Part shown: positions 1 through 59,661 of the stretch, piece after piece
How positions within the stretch are numbered: position 1 is the first letter of the stretch
Layout: each line of letters begins with the position of its first letter
From: Bacteriovoracaceae bacterium
GTDB taxonomy: Bacteria > Bdellovibrionota > Bacteriovoracia > Bacteriovoracales > Bacteriovoracaceae
Direction: 5' to 3'
DNA length: 59,661 bases
Assembly: GCA_029865945.1 (NCBI GenBank)
Contig: JARXAH010000059.1
Span: 1-59,661, forward strand
The notes under the pieces: generated by a model
Database searches by the model: none
Told to the model about the DNA's origin: nothing
The model's input: only the letters and a program-made list of their open reading frames with translations
Position numbers and translations under genes: made by a program

Positions 1-117
1 TACCTAGGTCCCTCGTAAATTTCGCCACTCTACGGACTCCTTTTTCTGCGGCTTGCAGGAAGCAAGCCTCGAAACGTCGTCCTAGTCGTGACGAAATTTC
101 CAGAGGGCCTTAGGTAG
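1..117. repeat. Large imperfect palindrome with inner hairpin (element 1)
   Basis: Positions 1-24 pair with 92-116 (ACCTAGG and CCTTAGGT ends, AAATTTCG/CGAAATTT inner ends) with few mismatches, so the stretch folds into one long stem. Inside, GGCTTGC (50-56) pairs perfectly with GCAAGCC (62-68) around the loop AGGAA. A weaker pairing joins 26-38 and 78-90. The element may extend left of the window because pairing is intact at base 1. It lies downstream of the HNH gene. Its GC is higher than the flanks. It could be a MITE/REP-like palindromic repeat, a structured RNA or a terminator; compare element 2 at 2052-2178. Confidence 0.6.
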
Positions 118-145
118 TTACAAAACTACGTAGGTAGATACAAAA
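111..145. repeat. Two-copy direct repeat, 20-bp period
   Basis: TAGGTAGTTACAAAA (111-125) recurs as TAGGTAGATACAAAA (131-145) with one mismatch. The first copy begins inside the right arm of palindromic element 1, so the second copy may record an insertion duplication or a slipped copy of the element edge. Confidence 0.5.
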
Positions 146-161
146 TTAATTAAGTAATTAC

Positions 162-695
162 TTAATTGCCTGTTTGAATGATTACAAATTTATTGCACTC
201 ATCTGAATTTCTACTGTTGATGCCTGATAAATCTGGGTTCAGTTTTACTTCTCTTACTTTAGCGACCGCCTCAGCTTGAGTTAACTCCCCACTTTGAACC
301 TCTAGCATAATCTCTTCTTCAAAGTGAAAGCGGGTTAATTTTATTTCTTTATGTTCCGGCCATAAATTTTGTGGTGAGTTACTTCCACCTATCGACAAAG
401 GAATAAAATGATCAATCGTATACTGTTGTCTGCATTTTTTTGGAATTTTATACTGATCATAGATCTTCGCGCGATCTTCTTTGCTTACATTTCTTGCACA
501 ATGTGCAATGTGAGCACGGTATCGAAATTCATCGAAATCTTCGTTTGTCTTAGAACAAAGATGTCCAGGAGTTAATGAAGAATTAGGTATCAATGGCACA
601 TTAACAATTCCATCGTCCCAGAGATCAAAATCCCTAGCAAATGTTGACTGTGCTAAAAAAGTAAAACTGAGTACCAACCAAATCCATCGTTTCAT
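162..695 (-). CDS. Secreted HNH-like nuclease family protein
   Basis: 177 residues. An N-terminal signal peptide (hydrophobic residues 5-16, likely cleavage after FA at 19-20) predicts export. Residues 93-120 carry a HNH-type signature: TIDHFIPLSIGG followed by NLWPEHKEIKL, with D95-H96, N110 and H115 as likely metal or catalytic residues. This DHxxPL...GG.N...NLWPE form is common in small bacterial HNH proteins. Paired cysteines (C47, C66, C88, C167) could form disulfides, which suits a periplasmic or secreted protein. The start has a good GGAG ribosome site 8 bases upstream. It is probably a DNA-degrading enzyme, but nuclease activity is inferred from the motif alone. It stands alone, downstream of a DUF155 gene in the same direction. 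Confidence 0.7.
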   Translation of the reverse strand: MKRWIWLVLSFTFLAQSTFARDFDLWDDGIVNVPLIPNSSLTPGHLCSKTNEDFDEFRYRAHIAHCARNVSKEDRAKIYDQYKIPKKCRQQYTIDHFIPLSIGGSNSPQNLWPEHKEIKLTRFHFEEEIMLEVQSGELTQAEAVAKVREVKLNPDLSGINSRNSDECNKFVIIQTGN

Positions 696-766
696 TTTTC
701 ACTCCGTGATAAAATTATAAATTAATAGAAAAAAAATTAAGTCGCCTTAATAAGATCCATTAGTTT

Positions 767-783
767 GATTAATTCAATTAATC
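767..783. promoter_or_regulatory. Perfect 8+8 palindrome upstream of the HNH gene
   Basis: GATTAATT-C-AATTAATC is a perfect inverted repeat with a one-base centre. It lies 72 bases upstream of the HNH protein start and 49 bases past the stop of the DUF155 gene. It could be an operator. It could also be chance in AT-rich DNA. There is no T-tract to support a terminator. Confidence 0.3.
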
Positions 784-831
784 TAAGGAATTTAGGGTGA
801 AAAGATAAGAAAAAATTATATTAAGAATTGG

Positions 832-1938
832 TTAAGACAGAAATTTTGAGATTAGACTGACTATCAGTGGAATCACTTCAACGGCTATTAATGCAATAAC
901 TGTTATTTCCATGAGCATATTGCGTCGTTCATTAACTTCATTTTGAAAAATGAGCGCCACTTCCTTTAAATTTTCCAATTTTTCGTTGATGCCGACGTTC
1001 CACTCCCGAAGCCTAAATTTATCAATGGCAAGTCGAAATATCTTGGCATAATGCACATCCCCAACCACCTTCAAGGAATTATCAATTTTTTCTTTGATGT
1101 CAGAGATATCAATAAAAAATTTGGCCGCATCTTGAGCAATATTTTTATATTTGTTTGAAAAAATACTGGGCTTTGTTTCTTGGATTGCTTTATTTAAAGC
1201 ACTCAATTTTTTATCTAACTGATCATCATGATAGCGCATTTCTAATAGCTGAATTTGTCCGAACTCAATGACATCACAAATATCTTGAAAATCTTCTGTA
1301 CTGCAAACCAAGGCACTATTCCAATCCACCACCGTTAAGTCTTTATCGGAATACTGAACCGCAAAATTTCGAATACTATCTTTCACGCTCTGACTTAAAT
1401 TGATGTTGGTTTCAGTTAAAATTAACTGATAGAAGTCGTTACTTTGCAAAAGATGGGAAAGATCACTGTCAGAATTTTCTGAGGGATCTAAGTTAAATAT
1501 TAAATAATCTTCAAATTGCTCCCAAACTCGTGGACGTTTAATCGCCTCCCCCATATCGATCAATAATTGATCGAGCGTTTTGCGCGCCATTTTTTCTAAG
1601 TACTCATCATTTTCGATCACATTCGCGATATTTTTAAAAGTCGAGATCGGAATGGATTCTTTAATGATGATGCGAAAAGTAAGTGACAATGCCCCAAAGT
1701 TCCAAAGTTTTCCATAGGCCTTGAGGGGAAATTTCCTTCCAAAAACTTCGTAGGTAATTTCTCCCAAGGAAATGACGATGGGTGCCTGATCGATAATGAG
1801 AGATCGATTGGGACGCTTGAGTTTAAACTGCTCAGTGAGGTTCTTAAGATTTAATAACTCAACGGCCTTGACCATATTTACTTCATGGCCGATATCATAG
1901 ATTCGGTAGTACCAGACTTGTCCGCGAAAATTTTCCAT
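832..1938 (-). CDS. DUF155/RMND1 (RMD1/Sif2) family membrane protein
   Basis: 368 residues from the ATG at 1938, preceded by AGGGTGG; an in-frame TTG at 1974 would add 12 residues without a clear ribosome site. The N-terminal part (YYRIYDIGHEV...) and the C-terminal end (WNVGINEKLENL...VNERRNMLMEITVIALIAVEVIPL) follow the layout of the DUF155/RMND1 family: a soluble body, a coiled-coil stretch, and one C-terminal membrane helix right after an ERRN-like motif. Eukaryotic members (RMND1, Rmd1/Rmd8) are mitochondrial or membrane proteins, RMND1 supporting mitochondrial translation; the bacterial role is not established. It is divergent from the deoxyhypusine-synthase-like gene, sharing a 281-base region that contains palindromic element 2. 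Confidence 0.72.
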   Translation of the reverse strand: MENFRGQVWYYRIYDIGHEVNMVKAVELLNLKNLTEQFKLKRPNRSLIIDQAPIVISLGEITYEVFGRKFPLKAYGKLWNFGALSLTFRIIIKESIPISTFKNIANVIENDEYLEKMARKTLDQLLIDMGEAIKRPRVWEQFEDYLIFNLDPSENSDSDLSHLLQSNDFYQLILTETNINLSQSVKDSIRNFAVQYSDKDLTVVDWNSALVCSTEDFQDICDVIEFGQIQLLEMRYHDDQLDKKLSALNKAIQETKPSIFSNKYKNIAQDAAKFFIDISDIKEKIDNSLKVVGDVHYAKIFRLAIDKFRLREWNVGINEKLENLKEVALIFQNEVNERRNMLMEITVIALIAVEVIPLIVSLISKFLS

Positions 1939-2051
1939 ATTAACCACCCTATCATTAGCAGAATCGATGTCCAACTAGGTGAAATTTTCCAAGCTGCTTG
2001 CCACTTTGCATGAAAATAGATTTAATTCCACATTAACATCACATTGTTCTC

Positions 2052-2178
2052 TATACTGATGCAGGTTTGGTTTTCAAGAAGGAGAACGAGCGGTGAGACG
2101 CTGAGACGTGCTCCTGCACGTCGCAAGCGACGAATCCCGAAGTTCGACGCACTGGAAAACCAAAACCGCATCAGTATA
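2052..2178. repeat. Large palindromic element with conserved core (element 2)
   Basis: TATACTGATGC at 2052-2062 opens a 24-base arm that pairs with 2155-2178 at 22 of 24 positions. Inside, GACGTGC (2105-2111) pairs with GCACGTC (2116-2122), and GTCGC (2120-2124) pairs with GCGAC (2127-2131) as an alternative helix. The core (TGCTCCTGCA...CGCA) resembles the core of element 1 read on its minus strand (TGCTTCCTGCA...CGCA), whereas the outer arms are unrelated in sequence. A 40-codon open frame (2059-2181, Arg-rich) runs through it but has no ribosome site. It sits between two divergent starts, about 40 bases from one and 110 from the other. Confidence 0.65.
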
Positions 2179-2219
2179 TAACGTACTTTTTCACTTTTTA
2201 TAAAGATATAAAGGAATTT

Positions 2220-3185
2220 ATGGGCCCGATTTCAAAATTTATTGAACAAAACTACTTTCATTTTAATGCAGCTTCGCTCAAAGATGCTGCTAAGGCCTAC
2301 AAGGACCATATTGATCAAGGCCTCCCCATGTTTGTTACCCTCGCTGGTGCCATGAGTACGGCCGAGTTAGGAATCTCTTTGGCAGAGATGATCAGACAAG
2401 GAAAAATTCACGGAATTTCATGCACAGGGGCCAATCTAGAAGAAGATCTCTACAACTTGGTTGCCCATAATCATTACGAACGCATCCCTCACTGGCGTTC
2501 GCTTAAAGAAGAAGATGAGGAGGCCTTACTGGCCCGTCACTTAAACCGAGTCACTGATACTTGTATTCCAGAAGAGCAGGCCATTCGCGTTTTAGAAGGT
2601 TTCATTCTTGATAAGTGGAAGGCCGCTTCCAAAGAGGGAAAAAGTTTTCTTCCCCATGAGTACTATTATGCGATTTTGCGGGAAGGACTTTTAAAACCTC
2701 ATTATCAAATCGATCCTAAAAATAGCTGGCTTCTAGCGGCGGCAGAAAAAAATCTACCTCTCATTGTTCCGGGATGGGAAGACAGTACCACGGGAAATAT
2801 ATTTGCTGGCCACTGTATTAGAGAAACGATAAGTCGTTCCTGCTTGAAATCGGGAATTGATTACATGATTTTTCTTTATAAGTGGTATACCGAAACTTGC
2901 AAAAAATCGGGAATCGGTTTTTTTCAAATTGGCGGTGGGATTGCGGGTGATTTTCCCATTTGTGTCGTTCCCATGATTGAGCAAGATATGGAACTTGATA
3001 TTCCTAAATGGAGTTACTTTTGCCAAATTAGTGATTCAACAACTAGTTATGGTTCCTATTCTGGTGCTACTCCGAGTGAAAAAATTACGTGGGGTAAGTT
3101 ATCGATTGGAACTCCAAAATTTATTATTGAATCTGATGCAACCATAGTGGCGCCGCTGATTTTTGCTTATGTCCTTGGACAATAA
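2220..3185 (+). CDS. Deoxyhypusine-synthase-like enzyme (SpeY-type)
   Basis: 321 residues, close to the deoxyhypusine synthase (DHS) family length. Family features visible: LAGAMSTAELG near residue 41, TGANLEEDL at 69-77 (NAD-binding region), GGGIAGDFP at 238-246, and ITWGK at 289-293 whose K293 matches the catalytic lysine that carries the aminobutyl intermediate in DHS. Bacteria lack eIF5A, the DHS substrate. Bacterial DHS-like proteins are known, and some (SpeY) make homospermidine from two putrescines or spermidine. The DHS histidine following GGG is replaced here by GDFP. Polyamine synthesis is therefore the likely job, but the product is unproven. The downstream membrane protein gene overlaps its end. 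Confidence 0.82.
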   Translation: MGPISKFIEQNYFHFNAASLKDAAKAYKDHIDQGLPMFVTLAGAMSTAELGISLAEMIRQGKIHGISCTGANLEEDLYNLVAHNHYERIPHWRSLKEEDEEALLARHLNRVTDTCIPEEQAIRVLEGFILDKWKAASKEGKSFLPHEYYYAILREGLLKPHYQIDPKNSWLLAAAEKNLPLIVPGWEDSTTGNIFAGHCIRETISRSCLKSGIDYMIFLYKWYTETCKKSGIGFFQIGGGIAGDFPICVVPMIEQDMELDIPKWSYFCQISDSTTSYGSYSGATPSEKITWGKLSIGTPKFIIESDATIVAPLIFAYVLGQ

Positions 3186-3585
3186 AATTTCATCTCCTAA
3201 AACGGCATGGGCCTTGGAACTTGCCTATGGGATTCTCCCTTCCCTTTTTTTAATTTTTTGCTGGGGCATGAATATCACTGCGCTTCCGGGATTATTATTT
3301 TTATGGTGGATAAAAAAACAAGGCCACTTAAAGATGATCCAAGATGAAGCGCTGACACTGCTCGCAAGAAGTCAGTGGATCCTCTCGTTGTTATTTATAT
3401 CTTGTTTTCTAATTGCCACAGAGCTTGAAAAAGAAATTAAACATAACGCACTTTCCGAAGATCATTTTCTCCCAATATTAACGATGCTACCTGGATTCTT
3501 CGCCTACGGGCTGAAGGCCTTGGCGATCATTTCACTTGTTTTCAATATCATTTTAATCATGAGAGCGAAGATAATAAAAAAATAA
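3169..3585 (+). CDS. Small multi-span membrane protein
   Basis: 138 residues from the ATG at 3169 (a TTG at 3163 is also in frame). Three or four hydrophobic segments are visible, roughly residues 18-50, 64-84 and 105-132, separated by short charged loops; the C-terminus is basic (MRAKIIKK). The start overlaps the end of the deoxyhypusine-synthase-like gene by 17 bases in another frame, so the two are probably co-transcribed and translationally coupled. I do not recognise a family. A role linked to polyamine handling would be guesswork based only on neighbourhood. Confidence 0.6.
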   Translation: MSLDNKISSPKTAWALELAYGILPSLFLIFCWGMNITALPGLLFLWWIKKQGHLKMIQDEALTLLARSQWILSLLFISCFLIATELEKEIKHNALSEDHFLPILTMLPGFFAYGLKALAIISLVFNIILIMRAKIIKK

Positions 3586-3603
3586 TTATCCGAGATAACT
3601 AGC

Positions 3604-4122
3604 TTATTGTCGTTTCTCAATATAATCATATTTTGATTCATACTTGTACACTTTTCCATTCTCGAGGTACGAGTAATTAATCACTTTAACAGATAGCCTC
3701 CGACTTCCCTTATTTTCTCGAGCAATATGAAAAATACTTATAGAAACTTTAATTGGTTCACTTAAAACTATTTCGCAATTTTCTTCTATAATGTATTCCG
3801 AACCAGTATTAACTTTATTTTCAACTACACATCTTTTTTTAGAATTTAAATTTTCGATATTGGTAAATTTTATGTTTTCAAAGGGATCATTAAAATTGAA
3901 AGACAATGAATTCCATTTTTTATCAAAAGTTGATTGCGCCCTAACGACCACTGAATTTTCATTTACTAAAAAAATAGCGGCCCCATTATTCGTACTTCCT
4001 GATGGGGAAATCGTAGAAAAATCGATTCTTGTTTCATTGGGATTTAAAACTTTTATCTCCTCACCATACACCCGAGGAAAAAAGGCAAAAAATAGTATCA
4101 ATGCAAGGAGATGAAATTTCAT
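3604..4122 (-). CDS. Secreted protein of unknown function
   Basis: 172 residues with a clear signal peptide (hydrophobic 4-15, likely cleavage after VYG at 18-20). The mature part is beta-rich with alternating hydrophobic residues and two cysteines (RCVVEN and NCEIVL) that could pair in the periplasm. A good AAGGA site precedes the ATG. No family is recognised. It is convergent with the preceding plus-strand gene, leaving only 18 bases between stops, and there are 115 bases of featureless AT-rich sequence between it and the OmpA-like gene. Confidence 0.65.
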   Translation of the reverse strand: MKFHLLALILFFAFFPRVYGEEIKVLNPNETRIDFSTISPSGSTNNGAAIFLVNENSVVVRAQSTFDKKWNSLSFNFNDPFENIKFTNIENLNSKKRCVVENKVNTGSEYIIEENCEIVLSEPIKVSISIFHIARENKGSRRLSVKVINYSYLENGKVYKYESKYDYIEKRQ

Positions 4123-4237
4123 CGTTTTATCCTTAGAAAAACGTACAACAAAACACTTAATAAAATTTTAGATTAAGAAAGAATGAATGATATCAAAAAA
4201 AAGATTTATAAAAAAATTTCAGGATAGGTTGTAATTT

Positions 4238-5599
4238 TTACTCATCCCACAACTTTTCGGATTCTTGCTTTTTGGTGTAGATCCTGAAATCTACTCGGCG
4301 GTTCATCCAATGTTCTTTTTCTGGGTTAAAATAATCATCACCATAGGCAACAATAGCAAGAGTCTTGCGTTCGACTCCCCTCGCCTCAAGATATTCTAGG
4401 ACACTTCGCGCTCGCAATTCCGATAATTCCGCATTCCATTTCGATGGGCCAACTTTGCTGGCATAACCCTCAATCACTATTCGGCTCACCTTATCTTGAT
4501 TAGAGAGAATGAATTTCACCACTCGCTCCAATTTGCTTGATTCTGAATCTTTAATATTAGATTTATTATTTTCAAAATACACACGTTCAGCTCTAAACAA
4601 AATCCCTAATTTTTTTTCTTCTAATCTTTTGACCGGAGGTGGTGGTATGTAAGCTTCCAAAGTTGGGCCTGGGGTAGGCGTTGGTGCTGCTTGTGGTTTT
4701 TCCTCTTGATACAATTTAATCCCAGCAAACAAAGTCCAGTTATCTCGATCAACGTCGCCTGTTCCCGCAATTCCGGCACCAAAGTAGGTTGATAAATGAT
4801 TATTGAGTTTGCCTTTTGCCGTTAAATAATAATCCCCAACGTCTTGGTTGCTTTTGCTAGCGACCGCAAAGTAATGGGAAATCTCTCCATTAATATTCCA
4901 ATCATTATTGATTCGATAAGATAATCCTAGTCCTAGTGGCACCAGGGATTTGTAATTTACTTCCCTAAATTCTGCGCTTGAGGAAACTGAGTAACCGAGA
5001 GAAGCCAATACACCTAAGCGTTGCCAAAATTGCTCTAATACCAATAAACCGGTGTACCTTGTGGATTGATCGGAAGTGAAACCATCATTTTGACCAGTAG
5101 CAAGTTCCACTTTTGGAACGAAAGCTAGGCCAGTTCTTAATTGATTATCTCTCCATAAACGAACTTTTCCTTTTAGTGTCGTAGAGCCTAGGCCTGACAC
5201 AACGGAATTTCGGCGCGAGGTGTAGGTATCAGTATCTGAAATATCATCAGAATATTGAGTTCTAAGATAATTGGCATCAATTCCTAAGGAGAATATGTCA
5301 GTTGCATACCAAGTAAAACCCATCGTTCCTATCCAAAAACTAGAAAGAAAATTTCTTATTTTTTTTTCGGACGTGGCGTCTGCAACAACAAGAGGATTAT
5401 TAACGTAAGCTATACTAGAAGTAAGAACATAATCACCTGAAAATCGGTAGTAACCACTATCTTCTAAAATGGCATACCGATAAGCATCACTAAAATAATA
5501 CCCCTGTAAGTTGACTGTGCCTTCTTGAGCAAAAATTTTATGAGTAAAGGAACTTAAGATAATAAACGTTGCAGCAGCGCTGAGAATCCACTTGATCAT
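4238..5599 (-). CDS. Outer membrane beta-barrel with OmpA-like peptidoglycan-binding domain
   Basis: 453 residues. Signal peptide 1-24 (ends KIFA). Residues about 30-295 are a barrel-like region of alternating amphipathic strands (for example YLTAKGKLNNHLSTYFGAG), followed by a Pro-rich linker about 298-320. The C-terminal OmpA domain (about 330-450) contains VYFENNKSNI, IVIEGYAS and NAELSELRARSVLEYL, matching the peptidoglycan-binding fold. The protein therefore anchors the outer membrane to the cell wall and may act as a porin. A 42-base hairpin lies between it and the upstream lipoprotein gene. Confidence 0.85.
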   Translation of the reverse strand: MIKWILSAAATFIILSSFTHKIFAQEGTVNLQGYYFSDAYRYAILEDSGYYRFSGDYVLTSSIAYVNNPLVVADATSEKKIRNFLSSFWIGTMGFTWYATDIFSLGIDANYLRTQYSDDISDTDTYTSRRNSVVSGLGSTTLKGKVRLWRDNQLRTGLAFVPKVELATGQNDGFTSDQSTRYTGLLVLEQFWQRLGVLASLGYSVSSSAEFREVNYKSLVPLGLGLSYRINNDWNINGEISHYFAVASKSNQDVGDYYLTAKGKLNNHLSTYFGAGIAGTGDVDRDNWTLFAGIKLYQEEKPQAAPTPTPGPTLEAYIPPPPVKRLEEKKLGILFRAERVYFENNKSNIKDSESSKLERVVKFILSNQDKVSRIVIEGYASKVGPSKWNAELSELRARSVLEYLEARGVERKTLAIVAYGDDYFNPEKEHWMNRRVDFRIYTKKQESEKLWDE

Positions 5600-5623
5600 A
5601 GGAAAATACTCCTGACAGAGGTC

Positions 5624-5665
5624 GCTTATAAAAATGATTTATTCCATAATATCATTTTTATAAGC
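5624..5665 (-). terminator. 15-bp perfect hairpin between lipoprotein and OmpA genes
   Basis: GCTTATAAAAATGAT (5624-5638) and ATCATTTTTATAAGC (5651-5665) are perfect inverted repeats with a 12-base loop. It lies 17 bases after the stop of the lipoprotein gene and upstream of the OmpA-like gene in the same direction. No clean U-tract follows on the minus strand, so it may be a weak terminator, an mRNA-stabilising stem or a processing site that separates expression of the two genes. Confidence 0.5.
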
Positions 5666-5682
5666 AGTCTACCAAAAGAATA

Positions 5683-7416
5683 TCAATCGCAAGCTTTCTC
5701 TGCTTTTGTACGGATCGTAAGCCAAGGCATTGAGGCATGCCTTACGTCATCTGCCGTAATCATGTTGTAGACACCATGGCCCAACAGATCTTGCCAACTT
5801 TTTGTATTTAAAATTTGGCCATCTCTGGAAACAGTTGGACGATCATATATTTCAGATAAATCCACCATATCACGATAAGAAAGTTCTTTTTTGCCATCGC
5901 TCAGTAAATCAAAGTGAGAGCGCAAACGATAGGAGAAATCATTTAAGTCGGGATTAGAATTTTCTGTGCGAGCGATTCTTACAGGAGATCCATCAAAGGA
6001 TTGCTCAACTGTATTTTTATTCCAAAAATTTTGATTGAGGAGACTTTCCCAATGAGTCTGATAATATCTAATTCCCGAGCATGCTCGGGAATCTTTTATT
6101 ACAAAACAAAATAATTCGGTATCAGGATATTTTTTTTCTGAGTCCACGATCAACTTTTTCTCATTGATGTGAGCATAAAAACTATCCAAATTTTCTAAAT
6201 TTTTTGCTTTAAACTCAAATCGCACTAAAACTTGAGCGTTTTGAACATACTCGGTTGTTGTACCAGGTAATTGCTTAAACTCCGTCCCATAAAAAAGTGC
6301 GAGTGGGGCCCCCACCAAAACATGATCCCCGACTCTTGGAGTAGGATAACCAAACAAATAAGGAAACCTAACGTAGTCACCATTGACGATCACTCCGTTA
6401 TCAAAATCAATATTCCCAGGTGCTGGATGCTTTGAATCGACAATGATTGGGTTTACTTTTGCTAAGGGAAAAATATCTTGATCTTCATATTGATAACAAA
6501 TTTTTTGATTATCCGATTTTCCTTCACCTCTAATGGCCATGGTCAATCGATTGGACGATAAATGAATGGAGCGTTTGTAAGATAGTTCTAGGTTTGCGTT
6601 GTATTTCTTTTCTTTTAAGGGAAGAAAAATTACAGGAACCGTACATTCACTATCTGGCAATATCAATTGACCGCAATCAGATTTAGTAGTCCGGGACGCA
6701 ATAACGAATATATTTTGTGAATCTATTTGGGGAATGTTCATCGATTCCACCATCACACTAAGTTGACCAATATTTCTGACTACAATTCGTTTTAGCAAAC
6801 GACTTCCCACAGGAATTTTCCCAAAATTAAGATCGTCTCCATAGATATCATGGAAAGTAATAGATACTTTTCCGTACCTAGAACTTGTTCCTAGCAAATT
6901 GGTTGATAAACTTTGCTTTTGTGAAAGATCTTTATTCTCATACTGAAAAGTTAGCTTTTCTTGATAATTTCGAACAACTCTAGGAGAAAATCTAATCTTA
7001 AAATTACATTTTTCTTGAACCTTAATCATCGATAAACAATTATTTTTATCAATCACATGAAAATCAGAATTTTTATTGAGATCGTCACTTAGAAAATACT
7101 TTGAAAGAATCGCGTCTTGATCACCGACGTTCACGATCGATGCATTGGATTCTATTCGGTCATTCAACAAAACTGTTCCAAAATTTTTTGTTCCCGCTTG
7201 CTCACCTTCCACATTTAGTTCTAGGGCCAAAGCGCCTTTAAGATCGGTTGGTGTAACTAATGGCCCAACATTAGGTTTTTGATCACTGGGTTCAAGAGGA
7301 GAGACCTTTGCATTAGAGTCATACACCCGTGAATTTTTTTTCTCACATCCAGTAAAAAGTAAAATGTTACCGATTAAAATGAGTGTTTGAACTCTAAACT
7401 TTATTCCCATTGACAT
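5683..7416 (-). CDS. Lipoprotein with choice-of-anchor D / ASH-like domains
   Basis: 577 residues. A lipobox (LLFTGC, C24) predicts a lipoprotein. Residues about 70-290 hold two copies of an Ig-like pattern: FGTVLLNDRIESNASIVNVG...C.FKIRFSPR and FGKIPVGSRLLKRIVVRNIG...C.VPVIFLP. This is typical of choice-of-anchor D/ASH-type surface proteins. The C-terminal half is unlike anything I recognise; it has four or more cysteines (CYQYEDQ, CFVIKDSRACSG, final CD) suggesting disulfides. The ATG follows GGAGGAGC. It is probably surface or periplasmic structural; no enzymatic motif is visible. Confidence 0.72.
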   Translation of the reverse strand: MSMGIKFRVQTLILIGNILLFTGCEKKNSRVYDSNAKVSPLEPSDQKPNVGPLVTPTDLKGALALELNVEGEQAGTKNFGTVLLNDRIESNASIVNVGDQDAILSKYFLSDDLNKNSDFHVIDKNNCLSMIKVQEKCNFKIRFSPRVVRNYQEKLTFQYENKDLSQKQSLSTNLLGTSSRYGKVSITFHDIYGDDLNFGKIPVGSRLLKRIVVRNIGQLSVMVESMNIPQIDSQNIFVIASRTTKSDCGQLILPDSECTVPVIFLPLKEKKYNANLELSYKRSIHLSSNRLTMAIRGEGKSDNQKICYQYEDQDIFPLAKVNPIIVDSKHPAPGNIDFDNGVIVNGDYVRFPYLFGYPTPRVGDHVLVGAPLALFYGTEFKQLPGTTTEYVQNAQVLVRFEFKAKNLENLDSFYAHINEKKLIVDSEKKYPDTELFCFVIKDSRACSGIRYYQTHWESLLNQNFWNKNTVEQSFDGSPVRIARTENSNPDLNDFSYRLRSHFDLLSDGKKELSYRDMVDLSEIYDRPTVSRDGQILNTKSWQDLLGHGVYNMITADDVRHASMPWLTIRTKAEKACD

Positions 7417-7479
7417 AGCTCCTCCTCAACAATTGAACTGCTTGTAGGCCATAGTTGGAGTTTGGTCAATGAATAAAAA

Positions 7480-7905
7480 TTACAAGGTGGGAGTTTCTAA
7501 GTGGTAAGCGACCACCAAAACAATTTCTTCAAAACCCCACTTGGGCATAGATGTTAGGGCCTGGAGCTCTTTTTTTTCGTGGGCCAAGTTTCTTAACCAA
7601 AGAGGGGGATCGATACTCTGCCTACCCAAGGGATTGATGTGATTATTTTTCTTGAGATATTTTTTAAACCACTGCAGTAACTCTAGACGAGATCCAGTCG
7701 ACCTACCAAATCGCCGAGCAAGAGAGGAAGAAAGATGTTGCGCTGCATTTAGGTCCGTAAAGAAAATCCACTCTTCAAAAAATTTTTTGGCGAGTTTTGG
7801 TGCCATCAACGGACGCAGCCGAGTTTCTTGGGACTTTTTTAAATATTTCTTTTTAATCTGTTTTTTCTTGGAGCGCAGTTTTAATCCTTTAAAACTTTTT
7901 TCCAC
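7480..7905 (-). CDS. Small basic protein of unknown function
   Basis: 141 residues beginning with GTG, preceded by GAGG. The first 45 residues are very Lys/Arg-rich (RSKKKQIKKKYLKKSQ), which would suit nucleic-acid or ribosome binding. The rest is helical with Trp-rich stretches (WIFFTD, WGFEEIVLVVAYHLE). The start overlaps the end of the GNAT gene by 25 bases, so it is translated from the same message as cytochrome c and the acetyltransferase. No family recognised. Confidence 0.6.
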   Translation of the reverse strand: MEKSFKGLKLRSKKKQIKKKYLKKSQETRLRPLMAPKLAKKFFEEWIFFTDLNAAQHLSSSLARRFGRSTGSRLELLQWFKKYLKKNNHINPLGRQSIDPPLWLRNLAHEKKELQALTSMPKWGFEEIVLVVAYHLETPTL

Positions 7906-8366
7906 TCTAATACCTCGCCATTTTTTTGCGTTCCGACTCTTCTATATCCATGAGACTCATTAAGGGCAATGGTTCTAAAATTATCAATAGCACAAACATG
8001 GTGAATTTCTTTGGCACCATGGGATTTGGCAAATAGTTCAAAAAATTCCTTCATTCGGTGACTAAATCCATGGCCTTGGTAGGGCATCTTAAGGGACGTA
8101 TTCTTAGTGTGAAGAATATCAGATTGGAATTTAATAAACACGGCCGCAATGATTTCAGAATTAAGCTCAACAGAGTAGATTTCCCAACCATTTTCTAATT
8201 CTTGCGTTAAGTTGACTACAGACCACTCAAAATCACCCGCCTCAGCAAAAACATCCACATCATATTGATAGAGACGCTTTAAATCGGTCTCGCTTTGGCA
8301 CTTCAGAAATTTTAAATTGTCTTGGGAGGCATCCTCTGCTCTCATTTTTATTTTTTTTATATTCAT
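7881..8366 (-). CDS. GNAT-family N-acetyltransferase
   Basis: 161 residues. The acetyl-CoA binding motif A is seen at residues 93-105: LKMPYQGHGFSHRM, with Q97-x-H-G100 in the Q/RxxGxG/A position, preceded by IIAAVFIKF (beta 4). It is followed by a helix and by ALNESHGYRRVGTQ, the usual GNAT end where the Asn-x-x-x-Gly-Tyr/Phe strand lies. The substrate cannot be told from sequence. It is two bases downstream of the cytochrome c gene and overlaps the next gene, so the three form an operon. The true start may be the ATG seven codons in (8345). Confidence 0.8.
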   Translation of the reverse strand: MNIKKIKMRAEDASQDNLKFLKCQSETDLKRLYQYDVDVFAEAGDFEWSVVNLTQELENGWEIYSVELNSEIIAAVFIKFQSDILHTKNTSLKMPYQGHGFSHRMKEFFELFAKSHGAKEIHHVCAIDNFRTIALNESHGYRRVGTQKNGEVLEWKKVLKD

Positions 8367-8368
8367 AA

Positions 8369-8707
8369 TTATTTTTTGGCCAAACTCTGAATGTAGGCCG
8401 CCAAGTGTTCAATTTCTTCTTCGGTCAGATTTTTAACAAAGGGGTACATTTTATTTGCGTTTGCATTTTTACGTTCTTGAATTTTGATTTTTGTGATTTG
8501 GGCAACGAGGTACCAATCATATTGACCAGCTATCATGGGTGCATTTTGCGATTTTTTTCCATATCCGTCCGTTCCATGACAAGCGGCACATTTTTGATAA
8601 AGTTGCTTCCCTTTTTCAATATCGCCCGCCGCATAGGATTGAGAACCACAGAGTAATAAAATTCCCATTAAATCCACCACTCTTCGAACAATCATCTTTA
8701 TCATCAT
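8369..8707 (-). CDS. Class I c-type cytochrome
   Basis: 112 residues. Short signal peptide or membrane anchor (about 9-27, ending YAAG). The heme-attachment motif CAACH is at 40-44, with the distal heme ligand Met probably M87 in NKMYPFVKNL, followed by the typical LTEEEIEHLAAYIQSL helix. This is a small periplasmic electron carrier of the cytochrome c553/c4-half type. Heme would be attached by the ResB-CcsA pair encoded 2.5-6 kb away. Several ATGs are close together (8707, 8704, 8695), so the exact start is uncertain. Confidence 0.9.
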   Translation of the reverse strand: MMIKMIVRRVVDLMGILLLCGSQSYAAGDIEKGKQLYQKCAACHGTDGYGKKSQNAPMIAGQYDWYLVAQITKIKIQERKNANANKMYPFVKNLTEEEIEHLAAYIQSLAKK

Positions 8708-8757
8708 CTTCCCTTTTTCAAAAACTTAAGTCTTCCTACTGATTTTAATGAATGGAT

Positions 8758-9411
8758 TCAAAGTTGGCCAAGTGGAAATGTCATATGGAGCTTAATATTT
8801 TCGAGCTGCCATTTTTTTTTCAATTCTTTTTCCAAAGATTCCGTATCTATTGAGTGTCCATTCTCAGAAATGTGCTCCAAAAAGAGGACAAACGGCTGCA
8901 TTTCTAGGTGCAAAAGTTTCATTCTTTTTTCTAGTTTGAGCTCATGCAAAACTTGATTAACTGTTCTGCCTAATTGGGTATAGTCTCCCGTTGTTTGCAA
9001 GCGAGATTTTCTCCAGCCATCTAACCAGGCCTCTAGCAACGACCATTGGAAGTTTGATGGAGCGGGATCCCCTGCTCCATGCCCATCTTTTAAAAAATGC
9101 TGAACCTCTCTAAGGGTTTGTGGGTTGATGGAATCCCAATTTTTATGGAGGCAACATTCCGCTGCAAGATCCAAAATACTCAGTTCATAGGGCGATAAAA
9201 TTTTCTGATTAACATAAATACGAAGGCCAATAATTTTTTTATTTTCAAGATCGAAACTAAATACAGTTGTCCAATTTGCCCCGGCAGCGTGGCCACTAAA
9301 AATTCCTTCACGCCAACTGATTTCAGTGGGAGGTAGATCCTCGGACAAATGTTGCCATCGTCCTATTCGCTCTTTTATTCTATTGGAAAAAGTAGAAAAC
9401 ATAATCATCAA
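8758..9411 (-). CDS. Conserved-looking protein of unknown function
   Basis: 217 residues without signal peptide or membrane segment, so probably cytoplasmic. The N-terminal half looks alpha/beta (EGIFSGHAAGANWTTVFSFD, KKIIGLRIYVNQ), the C-terminal half helical with a charged heptad-like run (VLHELKLEKRMKLLHLEM). A cysteine pair (ECCLH) is present but without metal-site spacing. No ribosome site stands out upstream of either ATG at 9411 or 9402. I do not recognise the family. It is divergent from the thiamine-pyrophosphokinase-like gene 12 bases away. Confidence 0.55.
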   Translation of the reverse strand: MMIMFSTFSNRIKERIGRWQHLSEDLPPTEISWREGIFSGHAAGANWTTVFSFDLENKKIIGLRIYVNQKILSPYELSILDLAAECCLHKNWDSINPQTLREVQHFLKDGHGAGDPAPSNFQWSLLEAWLDGWRKSRLQTTGDYTQLGRTVNQVLHELKLEKRMKLLHLEMQPFVLFLEHISENGHSIDTESLEKELKKKWQLENIKLHMTFPLGQL

Positions 9412-9423
9412 TGTAAGGGACTA

Positions 9424-10056
9424 ATGCCCACACGCCAATCTAAAAATTTCATTCGCTTATTTGGGCCCATGAAGATGGACTTATCTTCACTCTCCATTTT
9501 CAAGAGGCGATCTCTGTTGGACCTCTATGTCGATGGAGGAATTAAACATTTTCAAAAAAAGTCGAGCGCCCAACCCCAACTTTGGATTGGTGATGGTGAC
9601 TCTAAAAAATTAATCAAGAATCCACTACCTCAATCTCTTCAACTGTGGCTTCCGAGAGATAAGAATTTAAGTGACTTTGAAGCGGCCCTTAACATTATTC
9701 CTGATGGTAATTTTGAAGTAGTGGCCTATGGTTTTCTGGGCGGAAAAAGTGATCACGAGTGGGGAGGGATTTTAGCGGCCACCCAACTTATCAAATTAAA
9801 GAAATGGAAAAAAATAATCTTTATAGGAAAATCGTCTCGAATTCTCATTTTAAATGGTGGCAAAAAATATTTGGAGTTTGAGCACAAAGGCAAATTTTCT
9901 CTTTTTACTTTCCACAGACAAGAAATTTTTTTAGAAGGCAAACTTGATTACCAAGGCAAAATAGAGCTTCCGGCCCTTAGCACCAAAGGACTTAGTAATG
10001 TGAGTCACGGCAAGTGGACAATAAAAAATCAGCACCCTATCTTGCTTTTTCTTTAG
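9424..10056 (+). CDS. Thiamine pyrophosphokinase-like protein
   Basis: 210 residues from the ATG at 9424 with AAGGGA just upstream; an earlier ATG (9349) would run back into the divergent gene and lacks this site. Motifs of the TPK catalytic fold are present in order: WIGDGDSKK (54-62, family form GDxDS), LSDFEAAL (82-89, form TDxExAL) and GFLGGKSDHEWGGILAA (103-119, form GxxGGRxDH). The fold is therefore that of enzymes transferring pyrophosphate from ATP to thiamine. The second Asp-rich motif has lost one acidic residue (LSDFE rather than DxTDxE), so substrate or activity may differ. Confidence 0.65.
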   Translation: MPTRQSKNFIRLFGPMKMDLSSLSIFKRRSLLDLYVDGGIKHFQKKSSAQPQLWIGDGDSKKLIKNPLPQSLQLWLPRDKNLSDFEAALNIIPDGNFEVVAYGFLGGKSDHEWGGILAATQLIKLKKWKKIIFIGKSSRILILNGGKKYLEFEHKGKFSLFTFHRQEIFLEGKLDYQGKIELPALSTKGLSNVSHGKWTIKNQHPILLFL

Positions 10057-10218
10057 TGCTTTACTTAATCCTGTTTTTTTTACATATCAAACATCTTATT
10101 TGCGAATAATTTTCATAGCGTACTACTAAATTTTTTCAGCGTGTGTATATAGGACCCACTTTCTCATCTGTAAAAAAAGAAAGAAAAATAAAAACATGAG
10201 AAAAAAAGGAAGTATTGC

Positions 10219-11115
10219 TTGAAAAATTCCATCGTAAAAAATTCACTCTATGTAATTTCTAGTTTGGCCATTTGGGGGACGACTCTCAGTAACGGCCTTT
10301 GTATGGGGCCTGACAAAAGTCCCGACAATCCCGTGAAGGCCCACAAAGAAGAATTGAAACAAATGCCAGTCACCGATCGTTTGGCCTTTGAAATTTCCCA
10401 CAACGAGGAACTTTTGGGCCACTGGCAAAAAATAAAACAACATATGGGATGGATCGAATGTTCCGATTCTATTGATACAAAAAATTTTGGTTTGATGGGA
10501 TTATTTGCTGAGCAAAAAGAAAAAAATAATGCTCCTATTAAAATGACTTTGAAGTATAAATGTGAATCTTTAGACGAGTGGCATTTCAAGCGAGAAGGAA
10601 AATTTTGGGCAAATTACCGTAATGGAGTTTACGACATCACTAAGTATCAAATTACCTTTGAAGACGTTTATTCCAAATATTCAGAAAACCTAGCGGCGCC
10701 GATCACCTACGACTTAGAAAAAAATAAATTAAAAAATGAAAAGCGCGAGCACATTCGGAGGCTGGTCTCGAAAAACAAACTTGTGCAAGACCATGTGGAT
10801 GATTTGATTTATCGCAACAGTTTAGTTTGCTCTTCCCCTACCATAAGGTACCCGCTCGTGAAGTTGCCCATGGGAAAATATATGGAGATGCCTCAAACAC
10901 TTATGATCGAGACCGCTTGTGCTGTGCTTGATTTAAAAGGACATCAGATGAAGGGTGTGCTTGCGCAGCTAAAAGTAAAAGTAAAATATAACCTTGATCT
11001 TGTGAATGAGGAAAATCCAGAAATGAACCGAATCTCTGTTGAGAAATCCCAAATCACCATTAGTAAAAGTTATGAAATGGAAGTCCATCCACCAGTTCAA
11101 GTTAGTAGGATATAA
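10219..11115 (+). CDS. Secreted protein of unknown function
   Basis: 298 residues, starting with TTG 9 bases after AAAGGAAG. The N-terminal hydrophobic segment (about 8-26, SLYVISSLAIWGTTLSNG) predicts a signal peptide. The mature part is polar and charged; five cysteines (C101, C115 and others) could pair. No enzyme motif or family is recognised. A 162-base AT-rich region precedes it, and the cytochrome c biogenesis genes follow 85 bases later. Confidence 0.6.
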   Translation: MKNSIVKNSLYVISSLAIWGTTLSNGLCMGPDKSPDNPVKAHKEELKQMPVTDRLAFEISHNEELLGHWQKIKQHMGWIECSDSIDTKNFGLMGLFAEQKEKNNAPIKMTLKYKCESLDEWHFKREGKFWANYRNGVYDITKYQITFEDVYSKYSENLAAPITYDLEKNKLKNEKREHIRRLVSKNKLVQDHVDDLIYRNSLVCSSPTIRYPLVKLPMGKYMEMPQTLMIETACAVLDLKGHQMKGVLAQLKVKVKYNLDLVNEENPEMNRISVEKSQITISKSYEMEVHPPVQVSRI

Positions 11116-11200
11116 ATTGAGAAACGGGCGCACACCTCGTTTATGAATGTGCGCCTTAAAAATACTTTTTGCCACATTTTCATTGCCGTGGGAATTTGAT

Positions 11201-12877
11201 GGAATGCAAACATTTATCACTGCTTCTTTTAAAAGAATGGGTCGCACCCTTTGGAAAACGTTAGGTCACTTAAAATTCGCCGTCTTAATTATTTTATTAT
11301 TCGCACTCTGCCTCGCTGTTGGAACTATTCTAGAAAGTAATCAAGGAACAGATTACGCTAATCGTTTCGTTTACAAATCTTTTCCTTTTATGGCGCTGCA
11401 AGCACTCATTTTTTTAAGCATTCTCGTGGCCACCCTTCAACGATTGCCATGGCGAAAAAGTTTAGCAGGATTTTATGTTTTACATTTAGGATTACTCACT
11501 ATTATCAGTGGCTCTGCCGTTACCTATTTTTTCGGTGTTGATGGGAGCATGACTCTCTATCCAAAAGTTCCGACTCAAAAAGTAGATTTAGGAAATGAAC
11601 AATTAAAAATTTTTCCGCAATCTAGCGTTCGCAGCACGATGAGTAGCTCGATTACTCAAGGCAGTTTAGATTTACCTTATGTTGTGAATCCAACTCTTAT
11701 TGATCTCGATTGGTCGCAAATTAAAGTTTTAGATTTTTACCCCTTTTCAGACTACGCAAAGGAATGGAAAAAAAGTGACTCATCCTCCCCTATACCCTCT
11801 GCAGAATATCAATTACAAAATTCTCGTTTTTCCGAAACCCTAACTCTGAGCCAACATCGAGATTCTGATTTTCAATCATCCAGCACCATTGGCCCGCTCA
11901 GTGTCCATTTTCTTCCAGGTCAGCTGTTTCCTTGCTTTACAAAAAGTTCATCCCTTGGACTACTCGTTTGGAACTTACAAACTGGTGAATGTATCGCTCT
12001 TGATACGAAAAATACTTCAGAAATTTCTGGTAATGAGGGAAAAAAATTGATGACCATTCGGTCCCTCGCTCTGCCCATGGCATTTTCCCCCAGCGAAAGT
12101 CCCCTCCCATGGGTGCAATCAAAAAAAGAAAATAAAATTTTCTGGACGACGACCGAAGAATTGCCTTGGCGTTTATTTAATAAAAAATTGTTTGAAAGTT
12201 CTCCCCAACTTTTACTCTTTGGAGAAGGGATCTCTTACTATAATAAAAATAATTCTCAGTGGGAAACTCAGCAATTAAAAACAAATTCCTCTTGGGCCGA
12301 ACTTCCTTGGATGGGATTTAAAGTAAAATTAAATAAACTGGTTTTCGATCAATACCCGGTTAATGTGCCAAGGCCGGTCAAGCCGGTGCAAGAAAATGGC
12401 GCCTTAATTTCCGGTGCTCTGAGAGCAATTAAATTAGAATATTTTGATTTGGAAGCTGGCAGCAGAAAAGAAATTTGGGCCACCAATCAAAGTGCAGTCA
12501 AGTTTGCTCACAATGGAATTCTTTGGGAGGCGACGATTGCCAAAGAACAAAAAGTGCTCCCGTTTGAATTGCGTTTAAGTAAATTTAAAATGGACAACGA
12601 CCCCGGAACCAACAACCCCGCAAGTTACGAAAGCTTCGTTGCTTTAAGGGAGGAAGAAAATCCCGGCAAGCATCACGTGTATATGAATCATCCTCTCAAA
12701 CACCAACAATATACTTTTTATCAGGCCTCTTTTTTTCAAACAGAAGATGGTTATGGTTCAGTTTTGAGTGTAAATTATGATCCAGGACGTTTTTGGAAAT
12801 ATCTGGGCTCCCTCCTTTTAGTCTTGGGATCTTTTTGGCATTTTGTTTTGCGCAAGCGCATTGTTTGGAAAGCTTAA
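11201..12877 (+). CDS. resB: Cytochrome c biogenesis protein ResB/Ccs1
   Basis: 558 residues from the ATG at 11201; an upstream GTG (11147) would add 18 residues with no support. Membrane helices are visible at about residues 25-42, 55-72 and 85-105, then a long periplasmic domain of roughly 400 residues and a final helix just before the C-terminus (FWKYLGSLLLVLGSFWHFVL). This is the ResB layout: N-terminal helices, big periplasmic domain, last helix. The motif LGHLKFAVLIILLFALCLAVGTILES is family-typical. Together with CcsA it forms System II, which exports heme and ligates it to CxxCH proteins. It is 30 bases upstream of ccsA. Confidence 0.85.
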   Translation, partial: GMQTFITASFKRMGRTLWKTLGHLKFAVLIILLFALCLAVGTILESNQGTDYANRFVYKSFPFMALQALIFLSILVATLQRLPWRKSLAGFYVLHLGLLTIISGSAVTYFFGVDGSMTLYPKVPTQKVDLGNEQLKIFPQSSVRSTMSSSITQGSLDLPYVVNPTLIDLDWSQIKVLDFYPFSDYAKEWKKSDSSSPIPSAEYQLQNSRFSETLTLSQHRDSDFQSSSTIGPLSVHFLPGQLFPCFTKSSSLGLLVWNLQTGECIALDTKNTSEISGNEGKKLMTIRSLALPMAFSPSESPLPWVQSKKENKIFWTTTEELPWRLFNKKLFESSPQLLLFGEGISYYNKNNSQWETQQLKTNSSWAELPWMGFKVKLNKLVFDQYPVNVPRPVKPVQENGALISGALRAIKLEYFDLEAGSRKEIWATNQSAVKFAHNGILWEATIAKEQKVLPFELRLSKFKMDNDPGTNNPASYESFVALREEENPGKHHVYMNHPLKHQQYTFYQASFFQTEDGYGSVLSVNYDPGRFWKYLGSLLLVLGSFWHFVLRKRIVWKA

Positions 12878-12907
12878 ATTTTAAAAATAGCAAAGAAGGA
12901 ATTTTTC

Positions 12908-14479
12908 ATGATTCAAATCAAATTACTTCTCGGTTTACTGCTGTCCCTTTTCTCTATTAAAAATAGTTTTTCGCTTTCCACCTATTTTTGCGAAGACCCC
13001 ATTTTACGTGAACTTCCGATTCAGGCCTTAGGCCGAACCAAGCCACTACTCGTTCATGCTTCTGAGGTCAATAAATTCATTTTCGATACTTCTTCCTTGC
13101 AAAAATTAGATGCCACTACCGTTTTCTGCTTACTCAGTTTGCAGGCCTTTGGCATTCCTTTGGAATTGAAACCGCTCATCAAAGTTGATCATTTGTGGGT
13201 AAAAGAATTGCTCGGGATGAAAAGAGATGAGACAGGAATCAATCCCTCTGTCATTGAAGAAAAACTTTTAGATTTACGAATGGAACTGGCCAAGAGAAAA
13301 GTGAATGACTCGGAGAAAAAAGAATTAAATAAAGTTTTAGGCCGCTACCAGTCCTACCAAGAAATCTCCACTGGAGTTTCGTGGACGGTGCCTAAAAATT
13401 TTATAGCAGAAAAAAATGAGTATGAATGGTCTCCCTTAATTTCAGAATTAACGGAATCAAAAATTATTGAACTCAAACAAAAATATCAGATTGATTCTAA
13501 TGATAGAAGTGCTCCTTTTCTTAAATATTTTACCGAGTGGAAAATTGATTACGATCAAAAGGCCGGAACTGATTACCGAGTAGAGTATTGGTATTTTAGA
13601 ATGCATCCCTTTCGTTATGCGCTTGTATTATCCTTAATTGCCCTTTTGTCGATTTTTATTTTTAAAACAAGTGCGGTGGGAATTGTTTTTACCGCCGCTT
13701 CGCTTGGGTTGCAAATAGTGGGCTTTGTACTAAGAATTATTATCTCCGAGCGGGCGCCCATCACTAATATGTATGAAACCGTCATTTTTTCTGGTTTTGG
13801 ATGCTTAATCGTCGCGCTCATTTTGTGGAAAATGAAAAAAGAGAACTTTTTTTGGATAGCAGGCCTTACTTACAACATACTCACTTTGATGATGGCCAAT
13901 TTTGCCAACGAAATGCTCAACCCTTCCATTGGGCCTCTCGTCCCAGTTCTTCGTGATAATTTTTGGCTCTCAACCCACGTGACCACAGTCATCTTATCAT
14001 ACGCGGCCTTGGCCTTAAGTTGGATTTTGGCCAACATGGCGATCATAAAAAGTTTCAAGAAAACATTGGATAAACGTGAAGAGCAAAGACTAACCAACCT
14101 CATTTATGCAGCGATGAAAGTGGGTGTGGTCCTGTTGAGTGGCGGAGTTATTTTGGGCGGCGTTTGGGCCGATTATTCATGGGGAAGATTTTGGGGATGG
14201 GATCCGAAAGAAACCTGGAGCTTAATAGTGCTTCTTGTTTACATCGCCATCTTGCACGGAAAATATACCAACTGGATTAATCCCATGCGATTTATTCCCT
14301 TAGTTGCTTTAGCTTTTTTAAGTGTGATGATGGCATGGTTTGGAGTGAATTATATTTTAGCGGCCGGTCTTCACTCTTATGGCTTTAGCGAAGGAGGCGC
14401 GATTTTCCTTCTTAGCTTTTTCGTAGCGCAAATTTCTGTTTTGGTCGTCCACACTTGGAAATCAAAAATCAGAATTTAA
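12908..14479 (+). CDS. ccsA: Cytochrome c biogenesis protein CcsA/ResC (heme-handling)
   Basis: 523 residues. Signal-like helix 3-22, a periplasmic region about 23-235, then eight or so membrane helices. The tryptophan-rich WWD motif, WGRFWGWDPKETWS (425-438), which binds heme, is intact. Candidate heme-ligand histidines flank it (H357 in LSTHVTT and the His in LHSYGF). The N-terminal part (LGRTKPLLVHASEV, 41-54) resembles the matching segment of long fused CcsBA proteins, so the ancestor was probably a fused or long-form System II protein. It works with ResB just upstream. Confidence 0.9.
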   Translation: MIQIKLLLGLLLSLFSIKNSFSLSTYFCEDPILRELPIQALGRTKPLLVHASEVNKFIFDTSSLQKLDATTVFCLLSLQAFGIPLELKPLIKVDHLWVKELLGMKRDETGINPSVIEEKLLDLRMELAKRKVNDSEKKELNKVLGRYQSYQEISTGVSWTVPKNFIAEKNEYEWSPLISELTESKIIELKQKYQIDSNDRSAPFLKYFTEWKIDYDQKAGTDYRVEYWYFRMHPFRYALVLSLIALLSIFIFKTSAVGIVFTAASLGLQIVGFVLRIIISERAPITNMYETVIFSGFGCLIVALILWKMKKENFFWIAGLTYNILTLMMANFANEMLNPSIGPLVPVLRDNFWLSTHVTTVILSYAALALSWILANMAIIKSFKKTLDKREEQRLTNLIYAAMKVGVVLLSGGVILGGVWADYSWGRFWGWDPKETWSLIVLLVYIAILHGKYTNWINPMRFIPLVALAFLSVMMAWFGVNYILAAGLHSYGFSEGGAIFLLSFFVAQISVLVVHTWKSKIRI

Positions 14480-14552
14480 TGCTTGATATCTAATTTAAAA
14501 AATGTTTTATTTCAGATCCTAATTATGGCCAATTATTCTGGAGGATCTTGAA

Positions 14553-15101
14553 ATGAAAAATGGTTTTTTAGTTTTACTTCTATGTTCACAGTTGGTTTCT
14601 TTCAGTCAAAGTCATGCTTCTGATTGCTTTAATCCTAAGGAGCAACCTTTCTCCAAACTAAAATCAGGAAATGAAGTGATGTATTATTCTGCTTCTGGTT
14701 TTAAGCGAGCGGGAAATGTGGTGAGTATCGAGAAGGGAAATATTTACGCCGTTGAAGAATTAAATTTTGGGGCGAGAGAAAATGTAGTTAACTTCAACCA
14801 AGATGCGGGATCTCTAGTTCCGGCCACAGGTATTTGGACCATTACTAAATCTGAAGACATCTATAAAAAAACAAATTGTGTTGTCGTCGATCAAAATCAA
14901 TATCGTCCTGGAGATGTGGTCAAAATTCGTAGAGGAAAAGGGCCGAGATCTCATCAACTTCGCATCTTAAAAGTTTATGAAAACGGTACTGCTTTGGTTG
15001 GTATGAATGATCGTGAGGACATTTATGGAGAATACCAAGTAAGGGGTGACTCCATGTTTGAAAATGAAGTTTACGAGCTCTATGTTGTTTCACTAAATTA
15101 A
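14553..15101 (+). CDS. Secreted protein of unknown function
   Basis: 182 residues with a signal peptide (MKNGFLVLLLCSQLVSFSQSHA, cleavage after HA at 21-22) and an excellent GGAGG site. Two similar segments are visible, each starting with C and containing a small beta unit: GNEVMYYSASGFKRAGNVVSIEKGNIYAVEEL and GDVVKIRRGK...LRILKVYENGTALVGMND. These look like two small SH3/agenet-type barrels that bind something through loops. Function is unknown. Confidence 0.6.
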   Translation: MKNGFLVLLLCSQLVSFSQSHASDCFNPKEQPFSKLKSGNEVMYYSASGFKRAGNVVSIEKGNIYAVEELNFGARENVVNFNQDAGSLVPATGIWTITKSEDIYKKTNCVVVDQNQYRPGDVVKIRRGKGPRSHQLRILKVYENGTALVGMNDREDIYGEYQVRGDSMFENEVYELYVVSLN

Positions 15102-15125
15102 CGAGATCATATAAAATAATATAAA

Positions 15126-15803
15126 TTAAAACCGCCGGTAATTTTGAAAAAACTGTTCCGGCGGCACTACCCACTGATTTGTTGTTTCTTTCCACTGCAA
15201 AACTCGCACCAAAAATCCCTGCTTAATCACAATTTCACTTATCCCATCCCCGGTGACATCTATAAAATCGACAAAGAAATCTCTTTTTTCCCTCGAGTCG
15301 AGCGGCAATAAGTGTTCTGCAAAGACGTAAGGCGTCCATTGCAAGGTAGGCAATTTTTTTAAATGATCATCGGTGGGAAACGAGAGTAAAAAAAGTCGAC
15401 CGACCCGTTTATAAAAGGAAACGGCCCCCTCACCCTCAAAATAATAAAAAATGAGCAGACGAAATCCTGGCCTAATTTCTTTGAGTTCAAATTTTCCTAA
15501 ATAACTATTGGAACCGTTGGGAATCACAGTTTGCTCCCAGATGACTTTCTCTAAATGATCCTTAATTGTGAAAACATCTAGGCCATCCACTTGTTCCCAC
15601 TGAATACTTTCGCTTTCTCCGTTGCTATCTAAGTCAATCGCAATGGGTGGTGATTTTCGTAAAACAAAGGGATTTTTTGCGCGAACACTTTGCCCTTGGC
15701 CGGGATTAATTTCCCTCGCATAATCTTTTTCATCAATGGCATTCGCGGGGTGGGAAAAATGAATGAGTACCCACACAAAAATATTGATGACTACCTTTTG
15801 CAT
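15126..15803 (-). CDS. Secreted protein with calcium-repeat-like segments
   Basis: 225 residues from the ATG at 15803; a more distal ATG (15854) would overlap the divergent gene. Residues 1-22 are a signal peptide (ends NA). Two Asp-rich segments, IDLDSNGESESI and FIDVTGDGISEIVIKQG, have the DxDxNGxxD-like pattern of FG-GAP/VCBS calcium loops, suggesting a beta-propeller blade fragment. The protein is too short for a full propeller. No enzymatic residues seen. Confidence 0.55.
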   Translation of the reverse strand: MQKVVINIFVWVLIHFSHPANAIDEKDYAREINPGQGQSVRAKNPFVLRKSPPIAIDLDSNGESESIQWEQVDGLDVFTIKDHLEKVIWEQTVIPNGSNSYLGKFELKEIRPGFRLLIFYYFEGEGAVSFYKRVGRLFLLSFPTDDHLKKLPTLQWTPYVFAEHLLPLDSREKRDFFVDFIDVTGDGISEIVIKQGFLVRVLQWKETTNQWVVPPEQFFQNYRRF

Positions 15804-15845
15804 AGTGTTATTATAGTTCACAAACAAATATTTGGGAGACTTCCC

Positions 15846-16358
15846 TTGCAGCAACTAAAAATAAAAACGCCCAAAATTTTTTTAAAGTGGGCCCATCAAA
15901 TTCAGGCCGTCCTTTCTCATAAGAAAATTATTTGGTCGGCCATTGCCGCCTCCCTAGTTGGTGATGGAAGCTATATGATTTTTCTTTATCAGGTATTTGC
16001 CAAACCAGAATCCTTTCGCAAATGGATTGAAAGTTATAAGGATTACGCTCAAATTGGTCAGATACTTGAAACTCGTCCAGAGATGATTGAATCTCTCCAT
16101 CACTCGTCACTCATTATGTTTTGGATCATGGCCGGCGTTTTAGTGGGAATGAATGGTTACAATTATATTAAATTTCATCAAGGCTCAAAACGCGCTGTCA
16201 ATTTCATGAAACAATTAGGATTTGTCGGAGCTGTTTTAGGATTTCTTACTATTTCGGAAGCAAAAGAGCAGGGATCATTTTGGATGTGGTGGATGATTTT
16301 TATGATTCCGCTCTACTTTGGAGTCTATTTGCTTAGCTTAGCATCAGAAAAATATTAG
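15846..16358 (+). CDS. Small membrane protein of unknown function
   Basis: 170 residues if started at TTG 15846, which has GGGAG seven bases upstream; more upstream starts run through the divergent gene and lack a site. Four hydrophobic segments are visible, about residues 25-48, 85-103, 120-137 and 143-165, with Gly and Trp-rich last helices (FWMWWMIFMIPLYFGVYLLS). No family recognised. It ends four bases inside the convergent neighbour. Confidence 0.55.
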   Translation: MQQLKIKTPKIFLKWAHQIQAVLSHKKIIWSAIAASLVGDGSYMIFLYQVFAKPESFRKWIESYKDYAQIGQILETRPEMIESLHHSSLIMFWIMAGVLVGMNGYNYIKFHQGSKRAVNFMKQLGFVGAVLGFLTISEAKEQGSFWMWWMIFMIPLYFGVYLLSLASEKY

Positions 16359-17284
16359 GTCTGCATCATGAGGGTTGATTGATAGTAAATAACGACTAAA
16401 AAACTACTCAAGAAAAAAACAATGGATATCACCATCTTTAATTGCATGAGAAAATGAAAAAAAATATCAAGATCCATCTCCCAACGATTCCACAATTCAT
16501 TGATTACTAGTTCACACTCTTCAAGAATACTGATCCCCATTTCTCTTTCTTTTTTAAGGCATTTATCAAAAAAATATTTAAATGATAGAAAAGGATGTCC
16601 TTGAGTTTTGCTCCCATGAGTGACCACTAACTGTCCCCAAGTCTCTACTTGGGCAATTTCAATTTTTACTTTTTGCGGCATCTCTAAATGAGAGACGATC
16701 CAGTAATGTAGCAACGTTTTTAGCGAACCAGGAAAGAGAAAAAATAATTGTCGATGCTTCGATTTGAGTGAGAGAGAAAAAAATAATATTCCTAAGATTT
16801 GCCATCCTAAAATTCCCATCAAAAGTAATTTGTGCTCAGGGATATTTTCAAGTGTACTTAACATGAGAAGCCAGGTGACTATGGCAATACCAAAAAACTG
16901 AATCACCGCTTGGCGCTTGCGAAGCAAAAAATTATTTTCCAGCTTAAGATCTTTTTGCAACTGCTGTCTTAAACTTTTTAAAATGGGGGTAATAGGAATT
17001 CCATACTGCCGTTGATTGGCGATTAAGAGATGAATTAAATCACCGTAAAATTTATATTCTACAAATCGGATGTGTTGTGACTGCGAGGCCATAAACGACG
17101 TCTCACCTTGTTGCATAAAAATGAGATCGGTGAGGTTTTCCACCATCCCCATTGAGGGCAATTGATAAGGACGCAGCATTTTGAGAAAGCTTCGGTACAT
17201 CTTTGGTGCGTAATGAGAAATAAAAATGAGTAAGAGGGAGAGCGAAATAAAAAAAATCAAAAATTTTGAAGAATAAAGATTCAT
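16355..17284 (-). CDS. Membrane protein with TadB/GspF-like layout
   Basis: 309 residues from the ATG at 17284, which has AAGGTG upstream. Layout: one N-terminal helix (about 6-25), a cytoplasmic helical region, two adjacent helices (about 125-140 and 150-168), another cytoplasmic helical region, and a C-terminal helix (about 285-303). This helix order and the segment YGIPITPILKSLRQQL resemble TadB/TadC and GspF inner-membrane platform proteins of type II secretion or pili. No ATPase or pilin gene lies nearby, so the link is structural only and weak. Confidence 0.45.
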   Translation of the reverse strand: MNLYSSKFLIFFISLSLLLIFISHYAPKMYRSFLKMLRPYQLPSMGMVENLTDLIFMQQGETSFMASQSQHIRFVEYKFYGDLIHLLIANQRQYGIPITPILKSLRQQLQKDLKLENNFLLRKRQAVIQFFGIAIVTWLLMLSTLENIPEHKLLLMGILGWQILGILFFSLSLKSKHRQLFFLFPGSLKTLLHYWIVSHLEMPQKVKIEIAQVETWGQLVVTHGSKTQGHPFLSFKYFFDKCLKKEREMGISILEECELVINELWNRWEMDLDIFFHFLMQLKMVISIVFFLSSFLVVIYYQSTLMMQT

Positions 17285-17327
17285 GACAACTGACACCTTG
17301 GAAAATTTAGGATAAAGAAGGTAGAAT

Positions 17328-17558
17328 ATGAATATGGACTATCCTTCAAAACTTGATCCCGAAATGATTAAATCTGTTTGCTTGCAACTTGATCCTTTTA
17401 AGCATTGGGATGAACAGCCCCTTGAGCTTCAAGAAAGAATCATTAAGCTAGGCCTAAAAGAGCTCTATCTTGACGACCCTTTTAAGCTCACCAATTTTTT
17501 ACTTACCACCCTCCACGAGTCAAATGCTGGCCACATTCACCCTGATTCACTTCAATGA
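17328..17558 (+). CDS. Small protein translationally coupled to the methyltransferase
   Basis: 76 residues, acidic and helical (DPFKHWDEQPLELQERIIKLGLKEL), without signal or membrane segment. An AAGGTAG site precedes the ATG. Its stop codon overlaps the start of the RlmI-like gene (ATGA), which is the usual sign of translational coupling, so both products are made together. No family recognised. Confidence 0.6.
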   Translation: MNMDYPSKLDPEMIKSVCLQLDPFKHWDEQPLELQERIIKLGLKELYLDDPFKLTNFLLTTLHESNAGHIHPDSLQ

Positions 17559-18844
17559 TGAAATCAAATTTTCTAGGGATGATCCAACATCTCCATCCTG
17601 CCTCTTTAAAATATTTATCACTGGGACACCCCTGGATCACCAAAGATCGTTTTTCCACGCAATTTCCCAAAACGCCACTTCTCTATTGGAGAGACTCTAA
17701 ATCCAAAAAAATATTTATTTTTATTCACGACATCCATCACCCACGGGTGTGCGCTCGGTTGTTAGTGATGCTGTCGGAAGAAGATCTTCTGATAGATACA
17801 AATTTCAATGAAGAGTGGTTAGAAAAGCACTTAACAAAGATACTCGGCCAATCAGTGGAACGAAGATTAAATCTTTCTTCGCTTCAAAAACGAAATCACT
17901 ACTATTTAGCGTTTCAAGAGGCAGACGGGCTTCCGGGTGCCAACCTTCTTAAACTGGGAAGCGAAATTCTCTTTGTTATCCACGGATCTTTTTGGTCCCT
18001 GCCTAAATTTAAAAAAATTCTACTTACGGCCTATCAAAAGATGGCATCCAAATATGATCTGCCAACAGAGCTAGGAAATTTGTGGTTTCAATCGAGAGAA
18101 ATTGATCCAGGAAAACAAGCGAATGATTTGAGGTGGCCGGAATGTTTAGGGCGGCCGGCTGGGGAATTGAGTAAAAAGGAAAGAAAAGAAATAATCATTT
18201 CTGAAACGGGTGTGAATTTTAGTTGCTACCTTGGGAATGATTATGATTACGGAATTTACACCGACATGGCCGCGATTCGCCATCAGTTGCAAGAAAAGGT
18301 TTGGTGGAAAGATTCTCGAGTATTAAATTTATTTTCTTACTCAGGCGCTTTTAGTATTTTGCCATTCACCTGGGGAGCGCGGGAAGTGACCTCCATCGAC
18401 AATTACCAAAAATCTTGGCAACTCCTTGAAAAAAATTTAACGATTAATCCCGAACTTCATATTCGTCACCGATCCCTTAAAGTAGATATTTTTCAAGGAC
18501 TTCAAGATCTCCTCAAGAAGGAAGAGACACAGGAGTCCTTCGATGTGATTATTGTGGACCCTCCGCCCTCTTTTACGTCTCAAAAATCTAAAATTTCGGT
18601 AGAAGATTTCTATGCAAAATCGCTTCCACTCTATCTGAAGTTACTTGCCCCTAAGGGACACCTCTTGCTCTTTTGTAATAAGCACCAGGTTACATGGCCA
18701 AAATTTAAAAGTATCATCGAAGCCGGCCTTCCCCAAAAAGAGGGAAAAATCACCGAAAAATTTCATCTCACAGACGACTGTCCAACGATTAAAGGATTTA
18801 GTGAAGGTGATTATTTAAAGGGATTTTTATTTACGAAGAAATAG
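17555..18844 (+). CDS. RlmI-like class I SAM-dependent rRNA methyltransferase
   Basis: 429 residues. The N-terminal part resembles the PUA and middle domain of the RlmI/RlmK group, with GHPWI near 24-28 and EADGLPG at 122-128, which is family-diagnostic. The Rossmann methyltransferase domain follows: SAM motif I LNLFSYSGAFSI (258-269), acidic motif II TSIDN (279-283) and motif IV VDPPPSF (334-340). RlmI makes m5C1962 in 23S rRNA in E. coli; the base methylated here is inferred only from family. It starts within the stop codon of a 76-residue coupled gene and is followed by an ABC exporter 10 bases later, so co-transcription is likely. Confidence 0.82.
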   Translation: MMKSNFLGMIQHLHPASLKYLSLGHPWITKDRFSTQFPKTPLLYWRDSKSKKIFIFIHDIHHPRVCARLLVMLSEEDLLIDTNFNEEWLEKHLTKILGQSVERRLNLSSLQKRNHYYLAFQEADGLPGANLLKLGSEILFVIHGSFWSLPKFKKILLTAYQKMASKYDLPTELGNLWFQSREIDPGKQANDLRWPECLGRPAGELSKKERKEIIISETGVNFSCYLGNDYDYGIYTDMAAIRHQLQEKVWWKDSRVLNLFSYSGAFSILPFTWGAREVTSIDNYQKSWQLLEKNLTINPELHIRHRSLKVDIFQGLQDLLKKEETQESFDVIIVDPPPSFTSQKSKISVEDFYAKSLPLYLKLLAPKGHLLLFCNKHQVTWPKFKSIIEAGLPQKEGKITEKFHLTDDCPTIKGFSEGDYLKGFLFTKK

Positions 18845-18854
18845 GATCAATCGA

Positions 18855-19865
18855 ATGATAGAAATTAAGCAAGTTTCCAAACATTATAAAACCTATCGAA
18901 AAGATCCTGGATTTATGGGATCACTCAAATCGCTGTGGGCCAGAAATTTCATCACCAAGACTGCACTCAAAGATATTGATTTAAAAATTTCTTCAGGCGA
19001 GCGAATTGGCCTGCTGGGTGCCAATGGAGCTGGGAAAACGACCCTCATCAAAATATTGGCCGGAATTATGCCTGCAGATGAGGGCACCGTCTCTGTCATG
19101 GGTTACACACCCTATGAAAGGGAAGCTTCATACTTGAAACAATTGGCCATAGTCATGGGACAAAAGGCACAACTTTGGTGGGACCTACCTGCGCTCGATA
19201 GCTTTGAGTTACTTGCGGCCATCTATGAGCAAGATCGTTCGCTATGGATGCCCAGGCTCGATGAATTGTCTCAAAAACTAAACGTGGCCCATCTCTTAAA
19301 AATCCCCGTGCGCAAATTAAGCTTAGGGGAGCGCATGAAAATGGAATTGATTGGTGCTTTTCTCCATCAACCAGCGATTATTTTTTTAGATGAACCCACT
19401 CTTGGCCTAGATTTGCAGGCCCAAAAATCTGTGCGGCAATTTATTTTGGATTATCATGAACAATATCGCCCAACGATCATTTTAACCTCCCACTACATGA
19501 AAGATATTGAAGCACTTTGCCCAAGGCTCGTGATGATTGAGCAAGGTAAAATTATCTATGACGGAAGTTCAGATAAGATTAGTGAGGCCAACTCCCAAGA
19601 AAAGAAATTGCAAATCACCTTCAAAAATCCAGAAGAGGGACAAGATTTTGTCATAAAAATGCGAAACCAATTTTCGCTTGAGAACGCGGATAAGTCCGAA
19701 TCTTCAGGATCATCACCCTTAGTAAAACATTGGAACGTACCCAAAAAACGTCTCACGGAAGTGATGACTTTCATTATGCAAGAAACGTCGATGGAAGATT
19801 TTAATTTATCTGACATGGAATTAAGTGAACTGATCGAACAAGTTTGGTTTACCAAAAAAAATTAG
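18855..19865 (+). CDS. ABC-2 exporter ATP-binding protein
   Basis: 336 residues. Walker A GANGAGKTT (55-63), signature LSLGERMKMEL in the ABC signature position, Walker B IIFLDEPTLGLD and the H-loop TSHY are all intact. Length, N-terminal sequence (IEIKQVSKHYKTYRKDPGF) and a C-terminal extension of about 90 residues match the COG4586-type ATPases that pair with two DUF990-like permeases. It would drive export of an unknown substrate across the inner membrane together with the two permeases that follow. The start is 10 bases after the methyltransferase stop. Confidence 0.85.
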   Translation: MIEIKQVSKHYKTYRKDPGFMGSLKSLWARNFITKTALKDIDLKISSGERIGLLGANGAGKTTLIKILAGIMPADEGTVSVMGYTPYEREASYLKQLAIVMGQKAQLWWDLPALDSFELLAAIYEQDRSLWMPRLDELSQKLNVAHLLKIPVRKLSLGERMKMELIGAFLHQPAIIFLDEPTLGLDLQAQKSVRQFILDYHEQYRPTIILTSHYMKDIEALCPRLVMIEQGKIIYDGSSDKISEANSQEKKLQITFKNPEEGQDFVIKMRNQFSLENADKSESSGSSPLVKHWNVPKKRLTEVMTFIMQETSMEDFNLSDMELSELIEQVWFTKKN

Positions 19866-19875
19866 GCCAGAAAAA

Positions 19876-20685
19876 ATGATAATGTTTGGAACATTTGAAA
19901 AAAAAATATTTGGCATCGAGTGGCAGAAAATTTTATCGTACCGATTTGAATTTTGGCTAAACTTTTTTGGCGAAATGGCGCTTTGTATTATTATCCCCTA
20001 CTTTCTATGGGATACCATTTATGTCTCAAAGAATATCACCGTCTACCACGGGCTAGCCCTTCCTGATATTGTTTCCTACTCTTTTTGCGCCTTCTATTGT
20101 TTTAAAATTGTTATGGGTGGAGGAAAAGAAGGAAGTATCTCCCAGGAAATTTATTACGGAACCTTAAGTCGCTACCTTGTCTATCCCATGAACTATCTTT
20201 TTATGAAATACATTCAGTATATGGCCACTTCACTCTTTCACTTAAGCAAATTTGTTCTTCTCCTCGTTCTTGCAAAATGGTGGTGGCATTTGCCTATTGA
20301 TCCGACTGTGGAGCAACTAGGACTTTTTGTGCTGATACTTTTTTTGGCCGCAAATTTTGTCTTTCTTATTTTTACCATCAATGAATGCATGGCCTTTTGG
20401 GCCGACAATGTTTGGTCTCTTCAGGTCATTTTTAGAACGACGTTGCAAATATTAGGTGGTCTCTATAGTCCCCTACTCTTTTTTCCAGAAAAATTTCAAA
20501 ACATCTTGGCCTGGTCTCCCATTAGTCATTGTGTTTATACGCCTGTCATGATTTTACTAGGCAAGCAAGGTTACCCCTTATTTTCTATTTTCGCTTCATT
20601 AATGATAAGCATTAGTATTTTGTTTTTCCTTCTTAAGGCCGTTTGGAAGCGAGGACTTATCAAATTTGAAGCGGCAGGGATGTAG
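19876..20685 (+). CDS. ABC-2 type permease, first subunit (COG4587/DUF990-like)
   Basis: 269 residues with six hydrophobic segments (about 23-45, 58-75, 112-135, 148-168, 190-212 and 230-252). It follows the ATPase by 10 bases and precedes the second permease, giving the standard ATPase-permease-permease layout of the COG4586/4587/3694 group. The motifs WQKILSYRFEFWLNFFGE and LLFFPEKFQNILAWSPISH are typical of this permease class. The substrate is unknown. Confidence 0.8.
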   Translation: MIMFGTFEKKIFGIEWQKILSYRFEFWLNFFGEMALCIIIPYFLWDTIYVSKNITVYHGLALPDIVSYSFCAFYCFKIVMGGGKEGSISQEIYYGTLSRYLVYPMNYLFMKYIQYMATSLFHLSKFVLLLVLAKWWWHLPIDPTVEQLGLFVLILFLAANFVFLIFTINECMAFWADNVWSLQVIFRTTLQILGGLYSPLLFFPEKFQNILAWSPISHCVYTPVMILLGKQGYPLFSIFASLMISISILFFLLKAVWKRGLIKFEAAGM

Positions 20686-20689
20686 CCCT

Positions 20690-21481
20690 ATGTTAAAAAA
20701 ATACTCCCGCATTTATTGGCAATTTTTGAGAATCTCCTTTTCCAAGGCGGCAAGTTTTCGTTTTGATTTTTATTTCCGCACCATCATGGATATTTTTTAC
20801 TACGCTTCCATCATTTTATTTTTTGATGTCATCTATGGGCACACGGCCACTTTAGGCGGATGGAATCAATCCCAAATGCATATTTTCCTAGCTAGCTATT
20901 TTGTCTTGGACTCTCTAGATATGACGATCTTTTCCACCAATTTATGGTGGCTCCCGTTGCATATTAACCGTGGAGATCTAGACCTCTATTTAACTAAACC
21001 GATCAACTCACTTTTCTATTTGGGACTAAAAGAATTTCAAGTAGGGTCACTTATTAACGTCTTTTTTAGTTATGCGCTCTTTTTATATTTTTGGTTAAGT
21101 AGTCAGGTAGGCCTCACATTCCTTGATCTCATGATCCACCACCTACTGCTTATCAACGCGCTCTTTCTTTTTAATTTTGTTCGCATCTTTTTTATTATCA
21201 GTGCCTTTTGGAGTGGATCACCTCGAGGGATTGATGAACTTTTTATCGGATTTACGCGCTTTCTCAATTATCCGGAGCAAATTTATCCCAACTGGCTAAG
21301 AAAGATCATGGTAAGTATTATCCCTTTTAGCTTCATGATATCGATCCCTCATCAAATAATCTTTGGACAAAAATCTGTTATTTGGATATTTATTAGCATT
21401 GCGGTAACATTATTTTTTGGATGGCTTGCAACTTGTCTTTGGAAAATGGGATTATCAAAGTACTCTTCTGCTTCCTCTTAA
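20690..21481 (+). CDS. ABC-2 type permease, second subunit (COG3694-like)
   Basis: 263 residues from the ATG at 20690; an in-frame start at 20666 would run into the previous gene. Six hydrophobic segments and family-typical stretches: FRFDFYFRTIMDIFYY near the N-terminus, GDLDLYLTKPINSLFYL in the middle (a DUF990-type hallmark) and a final helix. It pairs with the permease encoded just upstream and the ATPase before that. The four genes from 17.3 to 21.5 kb form one run with gaps under 11 bases. Confidence 0.8.
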   Translation: MLKKYSRIYWQFLRISFSKAASFRFDFYFRTIMDIFYYASIILFFDVIYGHTATLGGWNQSQMHIFLASYFVLDSLDMTIFSTNLWWLPLHINRGDLDLYLTKPINSLFYLGLKEFQVGSLINVFFSYALFLYFWLSSQVGLTFLDLMIHHLLLINALFLFNFVRIFFIISAFWSGSPRGIDELFIGFTRFLNYPEQIYPNWLRKIMVSIIPFSFMISIPHQIIFGQKSVIWIFISIAVTLFFGWLATCLWKMGLSKYSSASS

Positions 21482-21491
21482 AGGGTTCAAT

Positions 21492-22394
21492 ATGAAAAAA
21501 ATGGTGATGATTATTTTGGCAGTGATTCTTATCATTGGTTCCTTAATTTATTGGCTCACACAAAGAGATAAAAATATTGATGGTGATTTTGCAGCTTCAG
21601 AAAAAGTAAAAGTAGAAAAATCGCAGGATTCAAATTCCAACGAAGATCAAGATATCGATGAAACGATTGATGATATCCCTTCAAATTTTACAGACACTAC
21701 TGATAAGCAAAAAGAGTTCAGCAAAAAATTAAAAGAAATGAATGATGAAATTAAGAAATGTCAGCAAACAGTGAACGCGCAATTTCCCATTGAGAAGTTA
21801 GAAACCAATGCGCCGGCGTTTAAAAATATTCAGAGCTTAAAAGTCGCCTTAGATAATTTCTACCAAGCGGTGGCAAGAAAAATGTCAAAATCCAATGAGT
21901 TTATGCAATTTTTAGAAAATCTTCCTGAGTCGGAAGTGGATTCCAAGCGACTCTATAAACAACTCTCCGAGGTGGAAGATTGCGGCGATTTTGAAGAAGA
22001 GTCGATTATCGACATGGCGATTACTGCCGCCCAAGATAAGAAGTGGTCTGCTGCTGACCGAAAAGATTTAGTGTCTACGTTGATTAAAAACTTCAGAGAT
22101 CAGCTCAATACACCCTTGGGTTTACATCAAGTCGTATCTAAAGTAGAAATCTTGAGAAATTTAGTTGATGAAGAATTTATATCCTCAAAAAATGGACAAG
22201 ATCTCAACAATCTTCAGCAACTACTAGATAATTCGGAAAATGAATTTAAAAATAACCTCCCTACCGATATCTTGGACAATAAATATCCTAGCTCCAGGGA
22301 GATTTCAGATATGAAACACATGGAAAACGAAATAGTTGAGAAGGTTCGGGATCAATTTTTAGATACACTTACTAATGTTGAAAATAACCAATAA
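21492..22394 (+). CDS. Membrane-anchored acidic helical protein
   Basis: 300 residues from the ATG at 21492, with AAAGGG upstream; an upstream ATG (21417) runs inside the permease gene. One N-terminal helix (about 4-22, VMIILAVILIIGSLIYWL) anchors it, and the rest is acidic, helical and low in aromatics, suggesting a long coiled coil facing the periplasm. It lies 10 bases after the permease stop, so it may be an accessory to the exporter. No family recognised. A 300-base gene-free stretch follows. Confidence 0.6.
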   Translation: MKKMVMIILAVILIIGSLIYWLTQRDKNIDGDFAASEKVKVEKSQDSNSNEDQDIDETIDDIPSNFTDTTDKQKEFSKKLKEMNDEIKKCQQTVNAQFPIEKLETNAPAFKNIQSLKVALDNFYQAVARKMSKSNEFMQFLENLPESEVDSKRLYKQLSEVEDCGDFEEESIIDMAITAAQDKKWSAADRKDLVSTLIKNFRDQLNTPLGLHQVVSKVEILRNLVDEEFISSKNGQDLNNLQQLLDNSENEFKNNLPTDILDNKYPSSREISDMKHMENEIVEKVRDQFLDTLTNVENNQ

Positions 22395-22694
22395 TTAATG
22401 TAAGGCCCTCCAAGTTTTTTTACGAATAATTTAACTCTCTCTCATTATCTGATTTCACTAATTACTCCAATCTTTGTCTTTTTTTCCAATCAAGATTTAT
22501 CGCTATTTTACAGTTGGTAAACTCAAAAACTGATGGCATAGTCCCACCTAAATAAGCGCCGGCCAAAACTTAATAGATTTATTAAATTTAGTGTCATATT
22601 TTTAGAAAATTTATAATGTTAGTGAGTTTTTTTTTTGCTACAACCTCATAGGGAATTGGCCTTAATAAAACTAAAAGCAAAGAGGTAGATAAGC
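22395..22694. other. Gene-free AT-rich region of 300 bases
   Basis: No ORF with a ribosome site, no tRNA-like fold and no strong inverted repeat is visible. It should hold the terminator of the exporter operon and the promoter of the following three-gene secreted-protein operon, but I could not pin down either. A 10-base T-run at about 22626-22636 is the most prominent simple sequence. The gene start at 22695 has AGAGG seven bases upstream. Confidence 0.5.
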
Positions 22695-24137
22695 ATGAAG
22701 CAGCAAAAACTAAAATTTTTTATGGTAAGTGTCATTTTCTTTTTATGGTCACAATTTTGTGCTGCCCAAAATATAAAACCCAAAGAAGGCAACGGCAGTA
22801 GCGGTGGAGGGCACGTAGTCGAAGTCGGTGGACGCCTCGAATTAGTGGATCTGGTCACCAGCGCAACCTGCGATTGGTTATCGGGAGAAGCAATGATGGC
22901 GAAGAACCCACATATATCACAATTACTTCTTAAAATAGAAAAGTTGGATTGGTATTTGGCGCTAGAATTGAAAAGAGAAATTGCCTATCTCTCGTGGTGT
23001 ATGACGGGCAAGCTTTATTCTATTTCCGCCATAGACAGAGATTCTTTTGTGCAGCAGTTGATCAACGGTGTTCAACAAGTGGCGTTTCGATATGGTGACA
23101 GTGCTTATATTGATCAATTCAAATTTCTTCAACTAACAAGTAAATCTCAAACCTATCTGGTTTTTCATGAAACTCTTCATAGTTACCTTCCGATGGATTT
23201 AGAGATGCGAAAATTTAAACTGATGAGTCTTGTCTCGACCCTTCGCAAAGTTGATGATGGGCAAATCACTTCAAGAGAGGCGCTACATTTAAGTCTCAGC
23301 AAAAACGAAATGAATTTTCCACTCACCGCCAACAAACTTGAACCCTACAAAAAATCCATTGAATTTCTTCTCTCCAATTTAATTTCACAAAGTAAAATTT
23401 TTTTGCAATCAATGGATCCTGAAAAATTGATTGATTCAAGATTGATAAAAGTGCAAAATTTTGTAGCGCCGTGGGACAAAGCTATTTTAAAATCTCCTAA
23501 CAATGTTTTAATCAATATTATCAAAGAAACTCTCCTCACAAATAATTTACAGAATGCAAAGCGAATCTTAACTGAACAAAATTATCAAGTCCTTAATCCA
23601 GCGACCATTGGATTGAGTATTTTCGATGAGCTTAGTTTAGAAGTTCAATCCCTTGTTTTAAATTCCTCCTTTATGTTAAAGGCCTTCCAACAAGGCATGG
23701 ATTACTTCAACAGTATGGAAGTAACCACCGAAAATCACCGAATTTTGGCAAGCCAATCCCTTCAATCTCTATCTGATTTTTGTCAAAATGAATCCCCTCT
23801 CTACTTAACATCGCTCTTATCTACAGGGGCCTGCCCACTCCCTAATGAAATTTTAGGCGTGGCCAATTTGATCATTACACTTGCCAATCGTGGCGAAATA
23901 AAATTAATAAAAGAGCAATTTTTCAAAAACCAAGAATTTATTTCTGCTCTTAAAATGAGCAAGGTCTTCGAGCAACTCACATTCACCACTCCTGCCATTT
24001 CAAGAGAGAAAGAATTGGGGTTCGATATTTTAAAGCAATTACAAAAAAACATGGTAGATAAACTGAATGTCTACATTACAGAAAGAATAAATGTAGAGAC
24101 TGCAACAATAATTAAAGATTTCTTTGATGGCCTATAA
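22695..24137 (+). CDS. Secreted protein with HExxH metallopeptidase-like motif
   Basis: 480 residues. Signal peptide 1-24 (ends CAAQ). Early mature region GNGSSGGGHVVEVGGRLELVDL, then a helical region, and VFHETLHSYLPMDLEMR at 156-171, where H158-E159-x-x-H162 is a zinc-binding HExxH motif and D168 or E170 might supply a third ligand. The remaining 300 residues are helical without familiar domains. If the motif is functional, it is a secreted zinc peptidase; this is not certain because a single HExxH can occur by chance. It leads an operon with two other secreted proteins (28 and 43 base gaps). Confidence 0.55.
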   Translation: MKQQKLKFFMVSVIFFLWSQFCAAQNIKPKEGNGSSGGGHVVEVGGRLELVDLVTSATCDWLSGEAMMAKNPHISQLLLKIEKLDWYLALELKREIAYLSWCMTGKLYSISAIDRDSFVQQLINGVQQVAFRYGDSAYIDQFKFLQLTSKSQTYLVFHETLHSYLPMDLEMRKFKLMSLVSTLRKVDDGQITSREALHLSLSKNEMNFPLTANKLEPYKKSIEFLLSNLISQSKIFLQSMDPEKLIDSRLIKVQNFVAPWDKAILKSPNNVLINIIKETLLTNNLQNAKRILTEQNYQVLNPATIGLSIFDELSLEVQSLVLNSSFMLKAFQQGMDYFNSMEVTTENHRILASQSLQSLSDFCQNESPLYLTSLLSTGACPLPNEILGVANLIITLANRGEIKLIKEQFFKNQEFISALKMSKVFEQLTFTTPAISREKELGFDILKQLQKNMVDKLNVYITERINVETATIIKDFFDGL

Positions 24138-24164
24138 AAATTTAACAATAGTTTAGGAGTAGAT

Positions 24165-25253
24165 ATGAAAATTTTTTTGATGCTTATGAACATGTTCGTC
24201 TTTTTTATCGCGGCCTATGAGGCGCATTCACAGACTGAACTCGATCAACAATTAACGATTACGCAAGATGCTATCAACTACCTCACTCATGATATCAAAT
24301 CTAATGAACCAAGCACTTTAAATGTAAGTGACTATCGTCAGTGGAAAGAAAATTTTAATACAAAGCTTGAACAAAAATTATCCCTTTTTCAAAGTAACTT
24401 AAAGCAAAAAATTTTTGGCCCACTACAAGAAGTCACTAACCGCTATCTGGAAACCTATCATGACAGTCATTTAAGCTTTGATCAAAAAAGGATCATTCTT
24501 AGCTCGCTTATAAAAAAAATGAATTCACTCAAACCTTTTGTCGAACAAGAATATAGCAAGGCCTTAAAAGACGTTTATTCATGGCATGATTTACTTCCCT
24601 ATGATTTTACGTTTAACGCAAAAGATAAATCGTTTTTTCCTCTGTTTCTTAAGAATGAACCCGCTGCAAAAAAATTGACCAACGTGTTTGATGAATCAAG
24701 GTTCAATATAAAGAAAAATAAAATTTATTATTTAAGTATAAGTTTAGGATATCACATTACCGATATAGTGGAAAAATTTTCTCTAAAAAGTGACCATCAT
24801 GTATTCTTAACGATTAGTACTCCCAATGTTTTAAACTGGGAAATAAAAATTGGTGATGAACATTACTACGAAGATATAGAAAGAAAAAGAAATGATTATC
24901 AATATAACCAACCAGAAATTTTAAGTTTGTGGGACGACCTAAGAAGAAAAGGAATTGTCTCAATAGTTTTACAAAATGGAAGCTATGAACAATCCCTTCA
25001 ACGGATAATTGAAGGATGCATCAGTAAATCTTGCATTGCACTCAAAGCAGCGGATCTAGCCTACTATTACGTTTCTATAAAAAATATGTTGGACAAGGAA
25101 ATACTCGTCAAATTGCCAAGAATAGAAAGTGTTGAGCCATTTGTTTTTACCATTCAAAATTTGAATTTTTATATTGATTCTTACCTTGAGCTCTTAAAAA
25201 GAACGGATTTTTCCAAAATTATTGAAGAACTCCCTTTCGACACCAACAATTAG
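24165..25253 (+). CDS. Secreted protein of unknown function
   Basis: 362 residues with a signal peptide (cleavage about residue 22, AHSQ) and a clear AGGAG site. The mature protein is helical, rich in Lys, Asn and Tyr, with a beta-rich centre (HHVFLTISTPNVLNWEIKIGDEHYYE) and a single cysteine pair (GCISKSC). No catalytic motif is visible. It is the middle gene of a three-gene run of secreted proteins, so it probably acts with the HExxH protein upstream. Confidence 0.6.
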   Translation: MKIFLMLMNMFVFFIAAYEAHSQTELDQQLTITQDAINYLTHDIKSNEPSTLNVSDYRQWKENFNTKLEQKLSLFQSNLKQKIFGPLQEVTNRYLETYHDSHLSFDQKRIILSSLIKKMNSLKPFVEQEYSKALKDVYSWHDLLPYDFTFNAKDKSFFPLFLKNEPAAKKLTNVFDESRFNIKKNKIYYLSISLGYHITDIVEKFSLKSDHHVFLTISTPNVLNWEIKIGDEHYYEDIERKRNDYQYNQPEILSLWDDLRRKGIVSIVLQNGSYEQSLQRIIEGCISKSCIALKAADLAYYYVSIKNMLDKEILVKLPRIESVEPFVFTIQNLNFYIDSYLELLKRTDFSKIIEELPFDTNN

Positions 25254-25295
25254 ACATTTACAAAATTTAAAAAAATCAAAAAAGGAAATCTTTAT

Positions 25296-25847
25296 ATGAC
25301 GAAAATTTTATTCCTCACTTTTGTTTTATTTTTTTCTCACGCAACATTGTTTGCGAAAGGTTTTGACTGCCAATCTCTTTGTATCGTTTTGGATTCGAAA
25401 AATTTAATCATCCATTTTTTAGGAGAAGTTGAAATTCGTGCAGGGACACAAAGGAAAGAAGCTCATCGTTTATTAAAAAATCAGTGCAAAATTTTGGCGA
25501 GAAATTGGGGATTTTATTTTGGTTCAGTACTCGTCGATACACTAGACTTCCGATCAACTCATGAACACGATTCAGAAATTCAGCAATCTCGATATTCATC
25601 AAATGATCAATGGACTTCAGTTGCAGCTGGCCGTGCTCAGTCAACAAGAGGTAGCACCACTTACAGTGGCTTTCAAATTGAACATAATAGGGCCAGTTCA
25701 GAAGGTGAATCTTATTATCATCATGAATTCGACAACCGGGAATTAGACATTAGATTAACTCCCTCTCAAGCGAACGTTGCATGCACTGCGAACGCATCCA
25801 TTGCCGACGAAGAAATACCCTATTTAGGTGATTTGGATGTGCATTAA
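25296..25847 (+). CDS. Secreted protein of unknown function
   Basis: 183 residues with signal peptide (about 1-20, ends LFAKG) and three to four cysteines (C24, C28, C63 and one near the C-terminus) suggesting disulfides. It contains a Ser/Thr/His/Tyr-rich low-complexity middle (QSTRGSTTYSGFQIEHN). It is the last gene of the operon; a short hairpin follows the stop. No family recognised. Confidence 0.6.
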   Translation: MTKILFLTFVLFFSHATLFAKGFDCQSLCIVLDSKNLIIHFLGEVEIRAGTQRKEAHRLLKNQCKILARNWGFYFGSVLVDTLDFRSTHEHDSEIQQSRYSSNDQWTSVAAGRAQSTRGSTTYSGFQIEHNRASSEGESYYHHEFDNRELDIRLTPSQANVACTANASIADEEIPYLGDLDVH

Positions 25848-25865
25848 AAAAGATAAATAAAGAAT

Positions 25866-25885
25866 ATTATCCTTGGATAATTTTT
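25866..25885 (+). terminator. Short hairpin with T-run ending the secreted-protein operon
   Basis: ATTATCC (25866-25872) pairs with GGATAAT (25875-25881), followed by TTTT on the plus strand. The stem is only seven pairs and AT-rich, but the position (19 bases past the stop, between convergent genes) fits an intrinsic terminator. On the minus strand it overlaps the end of nuoI. Confidence 0.5.
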
Positions 25886-26405
25886 AATTCTCTTTCTGCC
25901 CAAGAATTCGGTCGCGCCAAGCAATGATATCATCGGATGTATAATCGTATTTGAATTGGCCAAGAGTGTACTGAGCGAATTCATAATCTTGAGAATGCGT
26001 AATACACTCCGTCGGACAAACAGTCGTACACAATCCGCAATAACAACACAAAGACGTATCAATCGTGTACTGAACTAATACTTGTCGCTTAGGTGTTCCA
26101 TCGCTGGTCTTAGGAACTTCTAAATCTTTTGGACGCGGATAAGATGTGATGTAAATACAATCTACCGGACAGGCCATGGCACACTGATTACACGCAATAC
26201 AATTGAGCGCATCATTATATAACCGCATGCGCGCCGACTTAGGTAATACTTCGCGCACTTCTGGATACTCAATGGATGTGGGCTTTTTTGTAAGCACGTA
26301 ACCCATAGTGATCGACATCCCTTTATAGGTAGAAGTGATCGCATCAAAAATATTTTTAAAATATTGGGCAAAAGGACTTCGCTGTTGCTCTATTGAATTT
26401 TTCAT
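25884..26405 (-). CDS. nuoI: NADH-quinone oxidoreductase subunit I (NuoI)
   Basis: 173 residues. Two complete 4Fe-4S motifs: C69-x2-C72-x2-C75-x3-C79P and C120-x2-C123-x2-C126-x3-C130P, the N6a/N6b clusters of complex I that carry electrons to the terminal N2 cluster. The start overlaps the nuoD stop (ATGA), so nuoB-C-D-I are translated together. The hydrophobic membrane-arm genes are not adjacent here. Minus strand, last gene of this run. Confidence 0.93.
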   Translation of the reverse strand: MKNSIEQQRSPFAQYFKNIFDAITSTYKGMSITMGYVLTKKPTSIEYPEVREVLPKSARMRLYNDALNCIACNQCAMACPVDCIYITSYPRPKDLEVPKTSDGTPKRQVLVQYTIDTSLCCYCGLCTTVCPTECITHSQDYEFAQYTLGQFKYDYTSDDIIAWRDRILGQKEN

Positions 26406-27646
26406 CGATCCACCTCTCCAAGCACGATATCAATACTACCGACGGCCGCCACAAAATCGGCAATCATAAGTCCGGGGCCAACTACGGGCAAAATAGAAAC
26501 GTGAGTAAAGCACGGAGACTTTACTTTTATTCGGTACGGTTCTTTGCCGCCTTGAGAGACGATGTGAAAACCTAACTCACCTCTTGGACATTCGGTACGC
26601 ATGTAGATTTCACCTTTCGGCAATTTGATAATTTTGGAAACTTTCCCCATGATGGGCCCTGAAGGAAATTTCAAGAGTAGTTGCTTGATAATTTTAAGCG
26701 ACTCCCGCATTTCACGCATGCGAACGTAGTAGCGATTTAAACAATCGCCCACCATTCCGCCCACTTCTGGATTATCACCACCCACCGGAACATCAAATTC
26801 TAATTCATTATAATTTAAATAGGGCTGCACTTTTCTTAAATCCCAACGATGTCCTGCGCCGCGAAGAACCGGGCCAGTGGCACCGTAGGCCAAACAAGTT
26901 TTTAAATCGATCACTGCCACGTTAGCCGTTCGGTCTCTAAAAATACTATTACTTGTCACTAGCGTATGATATTCATCCAACTCTTTTTCAAAATCTTCAA
27001 TGAAATCGCGCAAAAAATCTAATTGCGTATCCGTTACATCATTCCAAACACCACCGATCCACACATAATTATAAAGTAATCTCGCTCCTGATATTTCTTC
27101 AAAGAAGCGCAAGATTTTTTCTCGCTGATCGAACGCGTACAAAAACGGCGTGAACGCTCCCAAATCCAAGGCGTAAGTTCCAAAGGCCACTAAGTGAGAG
27201 GCAATTCGTTGCAATTCTGAAACGAGGGTTCGAATGTAGGTGGCGCGCGCAGGAACTTCTGTTCCCAACATTTTTTCCACCGTGAGAGCGTAGCCCACTT
27301 CCATATTCATCGCCGCCAAATAATCTAAGCGATCCACGAAGGGAATAATTCCTCGATAGTCTAAACTCTCGGTATGCTTTTCCATACATCGATGTAAATA
27401 ACCGATATAAGGTTTCGCTTCTGAAACAATTTCTGAATCTGTTTTTATCTCAATTCGCAAAACGCCGTGGGTGGCCGGATGCTGCGGGCCCATATTGAGG
27501 GTAAGAAGTTCACTCTTAAGTGATTCCTCTTTCGCATCCTTGGGATAATCTTCGACTTCAGCAACCTCTTCGTGATGATGATCATCATGTTTATCATGAT
27601 CATCATGGTCATGGTCATGTTTACCTTCATGTTTATCATGAGTCAT
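26402..27646 (-). CDS. nuoD: NADH-quinone oxidoreductase subunit D (NuoD)
   Basis: 414 residues. The body is a normal NuoD: LNMGPQHPATHGVLR, YIGYLHRCMEKHTES, LDYLAAMNMEVGY, and the ending FVAAVGSIDIVLGEVDR. The Cys pairs that ligate NiFe in hydrogenase large subunits are absent, so it is complex I. In front lies an unusual tail of about 35 residues with 10 His in the first 25 (MTHDKHEGKHDHDHDD...), rich also in Asp. Such a tail can bind divalent metals. The DNA coding for it is made of CATGAT-type repeats and has probably grown by slippage. Confidence 0.95.
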   Translation of the reverse strand: MTHDKHEGKHDHDHDDHDKHDDHHHEEVAEVEDYPKDAKEESLKSELLTLNMGPQHPATHGVLRIEIKTDSEIVSEAKPYIGYLHRCMEKHTESLDYRGIIPFVDRLDYLAAMNMEVGYALTVEKMLGTEVPARATYIRTLVSELQRIASHLVAFGTYALDLGAFTPFLYAFDQREKILRFFEEISGARLLYNYVWIGGVWNDVTDTQLDFLRDFIEDFEKELDEYHTLVTSNSIFRDRTANVAVIDLKTCLAYGATGPVLRGAGHRWDLRKVQPYLNYNELEFDVPVGGDNPEVGGMVGDCLNRYYVRMREMRESLKIIKQLLLKFPSGPIMGKVSKIIKLPKGEIYMRTECPRGELGFHIVSQGGKEPYRIKVKSPCFTHVSILPVVGPGLMIADFVAAVGSIDIVLGEVDR

Positions 27647-27647
27647 A

Positions 27648-28229
27648 TTATAAACCTTTCGCTAGAGACTGTTTTTGAAGCTCTTCTTGTTTGGATTTGG
27701 AATTAATAATAAACGACCGCTCTTCTAAATTCATTTTGTGATCGGGATAAACTTGCATGCCGTTGTAATACTTCGCGGCCACATAATCTTTACGAAGGGG
27801 AAATCCCTGCCAATCTTCAGGACATAAAATGCGACGCAAATCCGGATGGCCCTTAAATTCAATGCCGAGCATGTCAAAGCATTCTCGCTCTTGCCAATTC
27901 GCTGCGGGCCAAATATCCGCGACCGAATCCAAGACAGGATTTACGCGGTCACTCACCTTTACTTTTAAAATAAATTCATAACTTCTCGCCAAATCAAAAT
28001 TGGCGAGCATGTAGCACACTTCAAAATATTCAAGATAATCGACGCCGCTTATGACTTGCAGCACGGAAAATTTATATTTGCAATCATCACGCAAATAGAG
28101 TGCGACTTCTCGTAAGGATTTCGCTTCAATTTCGATACTTGGTGATCCTACGTTTTCAGGAGGATTATGTAACACCGCCTGCGATGCGGGAAACTTAAGT
28201 TTAATTTCTTGGCAAAGTTCATCCAACAT
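27648..28229 (-). CDS. nuoC: NADH-quinone oxidoreductase subunit C (NuoC)
   Basis: 193 residues, the separate (not NuoCD-fused) form. The family signature [29 protein letters not shown] is complete and the ending GFPLRKDY follows. It overlaps the nuoB stop by 11 bases and is one base from nuoD. It forms part of the peripheral arm near the quinone site. Confidence 0.95.
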
Positions 28230-28704
28230 GTTTAATCCATTTTTTTCTTAAGAGACGTTCTGATGCAATTTTCTTTTGTAGGGTCATGATGCCTTCAATC
28301 AACGCTTCTGGACGCGGTGGACAACCTGGAACATAAACATCCACTGGTACCACTTCATCAACACCTTTTAGTACGTGGTAACCGTGCTGCCAGTATGGCC
28401 CGCCCTTGTTAGCACACGATCCCATAGAGATCACATATTTTGGCTCCGCCATTTGCTCCCAAAGAGTTCGGACGCGAGTGGCCATCTTTAGCGTAACCGT
28501 TCCCGCCACTATCATCAGATCCGCGCGTCTCGGTGTGGCCATGAAAGCTCCACAACCAAATCGTTCCAAATCATATTTGTTCGCACCGGTCGCCATCATT
28601 TCGATGGCGCAACAAGCGAGACCAAAGGTCATGGGCCAAAGAGAATTCTTTCTGCCCCAACTTAAAAATTCATCAACTTTTGTTAATACGACGCCGTCTT
28701 GCAT
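28219..28704 (-). CDS. nuoB: NADH-quinone oxidoreductase subunit B (NuoB)
   Basis: 161 residues. The N2 4Fe-4S cluster ligands are present: C31-C32 (LACCAIEM), C97 (MGSCANKGG) and C128 (PGCPPRPEA). It starts 11 bases before the nuoC start overlap, with GGAG upstream. nuoA, normally directly upstream of nuoB, is absent; a 158-base gap and a secreted protein gene come next. The subunit receives electrons from NuoI and passes them to quinone. Confidence 0.95.
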
Positions 28705-28862
28705 GCATGCTCCAGAAGAACAAAAAAAGAAATCCGTTTAGAATTCAGTGAAATACTAAGGGTATAAATATTTGTACCATTGGGCCAAAAGTTACGTCAA
28801 TTGTGAGGAGCTCTGTTTTGTGTCGGAAATGTGGGAAATATAAGCTTTGATCTTGATGAGTC

Positions 28863-29825
28863 TTAGTTTTTTACGTCAGAGCATTTTGATTGAATATCAG
28901 AAGAGATTGTTCGAAACTTGTAACGAATCTCAGGATCACCTTTTATCCTTTGTGCCATACTGATGCGCTTCCATTCGCTACGGCAAATATTGGTTTTGAT
29001 TTTTTGAAATTCCTCGATTGCCGCCAAGGGATAGGGAAGATTATAGGCCGATGAAATGAGGTAAGTACTGTCATTACTCACAGAAGGAAAATAATTAACA
29101 CCCGACTCCGGTAGAGTAGATAAGTTGCGACTGAGTTGATCAATGGCCAAAAGAAATTGATCTTTATACTCACCCAGCGCGTAGAATCCTTTGATTACCT
29201 TTTGTCGATCTATGGACTTTAATTTTTGATCAACGAAATGTTTGCATAAACCTTGAGAGAGAAATTCCTCTCCCATTAATTCTTTTCCTACCTCACACTC
29301 CTTAATGAAAGCGTCCACTTCTCCGCCTTGGCCATCAATCACTTTGCGAATAAAATCCACTGGGTGATCAAAGTTTTCATAAGGATTGACGAGCGGTTTA
29401 TAGGTAAAATGGGTCAACTCGTGGGCCAAATCAATGGTCGCGTGAGCGTAATTTAAGTCGCCCGATAAAAAAATTGAAGATCGGTATTCGTAGGAAACTT
29501 GATGAGGCGAATGGGCATAAAATCTTCGAAGCACGGTGCTATCAGTTACTGACGCATTTGATACGGAGATTAAATCTAGCAAGTTTTTTTTATAAATAGA
29601 GAGCGCACGCTTATCAGCATCAGTAACGAGTTTCTTCCCCGAAGGTGATTCACTTATCCATTGCAACATGGAGTGGATTAGTTGTCTTTTTTGCTTCTGA
29701 TTTTTGGCACCTTTACTCCAAGGCATTGTGGATGATCTGTAATCTTCGTATTGTGCAAAACTTGAGCTTATGGTTGATACAGAAATGAAGACTAAGATGA
29801 TGAGAGATGCGATAGCTTTACTCAT
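28863..29825 (-). CDS. Secreted HExxH metallopeptidase-like protein
   Basis: 320 residues from the ATG at 29825, chosen because it gives a normal signal peptide (MSKAIASLIILVFISVSTISSSFAQ); the in-frame TTG at 29852 adds nine residues. H135-E136-L-T-H139 in DLAHELTHFTY is a zinc-binding HExxH motif, and GGEVDA (E169) 30 residues later is placed as the third ligand in gluzincin-like peptidases. Four to five cysteines occur in the second half. Probably a periplasmic or secreted zinc protease; the family is not recognised. It stands alone, downstream of nothing on its strand, and its promoter region is shared with the TonB operon. Confidence 0.65.
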   Translation of the reverse strand: MSKAIASLIILVFISVSTISSSFAQYEDYRSSTMPWSKGAKNQKQKRQLIHSMLQWISESPSGKKLVTDADKRALSIYKKNLLDLISVSNASVTDSTVLRRFYAHSPHQVSYEYRSSIFLSGDLNYAHATIDLAHELTHFTYKPLVNPYENFDHPVDFIRKVIDGQGGEVDAFIKECEVGKELMGEEFLSQGLCKHFVDQKLKSIDRQKVIKGFYALGEYKDQFLLAIDQLSRNLSTLPESGVNYFPSVSNDSTYLISSAYNLPYPLAAIEEFQKIKTNICRSEWKRISMAQRIKGDPEIRYKFRTISSDIQSKCSDVKN

Positions 29826-29957
29826 AACCCTGTATCGGTAAATTTCGAGCAAATTTTATTTATTTTTACCAAAAGAACAAAAATTTCCGCTTTTCAAGAG
29901 TTTCCATTTCCGTCAAGATCAATCAAGTATGCTCTCATTCATTGAAGGAAGTAATTT

Positions 29958-30539
29958 ATGCCTATTTGGATCTACCTTGTTATTTGGCTCTCAAGAGTCA
30001 TTTTTGTTATTCTCTTTCTTTTATCCATTTACAGCTGGTCGATTATTCTCAAGCGAAAGAAATTTTTTAAAAATCACCTCACTCCGCTCCCATTAAGCGA
30101 TTTATCGATCGGTTCCATGGAAAATTTCAAGAAAAATAATCCTCAAAATTTTATGAGTCGCTATCTTGCCATCGCCCAAGAAAAAAAATCCCCTTCTCTT
30201 TTTGAAAAGAAAAAACAGCTGCTTTCTGCAGAAATAAGGCAACAGAGCGAACAAGGCCTTCCCACTCTTGCTTCTCTTGGTTCGACGGCGCCATTCATTG
30301 GACTCCTGGGAACGGTACTAAGCATCATTGTTTCTTTTGGGGAATTATCCAAAGGAAAAGGAGATATGAATCAAGTGATGTATTCCTTGGCAGAGGCCTT
30401 ATTGCTAACGGCAGTTGGTCTAGTGGTGGCGATACCGGCGGTCATTTCTTATAACTACTTCCAAAATAAAATAAAAACATTTTTCCAAAGTGCAGAATCT
30501 CTTCTCAATTATTATTTTATTAATGAATCTCAGGAATAA
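29958..30539 (+). CDS. exbB: ExbB/TolQ/MotA-family proton channel
   Basis: 193 residues with three membrane helices: about 5-28, 99-122 (LGSTAPFIGLLGTVLSIIVSF) and 140-160 (AEALLLTAVGLVVAIPAVISY). The GLLGTVLSII and ALLLTAVGLVVAIPAV motifs are those of the ExbB/TolQ proton-channel domain. With ExbD and TonB encoded just downstream it would use the proton gradient to drive outer-membrane uptake. It leads a five-gene operon. Confidence 0.92.
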   Translation: MPIWIYLVIWLSRVIFVILFLLSIYSWSIILKRKKFFKNHLTPLPLSDLSIGSMENFKKNNPQNFMSRYLAIAQEKKSPSLFEKKKQLLSAEIRQQSEQGLPTLASLGSTAPFIGLLGTVLSIIVSFGELSKGKGDMNQVMYSLAEALLLTAVGLVVAIPAVISYNYFQNKIKTFFQSAESLLNYYFINESQE

Positions 30540-30550
30540 AATTTAACCGT

Positions 30551-30970
30551 ATGAAAAATGAAACACAAAACTCACTGGAAGATCAATCTTTCTCAGACAT
30601 CAATATTACACCTTTTGTCGATGTGGTCTTGGTTCTCTTAGTCATCTTTATGGTCGCGGCCCCCGTAATGATCAATAATCATTTTTTGATCAATTTACCG
30701 ACTTCTAAAAATAGCGATGGTGCGACCAAGTCAACTTTGACTATTTATATTTATCAAAGTGGCCAATATTCACTTAACGGCAAGCTGATGACCGAGCAAG
30801 ATTTAGAAAATGAAATAAAATCAATAAGAAAAGATAACCCTTCCGTACAGGCCGTCATTGCGGCCGATAAAAAATCAGAACATGGTTATGTCATAAAAAT
30901 CATTGATCTACTCAAATCCAATCAAATAGAAAACTTTGCCTTTGAAATGGAAAAGAGTGTTCGTGAATAA
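30551..30970 (+). CDS. exbD: ExbD/TolR-family proton-channel subunit
   Basis: 139 residues. Single membrane helix 24-42 with the conserved proton-carrying Asp, D24, in INITPFVDVVLVLLVIFMVAAP, followed by a periplasmic domain ending in IIDLLKSNQIENFAFE, the family fold. It is 11 bases after exbB and probably overlaps or abuts tonB. Confidence 0.93.
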   Translation: MKNETQNSLEDQSFSDINITPFVDVVLVLLVIFMVAAPVMINNHFLINLPTSKNSDGATKSTLTIYIYQSGQYSLNGKLMTEQDLENEIKSIRKDNPSVQAVIAADKKSEHGYVIKIIDLLKSNQIENFAFEMEKSVRE

Positions 30971-30977
30971 TTTAGAG

Positions 30978-31661
30978 ATGATGAAAACTAAAGGGGAGCA
31001 AGATTTTTCTTTACCTATCTCCATCGGCATTCATAGCATCTTGATTCTCATTTTGTTTTTCTTTACCTGGCTTGATGGAAAAAATTTCCTCGCCTCTAAT
31101 TTAGAAAAAATAAATTTTGTCGTTATTGAAAAAGAAAAAACAAACCAAGAAGATCCCATTAATATCAACTTAAAAAAAATGGAATCCTCTGATGCGAATC
31201 AGACGGAAAAACAGAAATCCCAAAAAAAAATTTTTGGACTAAAAAAAAGCTCCTTAAATCAAGCGGATTCCAAAATCGCAGTAAAAACTGGGAACACGCT
31301 ACAAAAAGAATCCGATGAGATTAAAATGACTGATCAAGATTCCGAAAAATTAGATTCTGAACTCCCCACTCCTGCCAAAGAATTCTTAGTCACGGAGATG
31401 CCTCAATTGATAGCAGAATTTCGTGCTCCCTACCCAAAAGAGGCAAAAGACAAAGGCATCGAAGGAAATGTCATTTTAGAAATTTTAATTGATCAGACGG
31501 GATCCGTGAGAAGTGCCAAACTTATCAGTGGGCCAGGGTTTGGATTAAATGAAGTAGCGCTAGAGAGCATTAAAAAATTTAAATTTCGTCCCGCTAAAAT
31601 TGAAAATAATTTTGTTGCGGTTAAAATTCGCTACTCTATCAAATTTGTTCTTGAGAAATAA
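30978..31661 (+). CDS. tonB: TonB energy-transducing protein
   Basis: 227 residues from the ATG at 30978; the in-frame ATG at 30936 or GTG at 30957 would overlap exbD, so the start is uncertain. One N-terminal helix (about 11-33, SLPISIGIHSILILILFFFTWL), a charged low-complexity linker, then the TonB C-terminal domain: FRAPYPKEAKDKGIEGNVILEILIDQTGSVRSAKL...KFKFRPAKI. This domain contacts the TonB box of the receptor encoded next. Unlike many TonB proteins the linker lacks Pro-Glu/Pro-Lys repeats and is Lys/Asp-rich instead. Confidence 0.92.
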   Translation: MMKTKGEQDFSLPISIGIHSILILILFFFTWLDGKNFLASNLEKINFVVIEKEKTNQEDPININLKKMESSDANQTEKQKSQKKIFGLKKSSLNQADSKIAVKTGNTLQKESDEIKMTDQDSEKLDSELPTPAKEFLVTEMPQLIAEFRAPYPKEAKDKGIEGNVILEILIDQTGSVRSAKLISGPGFGLNEVALESIKKFKFRPAKIENNFVAVKIRYSIKFVLEK

Positions 31662-31663
31662 CT

Positions 31664-33901
31664 ATGAAAATATTTTTTGTTATATTCATTAATTTCGTAT
31701 GCATTATTTCTGCAAACGCAATCACACTTAAGGGAAAAGTGTTAGAGCGAGGAACGAAAAAACCTTTAGAGAACATTAATGTTTATATTTTGCCCCTGGA
31801 ATTATCGGCCACCACCAACAACCAAGGTGAATTTGAAATTTTAGATGTTCCAGAAGGAAATTTTAAATGGGTCGTTAATATTCCGGGATACATTCGATTT
31901 GAAGAACTAGATGACACCGACGACCCATCGTCTATTTTTTATATTGAACGATTTGAATACAAAATTTATGAAACGACCGTGACCTCAACTCAAAAAAAAC
32001 GTGATGATTCTACTCAAACTCTCACTCAAGCGGATTTCTTGATGGCCCCTGGTGCAGGACAAGATCCCATAAGGGCCGTGCAAAATTTAACCGGAGTTGC
32101 CCAAAATCAAAGCGCGCAAGTCGTGATTCAAGGTTCAAATCCCGATGATACCGGCTACCTCATTAATCAACATCCTGTGCCCTTGGTTTTTCATTTTGAT
32201 GGGCTATCTTCCGTCGTATTTCCCAATGCTGTTGAAAGTGTCGATTACTTATCGGCCGGCTACGGGCCGGAGTACGGACGCGCGATCGGAGGGCTAATTG
32301 GAATCAATACCAAGTCTCCGCAAAATGATCGTCAACACGGAATTGCTTACCTTGATATTTTTAATGCGGGCGTGCTCGCTGAAGGCCCCCTAACAGAAGA
32401 TAAAAAACAAACCTACCTTGTCTCTTTAAGAAGAAGTTACATCGGACAAGTACTATCTAAAGTGACAGAAGATAATGAAGATTTTAATTTTACCGTGGCA
32501 CCAACCTATACTGATCTGACTGCGATCTACGAAAATAAAATAGATGAAAAAAATATTTTTAAATTAGACCTCGTGGCCTCACAAGATGAATTAAAATTCC
32601 TTATCAATAAACCTATTAATGACGATCCTAAGTTGCGCGGAGAATTTTTTCGTCAAACCCAATTTTTTCGAATCATTCCCAAATACACTCGTAAAATAAA
32701 TAGTCACTCTGAAATGGATAACTCATTTGCCTTTGGGCCCGATAAAATATTGCTCAATCTCAACAATCAAAAGCTGGATATTAATTCTTGGAATTTTTCT
32801 ACGAGGAGCGAATGGCGAAACCGCTTTAATGAAAATTATAAAATTTACTTAGGGCTTGATTCCCTTTTTGATCGAAGGTCCGTTTTTGTGAATCTTTCTG
32901 ATGTGTACACCCAAGGAGGCGTTTCCAATCCTTACTCAACTGGAGAAATAGCTTCCACCGATATAAAATCTTCTTCCCAAAACTTAGGATTTTACTTAAG
33001 AAATGAAATAAAAATTTCCGAAACTTCTCCTTGGACTTTTTTTCCTGGCCTTCGCTTTGATTATTTTGATCGCATAAAAGAGGGTGAACTTTCACCCAGG
33101 GCCAATTTAAAATATCAAGTCAATGATTCTTTGTTCTTTCGTCTTGCGGCAGGATTGTATTATCAGCCTCCCTCGGGACGAGAAACAGATAAAAATTATG
33201 GAAATCCGGAACTCACCTCTCCCAGATCAAGTCATTATACGTTCGGATGGCAAAAAGATTTTAGAGGGGGAAGTAGCGATGGCGTGATTTGGAATAGCGG
33301 AATTTTTTACAAAAATCTGGATCGACTTGTCGTTTCATCTACGGCACTCACTAATCGTGATGGATCTCAAGTACAGGAGAATTATAACAACCAAGGGACG
33401 GGAACTATTTATGGGCTTGAGCAATCCGTAAAATGGAAAAAAAATGAATATCGCTTAACTTTGGCCTATACGTTACTTAAAAGTACAAGAGAAGAACCCA
33501 GTGTTCCCAAGTATCCCTCTGAATTTGACCAAACTCATAATCTCAATCTTATTGGCTCATATGAAAGAGGAAAGTGGATTTATTCGACGAGGCTTCGTTA
33601 TGTAACGGGAAATCCCTACACGCCAGTGGAAAGTAGTTACTATGATGCCGATAACAATGTGTACATTCCCTTGAGAGGAGAAATCTATTCCGAAAGATTA
33701 GGAAATTTTGTTCAACTGGATTTTCGTATTGATCGTAAAATTGTGTACGATAAAATGTTACTTTATGCCTACCTTGATATCCAAAATTTATCCAATAACA
33801 AAAACGAGCAAGCGATCAATTATTCATATGATTATTCTCAATCACAACCTACAACTGGTTTACCTATCATTCCCATTTTCGGCGTCAGAGGAGAATTTTA
33901 A
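31664..33901 (+). CDS. TonB-dependent outer-membrane receptor with carboxypeptidase-regulatory domain
   Basis: 745 residues. Signal peptide (1-18), an N-terminal beta-sandwich (LKGKVLERGTKKPLENINVYI, CarboxypepD_reg-like) at about 20-100, a TonB-box-like ETTVTS near 105, a plug domain with VVIQGSNPDDTGYLIN and SVDYLSAGYGPEYGRAIGG, and a long barrel ending in F (IIPIFGVRGEF), the usual C-terminal sign of outer-membrane beta-barrels. It would be energised by the ExbB-ExbD-TonB set before it. The substrate is unknown; nothing points to iron or vitamin B12. Confidence 0.9.
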   Translation: MKIFFVIFINFVCIISANAITLKGKVLERGTKKPLENINVYILPLELSATTNNQGEFEILDVPEGNFKWVVNIPGYIRFEELDDTDDPSSIFYIERFEYKIYETTVTSTQKKRDDSTQTLTQADFLMAPGAGQDPIRAVQNLTGVAQNQSAQVVIQGSNPDDTGYLINQHPVPLVFHFDGLSSVVFPNAVESVDYLSAGYGPEYGRAIGGLIGINTKSPQNDRQHGIAYLDIFNAGVLAEGPLTEDKKQTYLVSLRRSYIGQVLSKVTEDNEDFNFTVAPTYTDLTAIYENKIDEKNIFKLDLVASQDELKFLINKPINDDPKLRGEFFRQTQFFRIIPKYTRKINSHSEMDNSFAFGPDKILLNLNNQKLDINSWNFSTRSEWRNRFNENYKIYLGLDSLFDRRSVFVNLSDVYTQGGVSNPYSTGEIASTDIKSSSQNLGFYLRNEIKISETSPWTFFPGLRFDYFDRIKEGELSPRANLKYQVNDSLFFRLAAGLYYQPPSGRETDKNYGNPELTSPRSSHYTFGWQKDFRGGSSDGVIWNSGIFYKNLDRLVVSSTALTNRDGSQVQENYNNQGTGTIYGLEQSVKWKKNEYRLTLAYTLLKSTREEPSVPKYPSEFDQTHNLNLIGSYERGKWIYSTRLRYVTGNPYTPVESSYYDADNNVYIPLRGEIYSERLGNFVQLDFRIDRKIVYDKMLLYAYLDIQNLSNNKNEQAINYSYDYSQSQPTTGLPIIPIFGVRGEF

Positions 33902-34746
33902 TGAAAATTAATTTTCTTATTTTATTATTTTTTATTTTTCTCAACAATTGTGGAAAAGACGATTTCAAAAAATCTTTTAGCATCGATGGTTTGCGGGTGC
34001 TTGCGATAACGGCGGGAAAATCTGGGGCCCTCACTCAAGCAGAATTTGATCCTGGTGATGTGGTGGTAGTGACTCCCTACGTAAGCGATACGGGCGGTTC
34101 TCAAATTGTAACCGCAAAAATTTCCTCTTGTACAGATTCGCTAGGAGTAGATTCGGGGGCAGAACCCACTTGTGAGAATGCCTCAGACCAAAATTCTAGT
34201 TATGCTGATTTGACTCTTGATACTTCCACGTTGGCCGCGAGAACGGGGGCGATGCCAAGTGTCAATGTTACGATCCCCTCCACTATTTATTCGGGCCGAA
34301 CTTCTGTTGATCAATTTAATGGAATCAACTATCTGGTGACGATGGAATTTTCAACTCCAGATGGCCAAAAAATAAAATCCTTTAAACGGCTTAGGGCAAC
34401 GACAAGGTCAACAAAAAATCAAAATCCCACCATAGGGTCTATTTTATTTGATGGTTCTTCATTTACTTCTTATCCTGAATCAGGAAATTTTTCTCTCGAT
34501 AGTTACTCGCAAGAAGAAAGCTATACGTTTCAAGATAGAAACGGCAACTCTTCGACACTGACAGAAGAACTTTTTGTCTCTTGGTATGTAAGTGATGGTG
34601 AAATCAATTTTTCTTCAGTAGATCCAGAGGCGAACGTAAAATTTACCTCACCCCAAAGTTCAAGCAGAGAAAGTTCGCTCGTCGTCGTTGCGGTTATAAG
34701 AGATGCGAGAGGAGGAATGGCCATCGAAATTAAAAATGTTCCGTAA
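33901..34746 (+). CDS. Lipoprotein paired with the TonB receptor
   Basis: 281 residues. Lipobox LNNC (C17). The mature protein is beta-rich with Ig-like features (DPGDVVVVTPYVSD, LFVSWYVSDGEINFSSVDPEANVKFTSP), likely extracytoplasmic binding domains. The start codon overlaps the receptor stop (TAATG), so it is coupled to it and is probably a surface partner or substrate-binding accessory of that receptor. The plus-strand operon ends here. Confidence 0.72.
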   Translation: MKINFLILLFFIFLNNCGKDDFKKSFSIDGLRVLAITAGKSGALTQAEFDPGDVVVVTPYVSDTGGSQIVTAKISSCTDSLGVDSGAEPTCENASDQNSSYADLTLDTSTLAARTGAMPSVNVTIPSTIYSGRTSVDQFNGINYLVTMEFSTPDGQKIKSFKRLRATTRSTKNQNPTIGSILFDGSSFTSYPESGNFSLDSYSQEESYTFQDRNGNSSTLTEELFVSWYVSDGEINFSSVDPEANVKFTSPQSSSRESSLVVVAVIRDARGGMAIEIKNVP

Positions 34747-34767
34747 ATTACTAATTTTTTTTATTGG

Positions 34768-35571
34768 TTAAATTTCTGGAATGCCCAAATATAGCAAATT
34801 TGGCCTCTTGGATTCGGTGGTCCTATCCAAGTCGTTTGTTACCATACCAAAATAGAGAAGTGATCCAGCAACTTGATTATTATCATTTTTAACATTTGAA
34901 TTATTATTATAATCAACTCCAATAATGTCAAAAAACCATTGGGATGAATCGCTGATACTTTTTGCAATCAGGCCAAAACCCATATTTTTAAAACAATTCA
35001 CATTCCTTAAATATTCTAATTGACCAGTCGGAGTGTTTTTGTTCGCATCCAATAATGCTATTGTTAGTGTTTTGGAACATGGGCCATTGCTCGTTTTTAT
35101 TATTAATGGTTTCCATAGTGCAGATTCATAATTTAATAAACCAACGGACGTAGGAGAAAATTGAAATTTAAATAAATCTTGAACAGATACCGATAGTCCA
35201 CTTGTCGAAATTGCATCAGAAACGTTGTACTTATAGAAAACCGTGAAAATTAGTGGTTGTTTTCCACTAGTACTTTGACAGTTTGGAAGATCAAATAATT
35301 TTAAGGTCTTATCAAACCCTTGCTGTGAAAAAGAGTAAAAAACCGAATAACTTTTTGCCGGTGAAGTGTTGCTGTCTGCACCAAAACATCTATCTCTAAA
35401 AAATTTACCATCCATCTGTGAACCAAAACTTGAGTTAGTATTTAAATTTAGAGAACTATTATCTGAAACAGAAGGCGCAGTATCCTTTCTTTTCATATTG
35501 AGCTTGCATGAAACTAATATTGAAAAAATAAAGACAAGTACTATTGACTTCAATTTTTTATAGTCCGTCAT
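34768..35571 (-). CDS. Lipoprotein of unknown function
   Basis: 267 residues with lipobox LVSC (C22) and AGGA upstream. The mature part is Ser/Asn-rich with 5 cysteines and beta-type alternation (SYSVFYSFSQQGFDK, LLNYESALWKPLIIKT). No family recognised. It is convergent with the TonB operon, 21 bases away, and has no partner on its strand. Confidence 0.6.
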   Translation of the reverse strand: MTDYKKLKSIVLVFIFSILVSCKLNMKRKDTAPSVSDNSSLNLNTNSSFGSQMDGKFFRDRCFGADSNTSPAKSYSVFYSFSQQGFDKTLKLFDLPNCQSTSGKQPLIFTVFYKYNVSDAISTSGLSVSVQDLFKFQFSPTSVGLLNYESALWKPLIIKTSNGPCSKTLTIALLDANKNTPTGQLEYLRNVNCFKNMGFGLIAKSISDSSQWFFDIIGVDYNNNSNVKNDNNQVAGSLLYFGMVTNDLDRTTESKRPNLLYLGIPEI

Positions 35572-35763
35572 AAAAAATATCCTTTTAATTTTTTAGTCCA
35601 TTAAAATTAAATTCTTGTTTAATTATCCCATAGACAAGGAATGTTTCTTGAGAAAGCAGACATAACTATAGGAATTTATTGACTTCATAGAAGTTTCAAT
35701 AAATTCCACCATGCCCACAATATAGGGCGAAATCAATCTAAATTAAAAATTACATTAATGAAT

Positions 35764-36312
35764 TTATTTTTTCTGATGCTCAACGTAAACAATGTCTTTC
35801 ACTGAATAATTGATAGATTTAACGTGCTCGATAATTTCTGCCAGTTTCACTTTTGAAATTCCTGGATCACTCGCCATAATCCAAAGATAATTTTGACTTG
35901 GAACTCCAATAACCGTCCATTCGTAATTAGGATCCATCGCAATAATAAGGTAAGTAAACTTCAATGGCCAAAAGGGAGATATCGTCCAAGTAGCATTCGT
36001 TTCATGGTTATCGATCCATCCAGTTTGAGGATATTTCTTTAACTTTCCTGTGAATGATCCTTGGTTATAAGAAAAATCGATATCGATTTGTTGCTTCTCT
36101 TCATTCCAGGTGTATTTCTCTACAGAATTAAAAACATCTTTTTCTAAGAACGTAAATCTTCCTGCCATCACGTACCATGGACGCATAAATTTATCACGAT
36201 CAACGTGGGCCACTGTTCGATTGTATCCGTGAGAGCATCCAAGGATAGACATCCCAGTTACCAACAACGAAATCATCTTTAAACTAAATTCTTTTTTCCA
36301 TAATTTGCTCAT
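35764..36312 (-). CDS. blc: Outer-membrane lipocalin lipoprotein (Blc-like)
   Basis: 182 residues from the ATG at 36312; upstream ATGs to 36384 lack a ribosome site and would spoil the signal peptide. Lipobox SILGC (C26). Lipocalin motifs: RPWYVMAGR (the GxWY position, Gly changed), IDIDFSYNQGSFTGK and the Blc-type strand pair YLIIAMDPNYEWTVIGVPSQNYLWIMASDP. Blc proteins bind fatty acids or lysophospholipids at the outer membrane and are stress-induced. It is alone between a lipoprotein and the carbonic anhydrase, all on the minus strand. Confidence 0.85.
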   Translation of the reverse strand: MSKLWKKEFSLKMISLLVTGMSILGCSHGYNRTVAHVDRDKFMRPWYVMAGRFTFLEKDVFNSVEKYTWNEEKQQIDIDFSYNQGSFTGKLKKYPQTGWIDNHETNATWTISPFWPLKFTYLIIAMDPNYEWTVIGVPSQNYLWIMASDPGISKVKLAEIIEHVKSINYSVKDIVYVEHQKK

Positions 36313-36441
36313 TTCCACTACACTCCCATGATAGGACGTCTTTAGTATTTTCATTGGGTAGTATAATGGAAACGAGACAAACAATCCTATTAAATCAGAA
36401 CCGTTTCAAAACTTAATTTTGCCAAATCATTCAAGTGAAGC

Positions 36442-37062
36442 CTAAGCCTCTAAAAAAGTGACAACTCCACTACTCACATCATAGACGCCGCCCACAATCT
36501 TGATTTTTTTTGTATATTCCATTTCTTCAAGAATTGAGGACCTGGCCTTAAGATCTTGAACGCCTTGAATCACATTTTCTGTCGTCACGGAAGTTACTAA
36601 ATCACTTGGTGAAATAAATTTATCGGTCGCCTTAATTTTAGGAATGCATCTTTGAATTTTTTTTGTAATAAAATGCAAATGTCCTAAATCTACATCATCG
36701 ACTGCACCTTTGATCGCGCCACAAGAAGTGTGCCCAAGGACGACGACAACTTTTGCGCCGACGACTTTACATCCAAACTCTGTACTAGCAAGAATGTCTT
36801 CATTGATAACATTTCCTGCGATACGAATACTGAAAACATCGCCCAACCCTTGATCAAATATTAATTCAGCTGAAGTTCTTGAGTCCATGCAACTAATAAT
36901 CACAGCAAAAGGATGTTGGCTTTCGCTTGTATCATTTACTTGCTGCAATAAATTTCGATTAAACTTTAGATTGTTTAAGAATCTCTGATTTCCTTCCTTT
37001 AGTAGGTCGATTGCTCGCTGCGGAGTGATGTCTTGTTGCAATTCTTTGGTTAATGTTCTCAT
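36442..37062 (-). CDS. can: Beta-carbonic anhydrase
   Basis: 206 residues. Zinc ligands in the beta-class order: C58 with D60 and R62 (CMDSR), H111 and C114 (HTSCG). The enzyme interconverts CO2 and bicarbonate. No signal peptide, so cytoplasmic. The ATG follows AAGGAG. It is the last gene of a run: LysR regulator, HPF-like protein, DUF1275 membrane protein, carbonic anhydrase. Confidence 0.93.
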   Translation of the reverse strand: MRTLTKELQQDITPQRAIDLLKEGNQRFLNNLKFNRNLLQQVNDTSESQHPFAVIISCMDSRTSAELIFDQGLGDVFSIRIAGNVINEDILASTEFGCKVVGAKVVVVLGHTSCGAIKGAVDDVDLGHLHFITKKIQRCIPKIKATDKFISPSDLVTSVTTENVIQGVQDLKARSSILEEMEYTKKIKIVGGVYDVSSGVVTFLEA

Positions 37063-37113
37063 TTTGGATCTCCTTGTATAAATATTTAGAAATAAATATT
37101 AAAAAATAAATGC

Positions 37114-37917
37114 CTAAACGCTCATGGGTTTTGTTTGACCTGCTAGCTGCACCCTGGGATTTGAATGATCATTTAATTGGTTCGTTATTAACCTCCTGTG
37201 AAAAAAGGAAATCGAAAAGAGCGCAAGCGAGATAAAAAATATGAGATAAAATATTTTATATCCTATGGATGGTATTAGAATGGCAGCAAGAAAAGCACCT
37301 AAAGAAAAACTCATCAAAGTAATTAATCTTACGTAATTTACTTTTGCACTTTCAGGATACCTAGATTTTAGTGTACTGCCCTTTTCATAAAACATTTTCG
37401 GCAAATGTAATCCTATATCAGTCGATAGACCAGTCAAATGAGTCGTCCGTATTTTTCCATGACTTGCCCAAGTTGTGAGTCCATTTTTAAGTCCACAAAT
37501 AAGACACAATAGGCCAATGGCAATAATTGTATTCTCGTTGTTACTTGCGATTGATTTTACGTCTAAAATTTCAAGATAAAAAAATAAAGAGACAATCCCC
37601 AATAAAAAAGTAATTAAAAATTGAACCAATGGATAATTGGGTATCTTCTTTTTATCATAATTTTTATCTAGTATGAGTGAGGTAATAACACCACCCGAAA
37701 TAAAAGAAATCGGAATAACAAGTAATTCTAAACCGAAACTGTAATCACTATGCCCAAGAGCAATTCCAACTTGAGTACCGAATCCAGTTACATGAGACAC
37801 ATAACTACCTGCGATTAAAAATCCTGCGGTATTGATCATACCTGCTTTAAAAGAGAGAACGGACCACAGCATAGAATAACGTTTTTTATATAAATCACTA
37901 ACTTCGACATGAAGCAT
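37114..37917 (-). CDS. DUF1275 / YoaK-family membrane protein
   Basis: 267 residues with about six membrane helices (22-44, 62-84, 95-112, 128-148, 192-215, 218-240). The family signature AGMINTAGFLIAGSYVSHVTGF and KNGLTTWASHGKIRTTHLTGLSTDIG identify DUF1275 (YoaK), a transporter-like family whose substrate is unknown. It is 17 bases from the HPF-like gene and 51 from the carbonic anhydrase gene. Confidence 0.82.
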   Translation of the reverse strand: MLHVEVSDLYKKRYSMLWSVLSFKAGMINTAGFLIAGSYVSHVTGFGTQVGIALGHSDYSFGLELLVIPISFISGGVITSLILDKNYDKKKIPNYPLVQFLITFLLGIVSLFFYLEILDVKSIASNNENTIIAIGLLCLICGLKNGLTTWASHGKIRTTHLTGLSTDIGLHLPKMFYEKGSTLKSRYPESAKVNYVRLITLMSFSLGAFLAAILIPSIGYKIFYLIFFISLALFSISFFHRRLITNQLNDHSNPRVQLAGQTKPMSV

Positions 37918-37934
37918 ACTTCTTCCTTTGAAAA

Positions 37935-38321
37935 TTATTTATTAAGTGAGGTCGATCGATAAATTTTTAAATCTTTTGAAAAATCTATCATTTTTGTTTT
38001 TGTGTTCACTTTTGTTTTCGCTTTCGCTTCAACTTTTTCAAGAAAATTCAACACCTCTTCACAAAGTTCATTTAAGGCCGAGTAAAAATTGCAATGTTCC
38101 TTAGAAATCAATACGCCCTCATATAATCCTGACATAACTTGCAATTTTAAAATAAATAAATCAGAAGATGGGAGAGCAGAGGAATTTTCTAAAAATAAAC
38201 TAATATCAATTTGACACTTACTTAATTTTGGAAATCTAGAAGTCACTTCCAAGATTTTTTCTTCAACAGCATCGACAACTAACTGTGACTTTTCAATTTT
38301 TTGAAATTTTATCTTCAACAT
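37935..38321 (-). CDS. HPF/RaiA-like ribosome-hibernation protein
   Basis: 128 residues. The pattern FQKIEKSQLVVDAVEEKILEVTSRFPKLSKCQIDISLFLENSS...LFILKLQVMSGLYEGVLISKE...LYSALNELCEEVLNFLEK follows the HPF/RaiA fold (beta-alpha-beta-beta-beta-alpha), with the helix after N/FYSAL typical of that fold. Members bind the small ribosomal subunit and idle ribosomes under stress. Here it is between a regulator and a DUF1275 protein instead of beside rpoN, where HPF often occurs, and it lacks the C-terminal dimerisation domain of long HPF. Confidence 0.72.
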   Translation of the reverse strand: MLKIKFQKIEKSQLVVDAVEEKILEVTSRFPKLSKCQIDISLFLENSSALPSSDLFILKLQVMSGLYEGVLISKEHCNFYSALNELCEEVLNFLEKVEAKAKTKVNTKTKMIDFSKDLKIYRSTSLNK

Positions 38322-38400
38322 AAACCAACCCTAGGATAGTTATAAGTCACAAACATAAATCGTCAAAATAGATATTTACAATTAAATTTATTGTTTTTTT

Positions 38401-39291
38401 CTATATTGAAAAGTTACTCATTAATTTTGCTGCTATCTGATTTACAATTTTTCGATTGGCAGCGACCAGAAACAACTCCTCGTGAACTCCTTGCAATTTG
38501 CCAATTTCTAATAACTCCCCACGCAATACTTGATTCGTTACGGTATGAGGTGCTGCTGCAATCAGTCCCATTTTATTTACGGCCATTAATTTTTTAACGG
38601 AAACGTCTTGGCTCTCAATGATAACATTCAACTCAATTTTTTGAAGTTTTGCCCAATGTTCTAAATCTTGTCGCAACCGACTATCATAGGTCGGAAATAT
38701 CATGGGTTGGCCGGAAATGGATTTCGGAAAATCAGCTCTAAGAGATTTAAATTTTGGAGATGCATAAAATGCAATATTTTTTTTTGAAATAGATTTAGAG
38801 TTTAATCCTCTCGCATCAAGGCCAGTCCCTAAGAAATTGGTAATGATAATATCCATACGATGGGCAACTAGCTCTCTCGTTAACTCGTCAAGTCGGCCTT
38901 CAGAAAGCGTAATCTGGCAGGGAGATATTTTTATTGCAAATTTCACCATCTCTAAAACTAATTGTTTAGGAATACTATCCAGTGCACCAATATGCAAAGT
39001 AGGTTTAAGCGGCTTTAAGCGGTCGTGAATGACCTCATACATTTCAGAGCCCATGCGAAAAATTACTTTTGCATAATCAAAGGCGACTTTTCCTTGCTCT
39101 GTCAAAACTAATTTCTTATGCACTCTATCGAATAAGAGAACACCTAGATTATCTTCAAATTGACTTAATTGGGACGAAAGTGTCGGTTGGCCTAATCTTA
39201 ATTTTTCAGCGGCCTTAGAAACTGAACCTTCTTCTGCAATAGTTTTAAAATAAAACAAATGATGATAATTAATCCAAGTATTGTTAGTCAT
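38401..39291 (-). CDS. LysR-family regulator, NhaR-like
   Basis: 296 residues from the ATG at 39291 (GAGG nine bases upstream). The N-terminal winged HTH, INYHHLFYFKTIAEEGSVSKAAEKLRLGQPTLSSQLSQFE, closely follows NhaR, which in enteric bacteria senses Na+ and activates nhaA. The effector domain follows (LHIGALDSIPKQLVLEMV, DIIITNF, LIAAAPHTV). No nhaA is in this window. It lies 79 bases upstream of the HPF-like gene, same strand, so its likely targets are HPF-like, DUF1275 and carbonic anhydrase genes. Confidence 0.85.
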   Translation of the reverse strand: MTNNTWINYHHLFYFKTIAEEGSVSKAAEKLRLGQPTLSSQLSQFEDNLGVLLFDRVHKKLVLTEQGKVAFDYAKVIFRMGSEMYEVIHDRLKPLKPTLHIGALDSIPKQLVLEMVKFAIKISPCQITLSEGRLDELTRELVAHRMDIIITNFLGTGLDARGLNSKSISKKNIAFYASPKFKSLRADFPKSISGQPMIFPTYDSRLRQDLEHWAKLQKIELNVIIESQDVSVKKLMAVNKMGLIAAAPHTVTNQVLRGELLEIGKLQGVHEELFLVAANRKIVNQIAAKLMSNFSI

Positions 39292-39380
39292 TTGAGCAAT
39301 CCTCACTACTTCGATCAATATCTTAACTCATAAATACCAAAAAGATCCTCCCTCAATATAATTAATTTTCATGTCTCATA

Positions 39381-39449
39381 AAAAAGGCCGCAAACAAATC
39401 CCAAAAATGCCAACAAGAAACCATTTCTGTTTACCTTGCCTGCGGCCTT
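39381..39449 (-). terminator. Strong intrinsic terminator of the export/barrel operon
   Basis: On the minus strand AAGGCCGCA (39441-39449) pairs with TGCGGCCTT (39384-39392), the stem ending directly in a T-run (TTTTTT). A secondary small stem lies in the loop (AACAGAAA with TTTCTTGTT). The GC-rich foot and following U-run are classic. It lies 14 bases after the barrel gene stop. Confidence 0.85.
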
Positions 39450-39462
39450 GATTAAGCATCGA

Positions 39463-40560
39463 CTATTTAAAGCTGCCTGATATCCACATTCCAAAAGAAA
39501 CCGTGTCTTCAAAAGCTGCCGTCAAGCCAGTTTTTGCACTTTCTCTTTGTTTCGTAATGGGAAAAAATTGAATAAAAGGATAGATCGTTAAGTCTTTAGT
39601 ATGAGAATACTTAGGGCCAAACATGAAAGGAATACCGTTAAGCACCCAGTCACTTGTTTTGGAATTTGAAATTAAAGTCATACTAGTTGGATCCCAATCA
39701 GAACCCACTTGCTTAATATACTCAATCGTCGTTGTACCAGACCAAGATAATTTATCTGAAACAATATAATTAACAGAAGGACTAAGTGCGATCACGAGGT
39801 GAGGCTTATTTTGTCCTGTAAAACCGGCCGCAACACCCTCTTTTTCTAGCTTATTATCATCTTTGTAGTGAAAATACCTTGGTGTTAAAAGAATGCTATA
39901 TGACCAATCACTGGCTGGATTGTGATAATTATAATTCGCAAACATTCCCGGATTAAAGAGAACTGTTCGCTCCCTTGCAGTATAACCCGTAAAAGGCTCA
40001 GGCAATGAATAAGGAAAATCTGAATTGACGGCCCCAGTTAAATTCCAAAATTCTCCTTTCAAAAGTTTTCCGGAAACACCAATTCTTGGCGACTCCCAAA
40101 TAAACCACTTAAAATTATTCGTGTCTGTCCCATTGTTAAAGACAACGCGAGTTCTGGTTTGTAAGTCAATATTGTATTTCTCTGTAATTTTATATCGAAA
40201 GCTAATGGCATTAAATGAATTTAGGCCGGTAAAATCTGGGCGCCCGATTTCGTTTGGTGGAACGCTATGAGTTTCTTGGGTAATTCCTGGGCCATTAAAA
40301 AATAAAAAATAGGTAATACCCAGTTTATCGAAGTCAGAAGTTTCCACTTTTTCTGGTGTCAAAGTGGACTCTGGTGTCACTTGGATTTTTTCATTTTCTA
40401 TCGGATCAACTTGTATGAGATTCCTCGCATAACTATCGACTGCACCAAGCTCATCTTTCTTGTCTCTCTCATTTTGTGCATAAACAAAATTGGAAAACAA
40501 AAAACAAATCAAGAAAATTTCCAACGATTTCTTACTGCCTAAATTATACAATGACTTCAT
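39463..40560 (-). CDS. Outer-membrane beta-barrel protein
   Basis: 365 residues from the ATG at 40560, which has AGGAGG five bases upstream and yields a signal peptide (SKKSLEIFLICFLFSNFVYAQ). Longer in-frame starts up to 40743 would run into the TolC gene. The mature part has alternating beta strands (YNIDLQTRTRVVFNN, WSYSILLTPRYFHY) and ends in an aromatic-containing strand with F (FGMWISGSFK). Probably an outer-membrane porin or channel. It is the last gene before the terminator and downstream of TolC by 128 bases, so it may share the operon. Confidence 0.72.
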   Translation of the reverse strand: MKSLYNLGSKKSLEIFLICFLFSNFVYAQNERDKKDELGAVDSYARNLIQVDPIENEKIQVTPESTLTPEKVETSDFDKLGITYFLFFNGPGITQETHSVPPNEIGRPDFTGLNSFNAISFRYKITEKYNIDLQTRTRVVFNNGTDTNNFKWFIWESPRIGVSGKLLKGEFWNLTGAVNSDFPYSLPEPFTGYTARERTVLFNPGMFANYNYHNPASDWSYSILLTPRYFHYKDDNKLEKEGVAAGFTGQNKPHLVIALSPSVNYIVSDKLSWSGTTTIEYIKQVGSDWDPTSMTLISNSKTSDWVLNGIPFMFGPKYSHTKDLTIYPFIQFFPITKQRESAKTGLTAAFEDTVSFGMWISGSFK

Positions 40561-40688
40561 TTGGCCTCCTAACGTTTGAGGAACAACATTAGCAGTACGA
40601 CAAAAAAAATAAAAATCAAAATAGATAATTCCATGCATCATCATTGAAAAAAACAATATTAAAAAAAAAGAATGATAGAAAGGAAAAG

Positions 40689-42116
40689 TTAGAACGAGGG
40701 AAGTTCTCCAGACAAAGAATAAAGTTCGACTTTCGTTCTCCAAAAATCAACCAGTAATTCTTGATATTTGATATGGGTTTCAGCTGTCGTTTGCTCTCTA
40801 ATATTAACAATAACAAGACTTGAATCTCCAAATTTAAATCTTTTTTGCTCACCACTTTCTAATTTTTCGGCCAACGACAATTCTTTTTTCGTAATAGATA
40901 GCCTTTCCTTAAGCGCCTCTAAATTCATAATATTAATTTTTATATCATTTTGAATTTTTTGCTCTAGAAACTGTTTTCTCAACTGAGCATTTTGAAATTC
41001 AGAGTTTGCTTGTAAATACTTTCCTCTCGCCTCTCGCAACTGAAGGGGCATCTCGAAATTGATCATCACTCTATAATCTTCTTCGTTTTCAATAGTTATT
41101 GCTCCTTGATTTTGGGCAACTTCCCCTTTAAGTTTCAACTTTGGTAAGTATTCTTGTCTGAAGAGATCGATGCTCACTTTTTTCTCTGCAATGATTTCGT
41201 CCATGGCGATCAAATCTTTTCTTTGTTCTAAAGCTTTTTGTTTCCAACTTTCATAATCAGGAATAATAAAATTTAGGTCATCAAGTACGTTTGATGAGGT
41301 ATAAGCTTCAGCAGCTCCAGGTAGCAACTCAAAGGCATTGAGAAATAAAACCAAGGCCTGCCAACTTTGGTGATACTTAAGTTGCAAATCAATGAAGGAT
41401 GACTTCCTATTCAAAATGGTTCGATCATTGTCTTCTTTATCAAACAAAGCAATGGATCCGGCCTGAGAACTAATGGATAACCACTCGCCTCTTTTCTCTG
41501 CAATACTTAAAAGTTGTTTTGCTACTTGCAGCCTCTTCTCTGCGATTGACCAATTAAAATATAAACTCAAACCTTTTAGTGCAATATCAATATATTTTTG
41601 TTCATAATCATTTTTCTTGGCCTCAAAAAGAAGTTCATTTTGCCAAAAATTCGCTCTTCGTCTATCGATTAAAAGCCCTTGAAGGAGAGGTATGCTTGCG
41701 CCAATTGTTATTTGTCCGTTGTCAGTGGTGCTTCCATAATCCCAATAACTAGGTATGGATCCATTTGTTTTTCGGTATCCTCCCCAAACCTCAACGCCTA
41801 AGTAGGGAGTGGGATAAGTAAGAGATGTGTTCAACTCACCATACTCTTTAGAAGAGTCTATGGATTTCCAACCTCCTTCTAAAAGAAAATCAAAAGCTCC
41901 TTTGGAACTTAATAATTTTCCTTCTTGAATAGAAATGGAATTCTTCTCCGTTTTGTTTTCGATATTATAAACATTAATAATTTCTAATATCTTTTTAGGG
42001 GAAATGACTACAGGGCCACTAATATTTGTTACTGGATTACTCGCCAATGAATTCAAGTTTAGAGTTGCAAGTAAAAGAACAACTAAAAATTTTAATATTT
42101 TCATTTTAACAATCAT
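40689..42116 (-). CDS. TolC-like outer-membrane efflux channel
   Basis: 475 residues. Signal peptide (about 5-24). The outer-membrane efflux fold is indicated by two repeats of strand-turn-long-helix: for example LSLYFNWSIAEKRLQVAKQLLSIAEKRGEWL and LRKQFLEQKIQNDIKINIMNLEALKERLSITKKEL, with LFRQEYLPKLKLKG at the repeat boundary. It would carry cargo through the outer membrane from the HlyD-like and ABC proteins encoded immediately upstream (9 and further bases). Confidence 0.82.
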   Translation of the reverse strand: MIVKMKILKFLVVLLLATLNLNSLASNPVTNISGPVVISPKKILEIINVYNIENKTEKNSISIQEGKLLSSKGAFDFLLEGGWKSIDSSKEYGELNTSLTYPTPYLGVEVWGGYRKTNGSIPSYWDYGSTTDNGQITIGASIPLLQGLLIDRRRANFWQNELLFEAKKNDYEQKYIDIALKGLSLYFNWSIAEKRLQVAKQLLSIAEKRGEWLSISSQAGSIALFDKEDNDRTILNRKSSFIDLQLKYHQSWQALVLFLNAFELLPGAAEAYTSSNVLDDLNFIIPDYESWKQKALEQRKDLIAMDEIIAEKKVSIDLFRQEYLPKLKLKGEVAQNQGAITIENEEDYRVMINFEMPLQLREARGKYLQANSEFQNAQLRKQFLEQKIQNDIKINIMNLEALKERLSITKKELSLAEKLESGEQKRFKFGDSSLVIVNIREQTTAETHIKYQELLVDFWRTKVELYSLSGELPSF

Positions 42117-42125
42117 TTTTAGTAG

Positions 42126-43163
42126 TTAATTATTTTTTGAATTTTTTTCAATTTTTTTATCTATTGTTTGATTAGATTTTAAATAATTATTGGGAAATCC
42201 ATTGAACTGTCTCCACAGTTCGAAACCAAGGGACACTTCATCCAATAAAACCCAGCCACGGGCCAACATTCCTTGCCTTAATATTTCTTCAGGTGGCCAA
42301 TGATTAATGTTATCTGGAATCACTATCGCTCTAAAATTACCGTGACCATCATCAAGTGCATCGATAATTTTAATAGTTCCTCGAAATGTTCCGTAAGAAT
42401 ATTCTGGCCACCCTGAAAAATAAAAAACTGGCCAGCCCTCAAATTGAATCCGTACTTCTCTCCCTGGATGAATAATGGGTAGGTCATTTCCATTTATCCA
42501 AAATTCCACGGCCATGTCTCTTGTTTGAGGTGAAATGATGGCAAGCGTTTCTCCACTTTTTACGTACTGCGATCCACCTGTTGAATTTTTTAAAACTCTA
42601 ACTAAAATTCCTTCGATGGGAGAAGTTATGGTAAGTTGTTCTTGCCTAGACAAGCGAACATTAAGCCTTTCAATTTCTCCTTCAATTTTTGACTGCTCTG
42701 CATGATTTTTTGAGTATTCAATATTTGCCCTTTCATAATTAAGCTGACTAGAAAGTCCTTGCTGAAAAAGTTTCCTCTGTCTTGAAACATTGAGTTCGGA
42801 GGTTTTCGCTGCTAATTTCGTTGATTCTAATTGACGCTCTAATGCTAACTTCTCTGACTGAATTCGCTCCATAATTTCGGGGTCATTGTCACTAATCTCT
42901 AAGAGAATTTGCCCTTTCGAAACTTTTTCTCCTTCACTCACTAACCATTTCTTGAGCCGACCCTCAATGGGTGAGTGCAACTCGAATCGCCTTTCTTCCG
43001 GATAATATGCAATCACTTTTCCCTTCATGAAAGATGTTTGGATCCAAGGTATAAACATCAAACCGAAAAACAGAAGAAAAATAAACCAAAAACTTCTCAT
43101 GATGGTTATTTTAAATCGAGAATCATCTGTGGCCCATTTTTCGATCACTTTATCTAGAAACAT
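42126..43163 (-). CDS. HlyD-family membrane fusion protein
   Basis: 345 residues from the ATG at 43163 (AAAGGA upstream); an in-frame start at 43214 would overlap the ABC gene by 41 bases. N-terminal helix about 22-41, then a biotinyl/lipoyl-type half-motif FELHSPIEGRLKKWLVSEGEKVSKGQILLEIS, a coiled-coil hairpin (about 88-165), the second lipoyl half LTITSPIEGILVRVL, and a beta-barrel domain. It links the inner-membrane ABC protein to TolC across the periplasm. Confidence 0.88.
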   Translation of the reverse strand: MFLDKVIEKWATDDSRFKITIMRSFWFIFLLFFGLMFIPWIQTSFMKGKVIAYYPEERRFELHSPIEGRLKKWLVSEGEKVSKGQILLEISDNDPEIMERIQSEKLALERQLESTKLAAKTSELNVSRQRKLFQQGLSSQLNYERANIEYSKNHAEQSKIEGEIERLNVRLSRQEQLTITSPIEGILVRVLKNSTGGSQYVKSGETLAIISPQTRDMAVEFWINGNDLPIIHPGREVRIQFEGWPVFYFSGWPEYSYGTFRGTIKIIDALDDGHGNFRAIVIPDNINHWPPEEILRQGMLARGWVLLDEVSLGFELWRQFNGFPNNYLKSNQTIDKKIEKNSKNN

Positions 43164-43173
43164 TGAAAATCCT

Positions 43174-44802
43174 TTACTCTCTCCAATCAATGATGGAATC
43201 AAATTTTTCAGCAATAGAGCTCGATGATGTTGTAATTAACATAGTACAATCTATTGAATTTAGAACCTTGATGATCTTCATGGATAATGCACTATCGAAG
43301 TGATCAAAAAGACCATCGATGATGAGTGTTTTGGGTTTTTGGTATAATGCCCTCGCCAACATAAGAATTCGACGATGAACTTCTGAGAAAGGATGGCCGG
43401 ACATTTTCATGTTGGTTTCCAAATTCATGGGAAAACTATCTATTATTTTCTTTAAATCTAGCTTCACTAAAATCTCATGTAGTTCGTTCATACGATCATT
43501 CTTTTCTCCAAAGACTAAATTTTCCAGGATAGTTCCAGGAAAAAAACATGAATCATTATTAACTAAACATACCTCATTATAAAATTTTTTATTTTCAAAG
43601 GAATAAATACTCTCACCATTTAATTTGATGGACCCGCTTTGCGGAAATTGATACTTCATCATCAGATTCACAACAGTAGTCTTGCCACGCCCTTCTGGCG
43701 CAAGCAATGCGACTTTTTTAAAAGGTGGAATATTCAAACTTAAATTATGAAAAAATTTAGCTTCCGTATCAATATAGTTGGTAACATCTAGTTTCTCGAA
43801 ACACCATTCATGGCTTTTTGCATCTAATACTTTATCACCACTTTTAATATTAACTTCAAACTGACTAGTTTGAAAAAGTTTCTTTGATGAAATGATTGAA
43901 TCATAGTAGTCATCAATTATATGAGGTAGTTTACTAAATCCAATAAGGATCGAGGTAATAATTAACTCAGCTGCAATGAGTTGCCCGAGAGAAAGATCTT
44001 CTCTAAATACTAAGTATCCACCAACGAGAAGAAGTGAAATGCTTGCAGTCGCTTGTATATATAAAAAATACTTTGTTTGTTCATAAAAAATTTTAAAAAA
44101 ATTATTTTGTTTCTCCATATAGCTAGAAACTTCGTTTTCTAATTTAGAATTTACAAAAAAAGTCTGATTCTCACCAAAAAAAAGATCTCTATTGAGGTTC
44201 ATTTGTTCCATCCACGCTATAACTTTGTACTTCTGTTCGCTTGCTTTAAAACCAGATTCGATAGCAATTTTACGAAACCTTTTGATAACAAGATACAAAA
44301 CGATAGAAAGTAGGAGTGCGTAAATAAAAAATGCGAGATGGTAAAAAGACACGATGAGGAGCCCAATAAAAACCTGCAAAAAGAATTGAAATGCATCAAC
44401 TATTGTTTTAACAAAAGATTTCTTTAAACTGAACACTTCAAAGAAATGATAGAACACTTCTTGGGCCTTATACCTTTCATTTTCAATGGATATGCATCTA
44501 GAAAAAAAATCTACATACTTTTTTACGGATTTTAAATAAATTCTGCGCTGCAAATTTTCGACTAATTTCACTTGAAATAATTTCAAAGCAGAAATAAAGA
44601 AAACAATGATAGCTAAGATAAAAAACAATACCATTGTTGGTCTTTCATAAATATGTATGGCAATTTGATTTATGATCACTTGGATGAGAACAGGTACCAT
44701 GAAGAGCAACAGATTAAATAAAACACTAACGAGTAAAATGGCGACGACACTTTCTCTTTCTGAAGATAATAGCTTGTGAAAATACTTTTCCTTAAATTCC
44801 AT
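43174..44802 (-). CDS. ABC exporter with degenerate nucleotide-binding domain
   Basis: 542 residues. Residues 1-310 hold about six membrane helices; 340-542 form the nucleotide-binding domain. The Walker A is APEGRGKTT (368-376), which keeps GKTT. Other key elements are lost: the Q-loop has N415-N416 where Gln is usual, the ABC signature LSGGQ is FSEVH (472-476), Walker B is TLIID496 followed by G497 instead of catalytic Glu, and the H-loop His is replaced in LITTSSSS (522-529). No C39 peptidase domain. It forms an operon with HlyD and TolC genes. A homodimer with such domains should hydrolyse ATP poorly unless another partner helps; related families with a changed signature exist, so this may be a family trait. 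Confidence 0.85.
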   Translation of the reverse strand: MEFKEKYFHKLLSSERESVVAILLVSVLFNLLLFMVPVLIQVIINQIAIHIYERPTMVLFFILAIIVFFISALKLFQVKLVENLQRRIYLKSVKKYVDFFSRCISIENERYKAQEVFYHFFEVFSLKKSFVKTIVDAFQFFLQVFIGLLIVSFYHLAFFIYALLLSIVLYLVIKRFRKIAIESGFKASEQKYKVIAWMEQMNLNRDLFFGENQTFFVNSKLENEVSSYMEKQNNFFKIFYEQTKYFLYIQATASISLLLVGGYLVFREDLSLGQLIAAELIITSILIGFSKLPHIIDDYYDSIISSKKLFQTSQFEVNIKSGDKVLDAKSHEWCFEKLDVTNYIDTEAKFFHNLSLNIPPFKKVALLAPEGRGKTTVVNLMMKYQFPQSGSIKLNGESIYSFENKKFYNEVCLVNNDSCFFPGTILENLVFGEKNDRMNELHEILVKLDLKKIIDSFPMNLETNMKMSGHPFSEVHRRILMLARALYQKPKTLIIDGLFDHFDSALSMKIIKVLNSIDCTMLITTSSSSIAEKFDSIIDWRE

Positions 44803-45004
44803 ATTTATTTGATCCAGTCCTTATTGCTTGTTATACTTAATTATAATGAAGGACTGTATCTCTAATCAAGTCCAATCATTCTCATGAAAGTGTAAATCCG
44901 TCTTTATCGCTTTAAGCAATGTATAATATTTTTTTTATCTACTTTAATAATTAATAATTTTAACGTAATTTGATATTAAGGTCTCAAACAAAGGAGCTTA
45001 CGAT
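44803..45004. promoter_or_regulatory. Divergent promoter region, export operon and 91-residue gene
   Basis: 202 bases, very AT-rich, between the ABC gene (minus) and the small secreted gene (plus). It must hold both promoters and would be a natural place for shared control. No clear operator palindrome is visible. The plus-strand gene has AAAGGAG before its ATG. Confidence 0.5.
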
Positions 45005-45280
45005 ATGAGTATTCTTAGAAAGGTGACGATACTTAGTGTTAAGTTTTTTGTCTTGCTTGCGCTAGAAAATGCTTTTGCGGAAAGTGTAAAGGTAGAAGAA
45101 ACAGCGTCAACTGATGAATCAAAAGAACTTATCAAACCAGTGGTTGCTCAAAAGGAAAAAAAAAATTTTTCGCATAGTAAATCAGGAAGCGAGTTCCACA
45201 GTAAATCAGGAAACGAGGCAATCAAAAATTCTCAAAAAAGAAGGGATAGAAGACATCACGAGTTTATGAATAGAAAATAA
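45005..45280 (+). CDS. Small secreted peptide divergent from the exporter
   Basis: 91 residues. Signal peptide 1-25 (ends AFAES). The mature part is 65 residues, highly charged, without cysteine. It contains a tandem repeat HSKSGSEF/HSKSGNE, also visible in DNA as AGTAAATCAGGAAGCGAG then AGTAAATCAGGAAACGAG. C-terminus is basic (KRRDRRHHEFMNRK). An excellent ribosome site. It might be a substrate or partner of the divergent ABC/HlyD/TolC system, but the presence of a Sec signal argues against direct type I export. Confidence 0.6.
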   Translation: MSILRKVTILSVKFFVLLALENAFAESVKVEETASTDESKELIKPVVAQKEKKNFSHSKSGSEFHSKSGNEAIKNSQKRRDRRHHEFMNRK

Positions 45281-45307
45281 TAAATTAAAGCTTAAATCTT
45301 AAATTTA

Positions 45308-45361
45308 AGAGTGTGTAAAATGAATCTGTTTCAATATCTCCTTAGATTCATTTACACACTT
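45308..45361 (+). terminator. Large stem-loop after the 91-residue gene
   Basis: GTGTGTAAAATGAATCT (45311-45327) pairs with AGATTCATTTACACAC (45344-45359) through 16 pairs with one bulged A and a 16-base loop. Self-complementary AAATTTAA copies lie on both sides. It begins 28 bases after the stop of the 91-residue gene. There is no U-run directly after the stem, so it may be a terminator, an mRNA-stability element or a small RNA. Confidence 0.5.
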
Positions 45362-45494
45362 ATGAATGTTTAAATTTAAGTTCTTGAAATTATGACTTGA
45401 GCATTGATTCAGTTTAAGATACTAAAGTATTTACCTGCCATTTGTTGCAGCTACTTATGTTTTTTTTGATCAAATTTTTCAACCTCAACGCTAA

Positions 45495-45611
45495 TTAAGT
45501 CCACGTCAATGCTCGCCCGCAACGGAGGGCAGAGACGATATTCTGCCTACCTAAGCGAAGTTTTTTCCAACCGATCGCCATGCCAGTATCAATACTTTTC
45601 AGGCCGTGCAC
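45495..45611 (-). CDS. Possible 38-residue basic small protein or gene remnant
   Basis: GTG at 45611 with AAGGA seven bases upstream opens 38 codons (VHGLKSIDTGMAIGWKKLRL... ending in LTWT). Composition is GC-richer than the neighbours. The peptide is basic with no hydrophobic segment. It could be a genuine small gene co-transcribed with the upstream lipoprotein operon (stop of that operon is 33 bases before it), or a decayed fragment of a foreign gene. Low certainty. Confidence 0.3.
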   Translation of the reverse strand: MHGLKSIDTGMAIGWKKLRLGRQNIVSALRCGRALTWT

Positions 45612-45643
45612 AATTAATCCTTGATTTAAATATAAAGATGAAC

Positions 45644-47272
45644 TCAAAGTAAAAAGGAAAACTCCCCATTATCGTAAACCGCAATTTGACCAAGGGATTT
45701 TACAAACGTTTCATTTTTGTTATCACTGCCATTCCTATCGACATCATCAATAAGAACTTCAGCCTGATAAATACCATCTGGTATTTCTAAATCAATGGAA
45801 TAAATATGATTAGGAATCGTACTCCAGTACCTTGTATCTGCCTTCTCAGTTAAGCCAATGGCATAAGAGGAAGAAAGATAGGTTCCGAGGGCGGCCGCCC
45901 CTGCGAAGGGAGCTTGGGACTCATTAGATTTCATCGTTTGATAGAGAGTAAACGAAGCGGCCATCGCAGCTGCCTGCTTGAGTGCAAAACGAACGGCGGT
46001 TTTGGTATAGCGCAAGGCCTGATCCCTTTGAACTTCTTGATAAGATTGCTCGCCCACGGGAAGAAGTAAATTTAACTCCCTCTCCCACTTCTTATTGCCG
46101 TTAGAGAGACGCAGACGATATTTTTTTAGAGGAGGCTGATAAATTACTTCTGGCATTTCAAATTTTAAACTCAAGATCTGACTTAAACTAGTGGCCACTT
46201 GCAAGTCAACATACACGTTAGTGGGATGAGGAAATTGATCGGAGGGAGTTGAATTTACATTTAACACACGACTAGCAAAAACTAAAAATGCTGCGTTAGC
46301 GAGCACGCTAATCACTGCCTGGGAAGGAGAGCCGCTATTTAAGGCCGCATTGAGTGAGAGATCGATGACTTTAGCTCGTTTTGGCGCAATAACACCTTCC
46401 AAAAAGAGAAAATGCTTTCTGGGTTTTTGTTTCTTAGTTGAAACAAATTGCTTTAAGTATTTTTGGGTCGCTTGATATTTTTCGGTTGGGACACGATCTT
46501 CTTTGGTCGCACTTAAAACTAAGTCGTGCATTTTTTCTAAAGTGGGAACGTTCGAGCTTTTATCTAAAACTTTTACTAATTTTTGGGTATACGTTTCAAA
46601 TTTGGAATTAAAAGCTCGCATGGATGGGGCCTGTATTTCAAAAATGAGAAGCGCTTCATGATAAAGTTTTTGTGCGATCTGGATGTCTGTCGTCGTTCCC
46701 AAGACTTCATGAACATGAGCACCATAAAATTTTTGAAAGTAATCAGCGAAATAAATTCCTTTTAGCTCATCGTCATTTCGCTTTTCTCTAAAGTAAGCAT
46801 CCCAAGCAACGACAGAGGCCCTGGCAGAAAATAAATCTGATCTTGCGCCTTCCTTATCCTTATTTTGCAATTTGGATTGGTACAAGCGCATAAAATTATA
46901 GGCCGATAAAAAATAAAAATAAGATTGCTCGTAGGGCGCTCCCCAAAAATCTCCGACCTGATCACTGAGAGCATTTTTTCCAATCACATCACTAAATTTA
47001 GTATAGAGCTGATCGAGAGTAGCGAGACCATGACGAGTAGAAAGGGCGGCACCTGCAAAATCACTGGCCGCAGACTTTACTTGTGACTGTTCCATGTAAA
47101 AGAGTAATTGATTTTTGGATTTCGTGAGTGAATGGCTCTTCTGAATTTTTTCTAAGGCAAGTTCATAATCATGAGAAAGATAGTAATTGACCCAGGTGTC
47201 CCTCTCGGCCGTTAACTGAGAGGCGCACCCGATCAACAAAATAAATAATAGAAAACAAATTCTAAAAGCCAA
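45644..47272 (-). CDS. COG3014-like lipoprotein
   Basis: 542 residues starting TTG within the last codons of the LpoB-like gene (11-base overlap). Lipobox LLIGC (C16). The N-terminal 250 residues are helical and repeat-like (TPR-type: YLSHDYELALEKIQKS, AGAALSTRHGLATL), followed by beta-rich sequence and short hydrophobic stretches. The order LPP20-like, LpoB-like, this protein is seen in other proteobacteria, where this last protein is called COG3014. Function is not known, probably envelope assembly. Confidence 0.68.
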   Translation of the reverse strand: MAFRICFLLFILLIGCASQLTAERDTWVNYYLSHDYELALEKIQKSHSLTKSKNQLLFYMEQSQVKSAASDFAGAALSTRHGLATLDQLYTKFSDVIGKNALSDQVGDFWGAPYEQSYFYFLSAYNFMRLYQSKLQNKDKEGARSDLFSARASVVAWDAYFREKRNDDELKGIYFADYFQKFYGAHVHEVLGTTTDIQIAQKLYHEALLIFEIQAPSMRAFNSKFETYTQKLVKVLDKSSNVPTLEKMHDLVLSATKEDRVPTEKYQATQKYLKQFVSTKKQKPRKHFLFLEGVIAPKRAKVIDLSLNAALNSGSPSQAVISVLANAAFLVFASRVLNVNSTPSDQFPHPTNVYVDLQVATSLSQILSLKFEMPEVIYQPPLKKYRLRLSNGNKKWERELNLLLPVGEQSYQEVQRDQALRYTKTAVRFALKQAAAMAASFTLYQTMKSNESQAPFAGAAALGTYLSSSYAIGLTEKADTRYWSTIPNHIYSIDLEIPDGIYQAEVLIDDVDRNGSDNKNETFVKSLGQIAVYDNGEFSFLL

Positions 47273-47873
47273 ATTTTTTCTTCTGAGAAAATTTTGATAC
47301 TTTTGTTCGGGTTCGTAGTACCTCGACGCCTTTCTCTAAATCAGTCACCCGGATATCTACTGAATACTGCTTCAATGTTTTTCCATCTCTCGCTTCAGGC
47401 TGCATGAAAACGCTACCAAAAATAAGTAAATCCGCGCCAGTTTGCTTTCCTACTTTTTTTACTGTGCTGGGATCGACCATCCCATCATTTTGATACGTAA
47501 TTTCTTCTAACAATTTTTTTCTCGCCGCAGCGTCCACTAGTACAAATTCTCCCGAGAGCGATAGTTCATTGAGAAGCTCGTTGTTAATTTCAGAAATGGG
47601 AAAATAAGATTCCGAAGTCATATTTTGAATTTCTGCAACGAAGATCGCAGGAGGTTCACTATGCTTTTGCTTGTAACGTACGTACCCGGGATGCGCTTTT
47701 AATTGTGCAAGAGTTTGTTGCACGGCCATCTCCGTATCTTTTTGAAGCCAGTTGTCAGTGATCTCAAGTCCTTTTTGATCAGACTTGGCATCATCAACTC
47801 GCTCGGCCTTAAAGCTAGAGCAAGACATAAAAGGAAGTAAACAAATTATTAAACTAAACCATTTCTTTTTCAT
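47262..47873 (-). CDS. LpoB-like penicillin-binding-protein activator
   Basis: 203 residues. Lipobox FMSC (C18). The fold pattern of LpoB is seen: PPAIFVAEIQNMTSESYFPISEINNELLNEL, FVLVDAAARKKLLEEI, VGKQTGADLLIFGSVFM, YSVDIRVTDLEKGVEVL. LpoB-type lipoproteins stimulate class A penicillin-binding proteins from the outer membrane. Gene start overlaps the stop of the previous gene (TAATG). Confidence 0.82.
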   Translation of the reverse strand: MKKKWFSLIICLLPFMSCSSFKAERVDDAKSDQKGLEITDNWLQKDTEMAVQQTLAQLKAHPGYVRYKQKHSEPPAIFVAEIQNMTSESYFPISEINNELLNELSLSGEFVLVDAAARKKLLEEITYQNDGMVDPSTVKKVGKQTGADLLIFGSVFMQPEARDGKTLKQYSVDIRVTDLEKGVEVLRTRTKVSKFSQKKKFGF

Positions 47874-48598
47874 TAGATGCCCCTCGCTTTATCAAAGTTT
47901 TGCTCCACGTTTTGAAGCGCTTGTTCCACTTTATCTTTCATCGTTTTATCTTGTGTGCGATTTAAAATTTCTACGCGCGCTTGATCGATCGCCGATTGTA
48001 AAATTTCTGGCTTAATTTTTACTAACACCGCACACGTATAGGCCGTAAAATCTCTTTTGGCACCAAGATTCATTTTATAACTTCTCTTCTCCCAATAGGA
48101 CTTATCCACTCCCGCACCCGTGATCACTTCTTGAATTTTTGAACTCAAGCTCGTTTCAACAAAGGAACGAAGAGGCTGAGTAATGGGATTATTAGGATCA
48201 ATTGCTGCTTGGCCTTCTTCTGAAGATCCGAGAGTTTGGCGAATGAAAGTGGCCACTTCGCCCGCCACATCGGCGCGCGCATTGGACTTCGCTAAATTAC
48301 ATGCCATTTCCCTTGAAACTTTGGGTTCCGTTTCAAAAGCGAAATATCTATTTTCCTTCGGATCCAAACTATTTTGGATGGCCCAATCTACAGCGTCCAC
48401 TGTCCAACCAGGACGAATCGTGCTGCTGGCATCAACCACTGTGTAGTCTTTTTTAATCGTTGATTGATTGTCCACATCTTTTACAGCTGGGTTTTCCCTA
48501 GCAATGTCTTCGTGGGTTTTTTTTGAAGCACATGAACTTAGGGACATGGCCACCAATGCCATAAGTAATGAGCTCATTAAACTTAATTTTGTTTTCAT
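47873..48598 (-). CDS. LPP20-like lipoprotein
   Basis: 241 residues. Lipobox LSSC (C23). The mature part includes a motif of the LPP20/FlgT-N type: EMACNLAKSNARADVAGEVATFIRQ..., where the A-x-x-x-A-x-x-A-x-x-I helix is usual. Two cysteines (C99 region and C around 192). It overlaps the LpoB gene by one base, so they are co-translated. The role is unknown beyond envelope location. Confidence 0.65.
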   Translation of the reverse strand: MKTKLSLMSSLLMALVAMSLSSCASKKTHEDIARENPAVKDVDNQSTIKKDYTVVDASSTIRPGWTVDAVDWAIQNSLDPKENRYFAFETEPKVSREMACNLAKSNARADVAGEVATFIRQTLGSSEEGQAAIDPNNPITQPLRSFVETSLSSKIQEVITGAGVDKSYWEKRSYKMNLGAKRDFTAYTCAVLVKIKPEILQSAIDQARVEILNRTQDKTMKDKVEQALQNVEQNFDKARGI

Positions 48599-48633
48599 GG
48601 TTCTCTCCTTAAATTTTAATTCCAGTATGGTTT

Positions 48634-49674
48634 CTATAAATTTAATAAATAAATTTTTTCAGACAAATTTTGACTCAACCACTTACGCAGTTGATCATTA
48701 ACATGGGCCTTCGATCGACCTGACAACTCTTCCTCCAAAAGTAGCCGTCCTGTTTCTTTTTTTCCTTCTTTGCTTGATATAGTAACGGCAATTCTCCACT
48801 TTTCAAATCCTTCAATATTGGAATGGGATTTCGTTTCTGAAACTTTTAATTGCACCCTTGTCGTCGTCGCATCTGCATTCGCATTCTCAACGATTTCGTG
48901 TCCAACTTCTGAAATGACTGTTTCTACACAATCCGTAGCGTACGGCGCTAAATCTTCACTACCTGTAGTAGTTATGACGACTTTTTTAGAAGGTAGTGCT
49001 TCAAGAGATTTCATTTTTGAATCGAAGGCCGACTTAATGAACTTTAACTGATCATCACCGTCAACCAATTGAAGTAAGAGAGATTGATCAAATAATTGTT
49101 GATATTCGACATTTAAAACGGGAATCACGCTCTTTGATTGGTACTTGTTAAGTTTCTGAATATTTCGCTGGATAGACTCAATTTTCGATTCCACGTATTG
49201 CTGTACTTTTTTCTTATTCATTTGGGCGAGGGAATAAAAATCCTCTCCATTTTTATTTTTGGCAACGATTTGCGTCGCCTGCAACACTCCATCAATAGTT
49301 GTGGACATGCTCAGTTGATCCTCGCCAGACTGTGAATTTTGATAATCCTCTCCACTCTTCGCACCTTTTGAGACAGACGATGATTCTTCTTTCGTCGTCG
49401 CTAAGTGATATTGAGAGGATTTAATTTTTGTTCCAAAGTATGCGACAATTTCAGATTTTGCATTGGCATCAGCTTCCGCCTGCTTCTTTCCAACACCAGA
49501 CGCACAAAGATGCTGAACTTTGTTACAAATACTTCCATCATAAGGATCGGAATACCAGACAGGAGAATTGGAATTGGCCGCCTGTGGTTGAGTTGGCCTG
49601 GATGAGGATGCGCAACCCATATGAGTAATAGAAATAAAAATAGAAATCATAACCAAAATATAACGTTTATGCAC
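48634..49674 (-). CDS. LPP20-family lipoprotein
   Basis: 346 residues from the GTG at 49674, which has AAGGAG six bases before it; an upstream ATG at 49731 would add 19 charged residues without a site. Lipobox THMGC (C21). Family motif VQHLCASGVGKKQAEADANAKSEIVAYFGTKI (the helix that in LPP20 proteins follows C/A-x-G). The C-terminal two thirds are beta-rich. First gene of the four-gene lipoprotein operon. Confidence 0.75.
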   Translation of the reverse strand: MHKRYILVMISIFISITHMGCASSSRPTQPQAANSNSPVWYSDPYDGSICNKVQHLCASGVGKKQAEADANAKSEIVAYFGTKIKSSQYHLATTKEESSSVSKGAKSGEDYQNSQSGEDQLSMSTTIDGVLQATQIVAKNKNGEDFYSLAQMNKKKVQQYVESKIESIQRNIQKLNKYQSKSVIPVLNVEYQQLFDQSLLLQLVDGDDQLKFIKSAFDSKMKSLEALPSKKVVITTTGSEDLAPYATDCVETVISEVGHEIVENANADATTTRVQLKVSETKSHSNIEGFEKWRIAVTISSKEGKKETGRLLLEEELSGRSKAHVNDQLRKWLSQNLSEKIYLLNL

Positions 49675-49770
49675 TTTACACTCCTTTTTGAACAATGAAA
49701 TCATTCTCAAGTGCCTTCTAAGGAACGTCAATACACACCCTCTCGCAAGTAGTTTTAATAGGAGTTTTTC

Positions 49771-50481
49771 ATGGTTAGTTCCCTTCGATCGATATTAATT
49801 GCTGAAGATGATCAGGATATCGCGCAGCTCATAAAGATAAAATTGGTTTCGGAAAACTTAAATCCCATAGTTTGTACAACTGGTGAAATGGCCCTGAATA
49901 AAATCACGTCGGAAGAACCGATTGACTTATTTCTACTCGATTGGCTTTTGCCTTCAATTACCGGAATACAACTTTGTCATGAAATTCGAACCAGGGCCCA
50001 TTACAAAAAAACCCCGATCATTATGGTCACGGCACTCACACGTCCTGAAAATATTATTGAGGGACTGGAAGCAGGAGCGGATGACTATATCACCAAACCT
50101 TTTGACCTAGATGTTCTACTTGCTAAGGTGAAAGTGCAGCTGAGACGTTCAGAGAATGAAAAAAACGTTTCACAAATTCTACGTTTTCGCACGTTAGAAA
50201 TTCACTTAGAACGCGTGGAAGCTTCTATCAATCAAGAAAAATTGGCCCTCACAGCGACGGAATTTTCTATTCTTTCTTTGCTTGCTAGCGAACCTGGGAA
50301 TGTCTTTACGAGAGAAAAATTAATTCGCAATATTCAAGGAGAGCAAATTTTCGTCACCAGCCGCACCGTCGATACTCATATCGCGGGCCTGAGAAAAAAA
50401 TTAGGGGAAGAATCCAGTTTAATTGAAACAATTCGCGGAGTGGGTTATCGTTTTGTTCCGCCCGAAATTAAGGATAAATAA
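49771..50481 (+). CDS. OmpR/PhoB-family response regulator
   Basis: 236 residues. Receiver domain with acidic pocket E12-D13-D14, phospho-acceptor D57 (FLLDW) and Lys about 110 (YITKPFD). DNA-binding winged helix from about 135: LTATEFSILSLLASEPGNVFTREKLI, VTSRTVDTHIAGLRKKLG, IRGVGYRF. It binds DNA to control transcription after phosphorylation, presumably by the kinase encoded one base after its stop. The ATG has AGGAG upstream. Confidence 0.92.
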   Translation: MVSSLRSILIAEDDQDIAQLIKIKLVSENLNPIVCTTGEMALNKITSEEPIDLFLLDWLLPSITGIQLCHEIRTRAHYKKTPIIMVTALTRPENIIEGLEAGADDYITKPFDLDVLLAKVKVQLRRSENEKNVSQILRFRTLEIHLERVEASINQEKLALTATEFSILSLLASEPGNVFTREKLIRNIQGEQIFVTSRTVDTHIAGLRKKLGEESSLIETIRGVGYRFVPPEIKDK

Positions 50482-50482
50482 A

Positions 50483-51622
50483 ATGGATCACTGGATAAAA
50501 GCTTGGACCTCAAATAAGAATTCTAAGTTGGAAAATAATCCCATTATTCCGATTTTATCAAAATTAAAAGATGCCATTTTTGCTTTTCATCAAGATGGCC
50601 ATCTCATTTTTTGTAATGAAAAATTTGAAGAAAAATTTTTAATCCCCTTTCATTTAGAATCAGAAAATTTAAATTTTACTTTTTTTAGCGAGATGGATAT
50701 TTATCAAGATATCACCGATGGAATCGCCCAAGTTTACCAAACACAGAACGCTGTTAAACTTAAAGGCTTTCACTTGCCGCTGAATCAACGGGATCTCTAC
50801 TATGACATCACTCTTGTTCCACTAGGAGAAGAGGTTTTAGGAACCGGCCAATCTGGTGTCATGGGAATGGCCCACAACGTAACCGAAAAAAAATTAAACG
50901 CGATTATGCGAACAGATTTTGTCGCCAATGTTTCCCACGAACTAAGAACTCCCCTCACCTCTTTAAAAGGCTACGCACAACTATTAGCAAGCTTGAGGCC
51001 TGATCAAAATGAAATGGCCAAGGAGGCGATTGGAAAAATTTTAAAAAATTGCCAGTACATGGAAAATTTATTCACCAATCTTTTGCAACTCTCTTGGATT
51101 GAATCCCAAAATAAGATAAAAAAATCATTAGCTTTATTTACGGATATTTTTTTGAATATTGAAAATGAACTGAGAGAAATTCATCCCAACAAAAAATGGG
51201 CCCTTGAATTCACCAACGCCCAACAAGAAGTCTCCATCAATTTGGAATTATTCGAACAAGTCTTTATGAATTTAATTGATAACTCCCTTAAGTATTCCAC
51301 CCACTCGGAAATAAAAATAAAAATTAAATTAACTAAAGACAGCGAAGGAATAGAATGGCTCATCGATTATCATGATAATGGCGAGGCCATCGCTCCTGGG
51401 CATCTCCCAAGGTTATTTGAGCGATTCTACCGAGTTGATCATGCAAGGACTCACCAGCAAAATCAATTTCCGCAGAAACGCATAAGCTCTGGCAATGAAG
51501 TTTCTGGGACGGGACTGGGACTATCAATTGTGAAACATATTCTCATGTTGCACCGGGGAAAAATTTGGGCCGAAAATCGCGAACATCATACTCACTTCAT
51601 GATGATCATTCCCATTGATTAA
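50483..51622 (+). CDS. Soluble PAS-type sensor histidine kinase (PhoR-like)
   Basis: 379 residues from the ATG at 50483, next to the regulator stop; the earlier frame start lies inside the regulator gene. PAS-like N-terminal domain (about 25-135), phospho-acceptor H152 in FVANVSHELRTPLTS, N box NLIDNSLKYS, and G boxes DNGEAIAPGHLPRLFERFYRVD and GTGLGLSIV. No membrane helix is present, so the signal is probably cytoplasmic or comes from another protein; classic PhoR is membrane-anchored. No pst or pho target gene is nearby. Confidence 0.9.
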   Translation: MDHWIKAWTSNKNSKLENNPIIPILSKLKDAIFAFHQDGHLIFCNEKFEEKFLIPFHLESENLNFTFFSEMDIYQDITDGIAQVYQTQNAVKLKGFHLPLNQRDLYYDITLVPLGEEVLGTGQSGVMGMAHNVTEKKLNAIMRTDFVANVSHELRTPLTSLKGYAQLLASLRPDQNEMAKEAIGKILKNCQYMENLFTNLLQLSWIESQNKIKKSLALFTDIFLNIENELREIHPNKKWALEFTNAQQEVSINLELFEQVFMNLIDNSLKYSTHSEIKIKIKLTKDSEGIEWLIDYHDNGEAIAPGHLPRLFERFYRVDHARTHQQNQFPQKRISSGNEVSGTGLGLSIVKHILMLHRGKIWAENREHHTHFMMIIPID

Positions 51623-51699
51623 GTGTCATTAACATCGTTATAATCCCTTTTCATTTTTAATTTATATTTTTTAATTTCAAATTTAGGTCGGGAGGACTA

Positions 51700-52125
51700 G
51701 TGGTAAAAAATTTCGTGGAAGAATTCAAATCTTTTGCGCTCAAAGGAAATGTTCTTGACATGGCCGTGGGTGTGATTATTGGTGGCTCCTTTGGAAAAAT
51801 CGTTAGTTCACTTGTCAATGACGTCATTATGCCGCCTATTGGTTTACTGATTGGTGGTGTTAACTTCAATAATCTTTATCTCAACTTATCTGGAACAGAT
51901 TATGAAAATCTGGAAGCGGCCACCAAGGCCGGCGTTCCCATTTTGAAATATGGAAGTTTTATTCAAACCGTTGTGGATTTTACGATTCTCGCGCTTTGCG
52001 TTTTTGTGATGGTCAAAATTCTTTCCTCTATTAAGAGAAAAGAAGAGGCCGCTCCGGCCGCACCTGCTGGCCCCACCGATGAAATAAAATTACTCACTGA
52101 AATTCGTGATGCATTAAAAAAATAA
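51700..52125 (+). CDS. mscL: Large-conductance mechanosensitive channel MscL
   Basis: 141 residues starting GTG after GGGAGG. The family start [46 protein letters not shown] is complete, with second helix at about 88-108 and a C-terminal helix ([14 protein letters not shown]). It opens on membrane tension to release solutes during osmotic downshock. The linker [11 protein letters not shown] is Ala/Pro-rich. Confidence 0.95.
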
Positions 52126-52136
52126 AAAGGAAAATT

Positions 52137-52934
52137 ATGACTCTTAAATCAAAAATTTTTAAATTGATTACGCTTTCCCTTATGGCAGTAGGAATAAATC
52201 TTGCGGTTGCTCAAACGCCCGTTGTTTTAGAAAATGTGACAACTATTTCCAATGAATCCAGTTTGGGATTAACTTCCTTTCAAAGTGCTCAAAACAGTAA
52301 TTTAAATACGGAGCTATATTTTGGGAAACACTCAACTAGTTTAGATCACGGCCTAAACAAATATAAATTTAACGGTGAATATTTTTACGGAAAAACCGGC
52401 GAGCAATTGACCGCACGAAATTGGTTGGCGGGGCTTAGGTACGATCGATCGCTAGAAAAAGATTGGTCTGTCTTTTTTGGTGAAAACGTTGAGGGAAATA
52501 AATTTTTAAGTTATTCCATAAGATCCAATACAGATTTAGGTTCAAAATATTTTTTAGAGAGCAGAGATAATGATCAAGATTTAAAATATGTATTTGTTGA
52601 AGGTGGTTATCGACTTACTTATGAAGACCGAGTATCACAAGCGGGATCGACCTTTACAGCGAACTCAACAAGCCATAAGGGACGTGCGGCCAGTGAAGCT
52701 TCGTATTTATGGACCGAATCTTTTTCCACTAAATTCAGTATCGAGTATTTAAAAACATTTGGAAATGATCACCGCCGTCAAGTGAATGCAGAGTTGGGAG
52801 CAATCAATAAATTGAGCAAAGTTTTATCTTTTAAAGCCTCTTATTTATATAACTACGATAGTAGTCTTCGTGATCAAGGATTTGCTTATAACGCGAGCAA
52901 GACGTTGGCGGTTTCTCTTGTTGCCAATTATTAA
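52137..52934 (+). CDS. DUF481-family outer-membrane protein
   Basis: 265 residues with a signal peptide (about 1-25, cleavage AVAQ) and 11 bases after mscL. Repeated amphipathic strands with the DUF481 pattern (KYKFNGEYFYGKTGEQLTARNWLAGLRYDR, YVFVEGGYRLTYED). It is predicted to be an outer-membrane barrel of the YdiY/DUF481 group; function unknown. The pairing with MscL suggests envelope or osmotic stress. Confidence 0.8.
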   Translation: MTLKSKIFKLITLSLMAVGINLAVAQTPVVLENVTTISNESSLGLTSFQSAQNSNLNTELYFGKHSTSLDHGLNKYKFNGEYFYGKTGEQLTARNWLAGLRYDRSLEKDWSVFFGENVEGNKFLSYSIRSNTDLGSKYFLESRDNDQDLKYVFVEGGYRLTYEDRVSQAGSTFTANSTSHKGRAASEASYLWTESFSTKFSIEYLKTFGNDHRRQVNAELGAINKLSKVLSFKASYLYNYDSSLRDQGFAYNASKTLAVSLVANY

Positions 52935-53442
52935 ATTTCTTTACTGTGCTTACATAGGATTTTTAACTCTAAGTGTTGTTCATGCTGAGCGCGTGAATGA
53001 CACCTTTAGAATGTATATTTGCCCAAAAGTGGCGCAGACTACATGTTTCATCAATGTCATTTTCACTAATCGCGGAATCGAAACAGAAGTTGATAGTAAC
53101 CGCTACCGAAAATTTACCATGGTTGATCCTGGGGGAAATGAATCAAGGAGACAATGTCTTTCCTTTAAACTTCCAAGCAGTAGCATGGATGCTCGCATTC
53201 AAGTTACCCCGGGGATCCAATGTCATCAAAATAATGTATTCAAATTATTTTTCTTAGATTATGGATCTTTTATTGGAGACTTTGAAGTTTATAATAGTGA
53301 TGGATCGAAAAGAGAGCAGCTAAGACTTGCGAATGAAAAAATCATTAACAAAAAAAATAATCATTGGGTATTCGAGACCAGTATTCATTCCCTTGGTATC
53401 ACTACTTCGCTTGGTAGCATGAAAATGCTTGAACCTCGCTAA
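52918..53442 (+). CDS. Secreted protein overlapping the DUF481 gene
   Basis: 174 residues if started at TTG 52918 (GGCGG upstream); an in-frame GTG at 52870 would extend it into the DUF481 gene by 65 bases. Signal peptide (about 4-22, FLYCAYIGFLTLSVVHA). The mature part has a Cys set (YICPKVAQTTC, RQCLSF, GIQCHQ) suggesting disulfides, and is beta-rich. No family recognised. It probably depends on read-through of the mscL-DUF481 message. The start is uncertain. Confidence 0.55.
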   Translation: MLPIIKFLYCAYIGFLTLSVVHAERVNDTFRMYICPKVAQTTCFINVIFTNRGIETEVDSNRYRKFTMVDPGGNESRRQCLSFKLPSSSMDARIQVTPGIQCHQNNVFKLFFLDYGSFIGDFEVYNSDGSKREQLRLANEKIINKKNNHWVFETSIHSLGITTSLGSMKMLEPR

Positions 53443-53469
53443 TATGCCTTTGTTGAGTTAAAAATAGTT

Positions 53470-55290
53470 TTAATGAGCTTCAAGCTTCTCCCATTGAGAA
53501 TACAAATCTTCTAACTCTTTTTTGATAGTAAGCATTTTTTTAGAAATTTCACTGGCCTTCATTGGGGAGGAATAAATTTCAGGCAACAAAAGTTCTCGTT
53601 CCCATTTTGAAACTTCACTTTCTTTTTGATCAATCATTTTCTGAATTTTAGCTAATTCATTTTTATTTTGCGTATTAATTTTTTTGGCTTCTACAACTTT
53701 TTCGATTTTTTTCTCGATTATCACGGGTGCAGACGATGCTGAATTTTTTTCTACCGGCAACTGTCGATAGTCTTCCCACTGAGCGAGGCCCTCAAAGGTA
53801 ATTAATTTTACAGGATCATGATTGGTATCAAAATATAAAATCTGTGAACAAATTTGATCTAAAAAATAGCGATCATGTGTCACAAGAATGATGGCTCCAG
53901 AAAAATCTCTAAGGACTTCTTCTAAAATATTGAGGGTCGGTAAATCTAAATCATTGGTGGGCTCATCTAGAATAAGCAATTGAGCGGGCCGCAACATTAA
54001 TTTAGCGATGAGTAGCCTCGCACGCTCACCACCAGAGAGCATGCGCACTGGCATTTGCATTTGCTCTGGAGAAAAAAGAAAGCGGGCCAAATAACCTTTC
54101 ACGTGCATGGAGGTGCCAGCAAAATCCACGTGATCACCATAAGGGCAAACGGTCTTAATGAGGTTGATATCACCATTTAATATTTCTTTGGATTGCTCAA
54201 AGTAACTCACCTGTAAATCATCTGCGCGGTTAATCGTTCCTTGATCAGGTTCCATGTGACCTAAAAGCATTTTAATGAGGGTCGATTTACCGCAACCATT
54301 TTGCCCAAGTAATCCGAGACGACTTGTGCGTGTAATGAGTAAATCCATGGGAGGAAGAATAGTCTTATCACCAAAAGTTTTAGAAATTTGGGTGGCCTCA
54401 ATTAATTTTTTAGGCGCTTTGGAAGTTGATTGAAAATCAATTTTCGCTACTAATTTTTGGTTGCGATCTCTGAGATCATCCACCTTAGATTCTAGTTGGG
54501 CCGCACCTTTGATGCGCGCTTGCTGTTTGGTAGTTCTCGCCTTGGCGCCTTGCTTGAGCCATTCTTGTTCGCGCCGAAGAGTATTGGATAATTTTAATTC
54601 TTGTTGTTCTTGCGCGTTCATCAAATCGCTTCGCACTTCAAGGTAATGTTGGTAATCACCATCGACAGAGAGAAGTCCGTTGGCGTGACGACGATCTAAT
54701 TCTAAAATTCGAGTCGAAACATTTTGTAAAAATACCCGGTCGTGAGTGATGGTAATGGTAGCGAAAGCGCCTTCATTTAAAATTTTTTCAAGTTCAATAA
54801 TACTTTCCACATCTAAGTGGTTGGTAGGTTCATCAAGTAAAAATAATTCTGGGCCGCACATCAATTCGCGGGCAATCGCTACTCGTTTTTTTTGTCCACC
54901 CGAGAGCGAGTCAACGAGCGTGGTGTGCGGATCACCGTAGGAATCTAGTGCTAGCTGGGATATGTAGGTGTCTGCTTGATGCAATAATTTTGCGGTAGGA
55001 TGATTTTTTTCAGGACTGTGGGAGAGAACGGCGTCAATCACCGTCATGCCGAGAGGAAAGGTGGGCGATTGCTCGAGGTAAGCAACTCGCAAACCTTTTT
55101 GACGTGAAAGGGTTCCCTCATCAGGATCCACGAGTGCGGCCATAATTTTGAGGAGGGTGGACTTTCCAGCGCCGTTGGGGCCGATGAGTCCAATTTTCTC
55201 TCCCGATTCAATGGTGAAAGCTAATTTTTGAAACAAAGGTTTTGCGCCAAAAGAAATGGATAGTTGGTGTGCTGATAATAAAATGCTCAT
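53470..55290 (-). CDS. uup: ABC-F ATPase, Uup-like
   Basis: 606 residues with two complete ATPase domains: first Walker A GPNGAGKST, signature SLSGGQKKR, Walker B LFLLDEPTNHLD; second GQNGCGKST, MLSGGERAR, LLILDEPTNDLD. A linker rich in charged residues between them (EQEWLKQGAKARTTKQQARI) and a C-terminal coiled coil (about 555-606, KMIDQKESEVSKWERELL...) are those of Uup, which acts on ribosomes or DNA rather than membranes. No membrane segment. It has no obvious operon partner. Confidence 0.9.
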   Translation of the reverse strand: MSILLSAHQLSISFGAKPLFQKLAFTIESGEKIGLIGPNGAGKSTLLKIMAALVDPDEGTLSRQKGLRVAYLEQSPTFPLGMTVIDAVLSHSPEKNHPTAKLLHQADTYISQLALDSYGDPHTTLVDSLSGGQKKRVAIARELMCGPELFLLDEPTNHLDVESIIELEKILNEGAFATITITHDRVFLQNVSTRILELDRRHANGLLSVDGDYQHYLEVRSDLMNAQEQQELKLSNTLRREQEWLKQGAKARTTKQQARIKGAAQLESKVDDLRDRNQKLVAKIDFQSTSKAPKKLIEATQISKTFGDKTILPPMDLLITRTSRLGLLGQNGCGKSTLIKMLLGHMEPDQGTINRADDLQVSYFEQSKEILNGDINLIKTVCPYGDHVDFAGTSMHVKGYLARFLFSPEQMQMPVRMLSGGERARLLIAKLMLRPAQLLILDEPTNDLDLPTLNILEEVLRDFSGAIILVTHDRYFLDQICSQILYFDTNHDPVKLITFEGLAQWEDYRQLPVEKNSASSAPVIIEKKIEKVVEAKKINTQNKNELAKIQKMIDQKESEVSKWERELLLPEIYSSPMKASEISKKMLTIKKELEDLYSQWEKLEAH

Positions 55291-55335
55291 ATGATGAACA
55301 ATGTAGTCGATTTTGGCAATTGAGTCTATGAGGAA

Positions 55336-55382
55336 CCGTGAAAAGGATTAGGATTAATCCCAATGGCATTTTATTTTCACGG
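55336..55382. terminator. Nine-base inverted repeat with internal palindrome
   Basis: CCGTGAAAA (55336-55344) and TTTTCACGG (55374-55382) pair perfectly, and the loop contains the palindrome GGATTAATCC (55351-55360). It lies between the Uup start and the end of the lipoprotein gene on the same strand. Its position fits a weak terminator for the lipoprotein gene or a regulatory site for uup. Confidence 0.5.
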
Positions 55383-55414
55383 ACTGATTTAGTTTTCGTT
55401 GGATCATCACTTGC

Positions 55415-56161
55415 CTAAAAATACTTTGGATATTTTTGTTTGGCAGCTCTAAATTTCTCACAAGTTTTCCAGCCACGGTAAGACTCATCAATTTTATAGT
55501 ACCCAGTTTCTTTTGAATAATAGTAACAGCTAACTTTTTCCATACCATATTCTGAATAAAATTGATCACAAGCAGCATTTAAATGCATGATTGAATCTTT
55601 GCTATTGTAAAGCTTTGCCGCTTTTATGCTGCTTTCACTATCAACGCCATAAGGAAAAATTTCATTAAAATTATAGAAAATAAAATTTGAAAGAGAATTG
55701 AATTGATCAGAGCATTCTAAATGATTTTCTCCATAGGTATGTGCCATTTTATTTCTATTAGACGAAGACTTAAATTGAAAGGATTCAATATTTTCTTTGA
55801 AAAATTGATTCTTAAGCATGATTTCTGCCACTTTCTTATTTTTTTGCTCAAGATAAGAATACTTTTTTACAAATTTGTCAGTCACCTCAATGTAATGATT
55901 AACAGCTCGCATCGCTTCATCACTGTAGATCCAAACTGCATAATTATCTTTAGATTTATCACTCAAGCCAACTTTGTGGTAGTTCTCGGTTCTTACATAA
56001 TTTAATTCAATTCCGTATTTATTGAGCTCATTGACTTCAATTCCTTCAATTTCAGATATGTCACTTGAAGGAACCTCTAAGGAATCCGAACTTTCCTTTT
56101 TCTTGGAACAAGAAATTGTTAAAAGTAAAAAAAAAGTAGTTAATATCATCTTGCGAATCAT
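55415..56161 (-). CDS. Lipoprotein of unknown function
   Basis: 248 residues with lipobox TISC (C18) and GGGGAAAG before the ATG. Mature region: an acidic N-terminal stretch (ESSDSLEVPSSDISEIEGIE), then helical, Lys/Tyr/Asn-rich sequence with four or more cysteines (LECSDQ, ACDQF, SCYYY, TCEKF). No family recognised. Flanked by the aromatic operon and uup on the same strand, with 118 AT-rich bases between it and the DAHP synthase stop. Confidence 0.6.
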   Translation of the reverse strand: MIRKMILTTFFLLLTISCSKKKESSDSLEVPSSDISEIEGIEVNELNKYGIELNYVRTENYHKVGLSDKSKDNYAVWIYSDEAMRAVNHYIEVTDKFVKKYSYLEQKNKKVAEIMLKNQFFKENIESFQFKSSSNRNKMAHTYGENHLECSDQFNSLSNFIFYNFNEIFPYGVDSESSIKAAKLYNSKDSIMHLNAACDQFYSEYGMEKVSCYYYSKETGYYKIDESYRGWKTCEKFRAAKQKYPKYF

Positions 56162-56279
56162 AATTCTTTCCCCAAAAAGGTTAATGCTTTATGGGGCACT
56201 ACTATTATGGAAAAAGATTAAAAACAATATTTAGTTTTGGTGGAGTAAATTTTTCATATCATGATGGCAAAGGTATAAC

Positions 56280-57650
56280 TTAAATTCGGCAAAGTTGAAA
56301 TGCCAATTCAAGTGACTGAGTCGCATTGAGGCGCGGATCGCAAAGCGTCTCATACATCCCTTCGGCCAATTTATCTGCGGTGATCGATTGATCGCCGCCC
56401 AAACATTCAATCACATTTTTTCCGGTGAGTTCGAAGTGAACGCCGCCCGCATAAGTTCCTTCGGAGAGGTGAACTTGTTGGAAATTTTTTACTTCACTTA
56501 AGATGCTCGAAAAGGGCCTCGTTTTAAAACCGTTATCCGTCGTAATGGTATTTCCGTGCATGGGATCGCAGCACCAGACAACGTTTCGGCCTTCTCTTTT
56601 TACTTTACGAAGCAGTGGTATCAATTTTGATTCAACCTTATCATGGCCCATACGAGAGATGAGGGTGATTCTTCCTGCTTCATTTTGTGGATTTAAGATA
56701 TCAAGTAATTCCATGAGTTCATCGGCGCCAAGACTTGGGCCGCACTTAAGGCCAAGTGGATTTTTTACTCCTCGTAAAAATTCCACATGGGATCCATCCA
56801 CTTGCCGCGTGCGATCGCCAATCCAAAGCATATGGGCCGAGCAATCATACCAATCTCCCTCGTAACCATCTTGCGCGCGAGCGGTGGTACTATCGCGCCG
56901 AGTGAGTGCTTGCTCGTAGGGAAGAAGGAGTGCCTCGTGGGAAGTATAGAGTTCTGTTTCTTTTATCTGAGGTGTGGATTCACGAGTGATACCAATTGAA
57001 GAAATAAATAATAAAGCGTCATCTAAACGTTTCGCTATGGAATCGTACTTTTCTGACTGACTACTTTTTTTCACAAAATCTAAATTCCAAGAATGCACTT
57101 GGTGAAGATCAGCATACCCGCCTTGAGCAAATGCGCGAAGTAAATTGAGCGTGGCGGCTGATTGAAAATAGGCCCGAAGCATGCGCTCTGGATCTGGGGT
57201 TCTTGATTTCGTATCAAAATCGTAACCATTGATGATGTCGCCTCGGTAAGAGGGCAATTCGGTGGTCCCTCGTTTTTCCAAATCATTAGACCTTGGTTTA
57301 GCAAATTGTCCTGCCACTCTCGCGACTTTTATAATGGGGCGCCTTTCTCCAAAGGTAAGAACGACCGCCATCTGAAGAAGAATTCTAAAATTATCTCTGA
57401 TGGTATTGGCGCGAAATTCTTGGAAGGTTTCAGCACAATCGCCACCTTGAAGCAAAAAGGATTTTCCATTCGCCACATCAGCAAGCCTAGATTTTAATTG
57501 GCGCGCCTCTCCCGCAAAAACGAGGGGTGGAAAGGTGGCCAGGGTGGATTCCACTTCTTTTAATTTTTCAAGATTGGGGTAAGTGGGAATTTGATGAATT
57601 TTTTTTTCTCGCCAACTGTCTAGTGTCCAAGCATGATTATTTTTGCTCAT
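56280..57650 (-). CDS. aroH: Class II (plant-type) DAHP synthase
   Basis: 456 residues, the length of class II enzymes. Motifs: [11 protein letters not shown] with metal ligand C72, [22 protein letters not shown], and DPMHGNTI whose His is another metal ligand. It condenses phosphoenolpyruvate and erythrose-4-phosphate in the first step of the shikimate pathway. It overlaps the chorismate mutase stop by 14 bases. The set aminotransferase-tyrA-chorismate mutase-DAHP synthase forms an operon. The symbol is uncertain, because class II enzymes are named differently in different genera. Confidence 0.9.
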
Positions 57651-57939
57651 GTTTTTTTCCTTGCGCTATTTTTTTTTGAATGGTGAGGGATTCCTGGTGA
57701 ATGAATTTAAATAATTTGTTGGTAAACTCCATGGATATCTTTTTCTTTGCGGCCCAACTTTTTCGATCCTTTAACATGGATTGCCACCTAGTACTCTGAT
57801 AGAGCGGTAATTTCTCTTGCAATTTACACTTTGCTACTTTTTTGGATAGCAAAAATCTTTTTTTAAGTAACTTTAATAAACTATTATCAATTTTATCGAT
57901 CTCTTGGCGAAGTTTCTCTAGTTTATCAGAATATTTCAT
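57637..57939 (-). CDS. AroQ-type chorismate mutase
   Basis: 100 residues. Aligned with E. coli AroQ numbering, R11, R28, K39, R51, S84 and Q88 are all present. E52, which contacts the substrate hydroxyl in E. coli, is Trp here (STRWQSML), and D48 is Gln. It converts chorismate to prephenate, feeding TyrA. It is next to tyrA (3 bases) and overlaps the DAHP synthase start. Many bacteria fuse this domain to TyrA, PheA or a DAHP synthase; here it is free-standing. Confidence 0.82.
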
Positions 57940-57942
57940 TTT

Positions 57943-58839
57943 TTATTTCCTCACTTCCCTAGGGGGAGTTGCAGAGGCCTTAGTCATTTGAATTTGAGAT
58001 AAGACTCTTCTTATTTCATTAGCTTGCTGCATCTTATTTTTCAGGTAATCAAAATTTCCCTTTGATAGTTGAGTATGAAACTCTTTTAAGAGTTCGATAT
58101 AATCACCCAAGGCGCGGGTGATGGGAACTTGATTTTGCTCAAAAATCGGCGCCCACATCTCCGGAGAGCTCTTAGCAAGCCTCACGGTTGACTCAAATCC
58201 CCCGCTGGCAAGATCAAAAATTTTTTTCTCATCTCGCTCCTTAGCAAGAACAGTGTTCGCAAGGAGGAAGGAGCTGATGTGAGATAAATGACTCACGTAG
58301 GCCACATGAAGATCATGATCGTTGGCATTCATGGAAATCAAACGCATACCAAGCGTTTCATACATGAAGCGAATTTTAGATAAAGAATTTTCCTCATTTT
58401 CTTGTTCATTGCAAATCACAGCGGCCTTGCCTAAAAAGAGTCCTCGGTGAGCTGCACTGGGCCCAGAGTATTCTGTTCCGGCCATGGGGTGGGTCAAAAC
58501 TAAACTTTTCCTCCTGGGGTGGCCTTGGATGGACTCCCAAATTTTTCCCTTGGTGGATCCCACATCCATGAGAGTGCCAGTTGGCGATAAATCATCTAAG
58601 CAAAGTTTTAGGATTTCAAGTGATGCACTAACAGGAATGGCAACAATGACTAAGTCACACTGCTCACACATTGTCTTAAGATCTGCTATTTCATCTATGA
58701 TACCTAAGGTGAGAGCATCTTTTAAGTTTTCACTATTTTGATCCATTCCTAATACCCGACTTGTAACATTTAAATTTCGCAAATCTAAGGCGATTGAGCC
58801 ACCAATAAGTCCAGTTCCTATGATTCCTAGTTTCATCAT
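57943..58839 (-). CDS. tyrA: Prephenate/arogenate dehydrogenase (TyrA)
   Basis: 298 residues. Nucleotide-binding GTGLIGGS (8-15), catalytic-region HPMAGTEYSGPSAAHRGLF (His-Pro-x-Ala-Gly), and the C-terminal helical dimerisation domain (HLSHISSFLLANTVL, LASGGFESTVRLAKSSPEMW). It makes 4-hydroxyphenylpyruvate or tyrosine from prephenate or arogenate. Its start overlaps the aminotransferase stop (ATGA), so both are coupled. Confidence 0.92.
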   Translation of the reverse strand: MMKLGIIGTGLIGGSIALDLRNLNVTSRVLGMDQNSENLKDALTLGIIDEIADLKTMCEQCDLVIVAIPVSASLEILKLCLDDLSPTGTLMDVGSTKGKIWESIQGHPRRKSLVLTHPMAGTEYSGPSAAHRGLFLGKAAVICNEQENEENSLSKIRFMYETLGMRLISMNANDHDLHVAYVSHLSHISSFLLANTVLAKERDEKKIFDLASGGFESTVRLAKSSPEMWAPIFEQNQVPITRALGDYIELLKEFHTQLSKGNFDYLKNKMQQANEIRRVLSQIQMTKASATPPREVRK

Positions 58840-59661
58840 GGAAATTTTCCTTGCTTGATTCTCAAGTTTGCATCAGTCAGTCTTTCTTCTGGTGCACAGA
58901 GGGAAGCACGAAGGTATTTTTCACCGTTCGTTCCAAAAATGAAACCAGGCGTAAGAAAAACTCTCGCCTCCTTTAAGATAAGATCGGAATACATTTCTGC
59001 GTTTGGGACAGAGTTTGGAATTTTCCCCCAAACAAAAAGTCCCACTTGGTCTTTTTTGTAAGAAATTTTTAACTCATCAAATATTTCCCATACAAGTTTG
59101 CGCCTGCGCCTATAAATTTCATTGCGCTCCTTATGCCAAGCATGACTTAAATGGAGCGCCTCGATGGCGGCCCTTTGAATCGGAAGAAACATTCCCGAAT
59201 CGACTTGGCTCTTAACTTTCATGACTAAATCAATAATCCACTTTGATCCAAGCAACATTCCTACTCGCCATCCGGCCATATTAAAACTTTTACTTAAGGA
59301 ATTTAGTTCACAAGTATGAGTACGTTCAGCGTCAAAAGATAAAATAGATAGCGGCGCGGTTTCATTTAAGATTAGGCCATAGGGATTATCATTACAGATA
59401 AGAATATCATTTTCTTTGGCGAAGCGAACAAGCTCCTTCATGCTAGTTTCATTCATGGAGGTACCAGAAGGCATATGAGGGTAATTGAGCCACATGAGTT
59501 TAGTTCGGGGATTGAGTTTTACTAGCGATTTCAATTCTGAAACGTCTGGCAACCACCCATTATTTTCCGTTAAATTATACTCGACTATGTTCACATCCAA
59601 AAGTCTGGCCACCGATGAATAGGCCGGATAACCAGGATTAGGAATGAGAACCGAATCGCCA
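58836..59661 (-). CDS. Class I/II aminotransferase, 5' end outside window
   Basis: The reading frame is open to the window edge, so the gene is incomplete: 274 residues are seen. GDSVLIPNPGYPAYSSVARLL at the edge continues into the first ATG in the window (59612), which is not the start. The PLP-binding lysine lies in LNSLSKSFNMAGWRVG, and ICNDNPYG and YLRASLCAPEERL are family-typical. It is first in the aromatic operon seen here and would transaminate aromatic or aspartate-type substrates; specificity is not decided by sequence. Confidence 0.88.
   Translation of the reverse strand, partial: GDSVLIPNPGYPAYSSVARLLDVNIVEYNLTENNGWLPDVSELKSLVKLNPRTKLMWLNYPHMPSGTSMNETSMKELVRFAKENDILICNDNPYGLILNETAPLSILSFDAERTHTCELNSLSKSFNMAGWRVGMLLGSKWIIDLVMKVKSQVDSGMFLPIQRAAIEALHLSHAWHKERNEIYRRRRKLVWEIFDELKISYKKDQVGLFVWGKIPNSVPNAEMYSDLILKEARVFLTPGFIFGTNGEKYLRASLCAPEERLTDANLRIKQGKFP

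Follow-up and report, generated by a model that had tools for sequence, protein, structure and literature searches.

A type I secretion-like operon with a degenerate ATPase domain, from a permease family in which this domain ranges from near-intact to absent

Type I secretion, as in HlyB-HlyD-TolC, LssB and PrtD, depends on an ABC-exporter permease, an HlyD adaptor and a TolC channel encoded in one operon, and the nucleotide-binding domain (NBD) is competent. Heterodimeric exporters of the same fold (e.g., TM287/288, TAP and BmrCD) have degenerate nucleotide-binding motifs, but complementary losses in the two chains leave one competent site. Ion-coupled transport has reportedly been observed with MsbA. 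LmrA without its NBD has been reported as a secondary-active translocator (PMC6155054). SbmA is described as a proton-driven secondary transporter that derives from full-length ABC transporters by loss of the NBD and coupling helices and relies on a ladder of glutamates (PMC13316013). In the tripartite pumps of the RND and MFS families, the adaptor and TolC work with an inner-membrane pump driven by ions. A 2021 review gives ABC, RND and MFS as the inner-membrane families of tripartite pumps, and a term search of the accessible part of its text found no NBD-less case (PMC8277102). An HlyD/TolC exporter with an absent or degenerate NBD was likewise not found described in the literature, subscription papers lying outside the search.

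The operon considered here represents a variant form of tripartite export akin to type I secretion. It lies on the minus strand of a 59,661-nucleotide stretch of DNA from a Bacteriovoracaceae bacterium (the window). The features of the operon and its near surroundings are as follows.

43174 to 44802, minus strand: permease plus pseudo-NBD, 542 aa, with an ABC-exporter TMD at about residues 1-320 and a degenerate NBD at about 330-542 (open reading frame; ABC_tran, 6e-18; permease family profile; motif table; AlphaFold2 model)
43849 to 44790, minus strand: family-defining permease domain, residues 5-318 (alignment A2 of 31 members)
43174 to 43815, minus strand: degenerate NBD (motif losses relative to the family and to generic ABC exporters)
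42126 to 43163, minus strand: HlyD-type periplasmic adaptor (Pfam Biotin_lipoyl_2, HlyD_3 and HlyD_D23; family HlyD profile, 470 bits)
40689 to 42116, minus strand: TolC-type outer-membrane channel, 475 aa (Pfam OEP, 2e-32, in two stretches)
39463 to 40560, minus strand: likely outer-membrane barrel, about 365 aa (AGGAGG ahead of the likelier start, ATG 40560)
about 39380 to 39455, minus strand: terminator hairpin and U-run at the operon end (MFE -31.8 kcal/mol, z -5.3)
38401 to 39318, minus strand: LysR-type regulator (Pfam HTH_1 and LysR_substrate; probable start within the listed TTG reading frame)
36442 to 37062, minus strand: beta-carbonic anhydrase (Pro_CA, 7.7e-36, in G000:C4:36460-36906), an associated neighbour and not part of the exporter

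The gene order is thus permease/NBD, HlyD, TolC, likely barrel and terminator. HlyD probably starts at ATG 43163, 10 nt past the ABC stop; from the listed TTG at 43214 it would overlap the ABC gene. The likely barrel has no Pfam match; it carries a YF.F..GP motif, and related proteins occur near L059, L069, L074, L075 and L076. With HlyD and TolC intact by profile and a strong hairpin and U-run at about 39449-39380, after the barrel gene, the operon is complete and cleanly terminated, as the original prediction had it. Promoter-like matches were no more numerous than expected by chance.

All five NBD motifs are altered in the 542-residue protein, the reading frame of which is free of internal stops. 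The LSGGQ position is occupied by F472-S473-E474-V475-H476 (from the translation, aligned to the family and to generic ABC exporters). Walker B is D496-G497 instead of Asp-Glu, the Q-loop has N415-N416, with N416 replacing the Gln of V-P-Q, and S526, following T525, occupies the H-loop His position. Translation and alignments confirmed every residue in which the original prediction had seen a change. They add one more, since the first Gly of Walker A, where G373-K374-T375 is retained, is Ala368. The domain nevertheless still has the ABC ATPase fold, as judged by the Pfam ABC_tran match, the AlphaFold2 model (mean pLDDT 73, with the NBD mostly at 75-89) and Foldseek, where the whole model matched ABC exporters including PCAT1, TAP and the HlyB/HlyD complex. 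Where type I secretion has a competent NBD, the catalytic motifs here appear, from the sequence, to be lost, and the window protein would not be expected to hydrolyze ATP. Because Lys374 and the signature Ser473 are kept, it could still bind nucleotide.

Three of these changes, the Walker A Ala, the Asp-Gly Walker B and the loss of His, are common to the window protein and its nearest kin, L064 and L067, which form one clade with it. Since these relatives share the losses, the changes reflect neither chance nor error; looking at close relatives was the check originally proposed, and NBD degeneracy is not confined to the window. Selection was examined in pairs of other family members, the nearest relative of the window protein being too distant (39% identical in the permease). 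Where the NBDs of a pair were wholly degenerate, the NBD had a pS of 0.74-0.82, which is saturated, and a pN of 0.16-0.32, compared with a permease pN of 0.11-0.19. In each of the 12 pairs tested, conservation was lower in the NBD than in the permease. The degenerate NBDs of the family are therefore under purifying selection that is weaker than that on the permease. A sequencing error or pseudogene is ruled out by the losses common to kin and by this constraint within the family. The earlier view that the operon is used and not decayed holds up, given the shared changes, the purifying selection and the retention of the operon.

The permease defines the family. Relatives were searched for first, followed by 291 genomes of the phylum, which placed the family in 50 genomes; a permease-only profile then found it in 70 of 369 phylum genomes, mostly draft MAG-like assemblies. 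Members score E values of 1e-51 to 1e-138 with this profile, versus about 1e-5 for generic exporters, and the window protein belongs to a distinct permease family, separate from that of type I secretion and without a C39-like domain. Its best NCBIfam match is LssB, at 145 bits, below the cut-off of 693. Outside the phylum, relatives have been detected on plasmids of Sphingomonadales (Novosphingobium, Sphingobium, Sphingomonas and Croceicoccus) and of Bacteroidota (Persicobacter, Aureibacter and Riemerella). All NBDs examined in these plasmid relatives are degenerate, so that the label carried by family members in public plasmid records, 'ABC transporter ATP-binding protein', is misleading. A contig scan with a back-translated query matched only a generic Mucilaginibacter exporter pair.

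The same partners accompany the permease in nearly all sampled operons. The order permease, HlyD, TolC is held at phylum loci with enough sequence and, on the plasmids, wherever the genes are annotated or translated. The L078 contig stops before HlyD and the L114 contig inside the permease gene, and L114 was left out of the counts. On the plasmids of Sphingopyxis 113P3 and Sphingobium TKS (L095, L099), the permease match is closely followed by an IS3-family transposase gene; with no HlyD or TolC annotated, these two copies look broken. In a non-systematic look, no RTX-like, small or other recognised substrate gene recurred beside family loci.

Within this conserved operon, the NBD ranges from near-intact through unrecognisable to absent, which makes the family a natural series. 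A motif census covered 43 members, 36 of them with an NBD, and LSGGQ was found in none of the 36. Nine relatives are near-intact and keep the Walker A Lys, the Walker B Asp-Glu and the His, so some members may still use ATP. At 23 loci the NBD is absent; HlyD is present there, and TolC too where the sequence allows. These include single proteins of 677-704 aa in four genomes (L054-L057), in which the permease continues directly into a complete HlyD, and permeases of about 290-330 aa with HlyD immediately next (L060, L061 and sixteen of L102-L121). L059, counted as NBD-less with caution because of frame breaks in its HlyD part, has a permease-HlyD fusion (L059:6181-8104, plus strand) in which that part is split over three frames, by assembly error or decay. 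The NBD-less proteins scanned have no Pfam ABC_tran match. A frame-shifted or separate NBD gene was considered at these loci and rejected, as the permease frame overlaps, nearly meets or is fused to the HlyD frame and leaves no room for one. The original prediction offered a poorly described degenerate family as one explanation; this is borne out and goes further, since within the family the ATPase is dispensable.

In a maximum-likelihood tree of the permease, the NBD-less members fall in four clades. The best tree implies four changes in NBD presence or absence, as does the 5-95% bootstrap range; only two are required when just the strongly supported branches are counted, and an earlier tree with fewer rows gave three. 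NBD absence would be a loss and not the ancestral state, given that the fold is that of an ABC exporter and that the remaining members carry homologous NBDs. Five genomes (G147, G196, G205, G264 and G288) each hold a full-length member with a degenerate NBD plus a separate NBD-less operon, which indicates that the two forms can coexist.

ABC permeases contact their NBDs via two cytoplasmic coupling loops. Loop lengths were counted between fixed flanking residues in 38 NBD-bearing and 23 NBD-less members. Among the NBD-bearing members, loop 1 spans 50-53 residues in all 38 and loop 2 spans 56 in 37, irrespective of how far the NBD has decayed; the loops of the window protein are full-length. 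In 21 of the 23 NBD-less members, loop 1 is shortened to 38-49 and loop 2 to 39-53 residues. The association of loop shortening with NBD absence gave p < 1e-12 in a Fisher test with 40 NBD-bearing rows instead of 38, a value to be read with the rows being related and only four clades independent. As the loops are kept with an NBD and shortened without one, docking on the permease probably persists in degenerate NBDs, that of the window protein among them, and NBD-less members are probably served by no separate NBD.

The family resembles SbmA/BacA (SLiPT) in having an ABC-type permease without a working NBD. The reduction of NBD and coupling loops seen there is matched by 21 of the 23 NBD-less relatives, whereas the window protein keeps a pseudo-NBD and full loops. 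The two do not belong to one sequence family, as no Pfam SbmA_BacA match was found for the window protein and ten-odd relatives. The family differs in working with HlyD and TolC, so that the operon presumably exports a substrate, in contrast to import by SbmA/BacA, and in the survival of pseudo-NBD intermediates. SbmA shows the end point only; the natural series makes the transition from an ATP-driven to an otherwise-driven transporter directly addressable. NBD loss is natural here, in contrast to LmrA-MD and MsbA, which are laboratory truncations of ATP-using transporters. The RND/MFS pumps offer a functional analogy only, their permease fold being unrelated.

Several charged or polar residues are conserved in the permease. 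Q41, E82, H155, K191 and E279 are present in all 23 NBD-less members, E187 in 22, and an acid at 297 in all 23; the set Q41, E82, H155, K191 and E279 is not conserved in nine generic exporters. The conserved glutamates E82, E187, E279 and E297 may be counterparts of the membrane glutamates of SbmA/BacA. Judged by helix positions in the model, TM6 carries E279 in its outer half, H155 sits at the periplasmic turn between TM3 and TM4, and the others are near the cytoplasmic boundary; only helix order was taken from a low-confidence AlphaFold2 model (pLDDT 55) of the permease-HlyD fusion. E279 is the best candidate for an in-membrane coupling residue, although its absence from the L063/L066 clade makes it weaker as a universal one.

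Taken together, the operon probably encodes a type I secretion-like exporter that ATP hydrolysis no longer powers and that is most likely ion-coupled, with the window NBD as a structural pseudo-ATPase. The permease, HlyD adaptor and TolC channel would form an envelope-spanning machine in which the permease carries the function, the NBD having decayed to varying degrees and gone altogether in several lineages. In the window protein, the pseudo-NBD probably docks on the coupling loops and may aid dimerisation or gating. Transport would most likely be coupled to protons or sodium, as in SbmA/BacA. If ATP hydrolysis is indeed dispensed with, an ion gradient, by analogy with that system, has about an even chance of being the energy source. 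A non-ATP route would then be added to type I-like export.

Other readings have to be set against an ion-coupled pseudo-ATPase exporter. ATP binding without hydrolysis could gate the window protein, with Lys374 still binding nucleotide and closing the NBD dimer, which slow release or a different source of energy would reset. The kept G373-K374-T375 and the predicted completeness of the NBD fold fit this, and ATP at the degenerate site of known exporters has been proposed as a lasting glue (PMC7756269), but the signature glycines that clamp ATP across the dimer are gone. Because many relatives lack Walker A or the entire NBD, such gating cannot be the mechanism of the family. The earlier suggestion that ATP binding alone drives the exporter thus fails for the family and survives for the window protein, where it is unlikely. 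Slightly less probable still is a permease that serves as a scaffold or passive gate, an inner-membrane anchor for HlyD and TolC with a purpose other than transport. HlyD contacts are kept despite NBD loss, and fusions to HlyD occur in four genomes, as a scaffold would allow; the polar and charged residues of the permease helices and gates are, however, conserved more strongly than a scaffold needs.

Two further readings retain ATP hydrolysis. The permease could pair with a canonical ABC half-transporter encoded elsewhere, the heterodimer being the active ATPase. Heterodimeric exporters are well known to have degenerate sites, the nucleotide sites of ABC dimers are composite (PMC7756269), and seven other ABC loci in the window genome match the NBD. 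None of these is of the same permease family, and a search for a second half-transporter found neither a further ABC gene in the operon nor another family permease elsewhere in the genome. Nor is an ATPase gene recurrent beside family operons; L079 alone has an upstream ABC-2-like cassette, with permeases of its own. Because one chain has lost both the signature and Walker B/H, with no complementary split over two chains, pairing with a canonical partner could not restore a normal site, and both composite sites would miss a motif. The shortened loops of NBD-less relatives also count against a partner, and the pairing with a second ATPase that was once suggested is very improbable. The same must be said, with more force, of ATP hydrolysis by the window NBD through non-canonical residues. 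Its complete fold, the Walker A Lys and signature Ser, and nine relatives with near-intact NBDs would favor it, but an acidic base, His, Gln and signature glycines are all missing, the NBD is the less conserved domain in every pair compared, and relatives do without it.

The neighbouring genes give a first testable hint at function, in that carbonic anhydrase and DAB genes recur. In the 50 family genomes, 5 of 32 DabA genes, from three lineages, lie within 10 kb of the operon versus 0.2 expected, and 3 of 55 beta-carbonic anhydrase genes versus 0.4, the expectations assuming uniform placement in a 3-Mb genome with kinship only roughly corrected. On the Sphingobium plasmid pHAL16 (L096:1330-9037), a co-directional permease-HlyD-TolC set is preceded at 43 bp by a DabA gene (DUF2309) and followed by a LysR gene. 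At L070 and L072, a co-directional DabB-like gene and DabA begin about 85-100 bp after TolC. At L110:1702-5359 (minus strand), an NBD-less permease and HlyD are followed on the same strand by TolC, a SulP-family transporter and carbonic anhydrase. One LysR type occurs near 20 of 60 family loci, the window's included, by profile tally. The DAB complex is described as linking the membrane potential to the vectorial hydration of CO2 (PMC13144422). The inorganic-carbon genes are a lead to the function of the family and no proof of it. More speculatively, the family might be an ion-gradient-driven ABC-permease-HlyD-TolC class that lost its ATPase repeatedly via surviving intermediates and acts in inorganic-carbon or pH homeostasis alongside carbonic anhydrase, DabA/DabB, SulP and a shared LysR regulator, a proposal we hold only tentatively.

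Past the operon terminator in the window, the same strand carries the LysR gene, an S30AE-like gene, a DUF1275-like membrane protein (identified by eye) and the beta-carbonic anhydrase (36442-39318, minus strand). Parts of this set recur near L059, L060, L069, L070, L072, L106 and L114. Just upstream of the operon, a small divergent reading frame (44969-45277, plus strand) has a signal-peptide-like start and a repeated HSKSG motif, and is possibly a secreted peptide. Further away, at 29958-34746 (plus strand), genes that resemble ExbB, TonB and a TonB-dependent receptor, as read from their translations only, are consecutive.
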